Shown one piece after another: positions 1 to 37,914 of a stretch of DNA of 37,914 nt. Position 1 is the first letter of the stretch. Every line of letters begins with the position of its first letter. This DNA is from a virus: the IMG/VR virus record IMGVR_UViG_3300021364_000067, positions 1 to 37,914 of that record. The stretch is one strand, 5' to 3'. The position numbers and the translations under genes were made by a program. The notes under the pieces are model-generated. The model was not told the DNA's origin and ran no database searches. It saw nothing but the letters and a program-made list of their open reading frames with translations.

Positions 1-2846
1 GCATTAATGTTCTTACCATCAATCTCTAATTGCATTCCAAACTCTACTATTTGTGCTAAGATGTTGTTCACCTCACCTTCAATCATTGGTAGGGATTTTT
101 CAATCAACTCATAAGATACCCCATCTTTAGAAAGGGCATTTAAGTAAAAATCAAATAATTTAGATTGTTCTTCTAATTGTTTTACTTCTTGAATTCTATC
201 TTCAATGGTTTCTTTTTGGTTTTGAAGAGCAGAAACTTTACCATTTAATTTAAGAATATCAGAGTTAACTCCTTTTAATTCATCTTTAACAATTGATAAC
301 TTTTCTCTAACTCCACTTATCTCAGTTCTTATTTCTTTATTCTTATTGATTTGTTTTTCGTTCTTATAATATTCTTCAATAAGTTGTTCTTGTTGAGTAA
401 GTTGCTGTGAATTTCGTAATTCTTCGGTCTCAATTGTTGATAACTTGTTAATAAGTCCACTAATCTCTCTATCTAACTTATCTTCTTTATCTTTCGCATC
501 TTGAAATTTATCCCATTCTGTTTCATAATCTTTAAAAGAATCAATACTAATATTTAAATCTAATCTATTTTTTATATAGAATTGTAATTTATCTTCAACT
601 TCTTTTATTTCAGATTCTACCTTTTCTTTTGTTTCTAAAATAGATTTAGAATTTTCCATACAGATATCACAATCCTCATTGTACTTATGTGAATCTAAAT
701 GCTCTTTTCTTTCGTATAAAGAATCTTTTTTAATATTAATTTTTTCTATTTCAGTATCTACATCAGAAACACTTGATTTTAAGTTTTGTAATGTACTGAT
801 TCCTTTTTCTAAATCTTCTTCATCAAATTTATCAAGAATTTCCTCCAAAGTTATTTGCTGTTCCTCTCTAAATGTAATTCTATCTTGTATAGATTCTTTT
901 TGATTTTGAATATCCTCTTTCTTGTTTTCGAGGGTTTTCAATCTTTTTTCTAACTCACCAATTGATACACCACTATCGGAATTTAACTTTACGATTTTCT
1001 CATTGAGTTTAATGATTTGTCTGTTTAGTAAATCCTCTTCCTCTTTTAAAGCCTTTTGATTTAATTCAGATAACTTATAAAGGTTTTTGTTTTCTTTTAA
1101 ATCAGTGTCGATTTTCGCTAATTTTGTCGTAAAATCATCGGACTTGAATTTTCTGATAAGTGTTGCATTATCCCTATTCTCATCTGCAGCCTTTTGGTAT
1201 AATTTATCAAAGATATCTACTCCAATGAATTGTGAGAGTATTTCTTTTCTTTCACTTTGTGATTTATCAATAAAAAGTGCATTGTTTCCTTGTAGGGAAA
1301 GAGCAGTTAGAACAAAGTCCTCAAACTTACCTAAGTACTTTTCAATGTTCTTGTTTGTATCTTTTCTTTGTTCACCATTAAGAGATTCTACCACTCCCCC
1401 ATCTTCTTTCCAAAAATCTACATCTACTTTAACAGAGGTTCCTTTTCTAACATATCTAGCTCTTCTTTCAATGAAGTAATCTACTCCATCTATCTCAAAG
1501 TTAAACTTACAATAAAACTTATCCTTACGATTGTTTAAAACATTCTTAGCAAAGGTTGTACGAGATGTTTTATCATAGATACAAAAAGAAAGTGCATCCC
1601 ACATAGAAGATTTACCTGAAGCATTAGGAGCAAAGATACCCATGATACCTTGTGCTTTATCAAATCGGATTAAATTACCTTCTCCATAAGAGAACATATT
1701 AGAGAACTCAAATGTCTTAGGAGTCCAAAGAATATTACCTGCTACATCTGATGTATCTATCTGTCCATTAAGTTCTGTATTGATTTGTTCTATCTTATCT
1801 AACTCATCTGATTCTAAAAGATATTGTCTTTCTAAGTAATCTCTAATGAGTGAGTTTTGGAAAGTTTCGTTTTTAACATCACCAACAATGTTTTTGTTTA
1901 CTTGAGTATTTGTTTTTAATTGTCCAATTGTATCAGTTCTTGTTACAGTAACTTCTGCAACTTTGAATAACTTTTTAAGTTCGGTGATACGAAGTTTCAT
2001 ATCACTTGCTTCAGTATTTGTAAATCTCAATCTTAATCTTGGATACTTTGGAAGTTTTGTACCAACCTCATCGTACACCCATTGTGGTATCTTTCCATCT
2101 ACCACATCAACGGTTAAGAACCCATAATCATTGTGAATGTGATGTTCTGTAAAAGTTCGTGTTGGAATATCCCAAAGTAAGTAACCATGATTTTCGAGTA
2201 ACTCTCCATGATTCTGTTGAATCATAGAACCCGCATAGGCAACCCACTCATATCCTTCACCAAAAGTTTGTCTTTTGTGGATATCACCCAACATGGCCAT
2301 ATCGAATCCATCAAACATATCCACTTGGAATGAGTTTGAAGAAACGGTATAGCCGATATCAGTTTGAGCTTTGTTTACTGGTCCATGAAATAAAACGATT
2401 TTATTTTCTCCATCAACGGTATCTCCTTTAGGCCAATTTTCCTTGTTATCCAATATAGAATAGACAACGAAAGTAAGATTATGGATATTATAGATACCAG
2501 TATCACGAAGATAATGAATTCGATTATTTCCAAGATTTTCGATAATTGGTGTGAGTACATCTAATCTGTGGGAATTATTTAAATTACAATCGTGGTTACC
2601 TGTGATTAACACAGTTTCTCTTAACTTCGCACACTCGGTGAGAAACCAACTAATTTCGTGTACGAGTTCAGGTGACATCTCAGTTTTAGCATGAGCAATA
2701 TCACCAGCAATATAAATGAGGGAATCCTCAATTTTATCTTCTTTAACCTGTTTTAAGAATTTTTTGAATACTTGTTTGTATTCCTTGTGTCTTTGGAGAT
2801 TACGAATATGTAAATCTGCCAAATGGTAAACTTTATTTATTATCAT
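1..2846 (-). CDS. 47-46: SbcD-SbcC (gp47-gp46) fused recombination nuclease/ATPase, partial
   Basis: One reading frame runs from ATG at 2846 off the left edge (948 codons seen) with no stop. The N-terminal ~340 residues are an SbcD/Mre11/gp47 phosphoesterase: ADLH at 10-13, then GDIAH, GNHD, LFHG and GDIH motifs in order. The Rad50/SbcC/gp46 part follows in the same frame: Walker A NASGKS with its lysine near residue 412, a long coiled coil, a CDIC zinc hook (Cys726 and Cys729), then a second coiled coil. The C-terminal ATPase half (signature, Walker B) lies outside the window. In T4 the two subunits are separate genes forming a nuclease-ATPase complex that resects DNA ends for recombination-dependent replication. 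I translated the junction at about 1740-1925 codon by codon and found it open. The start overlaps the primase stop as ATGA, which implies translational coupling. Confidence 0.93.
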   Translation of the reverse strand, partial: MIINKVYHLADLHIRNLQRHKEYKQVFKKFLKQVKEDKIEDSLIYIAGDIAHAKTEMSPELVHEISWFLTECAKLRETVLITGNHDCNLNNSHRLDVLTPIIENLGNNRIHYLRDTGIYNIHNLTFVVYSILDNKENWPKGDTVDGENKIVLFHGPVNKAQTDIGYTVSSNSFQVDMFDGFDMAMLGDIHKRQTFGEGYEWVAYAGSMIQQNHGELLENHGYLLWDIPTRTFTEHHIHNDYGFLTVDVVDGKIPQWVYDEVGTKLPKYPRLRLRFTNTEASDMKLRITELKKLFKVAEVTVTRTDTIGQLKTNTQVNKNIVGDVKNETFQNSLIRDYLERQYLLESDELDKIEQINTELNGQIDTSDVAGNILWTPKTFEFSNMFSYGEGNLIRFDKAQGIMGIFAPNASGKSSMWDALSFCIYDKTSRTTFAKNVLNNRKDKFYCKFNFEIDGVDYFIERRARYVRKGTSVKVDVDFWKEDGGVVESLNGEQRKDTNKNIEKYLGKFEDFVLTALSLQGNNALFIDKSQSERKEILSQFIGVDIFDKLYQKAADENRDNATLIRKFKSDDFTTKLAKIDTDLKENKNLYKLSELNQKALKEEEDLLNRQIIKLNEKIVKLNSDSGVSIGELEKRLKTLENKKEDIQNQKESIQDRITFREEQQITLEEILDKFDEEDLEKGISTLQNLKSSVSDVDTEIEKINIKKDSLYERKEHLDSHKYNEDCDICMENSKSILETKEKVESEIKEVEDKLQFYIKNRLDLNISIDSFKDYETEWDKFQDAKDKEDKLDREISGLINKLSTIETEELRNSQQLTQQEQLIEEYYKNEKQINKNKEIRTEISGVREKLSIVKDELKGVNSDILKLNGKVSALQNQKETIEDRIQEVKQLEEQSKLFDFYLNALSKDGVSYELIEKSLPMIEGEVNNILAQIVEFGMQLEIDGKNIN

Positions 2847-3784
2847 AAACCTTTTAATTTTTGTGATATAATATCACCGAATCCAGTCTCTTCTGTTTCT
2901 TTAAGTTTTGAATTAATTTTAGAGAATCCCATATCAGATGCATCTTTATCTGATGGTTTAATATTTTTTGTAGTGATTCCTTGATTTTGGAATTGCATAG
3001 TGTAATATAACGCTTGTTCTTGTGCATCTTCATCGAGTAAAATGTTTATACTCTTAACACCCTTTTTATATATAGTATCATTTAAACTTTTTGGTACGAA
3101 CTTACCAAGTAGAGGGATTACATTTCGCTTCACTGCCATAGCATCAAATACTCCCTCTACTAAGGTAATGGGTTCATTCCAATTTATTTGGTTTTCGAAG
3201 ATGATAACATTTTTCGAAACCGGCGGATTTTTGTATTTAAACTTTTCCTCACCAAATACAGACCGTGCGATGAAGTAATTGAGTCTATTATCAGAATCAT
3301 AAGATGGAATAATAATACGATTGGCATAATGGCCAGTATCACAATAACCGATATTATATCTTCTAATATCCTCTTTGGTAATACCTCTTTGTTTTGCATA
3401 ATCCCAAACCTTTCTGAACAAAGGGTTTAATCCCTTTGGTTCTTTTAGTAGTGATTGAAACTCATTTGGTAACCTAAGTTCTACCTTTTCTTCTTCGGTA
3501 TCTTTTGAATATACAACATAATCATCACCATAGATTTCGTATAATTTCTTTAATTTACGAGAATCTACATGAAGTCTTTTTAATAACCTTTGTATCTTTC
3601 TACCTTTTGCATCACAAACCCAACAATGCCAATATTGAGTTTTTAAGTTAACTTGTAACTTTTTCTTATGGTGATGACAAAATGGACAATAGTGAGCTTG
3701 TTCATCGTTTTTCATTGATGTACCAACCCCCAACACCTCATCTAATATTGTTATAACCTGTTGTTTATCGTGGTGTGATAGCAT
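2843..3784 (-). CDS. 61: DNA primase, zinc-ribbon plus TOPRIM (gp61-like)
   Basis: This 313-residue protein has the two parts of a DnaG/gp61-type primase, which makes RNA primers for lagging-strand synthesis. A zinc ribbon lies at 33-57 (Cys33, Cys36, Cys54, Cys57; CPFC and CWVC). The TOPRIM acidic residues are in VEGVFDAMA (Glu210) and LLDEDA (Asp251, Asp253). It is close in length to T4 gp61 (342). There is no fused helicase domain, so the replicative helicase must be elsewhere. ATG at 3784 follows an AAAGG ribosome site and a host-like promoter at 3805-3835. The gene is first in an operon with the gp47-gp46 fusion, which fits coupling of recombination to replication. The primase call is strong; equating it with gp61 rests on architecture and neighbours. 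Confidence 0.9.
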   Translation of the reverse strand: MLSHHDKQQVITILDEVLGVGTSMKNDEQAHYCPFCHHHKKKLQVNLKTQYWHCWVCDAKGRKIQRLLKRLHVDSRKLKKLYEIYGDDYVVYSKDTEEEKVELRLPNEFQSLLKEPKGLNPLFRKVWDYAKQRGITKEDIRRYNIGYCDTGHYANRIIIPSYDSDNRLNYFIARSVFGEEKFKYKNPPVSKNVIIFENQINWNEPITLVEGVFDAMAVKRNVIPLLGKFVPKSLNDTIYKKGVKSINILLDEDAQEQALYYTMQFQNQGITTKNIKPSDKDASDMGFSKINSKLKETEETGFGDIISQKLKGL

Positions 3785-3804
3785 ATTTTACCTTTAAACT
3801 GATA

Positions 3805-3835
3805 CAAATATACGAAAAATATTTTAATTATCCAA
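3805..3835 (-). promoter_or_regulatory. Host-like (Bacteroidetes type) promoter for primase operon
   Basis: Read on the minus strand, TTG (3835-3833) is followed by exactly 20 bases and then TATATTTG (3812-3805), a perfect match to the Bacteroidetes -7 TAnnTTTG element. TTTTTCG directly precedes the -7 box, as at three other sites here. The TTG lies in the last codons of the upstream gene. The primase ATG is about 20 bases downstream. Confidence 0.8.
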
Positions 3836-4291
3836 GTCTTTTCTAAAAAACTTTCCTAATATATTATCATTTAAAGAAAGTTCATCTGATAAAACTTTGT
3901 GTTGAAATAACTCTTCAACTTCGTAATAAGTTAATGATTTTGGTGTTTTACAAAATTTTAGAATTTTTAATTCCAATGAATCATTAAAATCATCCAAATT
4001 ATCACTTAATCTGGCCGCTTCTTGTTCGTGAAACCAAAGTTGTACTGTTGTGTTTGATGAACGATATTCTAACCATTTAGATTCTTTAACCACTTTTCTT
4101 TTTCTTTTATAACCTTTAAGTGGTGGTAAAGTTCTGTGTGAATATAAAGATTTTTTTCCTATATAATATTCACCAGTTTGGTGATTCGTTATTTTATAAA
4201 TAAATCCGATAGTACCTTCTGGCATATCTGATATCTCTGTAATAGGTCTACCTTGGTATGTCCAACCCATAGTTAAAAATTTTAAAGTCAT
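3824..4291 (-). CDS. GIY-YIG-type endonuclease-like protein
   Basis: The 155-residue product has GFIYKI at 29-34 and YYIGKK at 42-47, spaced as in the GIY-YIG nuclease core found in phage homing endonucleases and small repair-type nucleases. The rest is basic, with a run KRKRKVVKES near 62-71, and no second DNA-binding domain is obvious. The start at 4291 overlaps the upstream sulfotransferase by 44 bases, but it is supported by a strong AAAGGAGG site nine bases before ATG. An alternative Met at residue 8 lacks such a site. The gene is the last of a late-type unit (60-residue protein, sulfotransferase, this gene). It could be a selfish homing nuclease or a virion-linked nuclease. The catalytic Arg and Glu of the family were not assigned with certainty. 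Confidence 0.65.
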   Translation of the reverse strand: MTLKFLTMGWTYQGRPITEISDMPEGTIGFIYKITNHQTGEYYIGKKSLYSHRTLPPLKGYKRKRKVVKESKWLEYRSSNTTVQLWFHEQEAARLSDNLDDFNDSLELKILKFCKTPKSLTYYEVEELFQHKVLSDELSLNDNILGKFFRKDLDN

Positions 4292-4826
4292 TATAATATA
4301 CCTCCTTTACAAAATCCTCAGCCCATTTTTTGTTTTTGTAGAAAGAATAATAATATTCTTCTTGATTCAAATTTGGGTGATTTGCGTAAATAGGATTTCT
4401 ATTTAAGTGTTCAAGTTTTCCTTGAACATTGATTCTATTCAAAACTGATATAAAATCTTTGTTTAGATTTTCATATTTTCCTATGAAGTCTACTTTTTTG
4501 TTAGAAGTTTTACCTTCGTTTACATAGTATGTTTGTGGTAAAAACCAAACATCATTTAAATTAATTGTATTAATAAATTCTTTTAAATCCGATGAGTATT
4601 GATTTTTTCGTACACCATGTTTCCACGCAGATAAAAATCGTGTATATGGATTTCTTACAAATGTAAATGTAAATAAATCATCGGTTGGTAGTAATCTAAT
4701 TGAATCATGGGAAGTTAAAAACTCAGTATTTTTATCTGTTTGTAATACTTTGTTTATAGATGTACCACCAGTTTTTGGGATATGGATAAATGCCCAATTA
4801 CTTGAAAGATTGTAAAGTAAACTCAA
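4248..4826 (-). CDS. Sulfotransferase-family protein
   Basis: The 192-residue product carries both PAPS-binding signatures of sulfotransferases: the 5'-phosphosulfate loop in FIHIPKTGGTSI (13-24) and the 3'-phosphate site in FVRNPYTRFLSAW (56-68). HIPKTGG is typical of the carbohydrate sulfotransferase branch (Sulfotransfer_2). Known members move sulfate from PAPS to sugars, lipids or proteins; the acceptor here cannot be read from the sequence. The start is uncertain. The first available codon is TTG at 4826, with no clear ribosome site, only ten bases after the stop of the small gene upstream, so coupled translation is likely. Its place in a late unit beside tail genes suggests modification of virion glycans or the host envelope, but that is inference. 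Confidence 0.82.
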   Translation of the reverse strand: MSLLYNLSSNWAFIHIPKTGGTSINKVLQTDKNTEFLTSHDSIRLLPTDDLFTFTFVRNPYTRFLSAWKHGVRKNQYSSDLKEFINTINLNDVWFLPQTYYVNEGKTSNKKVDFIGKYENLNKDFISVLNRINVQGKLEHLNRNPIYANHPNLNQEEYYYSFYKNKKWAEDFVKEVYYNDFKIFNYGLDIPR

Positions 4827-4836
4827 AATTGAATTT

Positions 4837-5019
4837 TTATCGTTCTACTGAATCAGAATATTTTTTCTGATTTAATTTTCCACCTCTTGCCTGTGAAAGT
4901 GCTTTTTCATCTTTGTGAAGTTTGTTTCCAGAATCAGCTGAAAGAGGAGTTTTATCCTTGCTCTTATCTGCTAATTTAGAAAATTCTGATTTGTTGTATA
5001 ATTCTTCAATTGAAGCCAT
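4837..5019 (-). CDS. Small charged protein of unknown function
   Basis: This 60-residue, Lys/Ser/Asp-rich protein has no Cys, signal peptide or membrane segment and looks largely disordered apart from a possible short helix at the N-terminus (SIEELYNKSEF). I do not recognise it. The start is sound: AAAGGAG precedes ATG at 5019, and the late-type motif TATATTTATA lies about 20 bases further up. It is the first gene of a unit that continues into the sulfotransferase. A minor virion protein or packaged peptide is possible, judged by position only. Confidence 0.7.
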   Translation of the reverse strand: MASIEELYNKSEFSKLADKSKDKTPLSADSGNKLHKDEKALSQARGGKLNQKKYSDSVER

Positions 5020-5036
5020 AATAGTTCTCCTTTGTT

Positions 5037-5048
5037 AATATAAATATA
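5037..5048 (-). promoter_or_regulatory. Late-type promoter motif TATATTTATA
   Basis: The minus strand reads CTATATTTATATT in the 31-base gap between two genes, about 20 bases before ATG at 5019. It is one of seven intergenic copies in the late region. It would give a very short leader holding AAAGGAG. Confidence 0.6.
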
Positions 5049-5050
5049 GT

Positions 5051-6145
5051 TTAAGTATCAAAACGAATAATAAAGTTCAAATCGTAATCTGGTAAATTCT
5101 TTATTGGTGTTGGTAGTTTTGCAACAGCAATCATGTTGAGGTCATTATCATATAAACCAATAGTTGTAATATATGGTGCTAAATATGAACCAGTCGGGTC
5201 TATCGAAGATGATTCATAATAATCTTCCCAAGAACCACTTACTGTTGTATCATATGTACTTACATAATCATCTTTTCGTTTTATATCTAATACTTCTTTA
5301 ATTGTTTTAGTTCCTGCAGGGAATCCATTTGTTACAGCGGTTGTTGTAAAATCGTATGAACCACTTAAAGTTACTTCCACTGCAGATGGATTTTGTGAAT
5401 AGTTAAATTCACCAGCATCTACACTAACCAATACTTCTGTTTCATGTAATGTTTTTGTACTTTTATAAGTTAAAGAATAATCAGGACCAACACCACCTGG
5501 TTTTGTAAAAACAAATAAACCATCTGAATAAAAAACATTACCATAAGATATTTTATCAATATTCAATCCACTAATATCTATATCGGTTGTAGTTTCTAAT
5601 GTTTGTGTTTCAAAATCTATATTCGCAAATATTACACCATCATTACTTGAACCATAAGTTAAAACAGTTTCTCCTGTTTCTAAATCTAAATCATCTATTG
5701 TGAGTGTAAATGTTTCACTATCATTATCTTCTATTACTAAAGTAGCGGTTTCCCAATCTAAAGATATAAGAGTATATAATGGTGTGTCGGTTGTTAGTAC
5801 ACCATTTTCATCATCTTGAAACTCTACTGAATTTGTATTATCAACAAAACGAACACTACCTGGTTTAATTTTTGTACCATATTTTACTTGTGGTAATGAT
5901 AAAATATTAATTTCTGATACATCTTTTCTTTCTGATGCTACATTTGCAATATTGTTTACACTACCATATAAAGTAAATACATTAGAATCATTTCTATAAT
6001 ACTTAGCCTTTATAGATTTATATTGAGATTTATTTTCTGATAAAGATGCGGTAGATATTTGATAATCTGCATTAGTAACTGTCCATTCTTTATAGGTATT
6101 AAAAGAACGTCTGTTAACATTTGATTTTGGAATTGTCTTTAACAT
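5051..6145 (-). CDS. Virion structural protein, paralogue of 6235-7440
   Basis: The 364-residue product is rich in Ser, Thr, Asp and beta-prone segments, as in tail or fibre proteins. Its C-terminal ~45 residues (YITTIGLYDNDLNMIAVAKL, then PTPIKN and FIIRFDT) match the end of the next upstream gene product (FITTVGLYNDANEMIAVAK, SQPIPKS, KVKLDF), so the two share a C-terminal domain and probably arose by duplication. The shared end may be an attachment or assembly module with different N-terminal parts. It has its own late-type motif and a GAGGAG ribosome site. The exact tail location is unknown. Confidence 0.75.
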   Translation of the reverse strand: MLKTIPKSNVNRRSFNTYKEWTVTNADYQISTASLSENKSQYKSIKAKYYRNDSNVFTLYGSVNNIANVASERKDVSEINILSLPQVKYGTKIKPGSVRFVDNTNSVEFQDDENGVLTTDTPLYTLISLDWETATLVIEDNDSETFTLTIDDLDLETGETVLTYGSSNDGVIFANIDFETQTLETTTDIDISGLNIDKISYGNVFYSDGLFVFTKPGGVGPDYSLTYKSTKTLHETEVLVSVDAGEFNYSQNPSAVEVTLSGSYDFTTTAVTNGFPAGTKTIKEVLDIKRKDDYVSTYDTTVSGSWEDYYESSSIDPTGSYLAPYITTIGLYDNDLNMIAVAKLPTPIKNLPDYDLNFIIRFDT

Positions 6146-6161
6146 ATATGCATTACTCCTC

Positions 6162-6174
6162 TATATAAATATAT
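6162..6174 (-). promoter_or_regulatory. Late-type promoter motif TATATTTATA
   Basis: The minus strand reads CATATATTTATATAG followed by AGGAG and ATG at 6145. It begins just after the T-run of the terminator at 6184-6206, so one transcript ends as the next begins. Confidence 0.6.
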
Positions 6175-6183
6175 GGAAATAAA

Positions 6184-6206
6184 AAACCCCATACTCGATG
6201 GGGTTT
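6184..6206 (-). terminator. Rho-independent terminator after 6235-7440
   Basis: Perfect nine-pair stem AAACCCCAT/ATGGGGTTT (6184-6192 with 6198-6206) with a five-base loop. The minus-strand transcript continues in a T-run, TTTTTTATTT. It lies about 30 bases after the stop at 6235. Confidence 0.88.
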
Positions 6207-6234
6207 ATTAATGTTTAATGTATGTACCTATTGT

Positions 6235-7440
6235 TTAGAAATCAAGTTTTACTTTGATTAATACTTCTTTATCAAATGATTTAGGGATTGGTTGTGATGT
6301 TTTAGCCACTGCAATCATTTCGTTTGCATCATTGTATAAACCAACAGTTGTAATAAATGTATTTGGATTTGTTTCAAAAGTTGATTCTGCAAAAGTTCCA
6401 TCTGAACCAGTTACAAATGATGGGTTATTAGAGAAATTAAATTCTCTGTTTGTTGCTCTTACAAAGTAATGAGAAGTAGAAACATTTTCTGTTCTTCTTG
6501 CTTCGAAATCAGCACCCAACTCGATTGATTCAACTAATCTTAAATGGTTTTTAGCACTTGTAGTTGTTGATAAACTTCCTTTTAAATCTCTACCATGAAC
6601 ACTTCCAAGTGAACTTGAAATTGCTGTTGGGTTAAGTACGATTAATCCCATATCAGGATAAAATAATCCAAATCCTTCACCATTTACACCATAGTTAGAA
6701 TTGATTGTTGCTGCGTTTTCAGTACCTAAGTTTAACGAACCACTTACTACATTGAATACTCTACCAGCTTTACCAACTGTATCATCGAATTTCTTACCAC
6801 TATCATCAATTAATGTAGTTGTACCCAATGAACCACTTAATTTAAGTGACCAGTTTCCAGCATCCATTTTTTCTTTATATCTTCCTCTTGCAACATTGAT
6901 TACATAGATGGCATCTGAATCATATGTTCCTGCGGTTGATGAAGATACAAATGTAAATTGAGTATCATCTTGTTCTAAAAGAATTTGTTTATACTGAGCA
7001 TAAGTTGCTTTAGTTTCTAAAGTAGATGAATCACTTGTAGAAAGAGATGGTGAACCATATCCTAATCTATGTCCATAAGCTACTGAGAATTGTACTGATG
7101 AAGTTGCTGCTGTATCATAAACATTGTAGTAATATTTACCACTTGTTGCAGATGCTTGTGCAGATGATGTATAAAAAGAAGTTAAACTTCCTGTATCACC
7201 ACTCCATAGACCTGTTGTTACTACTTGTATTTTACCAGAAATTTGGTCAAATTCACCAAATCTTTTGTAGATACCATTTGATATCTGACCACCGGTACTT
7301 CCCAACTTATCACCACCAGATAAATACTGGTTGATAATTGAGGTTAATTGCTCAGAAGTAAGATTACCTTGTTGATTAGAAAGGTATTCACTTAACTGTG
7401 CCGTTAAATTTGCTCCTGCTTGTCCTGTAATTTGTGCCAT
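6235..7440 (-). CDS. Virion structural protein, paralogue of 5051-6145
   Basis: This 401-residue protein starts with a Gln/Leu-rich helical stretch (LTAQLSEYLSNQQGNLTSEQ, about residues 12-31) and then becomes Ser/Thr/Gly-rich and beta-prone. The C-terminal domain is shared with the downstream gene (see 5051-6145). A run VYDTAATSSVQFSVAYGHRL lies near the middle. I recognise it only as a tail or baseplate-associated structural protein of large myoviruses. A hairpin terminator follows the stop. No promoter lies in the 18-base gap upstream, so it is co-transcribed with 7459-8088. An AGGAA ribosome site precedes ATG at 7440. Confidence 0.75.
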   Translation of the reverse strand: MAQITGQAGANLTAQLSEYLSNQQGNLTSEQLTSIINQYLSGGDKLGSTGGQISNGIYKRFGEFDQISGKIQVVTTGLWSGDTGSLTSFYTSSAQASATSGKYYYNVYDTAATSSVQFSVAYGHRLGYGSPSLSTSDSSTLETKATYAQYKQILLEQDDTQFTFVSSSTAGTYDSDAIYVINVARGRYKEKMDAGNWSLKLSGSLGTTTLIDDSGKKFDDTVGKAGRVFNVVSGSLNLGTENAATINSNYGVNGEGFGLFYPDMGLIVLNPTAISSSLGSVHGRDLKGSLSTTTSAKNHLRLVESIELGADFEARRTENVSTSHYFVRATNREFNFSNNPSFVTGSDGTFAESTFETNPNTFITTVGLYNDANEMIAVAKTSQPIPKSFDKEVLIKVKLDF

Positions 7441-7458
7441 CTTATTTTTTTCCTATTA

Positions 7459-8088
7459 TTAACTTGGTTGTACATAAGTAACTGTTACTGGGATTGATTG
7501 TGAACCACCAGTTTCATTACCATATACAGTAATAGTTGTTTTAATTGTTGTTGTAATATTCGGATTAGGAATAAATACAAATGTTAAACCTGTCTCAACG
7601 GCTGCAGTTGTAGTAATCTCATCACCTAAGAATGATGGTACTGTTCCTGCTCCGCTCGATATTCCACTACCAACGATTGAACCTGCGTTCTTATTAGAAA
7701 GAATTACAGTATATCCACTTTGTGCGTTTCCACTTGGTGAAGTTGTTGGTGAAAGTTGTACTTGTCCTGAATTTTGGTTTACTGATATAGAAGGGACACC
7801 AAACTCAACTTTAGGAATTTTAGTAGTACCTTTTGGTAAGGTAACTAACTTATATTTTAAAACTTGAGTCTCATCAGGAGATGCTTCAGTAATTGGGATT
7901 GCCTTAATTGCCGAATCATAATATGCACTTCCTTTTGGATGTGCTGGTTCATAAAGGGTATAATCTACTTCATCATCACCTAAAGCGAACTTTGTGATGT
8001 TTAAACCTTGTCCAGCTGCTAACTTCTCTCTACCCTTCTTAGTAAGAATAGCATCTACTGTGATTTCGGTGTTATCTAAATAAGCCAT
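7459..8088 (-). CDS. Virion structural protein (LTxxGRxxLA..FALGDDE family)
   Basis: The 209-residue product opens with DNTEITVDAILTKKGREKLA and FALGDDEVDYTLYEP, a signature I know from virion proteins of marine T4-like phages whose exact position is not established. The second half, Thr/Val/Ser-rich with GNETGGSQSIPVTVTYV at the end, resembles an immunoglobulin-like or other beta domain. ATG at 8088 follows AAGGAA. A late-type motif lies 30-40 bases upstream. The gene follows the 1861-residue tail gene and leads the two paralogous structural genes, so a tail or baseplate accessory role is likely. Confidence 0.75.
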   Translation of the reverse strand: MAYLDNTEITVDAILTKKGREKLAAGQGLNITKFALGDDEVDYTLYEPAHPKGSAYYDSAIKAIPITEASPDETQVLKYKLVTLPKGTTKIPKVEFGVPSISVNQNSGQVQLSPTTSPSGNAQSGYTVILSNKNAGSIVGSGISSGAGTVPSFLGDEITTTAAVETGLTFVFIPNPNITTTIKTTITVYGNETGGSQSIPVTVTYVQPS

Positions 8089-8117
8089 AATTTAAATTCC
8101 TTGTTATTGTTATTCAA

Positions 8118-8129
8118 TATATAAATATA
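8118..8129 (-). promoter_or_regulatory. Late-type promoter motif TATATTTATA
   Basis: The minus strand reads GTTATATTTATATATTG in the gap between the 1861-residue gene and 7459-8088, about 30 bases before ATG. Confidence 0.6.
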
Positions 8130-8147
8130 ACTATTTTATAAAATCAA

Positions 8148-11100
8148 TTAATCTACTTCTAAAATTGGTTCTCCACTACCTCTACTACTATCAGATACTC
8201 TTAATGTATTCGGATTAGTTGTAAATGTTTGTACAGGTGAACCACCATCTAATGTGGTTGCTTGAGTTTGTTTTGAACCATTAAAATATGAATTTTCTAA
8301 ACCAGTTGTTAAATCACCAACATTTCTGTAATGTAATGGGAAATGTCCATCAAGTGGTGTAACTTGAGAAATATTACCACCAACAATTGGGTCAGATGAT
8401 TCTAATCCATTTGAGCCAGTAAATGGTAAAATATTTACAACTTGTTTATATTTTGTTTGAGTTACAAATTCTACACCTAACGATGGGTCATTAGAATTAA
8501 TATTTTGTGGTACATCTTCTGTATAAGATTGTTTTAATAAAAATACTTTTACTCTATCTTTTGTAATTGTATTGTTTACTAATCTTGTTCTAATCGAATA
8601 AGAACCACTTCCATATAAACCAAATCCAGCAACAGTTAGTGATTCGGGGTCCATACCTATTTGTTGATATTGTGTTGAATCGTATTGACCAGTTACAGAA
8701 CCAGTTATTTGTGCATTAACAGTAAATGAAATACCACCCATATCTGAACCAGAGTTTCTTGTTATAGTTCCTTCTAATGTTGTAGTATCTTCTGTTTGTA
8801 TAGTTCCTTCATAGTTGTCTTTTGTAGAAGTTATAATTACATCTGATTCTGCATCTACTGTACCTATATATTGTGGGTTTGTACCAACTAAGTTTACATC
8901 TTGTGATGCTGAGATAATCATATTGTATTGAGGATTATCCGATGTAACATTTACATCTTGTTCTACATCAATTGAAGATGTATAAGTTGGATAAAGACCA
9001 CTTGGTTTAGTCCACTTTGTTTTACTTCTTTCAAGAATATGTGGTTCAATTAATAAACCTTTTGCAACTTGTGCTCTTGCAGGTACTAAAGATTCTAATG
9101 TTTTGAAAAGTGATTTATCAATATATCTTACTAACTGAATATATTCATGTAAGTTAAGAGTATATCTACTAAAGTAATAATTTCTTAATGTTTTTAAATC
9201 TGAGTATTCATCTGAATATTCATCACCAGGATTACCAATATAGTTATCAATATTAAATTCACCCAATCCTTTTAAAATATCTAAATTGATTTCTTTAATT
9301 GGTGAAAAGAATAATCCTAATCTATTTGAATCAACAGGTGATTGGTCAAATGATTTTTTGGTTGCTCTTTGTCTATATGATAAATCAATTAATTTTGTTT
9401 GTGATTCAAATCTTACTTTATTTGCAAAATTAAATCCTGTTGATGGAACATTTGCAGTTACATCTCTATCATAAGGAGTGTATTGATATGGATAATCAGT
9501 AACACTACTAAAGTTTGATGCAGTAGAATAAGTTGTATAAGATGTTGTTAGAGCAACATTCTTAATTGCAGTATCACCACCACTATGTCTATTCTTTGGA
9601 TATTCAAAATCATTTCTAAATATTAAATCATGAGTAGATGCTGAAATATGGTTACCATCTATAGCATCTGGAAATAAAGTGTGGTTATCAACTCTTGATT
9701 CTGATAGTGGTGTTCTCCATAATCTAAATTCATCAATAGATGAAGTAGCGGTTCCAGCATCTCCACCAAGTGTTAGTTCACTACCACTCTTCCACGATGA
9801 AACACCTGAAATAGTTAAACTACCACTTACGTTTGTTCTGATTCTTTCTTGGAATCCTTCTTTTGCATAAATTGTAAATACATCATCTCCATCCGATACC
9901 TCTTTACTAACTACTACATGAGTATATTCATCATTAAAGAAAGAACCAGTATCAGTTGATGCGGAATATATTGTTCCACTACCACTAACTCTAAGTTCAA
10001 ATTTAGCCAAAGAACCAGTATCTTTTAATAAGTGTAATGACCAACCATCTGTTTGTAATAATCTTTGGTCTTGTCTATCTTGTGTATTAATTCTAAACTC
10101 TACAGCGTTTGGATAATCTGTACTTAAATCATTACTGAATTGTTTCCAAGGTACAGTTATAGCTGCACTATTATTTAAATTAATAGCGGCAGTTCTATCT
10201 TCAAATGTGTATTTAGTAGTACCAGATTGAGATGGGTCTTTAGGTCCTCCAAACTCCATTATCGTTAACAATGAAGCAGGTACACCATAACAACTCATAG
10301 CTGCATGAAGTGCTCTCTTTGTACCTTTGTGCTTATTAAGATATGGTAAGTTGTTTAGTAATCTTCTCCAAATTTCTTGTTGTCTATCTTTTGCACTTAA
10401 TGTTGATTTTTGTGAACCATCTTCTCTTAAATTTTTATTTTTATCCCAATATCCAAATGCATATTCCCATAATAACTGAGATTCTGCACCTGTATCTGCA
10501 TTGAATCCAAACGATTCTAATAGATGATAAACTAAATCACTATTGATTCCTTTATCAAACTTATGTTCTAATTTTTTAGACCTTGAAATTCCTTTGATGT
10601 GTGTATATAAAGTATCAAAGTGTTGACCAATCATATCAAAGAATAAAATAAACTCATCATTCTTATCATCAAGTTTAATGTACTCTGGTAAGTTATAAGA
10701 TAATCTTGATGTGTTATTATTATCATAGTAACGAGAAGATGATATGATATGAGAGTACCAACCTTGAGCCTCAATTGAACCCGTTGATAACAAACTACCA
10801 GTACCATTTGTTTTAGGATATGCAAGTGCATAACCATCAACACTTGTATCTATCGATGAACTTGTATATAAGAATTTTTCGAATGCATCGAATCCTTTCT
10901 TAACATCATTAATCTGTTTTTCTAACTTTGTTTTTTGATTTGTTAAAGATACAGTAGATTCTTTAGTATCTATTTCATCAATTTTATTTTGGTATATTTC
11001 TAACAATTCTACTTTATAGAAAAAGTTTGCACTTCTTTCTTCTGCAGATGAATACTTAACAAAATCTTCCCAATTATATTCTTTTAACCCAAATGGTAAA

Positions 11101-13733
11101 ACTAAATCACCACTACCACTATATTCTTCAAATACCTTTTCTTTTTGTTTTACAAAATCTATATCAAGATTTGATAAACTAAAATTACTTGATGATACAA
11201 ATTCATTTATTACTTCTGCAGATGTGTTTGAACCACTCGCAACCAAATCATCTAAAATTTGATATCCAATAGAATCGGTAACATTTAAATTAAAGTTTGG
11301 TGTTAATGGTGTACATAAATTAGAAAAATCTTCTGTTATTTCTATATCATCAATTAAAGGTACTGATTGTATTTTAGAAACCCAAAGTGTATCATTTGTT
11401 CCAATATTACGAGGAAGTGGTTCGTATAATTTTAAAACAAGTGATTTTTCTACATTTCTGTATTTAGTTTCATTTGTAGTTTCATCTGTATATTCTTCTG
11501 CAAATGTAGCGTTATCAATTGCCCAAGTAGAAATTAATTTATTATTACCATCTCCTAAGTGTAGGTAGTGTGTTAATAACTTCGAACTATTTTCTGTTAA
11601 TTTATTTGTATCAATATTTGATAAGAAGGCCTTTCTTAAATCTGCAATTACCTTTCCTCTTCTAAGTTTTAAATCTGCTTTATCAAATGTAATAGTAATT
11701 CTTTCTTCTTTACCCTCTGTTAATTCATCTCCTTCTGCATTAAATGGTATTAGTAATAAATCGAAAGATATAATATTTGCATTAGCATCAAGTCTATCAC
11801 CCGCCTTTCTTAAAACATCTTCTACATTAAATGTTGCTGCTCCTGCCTTTGAAAACTGACCTAAGAATGTTTGTGTCGTTCTCTTTCCAACAAATACATT
11901 AATATAATTTGTATTAATACTTTGCCAAGAGATTTTGAAAGGAACATCATATTCTTTAAAATCTGCACCTTTTATATTTTGTGGATACTTAACATGAGTA
12001 ATATCAGGACCAGGTATATAATTTTTAGATATAACATTAACTACTACCTTTTTATAATCACCACTCCCACCTCTTTCTGAAATAGGCTGTAAGTAAATTG
12101 TATATTGTCCAACTCCGTTTAAGAAATCACTTGGAGTTAGTATCAAAGAACCACTCCTTGCTATTTTTTTCTTATTGTTTCCTAATTGGAAAATAACATG
12201 GTCTGAATACGATGTTGTATAAGGAATTTTTAATGTTTCTAATTGTTTTAGATTACCACCTCCACCAATATTGTATGTTACACTATCGAAATCAACTCTA
12301 ATGTTTGGTTTCTGTGGGTCTGGTGGAAACTCTACTCTTGATGCCCTTACCTTAATAGTTTGATATAAATCTATTTTCTTAAAATCAGCATCAACGGAGT
12401 TTATACTATATTTTGGAGCTTTACTTAAAGAATCGGAATAATATTCATATTTTACATCGTGTGTATAATCAGAAATTCCAACACCTACAAACTTTATTGT
12501 TGGTGGTACTTTTGGATTATCAACTGAAATTGTTAACTTACCACTTGATGGTAAATTACCAGATTCACCCCAAGATGTAAAGTATTGTATAATACCCTCA
12601 CCTGCCAAATCACACTCTACATCAGTTACATATGGAATTGGTAATGGTGGTGGGTTTGTATCTTCTAAAGTAAATTGTAATGTTGCACTTGCAAAAGCAC
12701 TCTCTCTATCGTTTCCTTGTATGGTTACCCCTAAACCTTTTGTATCTAACTCAGAATCATATGGTCTTGCGAATAAACTTTTTGTGATACCATTAGAGGA
12801 AGATTTTTTTTCTATTACAAATGTATAATAATCAAATGAAATATTACCAAGAATTAATTCTGGTCTTGGAGCTATAGATGTTTGATAAACTGGTTGTGAA
12901 TATCCGAGATATATGTTTGGTATGGCCTGGTTTCCAAAACCAGATAATGCTAATGGAGTTGAACCAATGTTTCTAATTTCTGGTGTTAAATAATCACCAT
13001 AAGATTTTATAGCATCACCTGTTATAGAAACTCCAATGTTTTGAAAACTTGCTTCTTCTAAAATTACATCTGACTCTGGTAATAAATCTCTAATCGGTTT
13101 TATTTCTTGAGTTACTGTTTGTCTAAATGCGATTAAGGTATATTCTTCTTTAGATTTACCACTCGTATTATTAACACTAATTGTTGTTGGTGATAAAACT
13201 TCAGTTGCAGAAAATGAAATAGAATTTTTTTCTGTTTTTGTAAAGTTTTTTCCATTAACAAGAATTTGACCTATTCTTTTATTCGCATTTAAAGTTAATG
13301 TAATGGTTTTATTTTTTGCAGTTCTTTCAGGTACTTCATAAGAACAACTACCATCATCTACTGTTGCAAGTGGGTTGTAGTTTAATGAATTAGGGTCCAT
13401 ACAACCTCGTATGATATTAATTGGTGAACCATTACCACCAGTAGGTAATTGATTTGGGTTACCACCCTCATACAAATCATCTGGTTCAAATCTATTAGAA
13501 CCATTACCATATTGTTCATCAAACTTTCTAAAGTTTTCTAAATTATTTTGTGTTCTTAGATTTCCATCAATACCAATAGATACCGTACCATCCGAGTTAT
13601 AGACAACTTGAGATGCAACCACAGCATCACCAGGTTGTATAGGTGGTGGTGCTCCACCAGGATTTGAATCTAAAATCACTCTTGGTGTTCCAGATACATA
13701 ATCATCATATGGGTCTTTTACTCTAATATCCAT
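8148..13733 (-). CDS. Giant baseplate/tail protein with DDGSC repeat, P2-I-like and LamG-like regions
   Basis: The 1861-residue product is the largest here and ends the gp25-gp6 operon. In order: a Pro/Gly-rich start; one DDGSC repeat (110-132); a long beta-rich region; a helical segment around 1015-1170 with LNNLPYLNKHKGTKRAL, which recalls P2 gpI-like tail proteins that link baseplate and fibres; a concanavalin/LamG-like domain at about 1205-1350 (VEFRINTQDR, GWSLHLL, TLGGDAGTATSSIDEFRLWR); and near 1590-1660 three imperfect ~20-residue repeats (DVNVTSDNPQY, DVNLVGTNPQY, DVIITSTKDNY). LamG-like folds often bind glycans, so receptor contact is plausible. Its ATG overlaps the upstream stop as TAATG. 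It may replace gp7/gp10-type wedge parts, judged only by operon order. Domain calls are by eye. Confidence 0.8.
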   Translation of the reverse strand: MDIRVKDPYDDYVSGTPRVILDSNPGGAPPPIQPGDAVVASQVVYNSDGTVSIGIDGNLRTQNNLENFRKFDEQYGNGSNRFEPDDLYEGGNPNQLPTGGNGSPINIIRGCMDPNSLNYNPLATVDDGSCSYEVPERTAKNKTITLTLNANKRIGQILVNGKNFTKTEKNSISFSATEVLSPTTISVNNTSGKSKEEYTLIAFRQTVTQEIKPIRDLLPESDVILEEASFQNIGVSITGDAIKSYGDYLTPEIRNIGSTPLALSGFGNQAIPNIYLGYSQPVYQTSIAPRPELILGNISFDYYTFVIEKKSSSNGITKSLFARPYDSELDTKGLGVTIQGNDRESAFASATLQFTLEDTNPPPLPIPYVTDVECDLAGEGIIQYFTSWGESGNLPSSGKLTISVDNPKVPPTIKFVGVGISDYTHDVKYEYYSDSLSKAPKYSINSVDADFKKIDLYQTIKVRASRVEFPPDPQKPNIRVDFDSVTYNIGGGGNLKQLETLKIPYTTSYSDHVIFQLGNNKKKIARSGSLILTPSDFLNGVGQYTIYLQPISERGGSGDYKKVVVNVISKNYIPGPDITHVKYPQNIKGADFKEYDVPFKISWQSINTNYINVFVGKRTTQTFLGQFSKAGAATFNVEDVLRKAGDRLDANANIISFDLLLIPFNAEGDELTEGKEERITITFDKADLKLRRGKVIADLRKAFLSNIDTNKLTENSSKLLTHYLHLGDGNNKLISTWAIDNATFAEEYTDETTNETKYRNVEKSLVLKLYEPLPRNIGTNDTLWVSKIQSVPLIDDIEITEDFSNLCTPLTPNFNLNVTDSIGYQILDDLVASGSNTSAEVINEFVSSSNFSLSNLDIDFVKQKEKVFEEYSGSGDLVLPFGLKEYNWEDFVKYSSAEERSANFFYKVELLEIYQNKIDEIDTKESTVSLTNQKTKLEKQINDVKKGFDAFEKFLYTSSSIDTSVDGYALAYPKTNGTGSLLSTGSIEAQGWYSHIISSSRYYDNNNTSRLSYNLPEYIKLDDKNDEFILFFDMIGQHFDTLYTHIKGISRSKKLEHKFDKGINSDLVYHLLESFGFNADTGAESQLLWEYAFGYWDKNKNLREDGSQKSTLSAKDRQQEIWRRLLNNLPYLNKHKGTKRALHAAMSCYGVPASLLTIMEFGGPKDPSQSGTTKYTFEDRTAAINLNNSAAITVPWKQFSNDLSTDYPNAVEFRINTQDRQDQRLLQTDGWSLHLLKDTGSLAKFELRVSGSGTIYSASTDTGSFFNDEYTHVVVSKEVSDGDDVFTIYAKEGFQERIRTNVSGSLTISGVSSWKSGSELTLGGDAGTATSSIDEFRLWRTPLSESRVDNHTLFPDAIDGNHISASTHDLIFRNDFEYPKNRHSGGDTAIKNVALTTSYTTYSTASNFSSVTDYPYQYTPYDRDVTANVPSTGFNFANKVRFESQTKLIDLSYRQRATKKSFDQSPVDSNRLGLFFSPIKEINLDILKGLGEFNIDNYIGNPGDEYSDEYSDLKTLRNYYFSRYTLNLHEYIQLVRYIDKSLFKTLESLVPARAQVAKGLLIEPHILERSKTKWTKPSGLYPTYTSSIDVEQDVNVTSDNPQYNMIISASQDVNLVGTNPQYIGTVDAESDVIITSTKDNYEGTIQTEDTTTLEGTITRNSGSDMGGISFTVNAQITGSVTGQYDSTQYQQIGMDPESLTVAGFGLYGSGSYSIRTRLVNNTITKDRVKVFLLKQSYTEDVPQNINSNDPSLGVEFVTQTKYKQVVNILPFTGSNGLESSDPIVGGNISQVTPLDGHFPLHYRNVGDLTTGLENSYFNGSKQTQATTLDGGSPVQTFTTNPNTLRVSDSSRGSGEPILEVD
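13338..13406 (-). repeat. DDGSC repeat in the 1861-residue protein
   Basis: Codes for GCMDPNSLNYNP followed by DDGSCSY, a 23-residue Cys-bracketed repeat. It is the third copy in two neighbouring genes; the other two are at 14432-14500 and 14525-14593. The DNA of this copy and of 14432-14500 is closely similar over NYNP, which suggests recent duplication between genes. Confidence 0.85.
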
Positions 13734-15598
13734 TATTTATAATTCCTATTTGGTACTGGTCTATCTACTCTATCACCAGGATTAGTAAATGGGTTAACTT
13801 CTTCTATATTATCTTCAAACATTACATCATCTCGATTAAAACCTCCACCACCTCCACCGCCAGAGCCAGTAGAACTTCCACCTCCTATTGGGGTATTATC
13901 ACTTGGTTCATCTCTTTCAGTTACACATGGTCCAAGTTTAATAATTTTCATTCCCATAATTTCAGAAATAGTTCCTTCTTGTGCACATAATGTAATTTCA
14001 CCACCAGCTGGTATTTCTCTTGATGTTTTTAAATTTCCTAATTCATCTTTGTAGGTTACAGTTATAGATTGTCCTCTAAAAACATCATCTTCAACTTCAT
14101 CATAAAAATATCTTCCTGTTGTGAAGGTGTTTGCTCTATATTCCGTATTAAAGAAATCATTACCCTCTTCGGGTCTACCTCCACTATAAATATAATTTTT
14201 AATAGTAAGGTTTTTGATACGATATAACGATGTAGTCTTTTTTCTTAGTTCTTTTGGATACTCTCTAACATCACCAACAAAAGAAACTTTACCTACTTGA
14301 TGTACAACTGTAAATGAATCAAACTCAATACCTTTTTTGTTTCTTACAACACCGTCTTTATCAGTATAATCAATTTCTCCAATATCAGACCAAATATAAT
14401 ATTTTTTCTTAACTATTTTTACTTGTTCTTCATATTCACAACTTCCATCATCAATATTTGCCTGTGGATTATAGTTTAATGAATTAGGGTCTGTACATCC
14501 ATAGATATTTTTTTCTTCTTCATCGTATAAACAACTACCATCATCTTCTGTTGCCTCAGGATTATAATTTTTAGATTCGGGGTCTGTACAACCTCTTACA
14601 ACACCACTTACATCATCTGGTATATCAGATTCATAAATGTTACCAGATGTAGTTGTTTTTAAAATATTTTTTACAGCATCTAAAGTAATCTGTTCTTCTT
14701 TTGTTAAAATATTATCTTTTATAATATCTCTTTTAAATAAAAATTTATCGATAATATTAAGTAAAGAAGTTTCTAAATCATTTTGTAATTCTTTTAATGA
14801 AAGTTCAATACATTCTTTTTTGTTGTTAAGTGGTTTACCATAATTTAAATTATTTACATCCCAACCATAGCCATCTACATAATATTTTATAGATTCAATC
14901 CACTTATCTCTAAGTTTTAATAAAAATTCATCAAAGTTATTTATTTTAAATTCTTTCTGAATTAATTTAATATATTTTAAGCCATCAGATTCTTTTCCTT
15001 TTATTAGAGTAATATAATCTTTTATGTTTTGTACCTTTACACTATCAATATATTCTCTAATGTTGTATATTACATCATCCCTAAAATATTTTTCATCAGT
15101 AAATACAGAATACCTTTTTTCTAAATCTTTATCTGCAGCTTTATTTTTTAAAGGTAATAATCTAACCTCTGTTCTTGATGGTGATATCTCATGTATCCAA
15201 ACTTTATCATTTGGTAATTCAGAACCTATCCTTCTATTAAGAAAAGTAATCTGAGTTTTGAATACTCCCATGTTATATCCCGAATCAATGATAAGTTGCT
15301 GTAAATCAACAACATAATCATCTGAATCATTCATTGTGTTTGAATATGGGTTACGAGGTAGGTTAATAAAATATTTTTTATAATCTTCATCTTCAACAGA
15401 AATATATCTTACCAACTTTCCATCTTCACCTTGAGGCAATTGATTTCCACTTGAATCATAAAGTATGAACTCAATCATATCTTCACAGCCCAATCCATAG
15501 GTTGCTTTAGTTAATTCCTTTTCAAAGATTTTCCTATCTTCAGATTCAACTAAATATCCCTTTCGGTCTACTATTTCTTTAAAGTCTTTAATTGCCAT
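13733..15598 (-). CDS. Baseplate/tail structural protein with two DDGSC repeats
   Basis: The 621-residue product has an N-terminal domain of about 150 residues (start MAIKDFKEIVDRKGYLVESE), a helical, Lys-rich middle to ~330, two DDGSC repeats (336-358 and 367-389, each GCTDP..NYNP..DDGSC), a beta region, and a tail with a run of seven Gly followed by a flexible acidic end. I do not recognise a named T4 homologue. Its operon place between gp6-side genes and the giant protein makes it a baseplate or tail component. The DDGSC module occurs in Bacteroidetes secreted proteins, often as tandem calcium-binding-like units, so these copies may aid surface attachment or folding. TAATG overlap couples it to the next gene. 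Confidence 0.75.
   Translation of the reverse strand: MAIKDFKEIVDRKGYLVESEDRKIFEKELTKATYGLGCEDMIEFILYDSSGNQLPQGEDGKLVRYISVEDEDYKKYFINLPRNPYSNTMNDSDDYVVDLQQLIIDSGYNMGVFKTQITFLNRRIGSELPNDKVWIHEISPSRTEVRLLPLKNKAADKDLEKRYSVFTDEKYFRDDVIYNIREYIDSVKVQNIKDYITLIKGKESDGLKYIKLIQKEFKINNFDEFLLKLRDKWIESIKYYVDGYGWDVNNLNYGKPLNNKKECIELSLKELQNDLETSLLNIIDKFLFKRDIIKDNILTKEEQITLDAVKNILKTTTSGNIYESDIPDDVSGVVRGCTDPESKNYNPEATEDDGSCLYDEEEKNIYGCTDPNSLNYNPQANIDDGSCEYEEQVKIVKKKYYIWSDIGEIDYTDKDGVVRNKKGIEFDSFTVVHQVGKVSFVGDVREYPKELRKKTTSLYRIKNLTIKNYIYSGGRPEEGNDFFNTEYRANTFTTGRYFYDEVEDDVFRGQSITVTYKDELGNLKTSREIPAGGEITLCAQEGTISEIMGMKIIKLGPCVTERDEPSDNTPIGGGSSTGSGGGGGGGFNRDDVMFEDNIEEVNPFTNPGDRVDRPVPNRNYK
14432..14593 (-). repeat. 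Two tandem DDGSC repeats
   Basis: Two 23-residue units (14525-14593 and 14432-14500) separated by eight residues. Both read GCTDP, NYNP, then DDGSC plus an aromatic. Pairs of Cys at fixed places in each unit could form a disulfide. The unit is known from Bacteroidetes surface proteins and is seen in some marine viruses. Confidence 0.85.
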
Positions 15599-15600
15599 AA

Positions 15601-16809
15601 TTAATTACTATTTAAATATCTTTGGTAAAGTTTATCTCCACCATTGAAATCATAAACTGCATAACATAATTGTTTGCCCACTAAATGAGTTAGATAACCT
15701 CTTAAATTACTTTTTGGTAATACACCCATTTGATGTGCCATCCACTCAGTCCAAGGCTTAACAAAGAAGTTTACAATAGGTGAATATTGTGGTTTTCTTC
15801 TCATAAACTCTACAACTTTTCTTGCCCACATTTGATAACCAATTACCAATCTTGGGTCTTTATCAAACATCATATCACCATACCTTTCATCCGCATCCCA
15901 AATAAGTTGTGGGATAAATCCTTGATGATAAAGTTCATTACAAATAATTTTTTTCTTTTTAGAATTTGCTGCTGTAGTAGCTGTATTCTGAGCTGCCTTC
16001 ACTTGTTGTTCCATTGTTTTCAATTGAGCTTCAAACACCTTTGAGTTTGTTTCAATTGTTTGTTGTAGTGTTTCGTTTGCCGCTTGTAATGATTTAACAA
16101 TTTCTTTTTCAGCATCTAACTGAGATTGTAGTGTTTCTTTTTGTGCTTCCAATCCTCTTGATTGTGCGGTTAATGAAACTCTTTCAATACCCTCTCTCGT
16201 ACCTTTGATTACCGCATTTTGGAAATCTAAAGATAACTCACCAAATCGTGTTGTTAGTTCTTGTAGTTGTAATTCTTGTTGTGATAATTGTGTTTCTAAT
16301 GAAACTATTCTTTGATTTAAAACCTCAACATCTCCTTCTAAAGTTTCTACATTTGATAATAACTCATCTCTTTCATTCGATACTGTTTGTAATTCTTGAT
16401 TTAAATTAGTTATTTCTTGAAGTTTTTTATTGTATAAAGTTTCTAAAACATACTTTTCACCTTTCGGTTTTTGTTTTTTAAGAAGTTCATCAACTTCAAC
16501 ATCAATTGCCTTAACCAATTCATCTTTATCATAATTTGGTCTTTCAGCTTTAATTACAGATTCTCCTCCAAATGTTTCTTGGTTTGGATTTATTTCATCA
16601 TCTCTATAAACCAAATCTTCCTTTAGTTTATCTTTGACTTGTTTACCTGTAATTTTTTCTTCACCAAATGGTTTTGGAGATTTTGGTAATGGTTTGATTT
16701 CATTACCATCTTTTCTACGCACAACGATTTTACCAGAGTCATCTCTACGAACTCCTCTGTCTCCTTTTTTGACTAACTCGTCTATTCTAAATTTATCGTT
16801 TAAAGCCAT
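15601..16809 (-). CDS. Coiled-coil structural protein with a C-terminal globular domain
   Basis: The 402-residue product has a charged, Lys/Arg-rich N-terminus (RRDDSGKIVVRRKDG), a long coiled coil at about 115-285 full of Gln/Glu/Leu heptads (QTVSNERDELLSNVETLEGD and similar), and a globular end of ~115 residues starting at CNELYHQGFIPQLIWDADER with several Trp and Tyr. The end resembles small domains on tail proteins of large phages with a Cys and a GFIP-like turn. A trimeric rod or tape-like spacer is possible. It lies two bases after the gene upstream, inside the gp25-gp6 operon. Its exact place in the tail is not known. Confidence 0.72.
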   Translation of the reverse strand: MALNDKFRIDELVKKGDRGVRRDDSGKIVVRRKDGNEIKPLPKSPKPFGEEKITGKQVKDKLKEDLVYRDDEINPNQETFGGESVIKAERPNYDKDELVKAIDVEVDELLKKQKPKGEKYVLETLYNKKLQEITNLNQELQTVSNERDELLSNVETLEGDVEVLNQRIVSLETQLSQQELQLQELTTRFGELSLDFQNAVIKGTREGIERVSLTAQSRGLEAQKETLQSQLDAEKEIVKSLQAANETLQQTIETNSKVFEAQLKTMEQQVKAAQNTATTAANSKKKKIICNELYHQGFIPQLIWDADERYGDMMFDKDPRLVIGYQMWARKVVEFMRRKPQYSPIVNFFVKPWTEWMAHQMGVLPKSNLRGYLTHLVGKQLCYAVYDFNGGDKLYQRYLNSN

Positions 16810-16810
16810 T

Positions 16811-17869
16811 TTACTTCTCTACGGTGAAAGTTAAATCCTTATCAGTAAAGTATTCAATTACACCACTTCTATTTACTTTTATTTCTATATAGTAATCTCT
16901 GTTGTATTCAAAGTTACTTAAATTTAATTTAAAATAATTACCATTTGAATCACAACTTACTTTTGTGTAATTATCATTAAAAGGAATTACTACCTCATCT
17001 GTAATCGCATCTTTAATTTGATAATAAGTTGTTGATGGTAAATAATATACATCCGTATAAGCATATCGATTGGTGTAAGTTTTAAGAGGATATTTCTCTC
17101 TTCCGAAAACTCTGATTGTAGGTTTACTTCCTCGTTTGTATCTTACTTTTAATCTCTTAAATGTGATATGAATATCATCGGCAGTTAATGCACTAAGAGA
17201 GCCAGTAGAGAAAGAAGAATCATCCCAACCAATTCTTAACTTCGGTTGGTATATAGTATTTGTTTCTTTTGAAAAGAACTTTAATTGTCCGTAATCTGTT
17301 GTATTGTTTTCTAAAGTTGAATCGTGTTTTATAATCCATCCTTCATTTGGTATAGAACCACTAATCCAAGAATTAAGTGAAGTTAAAACATTCATTTCAA
17401 TATCACTTGTTTCATATGAAAATGATTGTGATGCAGCTGAACCTGTGTACCAAGTTCCGCCTTTACCATTAAATGAACCTGTTGTTCCCGATGAAAATCC
17501 ACCACCTAACCAACTTGAAGTAGTTCTCTTTTCCCAAGAACACCCATCTACTGAGATTTCATCAAATCGAGTACCAATACCCATATCCCAAGATTGAGAA
17601 ACAGGATAAGCATATATTGTATAATCAGTTGGAATCTCACTTGATTCACATTCTTTTAAAATAAGATGTGCAGAACTCATTGAGATTTCACCACTTGCTA
17701 TAGATTCTGATATAGAGTTTGTATTAAATTTAATTAAACTTCTAGCAGTATCCTTTAAGTTACCATAGTAAGTTTTTGATACTTCTAATATCTCATCCAA
17801 ACCAGTATTTTGAGTTGGTTGTTGTAAATAAATCGATGTGTCTTTTGATGCTGTTACAAAGTAATACAT
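16811..17869 (-). CDS. Structural protein with DNRLRE-like beta domain
   Basis: The 352-residue product begins with KDTSIYLQQPTQNTGLDEIL and later ARSLIKFN, then repeated Ser/Gly/Trp-rich strands (SVDGCSWEKRTTSSW, SYETSDIEMNV, TSLNSWISGS). That order matches the beta-sandwich often called DNRLRE, found in carbohydrate-binding and surface proteins. The second half (HITFKRLKVRYKRGSKPTIR) looks like another beta domain. It lies directly after gp6 with a TAATG overlap, so it is probably attached to the wedge and could contact host glycans. The fold assignment is from pattern only. Confidence 0.7.
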   Translation of the reverse strand: MYYFVTASKDTSIYLQQPTQNTGLDEILEVSKTYYGNLKDTARSLIKFNTNSISESIASGEISMSSAHLILKECESSEIPTDYTIYAYPVSQSWDMGIGTRFDEISVDGCSWEKRTTSSWLGGGFSSGTTGSFNGKGGTWYTGSAASQSFSYETSDIEMNVLTSLNSWISGSIPNEGWIIKHDSTLENNTTDYGQLKFFSKETNTIYQPKLRIGWDDSSFSTGSLSALTADDIHITFKRLKVRYKRGSKPTIRVFGREKYPLKTYTNRYAYTDVYYLPSTTYYQIKDAITDEVVIPFNDNYTKVSCDSNGNYFKLNLSNFEYNRDYYIEIKVNRSGVIEYFTDKDLTFTVEK

Positions 17870-19905
17870 TATACAACCCTCCCTTTAATATCTTTGTTTG
17901 GAAATTTCATTTCAAATATCGAAGGGTCTAATGATGGATAAACCATTTTGTTCTTAGTTGCTTCTGATATATTATATGAATGTGTTGAATAACTTCCCAA
18001 ACACTTGTTAGTAATTTCACATTTTGGTACAGATTGAACACCCTCAACACCCGCTATTAATAATTCAATTTCAGAAATGTTAATTGGCATATTAAATGTC
18101 CAATTATCTATATTAAAATATTCTTTAAGTTCATTTATACATTTTGTTAGAACTTCTCTTCTATTATATCCACCATAAACTCTGATTTCAAAATCTAATC
18201 CAATGTTAATAATATATCCATCGATAAAGTTAATACCATCTGTTAACATTCGGTATTCACCCAAATAAGTTTTTAGATTTTCTTTTACTGCTCTGTTTAT
18301 TGTAGATAATTTTTTATTTGTATCATACCCAAGTAAATAAAGGTTAATAGCAAAAGGATTATTTTTTTCATTTTGATTTCCTTTTTTACTACTTAGGAAT
18401 GTTCTTAATTCATCTTTAATTTGTTGTTCTGTTAAACCTTGTGTTCCTAACGATTGAACCAATCCAGCAAACTCTTCAAGTGAATCAGGATTATTTAAAA
18501 TTGAACTTGGTGAGTTATTGTCTAACTCTCCATCCGGTGCACAATATGCTTTTGCTACACCACCATATTTTGCTGGTAATGATAATGCTCTAACTTGATA
18601 ATCTTTTCTTGTTACTGCTCTATTTTGTGAACTAAAGTTTGCTAAAGCGTTTTCTCTAATTTCATCTATCGTATCCGCTCCCTTACCACCAGTTGCAGGT
18701 GATTCGTTATCAACTGCAATAGAAGATTTTGTAGCGTTATATAATCTTAATTCCGTTGGAGTAAATATACTTGTATCTTCATCGTATTCAACTCTTTGAA
18801 TTGCTGTTAACTCTCCTTTAGAAACATTTGAATTAACTCCACCACCAATTAAATATGAAATAGTAAATTCACCTTTTGGTGCCTGACCGTATGATTTTGT
18901 TTTCAAGAAGTTTGATGGGTCAAATGATGCACCCAATCTATCTATTGAGTTATTTAAACCTAAACCTACATTTTTTAAATTAGGAATTAAAGTTTCATCA
19001 TTTGTAGATGAACCACCACCAAAAATAATACTCGTTGTATTATCATCGTTAACTTGTGTAGTAAATCTACGAGATGTTTTTAATAATTTTAATATTCTTG
19101 GTACACTATTTCCAAATTGTGCCAAATCTTTATCATTTTGTTCACTTGTTGGATAATCAATATAAACCATTTCTTGTGCAAGATAAGGAACCCCATACCA
19201 CTTGTTTCCATTTTTATCTCTTACATCGTAAATATCAATTACATTAGTATCTGCAATATCTATTTTAGAAAATGATTTAGGAGTTGTACCAAAATCAAAA
19301 GTAAATTCTTTAAGTTCGGCAGAAATTGCTTTTATTTTTTTCTTTACTAAGTATTCTGATGGTTTTGTATTATCATTAGAATCATATTTGTAAATTGTAA
19401 TTTCTCTATCTGCTGAATCATTAAAATCTAATAATTCGGTTGTTCTAAATTTAGTATTTGTTTTAGATGATTCTACAACCATACCTTCTTTGATTCTTAA
19501 ATAATATCTTGAATCTGGTTCATAGTTTGTACCATTCTGACTACTTGAATTATAAATCGATGGTACTACTTGATAAATTGATAGTTCTACTACAGCAGGT
19601 GAGGTTACCTTTGGATGATATCCTAAATATTTTGCTAATGCTATTACATTTGCTTTATCTTCAGCATATAACATTAAAGATTCTTTTAATGAATCATCTG
19701 TATAATATGAAAGTATATCACCAACATATGATGCCATTTCAATAAACATCATACCAGGTGATGATTCATTAAAATCAGTATATGTTTGTGGGAAGTAAGT
19801 TTTAGCGTAATCTATAAGATTTTGTCTAAATTGAGAAAAATCTTTATTAAGGTAGTTTATATCCCTTCCCTTATTACTTTTAAATGTTGCTGAATTTAAT
19901 GCCAT
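17869..19905 (-). CDS. 6: Baseplate wedge protein gp6
   Basis: The 678-residue product carries the N-terminal signature of T4 gp6: DINYLNKDFSQFRQNLIDYA, then FNESSPGMMFIEMASYVGDI and LSYYTDDSLKES within the first 76 residues. T4 gp6 is 660 residues and forms the dimeric ring that holds the baseplate wedges together. The middle region includes ENALANFSSQNRAVTRKDYQ, the baseplate-J type turn, and the C-terminus has FEIRVYGGYNRREVL, common in this family. It lies one base after gp25 and overlaps the next gene as TAATG. This is a strong call. Confidence 0.93.
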   Translation of the reverse strand: MALNSATFKSNKGRDINYLNKDFSQFRQNLIDYAKTYFPQTYTDFNESSPGMMFIEMASYVGDILSYYTDDSLKESLMLYAEDKANVIALAKYLGYHPKVTSPAVVELSIYQVVPSIYNSSSQNGTNYEPDSRYYLRIKEGMVVESSKTNTKFRTTELLDFNDSADREITIYKYDSNDNTKPSEYLVKKKIKAISAELKEFTFDFGTTPKSFSKIDIADTNVIDIYDVRDKNGNKWYGVPYLAQEMVYIDYPTSEQNDKDLAQFGNSVPRILKLLKTSRRFTTQVNDDNTTSIIFGGGSSTNDETLIPNLKNVGLGLNNSIDRLGASFDPSNFLKTKSYGQAPKGEFTISYLIGGGVNSNVSKGELTAIQRVEYDEDTSIFTPTELRLYNATKSSIAVDNESPATGGKGADTIDEIRENALANFSSQNRAVTRKDYQVRALSLPAKYGGVAKAYCAPDGELDNNSPSSILNNPDSLEEFAGLVQSLGTQGLTEQQIKDELRTFLSSKKGNQNEKNNPFAINLYLLGYDTNKKLSTINRAVKENLKTYLGEYRMLTDGINFIDGYIINIGLDFEIRVYGGYNRREVLTKCINELKEYFNIDNWTFNMPINISEIELLIAGVEGVQSVPKCEITNKCLGSYSTHSYNISEATKNKMVYPSLDPSIFEMKFPNKDIKGRVV

Positions 19906-19906
19906 C

Positions 19907-20344
19907 TTAATTTGTTCCTTGTACTGTAAATGTTAGTTCTTGTAACTCAATTTGATTTCCAACTGTAAATTCTAAACTTAAATTAACTCTATTTTGGTCT
20001 TTAAGTTCATTTGTCATTTCCACATCAATACTTTCTATGTTAATGTATGGTAACCAATAATTTACATTTTTTGTGATTGTTTCTTGAATCCTTGATTCTA
20101 AATTATCATCAATCTGTTCGAATAATAATGATTGTAAACCAGTTCCAAACTCTGGTTGCATTATTCTTTCTCCCTTTTTTGTTAAAAGTAAATTTTTTAA
20201 ATTACTTTTTGCTTGGTCAAAAGATAAAAAGGCTTGTTCAAAAAATCCATTCTCTCCTCTTCTTAGTGGTAATGTAATACCATAAGCATAAGAATCAAAA
20301 TCTTCTGTATCCTTTGTTACCTTTCTACCAATTATATAAGCCAC
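19907..20344 (-). CDS. 25: Baseplate wedge protein gp25
   Basis: The 145-residue product is close in length to T4 gp25 (132) and has the family core NLLLTKKGERIMQPEFGTGL (51-70) followed by LLFEQIDD. gp25 is a small wedge protein that contacts gp6 and the sheath end, and it is common to contractile tails and type VI secretion. The start codon is GTG at 20344, supported by AGGAG eight bases upstream; no ATG is available nearby. It is second in the late operon that begins with 20355-20915. A strong call. Confidence 0.93.
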   Translation of the reverse strand: MAYIIGRKVTKDTEDFDSYAYGITLPLRRGENGFFEQAFLSFDQAKSNLKNLLLTKKGERIMQPEFGTGLQSLLFEQIDDNLESRIQETITKNVNYWLPYINIESIDVEMTNELKDQNRVNLSLEFTVGNQIELQELTFTVQGTN

Positions 20345-20354
20345 CTACTAACTC

Positions 20355-20915
20355 CTATCTTTTAAACTTTTTTACAAGTTCAGAATTATCTCTATTTAGA
20401 ATTCTATCTAAACCAGGTAATCCTGTTTGCACTCCAAGTCCTGTTTTTTTAATACCACCATTTGGATTCATGTTTCCATATCCCATCTGTGCTGCCATAG
20501 ATGCTCTCATTCCTTCCAATCCTGCACCAGCACCTTGTTGATTAAATGTAACTGTTTTATCTATATTTTCATTTACTGGTTGTTTAAATGAATCTAATAC
20601 AGATTTTTGTTCCAGTCCACCTTTTCTTTGAGCAGATGTAAATGGTTGTGTATTATTAAGTACCTCATTTAAAACCGCATTCTTTGTAAACTGTTTTTGA
20701 GGTTGTTGTCTTTCTTCTTGTAAAACAAGCTCTGCTTGTTCGAATGGGTCTACTTCAACTGTTTCTTCTACAACTTTTGGAGTAGATTTCATTCTACGAG
20801 AAACTTCTTCCTCTAATATTTTAGGGAAAGTTTTCGTTAAAAACTGTTCGTGTTTCTTTGCCACTTCAGCTTCTACTATTGTTTTAATTACTTTGACTAA
20901 TTGTTTTGAATCCAT
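20355..20915 (-). CDS. Unknown protein at the head of the baseplate operon
   Basis: The 186-residue product has a helical, Lys/Glu-rich first third (LVKVIKTIVEAEVAKKHEQF), a low-complexity Gln/Asn/Pro middle, and a Gly/Met-rich end (MAAQMGYGNMNPNGGIKKTG). It has no membrane segment or Cys. I do not recognise it. The start is firm: AAGGAAAATAAAATA precedes ATG at 20915, and a late-type motif lies 22 bases further up. Position before gp25 suggests a baseplate assembly or minor structural role. Confidence 0.7.
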   Translation of the reverse strand: MDSKQLVKVIKTIVEAEVAKKHEQFLTKTFPKILEEEVSRRMKSTPKVVEETVEVDPFEQAELVLQEERQQPQKQFTKNAVLNEVLNNTQPFTSAQRKGGLEQKSVLDSFKQPVNENIDKTVTFNQQGAGAGLEGMRASMAAQMGYGNMNPNGGIKKTGLGVQTGLPGLDRILNRDNSELVKKFKR

Positions 20916-20936
20916 TGTATTTTATTTTCCTTGTCT

Positions 20937-20949
20937 AATATAAATATAT
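20937..20949 (-). promoter_or_regulatory. Late-type promoter motif TATATTTATA, head of gp25-gp6 operon
   Basis: The minus strand reads ATATATTTATATTAGACAAGG. The genes downstream (20355 to 8148) are packed with gaps of ten bases or less and repeated TAATG overlaps, so this one site may drive about 12.8 kb. Confidence 0.62.
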
Positions 20950-20966
20950 TCTTTATGATTTTATGG

Positions 20967-22373
20967 TTATTCGCATTCAGGTGGATTTACAAATCCTATA
21001 ATATTACCTTTATTAAATTTAGCTAACTTTCTATAACAACCACCACCATTATCAGCAAACTTAGAACCACCACCAGTATTTCCTTCTATTGTATTTACAC
21101 CAACTCCCTTTACAATACTCTCTACTATTCCAATATGAACAGCACCGGGTTTCCTACTTCCTCTATATAAAATAGCTGCTCCTTGTTTTGGTACATTAGA
21201 AAAGTATCCATTTTTTTGAGACCATTCTAACCATTCATTACATAGTGCTCTTCTTTTAGATGGAACTTGACTTCCTGCATCTTTCCACCAAGTAGTAACC
21301 GCGGCTGCACACCAAAAGAATCCACTTCCTGTTTTTGATACTTGACCTCTATTATCTAAAGGAATATTATCAAACATTTCATCAATTCTACCAGGAGCAT
21401 CTTTTTGTTCACCCGGTCCAAATCCACCATAGTTTCTATTTTTATATTCACAAATTTCAAGGTCTTTTCTTGCGTTTTTTATAATCTCAGCACCAATTTT
21501 ACATTTAAAATCTTCATCTTGAAGATTATCAATTGCTTCCAACTCTTCTTCTGAAAAGTAAACTGGTGCAGATTCATGTTTTCCATTTGATAACATTTGT
21601 GAAGCTCTACTTGAAAATTCCTCTGCCGTACCCTTTTCTTCTTCTGATAGTGTATTATCTGCTAATATATTATTTGCATTATCTAACTCTTGTTGAATAT
21701 CTTCCTTTTCTTTATTTGTTAAATCATCTACTAATTCTAAAACTTTATTTATTAAATCACTAACAAGATTGTTTTCTACATTTGGTGTTGGTGATTTTGG
21801 AACCGCAGAACCAACTATTGAATATCCAAAAAATGGTAGAAAGGCCAGGAATGGTAGTGGGGTTGGAAAAGTTGGATAAATTGAAGTGGGAAAATAAAAA
21901 CCACTCACAGTTGCTAAATGTAATTTTATACCAGAAATCAAAGAATCTAATAAAATATTTGAATCTGTATTAGGTAGAGTTGGTGGTTGGGGTGTCCATG
22001 TTCCTATATTACTTACCACTGCACTATTTAAAATAACATTTCCTATTGTTGCTATAGCGGGTAGAAGTGGTGGTATTCCAACTACAAAAGTAGCATTAAT
22101 CCAATATTGTCTTGTTGCATCTCCCAAATCATTTACAAAATCATGAGTACCTTCTTTTTTTTGTAAGGCCTTTCTACATGCGTTTTTTGCAGCAACCAAC
22201 ATGGCATCTTTATTACCACTTATAATTTTGTTACCATTAATACCTTGATATCCTGATTTTATTAAGAAATCATATTCAGATGTGAATTTTTCTGCAAAAT
22301 CATCAAAGGATTTAATACCCGATTGATTTTGCATATATGATAACATATTTTGTTTGAAGGTAAAAACTGACAT
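20967..22373 (-). CDS. Baseplate-associated CHAP-domain peptidoglycan hydrolase
   Basis: The 468-residue product ends in a CHAP domain (about 351-468) with catalytic Cys355 in FFWCAAAVTTWW, His413 in GAVHIGIVES, and a third polar residue in NTIEGNTG (430-432). CHAP enzymes cut peptidoglycan peptide or amide bonds. The N-terminal ~350 residues start with a helical region (SVFTFKQNMLSYMQNQSGIK), include a Gly/Pro/Ile-rich hydrophobic stretch (VVGIPPLLPAIATIGNVI), and then an acidic coiled segment (about 200-270). It lies nine bases after the spike-like gene. In T4 the lysozyme is built into gp5; here a separate hydrolase seems to do that work, local wall cutting during injection. The CHAP call is strong, the virion location is inferred. 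Confidence 0.85.
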   Translation of the reverse strand: MSVFTFKQNMLSYMQNQSGIKSFDDFAEKFTSEYDFLIKSGYQGINGNKIISGNKDAMLVAAKNACRKALQKKEGTHDFVNDLGDATRQYWINATFVVGIPPLLPAIATIGNVILNSAVVSNIGTWTPQPPTLPNTDSNILLDSLISGIKLHLATVSGFYFPTSIYPTFPTPLPFLAFLPFFGYSIVGSAVPKSPTPNVENNLVSDLINKVLELVDDLTNKEKEDIQQELDNANNILADNTLSEEEKGTAEEFSSRASQMLSNGKHESAPVYFSEEELEAIDNLQDEDFKCKIGAEIIKNARKDLEICEYKNRNYGGFGPGEQKDAPGRIDEMFDNIPLDNRGQVSKTGSGFFWCAAAVTTWWKDAGSQVPSKRRALCNEWLEWSQKNGYFSNVPKQGAAILYRGSRKPGAVHIGIVESIVKGVGVNTIEGNTGGGSKFADNGGGCYRKLAKFNKGNIIGFVNPPECE

Positions 22374-22381
22374 ATCATCTT

Positions 22382-23647
22382 TTATTCATCTGTAAAGTTT
22401 ACTTTAGATAAGAATGTATCTAATTTACTTTTGATTGTTTTAAAATCTCCAGCATTATTCGGCCCAACTTTTGTTGGACCCGATGGAGTAGAAAATACTT
22501 GTGCATTTATAGCATCAATTAATTCTTCCATCAATTTTAATAATGTTGCTCCTTTTACGATTGGTTCATCTTCTGTTTCTGTATTAAGGTAAATCTTACC
22601 TTTAGAACCCTCACCTAATATATAAGTTGGATTATCATTTGTGGTGATTCGTACTTCTCCATTAAAATCCATTTCAGCACCATCAAATCCATTATCGATT
22701 GTAAGTTTACCATCTGAAATAAATGAATAATTTCCTTTTGAGAAAAATATCATTTCAGAATCTTTAGAAGATAAAACAATCCTACCACTATTCATTAGGA
22801 TTTGGTCTGTACCTTTTAGTTCTGGTGCTTCGTAGTATCTTACATTATCATCTGTTTCTAAAGTTACTTCTTCATTTCCCGGTGCAAATGGTATTTCATA
22901 TTGACCACTAGCAAGAACAATTGTTGAACCATCGTTTACAATATCTTCTTCAGTTACTTCATATTCTTTTAAATCTTCAACTGATTTATCACTCTGTCTG
23001 TTTCGTAAAATAATTGTAGGTGAAAATTCGTTGTTCTCATTATTATAACCACTAAATCTAATTGATTGACCAAATCTTGATTGAATTAATTTATCACCTT
23101 CATATAATCTTAAAGGATTGATTTTTTGTTTTGTAAAATATTCTCCAATTAACTGTTCTCTATCTCCATCTTCCGAATTACTATTATTTGCAATTCCTGT
23201 TGAAGATGTTTCTGAATAACTTGAAGCTTGATTTGATGATTTTTCTTCAGATGGGTTTCCTTCTAATAATGCATTTTCATATGCAGAACCTGCATTAATA
23301 TCAATATCAGGTATTCTTTTATAGTGTAATGTTCCACCAATTTCTATAAGTTGAACTATTTCATTTACTAAAGGAATCCCCTCATCTGGATTTGCTGGTG
23401 GATATGAATTTATTGTCTTTACATTATAACTGGTATCTTTACCCGTTAAAACTATTTTACAATACCCAACAACAGGTTCATTTGCCTCTACCTTATCAGA
23501 TAATTCCGATGGTAAGTTCATTGGAGCACTTTTACTATTATCCAAATGAACATAAACAACCTTACCAGTAATTGCCCCTACACTATTTTGTTTGTTTGGT
23601 TTATTGGAATAAAATGTACTATTTGATATATTTTTATATCTACTCAT
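22382..23647 (-). CDS. 5: Baseplate hub/spike-like protein (gp5-like OB and beta-helix)
   Basis: The 421-residue product opens with a region like the OB-fold of gp5/gpV spike proteins (SVGAITGKVVYVHLDNS; later VVGYCKIVLTGKD and NEIVQLIEIGGTLHYKRIP). The middle is a Ser/Asn/Glu-rich linker (about 140-180). The C-terminal third has short strand-turn units (ILMNSGRIVLSSKDSEMIFF, SKGNYSFISDGKLTID, AEMDFNGEVRITT), as in a spike beta-structure, then a helical tail. No lysozyme domain is present, unlike T4 gp5, and the adjacent CHAP gene may supply it. It overlaps the gene before it by eight bases. The gp5 link is from domain order and place, not strong identity. Confidence 0.65.
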   Translation of the reverse strand: MSRYKNISNSTFYSNKPNKQNSVGAITGKVVYVHLDNSKSAPMNLPSELSDKVEANEPVVGYCKIVLTGKDTSYNVKTINSYPPANPDEGIPLVNEIVQLIEIGGTLHYKRIPDIDINAGSAYENALLEGNPSEEKSSNQASSYSETSSTGIANNSNSEDGDREQLIGEYFTKQKINPLRLYEGDKLIQSRFGQSIRFSGYNNENNEFSPTIILRNRQSDKSVEDLKEYEVTEEDIVNDGSTIVLASGQYEIPFAPGNEEVTLETDDNVRYYEAPELKGTDQILMNSGRIVLSSKDSEMIFFSKGNYSFISDGKLTIDNGFDGAEMDFNGEVRITTNDNPTYILGEGSKGKIYLNTETEDEPIVKGATLLKLMEELIDAINAQVFSTPSGPTKVGPNNAGDFKTIKSKLDTFLSKVNFTDE

Positions 23648-24053
23648 TCTTTACCTTTTGCTTTAGTTCTTCAACTTCATTAGTTAATTCATCAACCTTT
23701 GAATCATGTTCATCTGAAACTTCTGCAATAGTATCTTCAAGTTGTGCAAGTAATTGTTCTTTTTCTTTATCGGTAAGAAAACCAGTATCTCCTTCTGATT
23801 TATCTTTTGAGGCAATCATTCTTTGTGCAATTGCTGCCATCTTAATTAGTGATTCATCGTTTCTTACTGAAGTATCAACTAAATCTTTTATGATTGGACC
23901 AATCACCGCCATATCACCAGAATGTCTAATTACCTTTTTCATCTCAGCAATCAGTTCAGAGATTCTTTGTTTCTTGTTTTGTTGGTTATCATAGATATCC
24001 CTAAACAATCCACTTAAATCTTTACCAGGAAATAATTCAAAATTTGTACTCAT
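23640..24053 (-). CDS. Small helical protein at head of hub operon
   Basis: The 137-residue product starts FELFPGKDLSGLFRDIYDNQ and continues as helix with NKKQRISELIAEMKKVIRHS, ending in a Glu/Lys coiled coil (about 95-137). There is no Cys, signal or membrane segment. I have no name for it. It sits directly before the spike-like gene and overlaps it, with a late-type motif about 20-30 bases upstream of ATG at 24053. A chaperone or assembly factor for the hub is possible. Confidence 0.7.
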   Translation of the reverse strand: MSTNFELFPGKDLSGLFRDIYDNQQNKKQRISELIAEMKKVIRHSGDMAVIGPIIKDLVDTSVRNDESLIKMAAIAQRMIASKDKSEGDTGFLTDKEKEQLLAQLEDTIAEVSDEHDSKVDELTNEVEELKQKVKNE

Positions 24054-24073
24054 GATTATACCATATTATGTTG

Positions 24074-24085
24074 TATATAAATATG
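24074..24085 (-). promoter_or_regulatory. Late-type promoter motif (CATATTTATATAC)
   Basis: The minus strand reads CCATATTTATATACAACA, differing from the others by C for T at the first base. It follows the T-run of the terminator at 24097-24116 and precedes 23640-24053. Confidence 0.55.
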
Positions 24086-24096
24086 GTAAAATAAAA

Positions 24097-24116
24097 AACC
24101 TCTCCGAAGAGAGGTT
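24097..24116 (-). terminator. Terminator with UUCG tetraloop
   Basis: Eight-pair stem AACCTCTC/GAGAGGTT closed by C(TTCG)G on the minus strand, an extra-stable tetraloop, followed by TTTTATTTT. It ends the short unit 24123-24293. Confidence 0.9.
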
Positions 24117-24122
24117 CAGTCT

Positions 24123-24293
24123 CTATTTCTCCTTATCTTCTTGAAGAGCCTGGAGATGACCTTGATTTGGTTCAAGTGCCATTAAATATTCATCGCTCAT
24201 ATCAATCCTTTCTTTTAAAGGTTCAACATATGCAACGATTGTTTCGGATGCGTTCACTCCACCCGCGACTGTATTATAAAGACCAGTCCACAC
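24123..24293 (-). CDS. Candidate 56-residue micro-protein between two terminators
   Basis: An open frame lies between TAG (24299-24297) and TAG at 24123. From GTG at 24293 it reads VWTGLYNTVAGGVNASETIV and on to a charged helical end; from the internal ATG at 24200 it gives 25 residues (MSDEYLMALEPNQGHLQALQ plus EDKEK). The ATG form has a good AAAGGA ribosome site. The GTG form has none and would be almost leaderless, since the late-type motif lies just upstream. Codons in the upstream half look protein-like, with purine-rich first positions, and that half is more GC-rich than its surroundings. A structured leader or small RNA is the alternative. I do not recognise the product. Flanking terminators make it an independent transcript. 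Confidence 0.45.
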   Translation of the reverse strand: MWTGLYNTVAGGVNASETIVAYVEPLKERIDMSDEYLMALEPNQGHLQALQEDKEK

Positions 24294-24299
24294 GGTCTA

Positions 24300-24312
24300 C
24301 ATATAAATATAA
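24300..24312 (-). promoter_or_regulatory. Late-type promoter motif abutting terminator
   Basis: The minus strand reads TTTATATTTATATGTAG. Its 5' end coincides with the T-run of the terminator at 24314-24339. It would start a ~200-base RNA that ends at 24097. Confidence 0.6.
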
Positions 24313-24313
24313 A

Positions 24314-24339
24314 AAACCCCCATATTTCTATGAGGGTTT
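24314..24339 (-). terminator. Terminator with GAAA tetraloop after holin-like gene
   Basis: Eleven-pair stem AAACCCTCATA/TATGGGGGTTT (one G-U pair) around a GAAA loop on the minus strand, then TTTTTTATATTT. It lies 36 bases after the stop at 24376. Confidence 0.88.
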
Positions 24340-24375
24340 AGTTTTTAACGCGTTTTGAAAATTAACAAGTAAATC

Positions 24376-24606
24376 TTACTTCTTAATAATATGGTAAAGT
24401 ACGAAAGCACCAACCAGTCCTAATAGACCTTCAGCACTCAAACTTCCTAAAATGCCCATGATGTTATCAACTACTGATACTTCTGGCCAGAATGGGATGT
24501 TTGCTCCTTTGAATAATACTTCAAGTACAACTCCTAAGGCAACGATACTAATACCGATTTTTGTTAGTTCATCAGCCCATGTGCCGATTTTCTTTAAAAA
24601 ATCCAT
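24376..24606 (-). CDS. Small two-segment membrane protein, holin-like
   Basis: The 76-residue product has an amphipathic start (MDFLKKIGTWADELTKIG), a hydrophobic segment at about 18-34 (ISIVALGVVLEVLF), a short loop with NIPFWPEVS, and a second hydrophobic segment at about 48-74 (IMGILGSLSAEGLLGLVGAF) ending in HIIKK. Two membrane segments, small size and a basic end fit a holin, which permits release of lytic enzyme, and similar small proteins occur in marine T4-like phages. It stands alone with a terminator after it and GGAGA before ATG at 24606. A non-lytic membrane role cannot be excluded. Confidence 0.6.
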   Translation of the reverse strand: MDFLKKIGTWADELTKIGISIVALGVVLEVLFKGANIPFWPEVSVVDNIMGILGSLSAEGLLGLVGAFVLYHIIKK

Positions 24607-24808
24607 ATTGTTTCTCCTTTGTTTTAATTAAGAATAATAACTTTTTCATATTCCAAAACATCGGACTTGTCCACAAATAACTATTGTATATATGAAATAA
24701 AAAGTTGGTTTTTGATTTTCACACCCAATGAGTAAACAATATTAGGTGTCAATAAAAAAACCCCACTAATTGTGGGGTTGAAACTGTACTAATCACTTTG
24801 AATTACGA
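24607..24808. other. 202-base intergenic region
   Basis: No ORF with a credible start is seen. It holds the terminator at 24759-24779, an imperfect inverted repeat (ACACC at 24721-24725 with GGTGT at 24745-24749), and minus-strand CATATATACAATAG near 24690, a weak relative of the late motif that could serve the holin-like gene. Confidence 0.6.
24759..24779 (-). terminator. Terminator after secreted-protein gene
   Basis: Eight-pair stem AACCCCAC/GTGGGGTT with a five-base loop, followed on the minus strand by a run of T, 30 bases after the stop at 24809. Confidence 0.87.
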
Positions 24809-25186
24809 TTAGGGCTTGTTACTTGCCAGTTTGTTTTCTAAGAACTTGATACGAGCCTTCATTTGTTCAAACTCTATCTGTTCATAAGTATAACGAGGAT
24901 GTCCTTTTGGTTTAATCCAAACTAACTTTCCTTTGTTATACAAAGCCTTTGTACCTACATCATCACTCCAATAAGAGTGGACTAATAGTTTGCCATCTTC
25001 TGTTCCGATGTATGTTCCTTTTTGGTGTATAGAACCATCTTCGTTGTAAGCTCTATACTCGTAAAGATTGTTGTCTATCTGTGTAATAACTTTGGATTCT
25101 TGTCCGAAGAGCGGAATGGTACACAGAGAAAATAATAGGATTGCTATTATTTGAACAATCTTTACTTTGATTAATTGTTCATTCAT
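24809..25186 (-). CDS. Secreted protein with MORN/YwqK-like repeats
   Basis: The 125-residue product has a signal peptide (KIVQIIAILLFSLCTIPLFG, about 9-28, cleaved after it), then a beta region: YEYRAYNEDGSIHQKGTYIG, YWSDDVGTKALYNKGKLVWI. NEDGSxxxKGTYIG and LYNKGKLVW recall the MORN-like repeats of Bacteroidetes YwqK-type exported proteins. The end is a charged helix (FEQMKARIKFLENKLASN). AAAGGAGG precedes ATG at 25186, with a late-type motif just beyond and a terminator after the gene, so it is its own late unit. It may be a host-derived periplasmic protein that acts at lysis or superinfection; the function is unknown. Confidence 0.6.
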   Translation of the reverse strand: MNEQLIKVKIVQIIAILLFSLCTIPLFGQESKVITQIDNNLYEYRAYNEDGSIHQKGTYIGTEDGKLLVHSYWSDDVGTKALYNKGKLVWIKPKGHPRYTYEQIEFEQMKARIKFLENKLASNKP

Positions 25187-25199
25187 AATTCCTCCTTTA

Positions 25200-25211
25200 G
25201 TATAAATATAC
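25200..25211 (-). promoter_or_regulatory. Late-type promoter motif TATATTTATA
   Basis: The minus strand reads GGTATATTTATACTAAAGGAGG, only ~14 bases before ATG at 25186. The motif almost touches the ribosome site, so any leader is very short. Confidence 0.6.
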
Positions 25212-25249
25212 CAATGTTAAGAAATTGTTACCAAAATATTATGGAAAGG

Positions 25250-26968
25250 TTAAAGGATTTTCTTTTTTACAACATAAGAACCAAGAATCAAAATATCCAT
25301 TTCACAATTTAAAAATGTTTTAATTGCATCTTCTGGTCTTAAAACCATTGTTTGGTCTTTGAGGTTGAATGATGTATTGATTACAATAGGGAATTTGTTT
25401 ATTTTTTGTAGTTCTCCTAATAGTAAAGAAATGTATCTATTAGAATTATGAGTTACTGTTTGTACTCGTGCAGAACCATCTACATGAGTTATAGAAGGAA
25501 GTTTATCTTTAAATCTTTCGTTTACCTTAACAACTTGATTCATATAGGGAATTTCTGAATCATAATTAAAGTAAGTTGTTAAAGAATCAAAAGTACAGAT
25601 TGGTGCAAAAGGTCTAAATCCTTCTCTTTTTTTAATTACTCTATTTAATCTTGATTTCATTTGAGGGTCACATGGATTTGCTAATATAGAACGATTACCC
25701 AACGCTCTTGCACCAAATTCTATTCTATCTTGAAATAAACCAATGATATTATTTTCAGATATTTCTTTTGCAATATAAGGAATCATTTGTTCTCTTGGTT
25801 TCCATTCATAATAAACATCTTTAGAGTAATCATTAAGTGATTTTAAAATATCTTCTTTAGGATAAAAAGGTCCTAAGAATGGATTTATATTTGTTACTCT
25901 TTCTTGTTTTTTATTAGTATAAAATTTAGATAAAGATGCACCAATACATGAACCAGCATCAGATGGAGCAGGTGGAATCCAAACATTTTGAAATTTTGTT
26001 TTTTCTTTTATCTTTCCATTAGCAGTTCCATTGTATGCACATCCTCCACTTAAACATAGATTTGGCGATTCTGTAATTTTATATAACTTATCTAATAATT
26101 TAAAGAAATATTTTTCATATTGAAACTGTACAGATGCAGCTAAATCTTTATGGTCTTGGGTTAGTGGTTCTTCTGGTAATCTATTTGTTATACCTAAATG
26201 TTCTGATAACTTTTCATTAAACATATCAGTATCAGAATATTCGTATGTAAAGTAATCCATATTAAGTTCATATAATCCTTTATCAGATTCTTTTATAATA
26301 TTTTCAAATTTAAGATTATATTTTTTTGGATTACCATATGGAGCTAATCCCATAACTTTATACTCACCTTCATTTGGTTTAAAACCTAAGAATGCTGTCA
26401 TAGCTGAATAGAACATACCTAACGAATCAGGAAATCCAACAGATTCAAGTTCTTTTATTTTATTATCTCTACCTATAGCTAATGAGGTTGTTTTCCATTC
26501 ACCAACCCCATCTACTGAAAGTATTGCTGAATTTTTAAATGGAGATGTAAAATATGAATATGCTAAGTGTGAAGTGTGGTGGTCTGTAAAAGATACTTTG
26601 GTTTTCTTTCCTTTAATACTATCGATATCTTTTAATAAAATATCATATGCCTTTTTATTTCTATCAAGTATAGTATTGTTGTTTTTCTTTGAAAAAAAAT
26701 CATACCACTTCTTTGGTCTTTTTTGAGTGGTTGTTTCAATTCTATCTAACTTTTCAGTTGGATTTTCATAAAAACAAATATAGTTTATATCTTCTTTGGT
26801 AATTGAGTTTGATTCAAATATCCATTTAATTGTATTGTGTGGAAAAGATGAATCGTGTTTTATACCTGTAAATCTTTCTTCTTCACAAGCCGATACAACT
26901 TTTCCATCTTTTAATAAACATGCTGCACTATCGTGGTAACCACAACTTATTCCTAAAATATAACTCAT
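25250..26968 (-). CDS. Carbamoyltransferase, NodU/CmcH family
   Basis: The 572-residue product begins LGISCGYHDSAACLLKDGK, typical of NodU/CmcH/TobZ enzymes that carbamoylate sugars or antibiotics from carbamoyl phosphate and ATP. Family marks seen: EEERFTGIKHD (29-39), metal-site DHHTSH (129-134), SVDGVGEW (151-158), SGGCAYNGTANGK (307-319), and the C-terminal YrdC-like GARALGNRSILANP (419-432) and REGFRPFAP. Full length, with both domains intact. Its ATG overlaps the gp55 stop as TAATG, so the two are made together from an early-type promoter. The acceptor could be a glycan or a modified base; the sequence does not tell which. Homologues are known in some marine T4-like phages. Confidence 0.92.
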   Translation of the reverse strand: MSYILGISCGYHDSAACLLKDGKVVSACEEERFTGIKHDSSFPHNTIKWIFESNSITKEDINYICFYENPTEKLDRIETTTQKRPKKWYDFFSKKNNNTILDRNKKAYDILLKDIDSIKGKKTKVSFTDHHTSHLAYSYFTSPFKNSAILSVDGVGEWKTTSLAIGRDNKIKELESVGFPDSLGMFYSAMTAFLGFKPNEGEYKVMGLAPYGNPKKYNLKFENIIKESDKGLYELNMDYFTYEYSDTDMFNEKLSEHLGITNRLPEEPLTQDHKDLAASVQFQYEKYFFKLLDKLYKITESPNLCLSGGCAYNGTANGKIKEKTKFQNVWIPPAPSDAGSCIGASLSKFYTNKKQERVTNINPFLGPFYPKEDILKSLNDYSKDVYYEWKPREQMIPYIAKEISENNIIGLFQDRIEFGARALGNRSILANPCDPQMKSRLNRVIKKREGFRPFAPICTFDSLTTYFNYDSEIPYMNQVVKVNERFKDKLPSITHVDGSARVQTVTHNSNRYISLLLGELQKINKFPIVINTSFNLKDQTMVLRPEDAIKTFLNCEMDILILGSYVVKKKIL

Positions 26969-27714
26969 TATAAATAATCTTCGTCTATGTATCTACTTGA
27001 ATCAAAAAATGTATTATTGTTTTCTTCGATGTAACCATATTCTAAATATTGGTTTAACATTTTTTTCTGATGTTGTTTCATTACATTTACAACTTTGGTA
27101 ATGTAGTGAGTTTTACAATCAGTCATTTCTCTTATAAGAAGATACAAATGTTTTTTATTAAAGTTTTCTATATGTTCACTTCTTCTAAATAGTTCTAAGA
27201 TAGCATCTGCAATTTGAATATCTCTTTTTTTATTAAAAACAACAGATAGATTTTTATCCCAATAGTTTAACATGATTTGTTTAAATTCTTTAAACTCGTT
27301 ATTTTCTTCTACTTCATAATGGTCATTTTCAGGATTCCAAGTTTCTGGCATTTGTGATAAAAGGGAATTTTGTTTCCATCTTTTGTAGTTACCATTGTTT
27401 TTTAAAATCAAATGATTCTTTGCAATAATAGTAAAGTAAGAAAAGGCCCTTCCTTTCCCTTCTTTAAACATATGCATTTTTTCTACCATTGTAGAAACCA
27501 CTTCCATTTGAATATCTTTTTTAGGAACATCAAAGTAAGTAAATTTAAATGTATTTAAAACATTTTCTGCTAATTTTTCAAAAGGATATTTAATTCTTTC
27601 TTCATAAATTTTAGACCTCTCTAATGGGTCTTTACATTTGTTATACTCGATAATTGCTTCTTGAGCTGGAGTACCGAAATAAATTTTAGATTTTTTTCTT
27701 CTTTTTTTAGGCAT
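26968..27714 (-). CDS. 55: Late transcription sigma factor gp55
   Basis: The 248-residue product has the sigma region-2-like core of T4-like gp55: helical LAENVLNTFKFTYFDVPKKD, then KEGKGRAFSYFTIIAKNHLI (85-104). T4 gp55 is 185 residues and directs host RNA polymerase to late promoters together with the sliding clamp, which it contacts by its C-terminus; here the end is acidic and hydrophobic (SSRYIDEDYL), which would suit such contact. It has a longer basic N-terminus (KKRRKKSK). It is third in an operon from the promoter at 28608-28638, after a 1-base gap. It probably reads the TATATTTATA sites in this window. A strong call for gp55; target recognition is inference. Confidence 0.85.
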   Translation of the reverse strand: MPKKRRKKSKIYFGTPAQEAIIEYNKCKDPLERSKIYEERIKYPFEKLAENVLNTFKFTYFDVPKKDIQMEVVSTMVEKMHMFKEGKGRAFSYFTIIAKNHLILKNNGNYKRWKQNSLLSQMPETWNPENDHYEVEENNEFKEFKQIMLNYWDKNLSVVFNKKRDIQIADAILELFRRSEHIENFNKKHLYLLIREMTDCKTHYITKVVNVMKQHQKKMLNQYLEYGYIEENNNTFFDSSRYIDEDYL

Positions 27715-27715
27715 A

Positions 27716-27991
27716 TTATAATTCGTTATCGAGGTCCTCTACTATTTTTTTCATCTCACTAAATGTAACTCCAACTTCATCATCTTTTTCAAAAACTTCT
27801 CTGTTATCTAATCTTCTCATGTTACTGAGAGCAGTTACTACTTTTTCTCTTGTAGTGTTAACGATATCAACTAATCTATCTTCAAGTTGTTCGTTCTGTC
27901 TTAAAAGGTTTCTAACACCAACCAATAAGACAATATTCAGTATTACTGAAACTCCTATAATGATATTATAGGTTGTAAAAATTTCCCACAT
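27716..27991 (-). CDS. Small membrane-anchored coiled-coil protein
   Basis: The 91-residue product has an N-terminal membrane segment (about 8-28: YNIIIGVSVILNIVLLVGVR) and a cytoplasmic or periplasmic coiled coil (LLRQNEQLEDRLVDIVNTTR) with an acidic end. It lies between the lysozyme-like gene and gp55 with one-base gaps on both sides. The position beside gp55 recalls gp33 co-activators, but the membrane anchor makes that unlikely. Its function is unknown; a lysis accessory paired with the upstream gene is possible. Confidence 0.7.
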   Translation of the reverse strand: MWEIFTTYNIIIGVSVILNIVLLVGVRNLLRQNEQLEDRLVDIVNTTREKVVTALSNMRRLDNREVFEKDDEVGVTFSEMKKIVEDLDNEL

Positions 27992-27992
27992 A

Positions 27993-28580
27993 TTAATCTA
28001 AGTTTAATTTGTATCCACTAAATTGTGTAAGATACGAAGTAAGTTTTGTTCCATTACCATCTCTAAATTCTTTTCCTTTTTTTAAGAATCTTTTAACATT
28101 ACCTGGTCCTGCTAAATGAGCCGCTGCTAATATTCCACTTTCGGTAATCTCGTTACCATTTATAGTTTTACCTTCCCATCTATCAATATACTTCTGAAGT
28201 ATTTTTTTGTTGTGTAAAAGTAAATCTAACATCGCTTTTTCTTGTAAGTAAGGTGAATTAAGAAATTGTTCTTTTGATACATCGTATCCTAATGATTTGA
28301 GAGTTCGTTTACCGAATTGGTATTTTCCCATATAACCCCAACCATTTACTACATCGTATCTGTTTGAGGATTCTCTCATTCCTATTGCTTCAAGAAACAT
28401 ATCGTGTTGATTTATTTCTATTTTAATAGGTTCTATTTTTATTTCTACGAGTTCAACTGGTTTTGGTTCTAATACTTGTGATACTGGTTGAACTTTTGGT
28501 AATATAATGTTGGCTGTAAATCCAACTAATCCCAATGTTACAAACATTGAAATTACTACTGTTAATATTTGTTTTCTCAT
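27993..28580 (-). CDS. Membrane-anchored lysozyme/transglycosylase-like protein
   Basis: The 195-residue product has an N-terminal hydrophobic segment (about 4-28: QILTVVISMFVTLGLVGFTA) that could be a signal or signal-arrest-release anchor, a Pro/Val/Glu linker to ~57, and a lysozyme-like domain: FLEAIGMRESSNRYDVVNGW with candidate catalytic Glu70, GYMGKYQFGKRTL, and ILAAAHLAGPGNVKRFL. Enzymes with this ESSN..GYMGKYQFG pattern cut peptidoglycan glycan strands. Strangely for a lysis gene, it is first in the early-type operon that leads to gp55, not in the late region. It may be an endolysin held inactive by its anchor, or a wall enzyme acting early. AGGAGCAATCCCT precedes ATG at 28580. Confidence 0.75.
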   Translation of the reverse strand: MRKQILTVVISMFVTLGLVGFTANIILPKVQPVSQVLEPKPVELVEIKIEPIKIEINQHDMFLEAIGMRESSNRYDVVNGWGYMGKYQFGKRTLKSLGYDVSKEQFLNSPYLQEKAMLDLLLHNKKILQKYIDRWEGKTINGNEITESGILAAAHLAGPGNVKRFLKKGKEFRDGNGTKLTSYLTQFSGYKLNLD

Positions 28581-28607
28581 AGGGATTGCTCCTTTTGATT
28601 TACTATG

Positions 28608-28638
28608 TAAATATACGAAAAATTTTCGATATATCCAA
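28608..28638 (-). promoter_or_regulatory. Host-like promoter for the gp55 operon
   Basis: On the minus strand TTG (28638-28636), exactly 20 bases, then TATATTTA (28615-28608), with TTTTTCG just before the -7 box. It lies in the gap upstream of 27993-28580. Confidence 0.78.
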
Positions 28639-28655
28639 ATTTTTAGGGAGTTTTT

Positions 28656-28940
28656 TTAACACTCACCTACTGGTCCATAGTATAAACCACTAAACTCTTC
28701 TTCCTCTATATCATCTTCTGGTATTCTTTCTAATACCTCGTTTGTCATTTTAAGAAGTTTTTTATTTTCCTTTACTAAATCTTCCCATAACTCCATATTA
28801 AAATCTATTTTATCTAAGATTTCTTCTTTAGTAAAAACTTCTTTTTCTATAAGCAAATCCATAATACTCTGAGTAACTAAACTTTGAGTTAATAATTTAC
28901 TTTGTAATCTCTTTATCATTATTTTTGATGTTAAGTTCAT
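28656..28940 (-). CDS. Unknown acidic helical protein
   Basis: The 94-residue product is helical and charged, with a basic first third (MIKRLQSKLLTQSLVTQSIM) and a strongly acidic end (IPEDDIEEEEFSGLYYG) finishing in Glu-Cys. I do not recognise it. ATG at 28940 is chosen over TTG at 28943, since AAAGGA sits nine to ten bases upstream. The gene overlaps the one before by 44 bases in another frame, which is long but fits the ribosome site. It ends the operon from the promoter at 30493; the gp55-operon promoter begins right after its end. Confidence 0.65.
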   Translation of the reverse strand: MNLTSKIMIKRLQSKLLTQSLVTQSIMDLLIEKEVFTKEEILDKIDFNMELWEDLVKENKKLLKMTNEVLERIPEDDIEEEEFSGLYYGPVGEC

Positions 28941-29166
28941 CAAGTAGTTCCTTTAATTCATTTTTATCTTCGTTACCAAAAACCAAATCACCAAATGATT
29001 TATTTATAGAATTTTCATGATAACCAAGAGCCGATGCCAACCTAACACAAACAACTTTGAATTCATTGATATCCATATCATCAGGTACATCAAGTTCAAT
29101 TTTGTTTATCTCTCTATTGTGTTCGATAAAATCTTTATCTGTATATGTAAATATAAGTTTTCCCAT
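28897..29166 (-). CDS. Unknown small protein
   Basis: The 89-residue product opens with beta strands (GKLIFTYTDKDFIEHNREIN) and ends in an acidic helix (DKNELKELLDELNIKNNDKE). No motif is recognised. It follows the deformylase gene by 12 bases in the same operon. Confidence 0.65.
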   Translation of the reverse strand: MGKLIFTYTDKDFIEHNREINKIELDVPDDMDINEFKVVCVRLASALGYHENSINKSFGDLVFGNEDKNELKELLDELNIKNNDKEITK

Positions 29167-29178
29167 GTTTTCGTTTCT

Positions 29179-29787
29179 TTATAAGATTTCGGCACCTTGA
29201 GAAAGTAAAGGTTCTGCTTTCTTATATTTCATAAATTCAGTTGAACCATCAGAAAGTTTTACCATTACTCTTTCATTTCTACCATATTTTTTTCCTCGTG
29301 TAATTGTTTGAGTATATCTTCTATCTGTTATTAACCTACCTTCAAGGTGGTCAATCTCGTGTTGTGCTACAACACACTCTAACATACCCTCATCATTATA
29401 GAATTCTTCAGATGTTTTCCATTCTTCTTTTGAATCAGGTGAAAATAAAACTGTTCCTAAATTATCACACTCTACTGTTAATGTTTTAAATCTTACTGTT
29501 TGAACTGGTTTACGCATTGTTTTAGGCATAGATAAACATTGTTCTACATAAACAACGGATTCCTCTGATACTTCTACAACTCTTGGATTGATTAGTACCA
29601 ATGGTTCTTTTACATTGATTACACAGGCTCTTTTATTTATTCCTATTTGATTTGCCGATAGACCAATACCACCATGTTTCTTTAACTCTTGAAGAAGTGT
29701 TACTGATATTTCATCAATCTCTTCTTGAGTAAATGGTGTTGGTTCTATCTTTGTTTTAAGTTTACTTGGGTCTTGTATTAATTTCAT
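29179..29787 (-). CDS. def: Peptide deformylase
   Basis: The 202-residue product has all three deformylase motifs: GIGLSANQ (40-47), EQCLS with metal ligand Cys84 (82-86), and QHEIDHLEG with His143, Glu144 and His147 (142-150). The enzyme removes the formyl group from new proteins' first Met. Between motifs 2 and 3 it has about 17 residues more than the E. coli enzyme (FSPDSKEEWKTSEEFYND), and motif 2 has Gln where Gly is usual, so it is not a simple copy of a host gene by eye. Phage deformylases are known from marine viruses. Its ATG overlaps the upstream stop as ATGA. Confidence 0.93.
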   Translation of the reverse strand: MKLIQDPSKLKTKIEPTPFTQEEIDEISVTLLQELKKHGGIGLSANQIGINKRACVINVKEPLVLINPRVVEVSEESVVYVEQCLSMPKTMRKPVQTVRFKTLTVECDNLGTVLFSPDSKEEWKTSEEFYNDEGMLECVVAQHEIDHLEGRLITDRRYTQTITRGKKYGRNERVMVKLSDGSTEFMKYKKAEPLLSQGAEIL

Positions 29788-29996
29788 TCTTTAACTAATT
29801 TCTTTGTTGTATAATCTCCACCAAAAGGTCTTTCATAAACTGTTTTACCTCCATCTGGTGATTCGTATATTTTGATATCCTTCATTTCTTCGTTTATTTT
29901 TTCTAAATGAGAAAGGTTATCCCAATATAATTGTCTAACTTTTTTACCCAACTCCATATCGTTAGGATACTTTTGTACTAATTCTTCTAATTTCAT
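29784..29996 (-). CDS. Unknown small protein
   Basis: The 70-residue product is helical (LEELVQKYPNDMELGKKVRQ) with a Gly/Tyr-rich end (YERPFGGDYTTKKLVKE). It is joined by ATGA overlaps to the genes on both sides, so it is made with the nucleotidyltransferase and deformylase. No function is recognised. Confidence 0.65.
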   Translation of the reverse strand: MKLEELVQKYPNDMELGKKVRQLYWDNLSHLEKINEEMKDIKIYESPDGGKTVYERPFGGDYTTKKLVKE

Positions 29997-30475
29997 TTTA
30001 ACTCCTTATTTGAAAATTTCTCTAATAACCAAGATGATGATTGAACTTTCTCACCCAATCCCCAAATCATATCGATACCAAATGTGTTACAAACATCTTC
30101 TTCTGTTGATGGAACTCCACCTGGTTTTCTATCTCCACCATTACCAAATGCAACTACTCCACTTTCCCATGTTTCATTTTCTTTCATGTAATGTTTTCTT
30201 GCAGCATCAATAAAATCTACTGCGGTATCATCGTTATGAATTTTGGGGTACATTACATATGCCCAATCTACATCTTTAAGGTTTTCCATAATGAACTTTC
30301 TTTCATCTTCTTTCATAAATGGTTTACCTTTTTTTCTTCTTAACCAATCATCGTTGTTAAGTCCTATCCAAACTTTATCTGCTAACTTTTTAGCGTTTTG
30401 GATACATTCTATATGTCCTTTGTGTACCGGGTCAAACCCTCCACTAATTAATATTACTTTATATTTCTTTTTCAT
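29993..30475 (-). CDS. Cytidylyltransferase-like nucleotidyltransferase
   Basis: The 160-residue product has the HxGH signature in GGFDPVHKGHIECIQNAKKL (HKGH at 18-21) and GLNNDDWLRRKKGKPFM after it, placing it with the TagD/RfaE/CCT nucleotidyltransferases, which join CTP or ATP to sugar or glycerol phosphates. The usual ISSTxI-type end is replaced by KVQSSSWLLEKFSNKE (a candidate), and a Gly/Asp-rich loop (FGNGGDRKPGGVPS) stands before it. The substrate cannot be told; cell-wall or sugar precursors, or a nucleotide cofactor, are options. First gene of its operon, with a host-like promoter upstream. Confidence 0.82.
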   Translation of the reverse strand: MKKKYKVILISGGFDPVHKGHIECIQNAKKLADKVWIGLNNDDWLRRKKGKPFMKEDERKFIMENLKDVDWAYVMYPKIHNDDTAVDFIDAARKHYMKENETWESGVVAFGNGGDRKPGGVPSTEEDVCNTFGIDMIWGLGEKVQSSSWLLEKFSNKELK

Positions 30476-30492
30476 TTTAATCTAATCTTTTA

Positions 30493-30523
30493 TAAAGATA
30501 CGAAAATAATTTTACAATTCCAA
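30493..30523 (-). promoter_or_regulatory. Host-like promoter for the nucleotidyltransferase operon
   Basis: On the minus strand TTG (30523-30521), exactly 20 bases, then TATCTTTA (30500-30493), with TTTTCG before the -7 box. It starts right after the MetK stop at 30525. Confidence 0.72.
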
Positions 30524-30524
30524 A

Positions 30525-31490
30525 TTATTTCCAAGAAAAGTTTGCACCCATGTGTCCAAATTGTGCTGTATTACTAAATATTGGTTTTCTTAAATCTAAG
30601 AAATCTATAATTCCTTTTGGTGATAAATCATATCCTTTGATAAATTCATGTTCTCCATCAACGAGTGCACTTGCTTGAAGTGGTTGGTTATATCCAATTG
30701 CATATGCAAGTTGAACTGTAACTTCTTGTACTTCTGGTCTTTGTTCTAAGATATCTACTGCAATTCTTCTTGCCATGTAAGCTGCACTTCTATCTACTTT
30801 AGTACAATCTTTACCACTAAATGCTCCACCACCAAGTGGAACTCTTGGGCCATAATTATCAACTGCTAACTTTCTACCAGTTAACCCAGCATCGGCAGTG
30901 AATCCACCAATGTTCCAATCACCTGCGGGATTACAATGTAGAGCCTCAATATGGTATTGAGGAAAATCTTCAAAGTATTCCATTACTAATTTTTCTAATT
31001 TTTCTGCTGGTGCGTTCTGAAACGAACATACAACTCTTAGTGAGTTGCCATTCATTGTTACTTGTGTTTTACCATCGTAAGGATACTTATCAAATACAGA
31101 TTTGTTAAGTTCTCTTGATAGATAATATTCTTGTGGTAAGAATTGTTCGTTATCTCTACAAGCATAACCAATCATGATTCCTTGGTCTCCTGCTCCACCA
31201 ATATCAACTCCTTGAGCAATCTCGGGTGATTGAGTATTTAAGTTAATAATTACTTCAATAGAATCATCAGTAGTAATATCTTTCACTACTTGAATAATTT
31301 CCTCATCTGTAATTTTGTATTGAGAAGTAACTTCTCCTGTAACATAAACCAAACCATTACCACCACAAGTTTCAATTGCTACTCGTGAGTTTGGGTCGTG
31401 TGTTAAGTGAATATCTAATAGTGTGTCTGATATTCTATCACACATTTTGTCTGGGTGCATCGGTGATACACATTCTGCTGTTCTAATCAT
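30525..31490 (-). CDS. metK: S-adenosylmethionine synthetase (compact)
   Basis: The 321-residue product has the MetK signatures: HPDK (12-15) in SPMHPDKMCDRISD, GAGDQGIMIGYA (99-110), GGGAFSGKDCTKVDRSAAY (220-238), and FTADAGLTGRKLAVDNYGP before it. MetK makes SAM from methionine and ATP. It is shorter than bacterial enzymes (E. coli 384), and the usual EGHPDK reads MHPDK. The ATG follows the PspC-like gene's stop directly. A raised SAM supply could serve DNA methylation or other phage modifications; no methyltransferase is seen in this window. This is a strong family call with an unusual size. Confidence 0.93.
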   Translation of the reverse strand: MIRTAECVSPMHPDKMCDRISDTLLDIHLTHDPNSRVAIETCGGNGLVYVTGEVTSQYKITDEEIIQVVKDITTDDSIEVIINLNTQSPEIAQGVDIGGAGDQGIMIGYACRDNEQFLPQEYYLSRELNKSVFDKYPYDGKTQVTMNGNSLRVVCSFQNAPAEKLEKLVMEYFEDFPQYHIEALHCNPAGDWNIGGFTADAGLTGRKLAVDNYGPRVPLGGGAFSGKDCTKVDRSAAYMARRIAVDILEQRPEVQEVTVQLAYAIGYNQPLQASALVDGEHEFIKGYDLSPKGIIDFLDLRKPIFSNTAQFGHMGANFSWK

Positions 31491-31673
31491 TTATTCTGAT
31501 TTTGTAATTAATGTTGTTATAATATATAAAATAAAAATTGGTACTGATGGTATAAAGAAAAGGAGTATAAAAAGTAATCTCCATAACAATGGGTCTGAAT
31601 CTGTATAATTTCCTAACCCACCACATATACCAGCTAAACTTCTTTCAGTTTTACTTCTTCTAAATTTTTTCAT
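31491..31673 (-). CDS. PspC-domain membrane protein
   Basis: The 60-residue product is a lone PspC domain: RSKTERSLAGICGGLGNYTD, then SDPLLWRLLFILLFF and a long hydrophobic segment (about 30-55). PspC proteins take part in envelope-stress responses and are common in Bacteroidetes. A phage copy may help to hold the membrane together during infection or block superinfection; this is a guess. It is directly before metK and overlaps the tiny ORF upstream by 14 bases. Confidence 0.85.
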   Translation of the reverse strand: MKKFRRSKTERSLAGICGGLGNYTDSDPLLWRLLFILLFFIPSVPIFILYIITTLITKSE

Positions 31674-31776
31674 CTAATTTTTGTTGTAATTTTTGAATTT
31701 CTAATTTTGTTTTTTGAGTTTGTGGTTTATTCATTTTTAATTCCACAATCTTTTTTAGAATTAATTCCTTATCCAT
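31660..31776 (-). CDS. Possible 38-residue coiled-coil peptide
   Basis: A short frame with a helical, Lys-rich product (MDKELILKKIVELKMNKPQT and on to QQKLDEKI). It overlaps the preceding ORF by eight bases and the PspC gene by 14. There is no clear ribosome site, so translation would depend on coupling. An internal Met at residue 15 is another start. Confidence 0.4.
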   Translation of the reverse strand: MDKELILKKIVELKMNKPQTQKTKLEIQKLQQKLDEKI

Positions 31777-31939
31777 TTTTAATTTGGTTTTTTAAATCTT
31801 TATATTTTTTGTTCCACTTTGCAACTTCTTCTTTATATCCATCTTTAATCAACTCTTGTTTTTCAAGTTGTTGTCTTAAATCTTTGTTTTCTTTTTCAAG
31901 TTGTTCTATTTTTAACTCGTATAATTTTAAACTTTGCAT
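31769..31939 (-). CDS. Small coiled-coil protein (56 residues)
   Basis: An ATG two bases after the thymidylate synthase stop opens a frame for a charged helix: LKLYELKIEQLEKENKDLRQ, then EKQELIKDG and WNKKYKDLKNQIKNG. The heptad pattern is clear. No ribosome site is seen, so coupling to thyA is likely. The function is unknown. Together with 31660-31776 it fills the otherwise empty stretch between thyA and the PspC gene. Confidence 0.6.
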   Translation of the reverse strand: MQSLKLYELKIEQLEKENKDLRQQLEKQELIKDGYKEEVAKWNKKYKDLKNQIKNG

Positions 31940-31941
31940 AA

Positions 31942-32850
31942 TTAATTTGATAAGGGTGCTTTAATTGTTGGTTGTGATTGATATCCGATAATCTCGTATT
32001 CAAACTCACCATTTAGAATATCTACATTTGATACTTTCACACTTGGTAGCTGAAATGATTTTCTTATTCTTTGTTCTTCTGCTTGTTCTAAGTGATTATT
32101 ATATAAATGAGTATCTCCTAAGTTTCCAATTAATTCACCTGGTTCTAAGTTGGTTTCCTCACATAATAGTAGTAATAACATTCCATAAGATGCAATGTTA
32201 AATGGTAATCCTAAGAAAGTATCAACACTTCTTTGATTCCACATTAAAGATAGTTTACCATCGTTTACATAACATTGGAATCCATAATGACAAGGTGGTA
32301 AAACCATTTCATCTAACTCTGATGGGTTCCAAGAATTAACCATCAATCTTCTACTATCAGGATTTTCTTTAATAAGTTCTATAAGGTTTTTAATTTGGTC
32401 TATTTTATATGTTGGTGATGAACCATGTCTTTTTTCAATTCTTCTCCATTGTTTTCCATAAACAGGCCCAAGTTCTCCCCATACTCTTGCAAAAGATTCA
32501 TCCGTTTTAATTTTATTTACAAACTCTTCCATTGTAAGTTCATCTCTATCGAGTTCATACATACATGCTCTCTGATAAGTTTTGTATGCATCTCCATTCC
32601 AAATGTTACAACCATTCTGAACAAGATACCTAATATTAGTATCTCCTTTTAAAAACCATTTAAGTTCCGTCATGATTGATTTGATTGCCATCTTTTTTGT
32701 TGTAAGAAGTGGAAATCCTTCACTCATTTTGTGTCTGATTTGTTTACCGAAAAGGGATTTTGTACCTGTTCCAGTCCTATCAGTTTTTTCTTTACCTTCA
32801 AGTAAAATATCTTGAAGTAAATTTTGGTATTGTAAATCTAAATTATTCAT
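31942..32850 (-). CDS. thyA: Thymidylate synthase
   Basis: The 302-residue product has the folate-dependent thymidylate synthase marks: DRTGTGTKSLFG (24-35), PVYGKQWR (129-136), SRRLMVNSWNPSELD (166-180), catalytic Cys187 in LPPCHYGFQ, and PFNIASYG with Asn218, the residue that selects dUMP rather than dCMP. It makes dTMP from dUMP for phage DNA. A hydroxymethylase of the same family cannot be fully excluded, but nothing here points to one. The gene overlaps the upstream stop as ATGA, and a small gene follows at two bases. Confidence 0.93.
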   Translation of the reverse strand: MNNLDLQYQNLLQDILLEGKEKTDRTGTGTKSLFGKQIRHKMSEGFPLLTTKKMAIKSIMTELKWFLKGDTNIRYLVQNGCNIWNGDAYKTYQRACMYELDRDELTMEEFVNKIKTDESFARVWGELGPVYGKQWRRIEKRHGSSPTYKIDQIKNLIELIKENPDSRRLMVNSWNPSELDEMVLPPCHYGFQCYVNDGKLSLMWNQRSVDTFLGLPFNIASYGMLLLLLCEETNLEPGELIGNLGDTHLYNNHLEQAEEQRIRKSFQLPSVKVSNVDILNGEFEYEIIGYQSQPTIKAPLSN

Positions 32851-33482
32851 CTATTCAATTCTAAATGTTTTTTTAATCCATTACACCCATCGTGAGTATC
32901 AGTATCTACCGATGGTTTTATATTTAAGGCCTTTTGTATATGTTGATTATTGATTAGGGGACTCCACTCAATATATTTATCATTTACAAAATGTTTATTT
33001 TGTGTAAACATTTCATCAGTATTAATTGTCAATAATGGACTACTATACACATCAAATCCGTTATTTAATAAAGGCATTATACCAAGACTTCTGTTATGTA
33101 CACAAATACTCCAAGTTCTACCCGCTATTAAAAACTTTGCATCTTTATTAAAAAGTTTAGTAATATCATGTTCTTTTTTGTTTTCATCATGGTAGTAAAA
33201 TTCACTTCGTGTTCCACATATAAAAGTATTTGATTTATTAAATGAATTTAAATAGTTTCTTACATTTCGTTCTGGTTCTATCCATCCTCTATCTTTTAAA
33301 CCCCCAAGATTACCATTTGAAATTATTATATTCTTAAAAGAAAATAAATTTAAATTGTTTAATAAAACTTTATTCATGGATTCATAAACATCTATATTAT
33401 TAGGTAATGCCTTTGGATTACCCGTTTCTTTGAGTTTATCCACATTCCATAAATCAATAATTACTAAAAAATCAAACTCCAT
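32847..33482 (-). CDS. Possible isochorismatase-like (cysteine hydrolase) protein
   Basis: The 211-residue product has FLVIIDLWNVD near the N-terminus (5-15) and, after the middle, KFLIAGRTWSICVHNRSLGI with GFDVYSSPLL beyond. In isochorismatase-like hydrolases an early Asp and a later Cys in a CV motif after a Gly-containing strand are catalytic; the spacing here is similar but the match is loose. It ends in a Cys-containing acidic stretch (TDTHDGCNGLKK). It overlaps the helicase by 11 bases and thyA by four, so it belongs to the P4 operon. Treat the function as unproven. Confidence 0.5.
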   Translation of the reverse strand: MEFDFLVIIDLWNVDKLKETGNPKALPNNIDVYESMNKVLLNNLNLFSFKNIIISNGNLGGLKDRGWIEPERNVRNYLNSFNKSNTFICGTRSEFYYHDENKKEHDITKLFNKDAKFLIAGRTWSICVHNRSLGIMPLLNNGFDVYSSPLLTINTDEMFTQNKHFVNDKYIEWSPLINNQHIQKALNIKPSVDTDTHDGCNGLKKHLELNR

Positions 33483-34863
33483 TATTTATATTTTCCAATC
33501 TTTCAATTTCTTCTTTTATTTTAATATTCCAAGGTCCCCATGTAATATTATCAATTAACCACTTTCTATAATAAGGTGGGATTGATGCAACTGGTTTACC
33601 TTTATATTTTCCAAAGGTCATATAAACTTTTTCTATATCACCATCTTCGTTTGTTTTTTCTGCAAGATTAATACCACCTTCTAAGTGAATTCCTATTTCG
33701 TGCATTGGAATACCTGTTATTTGTTTTTTACCTTCACCAAACAATTCCCATTCTTCACCACCAGTATCTTTGTAATAAAGTTCTTCTACCTTACCAAACT
33801 TTTCTACTGAACCTACGAAATCTACAACCAAACAATCTTTCTTTTGTTCGTGAATACGAGTTCCTCTACCAACAAACTGATACCACCATGAGATTGATGC
33901 GGTTGGTCTACCTGTAATCAAACAATCTAATTCAGGATAATCGAATCCAACTGTAAGAACATTAACTTGTACAATAACTCGTATCTGTTGGTTTCTGAAT
34001 TCTTCTATGATTCTTTTTCTTTCTTGTGTTGGTGTACCTCCATGTACTACCGCTGCCATTGGAATCTTTTTTGCAAGTTCTGTTGCTTGTTCTATCGTTG
34101 GTACTGCAACAAGAATTGATTTCCTATCATATACTTCTTCAATCTTCTTTACAATCTTATCACCAATGTTTTGGTTCTCGTAAGAACGAGCAATAGATTC
34201 TTGTGTATATTCAGCTCCACTCGAATTATAAACAAGTGCACCAGTATCGAAATCATAAGATTGATATTCTAATGGTGTCCAATAACCTAACTTAACAATA
34301 TCTTGAATCTGAGAAACATGAAGAATGTATTTAAAAAACACTCCATGTTTAGAACGATTTGTTAACATCACCAACTTTGAATATGGGCCAGTATCACCCA
34401 TGTTGGTTTGTAATTTTAAGGGGGTTGCAGTAAGACCAAGTATGTGAGTTGCTTTCATACCATCCACAAATCTCCTTAACTGTCCTGATTTGTTTCTTGG
34501 ATATCTATCGCACTCATCTATGATAATCTTACTGACCCCCATCTCTTTGAACTTATAAGCAATATTAATTATAGAACCGATAGTTGCATAAGTTACATCA
34601 CCCAATTCTTTACTTCCCATTGAGGCTGAATAGATTGATGCCTCTCCACCGAGAGTTATAAACTTGTTATAGTTTTGTTCTAAAAGTTCTTTTGATGGTT
34701 GTAGTACGAGAATCTTTTCACCAAGTTCTTTTGCAATTGCAGCAATAACAATCGATTTACCGAAGGCAGTTGGTGCTACGATAATCGATGGTTTCATTTT
34801 TGGAGTTTTAAAAAACTCAACTCCAATTGCTACTGGTTCTATTTGATTCTCCCTTAGTTTCAC
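33472..34863 (-). CDS. SF2 DNA/RNA helicase with C-terminal DUF3820-like end
   Basis: The 463-residue product has the SF2 motifs in order: Walker A APTAFGKS (30-37), DECD (116-119), GLTATPLK (143-150), and QFVGRGTRIH (329-338). It resembles the UvsW/ResIII group; T4 UvsW unwinds R-loops and branched DNA in recombination. After the helicase, MTFGKYKGKPVASIPPYYRKW (415-435) matches the small domain called DUF3820, more often found alone or with nucleases, so the end is a plausible fusion. The start is GTG at 34863, overlapping the previous stop as GTGA. Placing it as UvsW is inference from family and phage type. Confidence 0.87.
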   Translation of the reverse strand: MKLRENQIEPVAIGVEFFKTPKMKPSIIVAPTAFGKSIVIAAIAKELGEKILVLQPSKELLEQNYNKFITLGGEASIYSASMGSKELGDVTYATIGSIINIAYKFKEMGVSKIIIDECDRYPRNKSGQLRRFVDGMKATHILGLTATPLKLQTNMGDTGPYSKLVMLTNRSKHGVFFKYILHVSQIQDIVKLGYWTPLEYQSYDFDTGALVYNSSGAEYTQESIARSYENQNIGDKIVKKIEEVYDRKSILVAVPTIEQATELAKKIPMAAVVHGGTPTQERKRIIEEFRNQQIRVIVQVNVLTVGFDYPELDCLITGRPTASISWWYQFVGRGTRIHEQKKDCLVVDFVGSVEKFGKVEELYYKDTGGEEWELFGEGKKQITGIPMHEIGIHLEGGINLAEKTNEDGDIEKVYMTFGKYKGKPVASIPPYYRKWLIDNITWGPWNIKIKEEIERLENINNGV

Positions 34864-35075
34864 AACTTATATTTCTTTTTCCATAACTCTTCAAATCCAG
34901 CACCCCATCCTAATTGTAGGATTTCGTTTTCATGTGGAATTAAAGGTTTTCTTTTATTAGTATCAAGTATATCATCTGGCCTAATATAGTTAAAAACTTC
35001 TAATTTAATCTTAGAATTTTTACGAGGTCCTTTATGAACAACTACAACAGGTGGTGTACTATTTAGATTTCCCAA
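34860..35075 (-). CDS. Unknown small protein with TTG start
   Basis: The 71-residue product has a basic start (VVVVHKGPRKNSKIKLEVFN), a central PLIPHENEILQLGWGAG and a Lys-rich end. The only start in frame is TTG at 35075, inside the previous gene by 17 bases, without a clear ribosome site. The reading frame is open through the overlap with the helicase. No function is recognised. Confidence 0.5.
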   Translation of the reverse strand: MGNLNSTPPVVVVHKGPRKNSKIKLEVFNYIRPDDILDTNKRKPLIPHENEILQLGWGAGFEELWKKKYKL

Positions 35076-35295
35076 TTAACTTAACTACTTTTTCCTCACA
35101 CTCTTTCCAATTTTTCAAAAGTTTTTCTGAGGCATCTTTATAATAATCTCTTTCTTTTTTTATTTCATAGTACTTTTGTTCCCATGACTCTTTTTGTGTT
35201 GCAGTAAAACTTGTAAGTAATACTACACTCAATACTAAGATAGTGGATATCACCAACCACTTGATGTTCCACTTTATAATTTTTTCATCTTTCAT
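35059..35295 (-). CDS. Small membrane-anchored coiled-coil protein, spanin-like
   Basis: The 78-residue product has one membrane segment (about 11-31: KWLVISTILVLSVVLLTSFT) and then a charged coiled coil (WEQKYYEIKKERDYYKDASE) with one Cys. This order, anchor then periplasmic helix, is that of inner-membrane spanins, which join inner and outer membranes at lysis. No lipoprotein partner was identified next to it. It is in the early-type operon, so another role is possible. Confidence 0.6.
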   Translation of the reverse strand: MKDEKIIKWNIKWLVISTILVLSVVLLTSFTATQKESWEQKYYEIKKERDYYKDASEKLLKNWKECEEKVVKLIGKSK

Positions 35296-35296
35296 A

Positions 35297-35542
35297 TTAA
35301 CCTAATAATGCGTTTAGTAAAATTAAACTACCTGCTAGAATTAAACCATAAACTGACCATTCTACAACTTTATAGTTTGACTCCACTTGTCTATCACTTC
35401 TACCTTGATTACTTCTATATTGTCTTTCGTTCTCGATGTCATTGATTAAAAAACCAATTCTTTCTTTTGCTAATATTGGAGCATCTTCTTCCAATAATTG
35501 TTTAATCTGTTTTAGATTTTTTGTAATTTCTGATTTATTCAT
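35297..35542 (-). CDS. Small tail-anchored membrane protein
   Basis: The 81-residue product is a charged helix (EITKNLKQIKQLLEEDAPIL to NQGRSDRQVESNYKVV) with a C-terminal membrane segment (about 60-80: VEWSVYGLILAGSLILLNAL). It is one base from the spanin-like gene and three bases from 35546-35737. No function is recognised. Confidence 0.65.
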   Translation of the reverse strand: MNKSEITKNLKQIKQLLEEDAPILAKERIGFLINDIENERQYRSNQGRSDRQVESNYKVVEWSVYGLILAGSLILLNALLG

Positions 35543-35545
35543 AAC

Positions 35546-35737
35546 TTATAATTTATTATCGTGATGTCTATCTTTAATCTTTTTGTATTTCTTTTTAAGA
35601 TTTCTTGCATCAGCATATTTTCTTTTTTCTATTGTTTCCAAAGTTTCTTTAACTTTTTTTCTTTTCTCTCTTGCAGTTTCTGATTTCTGTAATCTTTTAC
35701 CTCTATCCATATTTAATTCCTTATTTAATTTAGACAT
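35546..35737 (-). CDS. Small, very basic protein
   Basis: The 63-residue product is Lys/Arg-rich throughout (GKRLQKSETAREKRKKVKET, KKKYKKIKDRHHDNKL) and helical. It could bind nucleic acid, but basic charge is the only hint. It overlaps the UV endonuclease gene by eight bases. Confidence 0.65.
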   Translation of the reverse strand: MSKLNKELNMDRGKRLQKSETAREKRKKVKETLETIEKRKYADARNLKKKYKKIKDRHHDNKL

Positions 35738-36677
35738 AACTTTCTACATTTAATAGTCCACTATACTCACATTTATTTGAATTAATAAAAGGAAGAATAG
35801 CAAGTTCTTTAGCCTTGGATTCAACCATAACATCCACATCATTACCATATAAGTTAGGTAACTCATTGATGTAATCAGAGTGAGCCTGTGGTTTTAGTTT
35901 CTCATTACCTTCATGTAATGCTTTTGATTCTGAATAGTGAACAATTGGTTTGATATCTTTTGGCCATGTAGAGATTGCCAATTCAAGTGCCTCTTGTTCT
36001 GTTAAACCACCAGTACAAAACTTGTGGTGATGATAATCGAATACAATAGGAATACCAATTCTTTCGTGTATGTACATTAAATCTTTTACCGAGTACATAG
36101 ATTCTTTATCATCGTTCTCAACAGTCAATCTACCTTGTACTGCTGGAGAGAGTTTCTCAAAGTTCTTACAAAATCTATCCATAGCAGATTTTTTATCACC
36201 ATACACACCATTACAATGAATATTAAGTTTGTTGTAAGGTGTACGAGATAAACCAATCATATCAAATATTTTACCATGTATCTCTAAATCAGTAATTGTG
36301 TTTTGTACAACTCTTTCTGTTGGAGATACAAGAACATTGAATGGACCAGGATGTGCGGTAACTCTGATACCATGTTGTTTTGCATAATGACCACATGCTT
36401 GAAGAACTGTTTGTATTCTTCGATAGTATGGTGATTCATCAATGTTGTATTCTGAAGCCCATGGAAACATTTCAGATGATAATCTAAATACTTTGATATT
36501 GTTCTGATTGTTCCATTCTAATATAGTGAATAAATCTCGTGAGTTCTGTAATCCTAACTCACCAGCATATTCAACACCCTTCTCTAAGAAGGTTCTCTTA
36601 ATCATTGAACGATTAGTAGTTACTTTAGGTTTTTGTTTACCTAAAGTCATGTTAATACAAGCGTATCCTAAATTCAT
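35730..36677 (-). CDS. uvdE: UV damage endonuclease (UvdE/Uve1 family)
   Basis: The 315-residue product has the TIM-barrel UvdE marks: RLSSEMFPW (65-73), HPGPFNVL (109-116), TVENDDKES with metal-ligand Glu187, FDYHHHKF (213-220) and HYSES (247-251), with His266. The enzyme nicks next to UV photoproducts and other lesions. Phages of sunlit water use such repair (T4 uses the unrelated DenV). The gene is first in the P4 operon, with a weak ribosome site before ATG at 36677 and a host-like promoter some 30 bases upstream. Confidence 0.93.
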   Translation of the reverse strand: MNLGYACINMTLGKQKPKVTTNRSMIKRTFLEKGVEYAGELGLQNSRDLFTILEWNNQNNIKVFRLSSEMFPWASEYNIDESPYYRRIQTVLQACGHYAKQHGIRVTAHPGPFNVLVSPTERVVQNTITDLEIHGKIFDMIGLSRTPYNKLNIHCNGVYGDKKSAMDRFCKNFEKLSPAVQGRLTVENDDKESMYSVKDLMYIHERIGIPIVFDYHHHKFCTGGLTEQEALELAISTWPKDIKPIVHYSESKALHEGNEKLKPQAHSDYINELPNLYGNDVDVMVESKAKELAILPFINSNKCEYSGLLNVESYV

Positions 36678-36706
36678 AATATTTCGTTTAAGTTTTATTT
36701 ACAAGG

Positions 36707-36737
36707 TAAATATACGAAATTTTTTTGATATATACAA
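36707..36737 (-). promoter_or_regulatory. Host-like promoter for the uvdE operon
   Basis: On the minus strand TTG (36737-36735), exactly 20 bases, then TATATTTA (36714-36707), with TTTCG before the -7 box. It may drive the overlapping genes down to metK at 30525. Confidence 0.78.
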
Positions 36738-36740
36738 GCT

Positions 36741-37079
36741 TTATAGTGAAAAACTTTCACCACATCCACAAGTTCTCTGAGCATTTGGATTAGACCATTC
36801 AAACCCTTTACCATTTAACCCACTTGAATAATCTAATTGTGAACCATATAGATAAAGAAAAGATTGTTTATCTACAACTACATTTATACTTTCGGTTTCG
36901 AATGTTTTATCTCCTTCGAGTAAATCATCTTTTTCACCAAACTCCATAAAGTATTGTAAACCACTACACCCTCCACTTAATACACCTACTCTAAGGTGAT
37001 GTGTTTCTGGTGATTTATCTTCTTCTTTGAGATTCTGAAGTAATTGTTTATTTGCTGTTTGTGTAATTGTTACTGACAT
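36741..37079 (-). CDS. A-type iron-sulfur carrier (IscA/ErpA/HesB)
   Basis: The 112-residue product has the three conserved Cys of A-type carriers: Cys38 in SGGCSGLQY and Cys104 and Cys106 in RTCGCGESF, with full family length. These proteins bind and pass on iron-sulfur clusters. Phages, including marine T4-like ones, sometimes carry them, perhaps to maintain Fe-S enzymes such as ribonucleotide reductase activators during infection. It follows the upstream membrane gene by one base, so it is likely co-transcribed with it. Confidence 0.92.
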   Translation of the reverse strand: MSVTITQTANKQLLQNLKEEDKSPETHHLRVGVLSGGCSGLQYFMEFGEKDDLLEGDKTFETESINVVVDKQSFLYLYGSQLDYSSGLNGKGFEWSNPNAQRTCGCGESFSL

Positions 37080-37080
37080 A

Positions 37081-37914
37081 TTAATATGTTTTTGATGTGA
37101 AATCTGTTGGGTAATTTGTATTGTGTTTATTATTCATCCAATATCGTACCGCTTCAGGGTCATTTTGCCAAAGTTTTGTTACTCTCCAATCAAAACTTTG
37201 ATGTAAGTAATATGGTTTACCATCAATTATTCCTTTTTCTTTTACAGCTCTCATTAGTGGTTCACCCATATATTCAATTCTTTTTTCAACTTCTTTCTTA
37301 GTTAGAGGCTTTTGCTTCTTTACTTCTTTTTGTATATCTTCAATGGTTGTTTCTATATCTTCTTTCTCTAACTCTTTCATCACTTCTTCTTCAGAAACAA
37401 TATCGTTGAGTACCATATCTAATGCATGGTCCTCATCCCATTCTTTATCTTCCAATCCATCTTGTAAAGTTTCATCCCATAAGTTTGGTAAATCGTTTGG
37501 GTCTGGTTCTATTTCTTCACCATAGAGTTCTCTTTTCTCAACTACTTTCTTTTTATCCGTTTCACCTTTATCAACTTTTAAAGCGTTGTTAAATGCAACT
37601 ACAAGTGCAACTGCAAGTGGGTCAAACACAAATATTATAATTAGAATTAACCAATTGATAATCTTATCCATTCCATATCCAGTCAATCCACTTAGGTATT
37701 GTAGTGGCCCTAATTCAGATGCACCTTCTAAGTTTGTATCTAAATCTAAAATCTTTAACTGAATAGATTGTAGTGAATCTGCAGCTACTTCTCTTTTCGC
37801 TTGAACACCTTTTCTATTTTCTTCTTCCACATTGATTCTACTTTGTGCCAAGCGTAACTCAGCCGTGGATATCGTGGTTCTAACACCCCCCACAACCGAT
37901 GTGTCCCGTACTTG
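37081..37914 (-). CDS. Membrane protein with long charged tail, partial at right edge
   Basis: The frame is open to the right edge (277 codons seen). GTG at 37893 is the first start visible, but the frame continues above it (QVRDTSVVGG), so the true start is probably outside. Seen order: a helical coiled region (SRINVEEENRKGVQAKREVA), a hydrophobic segment (IINWLILIIIFVFDPLAVAL), then a very acidic stretch (EEVMKELEKEDIETTIEDIQ) and a basic end with WRVTKLWQNDPEAVRYWMNN. No name; similar phage membrane proteins with FDPLAVALV are known to me but without function. Confidence 0.75.
   Translation of the reverse strand, partial: QVRDTSVVGGVRTTISTAELRLAQSRINVEEENRKGVQAKREVAADSLQSIQLKILDLDTNLEGASELGPLQYLSGLTGYGMDKIINWLILIIIFVFDPLAVALVVAFNNALKVDKGETDKKKVVEKRELYGEEIEPDPNDLPNLWDETLQDGLEDKEWDEDHALDMVLNDIVSEEEVMKELEKEDIETTIEDIQKEVKKQKPLTKKEVEKRIEYMGEPLMRAVKEKGIIDGKPYYLHQSFDWRVTKLWQNDPEAVRYWMNNKHNTNYPTDFTSKTY

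Follow-up and report, generated by a model that had tools for sequence, protein, structure and literature searches.

A movable RNA–micropeptide unit of a marine T4-like phage, with a riboswitch-like leader that looks like a new genetic switch common to phages and their likely hosts

The closest described counterparts of the locus analyzed here are the glutamine riboswitches of cyanobacteria and cyanophages (RF01739, glnA; RF01704, Downstream-peptide/Glutamine-II), structured leaders placed ahead of tiny ORFs and DUF4278 genes in small-genome marine bacteria and their T4-like phages. Cyanobacterial glutamine aptamers mainly precede DUF4278 genes (PMC6316151), Downstream-peptide RNAs precede ORFs of 17–100 codons (PMC2864571), and glutamine riboswitches occur in marine T4-like phages (PMC9004378). 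In the T4-like cyanophage P-SSM2 (L249, NC_006883), RF01739 was matched at positions 245154–245208 with 35.1 bits, the cut-off being 35, and this site is separated by another small ORF from the DUF4278 ORF that follows it. A second kind of counterpart is represented by PeSLs, reportedly described by Arbiol et al. in 2010 as mobile regulatory cassettes of T4-type phages. In these elements, a terminator and a promoter form movable boundary units letting genes enter or leave the genome, and their definition includes an early-type promoter. Additionally, preQ1 and SAM-II are pseudoknot riboswitches, in which compact H-type pseudoknots lie beside the ribosome-binding site.

The window analyzed here, i.e., the whole stretch of DNA under study, corresponds to a virus record of 37.9 kb (G000). 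Its main genes lie on the minus strand, and matches to the baseplate wedge and Nol-like carbamoyltransferase families were found in it. Its baseplate wedge protein presented 38–43% identity to the counterparts in Microcystis phage Mel-JY01, in an uncultured phage and in Flavobacterium immuto phages. The phage is classified here as T4-like and marine, and Flavobacteriaceae are probably its host group. A sequence-only reading of the same DNA had described, without assigning a strand, a unit of about 200 bases with its own motif and terminator, lying behind another terminator. All these elements were located on the minus strand, in the order terminator, promoter-like motif, structured leader of ~98 nt, 25-codon ORF and terminator, as follows:

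24376–24606, minus strand: conserved 76-aa gene upstream, bordering the insertion site on its left
24314–24339, minus strand: intrinsic terminator of the upstream 76-aa gene and leading edge of the inserted cassette, by comparison with empty sites
24302–24311, minus strand: promoter-like motif TATATTTATA (putative function), with 3 nt between its end and the first RNA stem
24293–24123, minus strand: open GTG frame, 56 codons
24267–24298, minus strand: proposed pseudoknot 1 (stem AGACC/GGUCU, loop GUGUG, second stem GACU/AGUC)
24234–24265, minus strand: proposed pseudoknot 2 (stem CGGGUG/CAUCCG, loop GAGUG, second stem AACG/CGUU)
24190–24238, minus strand: long hairpin P3, containing the Shine-Dalgarno sequence and the start codon
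24206–24211, minus strand: Shine-Dalgarno-like AAAGGA
24123–24200, minus strand: micropeptide ORF, 25 codons plus stop, MSDEYLMALEPNQGHLQALQEDKEK, intact in relatives (pN/pS 0.37)
24096–24117, minus strand: terminator of the unit
23640–24053, minus strand: conserved 137-aa gene downstream, bordering the insertion site on its right
5039, 6164, 8120, 14185, 20939, 24302 and 25201, gene strand: exact copies of TATATTTATA in the window

The exact TATATTTATA motif occurred seven times in the window, always on the gene strand and never on the other; when one mismatch was allowed, 25 sites were counted versus 21.6 expected, which is not above chance. This motif is positioned ahead of structural-gene regions and looks like a late-type promoter, and it resembles the TATATTTAT boxes that precede the RNA in host DUF4278 copies. 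The T4 late motif is TATAAATA, and the window motif is closer in look to the host boxes than to it. Terminator-like sites numbered 12 between positions 20000 and 37914, versus 6.1 expected from shuffles.

The mobility of the unit was assessed in relatives gathered by means of the 56-residue frame (11 loci), the 76-aa gene (best 80 of 193 matches) and the 137-aa gene (best 80 of 349). The flank-anchored set consisted of 68 distinct sequences, not contigs, which is a non-random sample because its members came from two scans, with the best 80 matches taken per scan, and from the peptide scan. In this set, the RNA–peptide unit was found in nine sequences, the window included, while 55 presented an empty site, i.e., a short gap holding a single terminator and a single motif, and four carried other inserts. 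The window's last terminator is the resident one because it is identical to the terminator present in L020 and other relatives with an empty site; the inserted unit carries its own terminator and promoter at its front. Moreover, the unit was found elsewhere, near the NAD synthase gene in L011, near the tail sheath gene in L012, and in L251, and an additional gene was stacked ahead of it in L003, L004 and L009. By these comparisons, the unit is best described as a movable, self-contained late gene cassette. Similar to PeSLs, a terminator stem-loop and a promoter act as boundary units of a gained gene, and the site is empty in relatives; in contrast to them, a structured leader travels along, which also exists as an element of host chromosomes, and the promoter is apparently late. 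The site where the 76-aa and 137-aa genes adjoin (24053–24376 in the window; also L003, L009, L013, L016, L022, L124 and L139) was itself observed as an insertion hot spot, with inserts of differing genes, gaps of 220 to 2014 nt, and several inserts headed by a terminator-promoter pair.

The fold suggested by the sequence-only reading was recovered with z = –4.07, better than 200 of 200 dinucleotide shuffles, and the leaders of relatives folded with z-values from –1.6 to –3.9 (–2.4 in L251). Conservation was far beyond chance, with a 73-nt core model matching the chromosomal copies at E-values of 1e-20 to 1e-11, and the core was near-invariant between phages and a bacterial chromosome. Over 19 aligned rows, 98.9% of the cells of the proposed structure were paired, a value that fell to 14–44% in the partner sliding control. 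Double changes were observed in 13 cells, versus 3.3 in shuffles, all of them in the first stem, whose covariation comprised AGACC/GGUCU, GACCC/GGGUC, AUUCC/GGAAU and GAUCC/GGAUC; these models and counts exclude L010, a truncated copy, and L233, with a decayed P2 and with CGAU instead of CGUU. In class 1, the second stems GACU/AGUC and AACG/CGUU and most of P2 were invariant, and these second stems are uninformative alone because they never vary in this class; a 4-bp match of this kind arose by chance in 7–34% of shuffles per site. In class 2 (L205 and L209), the same places were occupied by CACG/CGUG in pseudoknot 1 and CAAC/GUUG in pseudoknot 2, pairs taken here as support for the proposal of two H-type pseudoknots arranged in tandem in the leader. 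This support is weaker for pseudoknot 2, where the two classes have a common AAC/GUU core, indicating a helix shift and not a clean compensation. The class-1 model did not find L205 and L209 at the right place, and their kinship rests on layout and peptide. The micropeptide of these two diverged copies is lengthened at its C-terminus by a basic extension of about 50 residues.

The leader thus drawn would be comparable to preQ1 and SAM-II in its compact H-type pseudoknots beside the ribosome-binding site, and differs from them in the proposed presence of two different pseudoknots in tandem and in the lack of an Rfam sequence match. In 16 loci, the RNA gave no match to the glutamine riboswitch models at gathering score, and a known Rfam family was ruled out for the window, the L217 leader and these loci alike; the leader is regarded as an RNA family absent from Rfam 15. 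No description of it was found in the literature searched, mostly outside subscription journals.

In the context of downstream genes, the RNA was followed by a micropeptide gene in most copies. In L217, L218 and L238–L242, it preceded a DUF4278-type protein of 45–59 aa. The L217 and L218 proteins exceeded the Pfam cut-off for DUF4278 (PF14105) of 25.3, with scores of 30.2 and 41.4, and that of L238 was just under it (25.1). In the five further genomes represented by L238–L242, the DUF4278 gene was kept 93 nt behind the RNA start, and in L238 this gene sits between the lycopene cyclase and asparaginase genes, the upstream neighbor being the same in L217 and L239–L242. Similarly, the RNA was found ahead of hypD inside the hydrogenase maturation (hyp) operon (L223, 1498–1572), of a SusC-type TonB-dependent receptor (L224), of a 41-aa ORF (L216), and, in a different phage (L245–L247), of a 22-residue YRG peptide with likeness to DUF4278 by eye and no Pfam match. 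In L237, the RNA was directly followed by a terminator, without an ORF. A decayed micro-ORF was noticed between the RNA and hypD in L223. A conserved structured 5′ leader ahead of several genes is a trait of riboswitches that this RNA shares, and the leader RNA is described as a new, riboswitch-like family.

Regarding its distribution, the RNA was found in IMG/VR in 16 contigs besides the window (11 + 3 + L251 + L252). Some loci bear synonyms: L001 is the window, and L017, L177, L179, L186, L211 and L212 equal L005, L012, L011, L185, L202 and L207, respectively. A pattern scan of 84,980 species genomes recovered one copy, in a Bacteroidetes single-cell genome, on a contig with mnmE and followed by its own terminator. 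In a family sample of 397 genomes, the peptide profile matched nine genomes and the 73-nt RNA model 13, nine of which (11 copies) had E-values below 1e-11; the weak RNA-model matches of G359, G306, G235 and G068 (E 0.02–0.09) were treated as chance. The RNA was present in 10 of the 17 genomes (12 copies) from the genus of G343 and in 9 of the 23 from that of G150, while the order-wide and the phylum-wide draws each yielded the center genome alone (1/395 in both). The chromosomal genomes carrying the RNA are presumably Flavobacteriaceae-like. Plasmids gave no match. Short blastn pieces (25–46 nt, E 0.04–0.5) in Enterobacter, Cronobacter, Prochlorococcus and Flavobacterium phages were attributed to chance, as was viral contig L184, where the match lay in a GC-rich coding region of a phage and the remainder of the motif was missing. 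The existence of a broader family of this cis-regulatory RNA, present ahead of other genes and in flavobacterial chromosomes, was beyond the reach of the single sequence on which the earlier reading had been based.

In phage copies and L185, the hairpin behind the core contains the Shine-Dalgarno sequence and the AUG. The conserved segment paired with the start region in 12 of 12 copies of this phage/L185 type, with 12.5–13.9 expected pairs versus shuffle means of about 2–4, and 0 of 100 shuffles were as high for each copy. The diverged L251 formed the same start-codon hairpin from another sequence. For the DUF4278-type copies (L238–L242, L245), 3–11 of 100 shuffles reached the observed value. 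In the 12 of 12 chromosomal micropeptide copies tested, this pairing was not above shuffles, so that a start-codon switch common to all copies is not supported; the folds of L202–L204, which are chromosomal, placed another hairpin over the start region. Since CGUU is common to pseudoknot 2 and to the foot of the start-codon hairpin, the two would be mutually exclusive, which is the layout of a translational switch.

These findings lead to a reading that we consider likely: the cassette would carry a cis-regulatory, riboswitch-like leader taken over from the host, from which the micropeptide is made late in infection. Its direct support is provided by the conservation of RNA and ORF, the first-stem covariation, the mobility, and the use of the leader ahead of several other genes. 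The transcript would begin at or near the first stem of the compact structured leader, in which two short stems, each forming an H-type pseudoknot, would lie in tandem and be followed by the hairpin over the ribosome-binding site and start codon. The leader would most likely be a riboswitch-like sensor whose first half senses a signal, possibly a ligand, and refolding of CGUU between pseudoknot 2 and the hairpin foot would open or shut translation. The phage would have captured this control module from the host and would use it to make the micropeptide late in infection. The RNA–micropeptide unit is, by these comparative data, real, conserved and mobile, and the whole looks like a new genetic switch common to phages and their likely hosts.

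Other explanations concern what the unit encodes. The two frames named by the sequence-only reading, a 56-codon frame from GTG and a 25-codon ATG ORF behind AAAGGA, were both found, and its suggestion of an RNA leader with a micro-protein in a unit of its own was borne out by the relatives; its alternative of a leaderless, GTG-started protein did not hold. Such a 56-residue protein from GTG 24293 would agree with the promoter motif ending 8 nt ahead of this codon and with the frame being uninterrupted in the window and in six close relatives, but it is scarcely credible, and was ruled out as the gene because the frame ran through to the common stop in just 7 of the 39 distinct RNA copies, a number counted by a pattern that misses decayed copies and leaves L247, L251 and L252 outside. 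Indels broke it in near relatives (an extra base in L008, another shift in L009 and L010), and divergence abolished it in L011, L012, L185 and all other chromosomal copies, while the ATG ORF remained intact. This ORF preserved the residues A-L-x-x-N-Q-G-H, with exceptions in L207 (NQSH) and L208 (NNGH). The proposed comparison of synonymous and non-synonymous change, carried out on 14 codons around this motif in 27 copies, gave pS 0.603 and pN 0.221, i.e., a ratio of 0.37, versus 1.34 and 1.43 in the two other frames, which contained stops in 27/27 and 17/27 copies; these pooled figures are not independent because the copies are related. Third codon positions varied in 14 of the 14 codons and second positions in 5. 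The ATG ORF is therefore read as coding and as being under selection at the protein level. A trans-acting small RNA, serving as a sponge or decoy or regulating RNA or protein of the host, with the ORF being secondary, would agree with the unit's own promoter and terminator, with the ORF-less L237 copy, and with the core being more conserved than the peptide; the selection on the micropeptide, the position of the leader ahead of unrelated protein genes including hypD and the SusC-like receptor, and the retention of the DUF4278 gene at its distance in L238–L242 make this explanation unlikely.

The leader could also be a protein- or ribosome-binding element, involved, for example, in autoregulation by the micropeptide or in stabilizing the mRNA 5′ end, and not a metabolite sensor. 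Pseudoknots in the leaders of phage mRNAs serve protein control, as in T4 gene 32, and proteins can bind short stems whose loops are invariant, but the small proteins associated with the leader belong to at least two unrelated families, which autoregulation by a single peptide does not explain in all copies, and a different kind of phage contig (L198) encodes the peptide MTKLEILEALEPNQGHLNAINNEVK at 1992–2066 without the leader; this explanation is considered doubtful. The start codon of that ALEPNQGH micropeptide overlaps the stop of a sigma-factor-like gene. It is very unlikely that the leader is a diverged cyanobacterial glutamine riboswitch carried by phages, as would be suggested by the shared DUF4278 target, the shared habit of tiny ORFs, and the RF01739 aptamer ahead of the DUF4278 gene in P-SSM2. 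Neither RF01704 nor RF01739 was matched in the window (E up to 5) or the L217 leader (E up to 10), RF01704 had no match in G001, and the consensus elements CGUUCA and GGAAGUA were absent from the leader. Sequence, fold and host phylum all differ from those of the glutamine riboswitches, and the location ahead of DUF4278 genes or tiny ORFs is a functional resemblance only. The partnership between leader and DUF4278 is of a known kind, with the RNA lying outside the glutamine riboswitch families. The window micropeptide itself did not match PF14105 (E up to 1), any Pfam family (E up to 1), PHROGs or phage records, and its profile gave no match in PDB; it is assigned to a family distinct from DUF4278.

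Returning to the riboswitch-like reading, we propose only tentatively that the leader may be a riboswitch class of its own, with no sequence relation to either known glutamine riboswitch. In streamlined marine flavobacteria, it would respond to glutamine or to some other signal of nitrogen and converge on the same DUF4278 targets, and several types of phage would have adopted it for timing the production of host-like microproteins. With a nitrogen-related ligand, RNA control of the same DUF4278 proteins would have arisen independently in marine flavobacteria and in cyanobacteria, and in the T4-like phages of each. The analysis adds an RNA family missing from Rfam 15 and a family of 22–28-aa proteins, under usual gene-finding cut-offs, both common to ocean phages and likely hosts, and the short length of the leader makes it amenable to direct probing. 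At two loci (L204 and L207, about 1600–1940), the RNA was observed directly behind a pair of tRNA genes.
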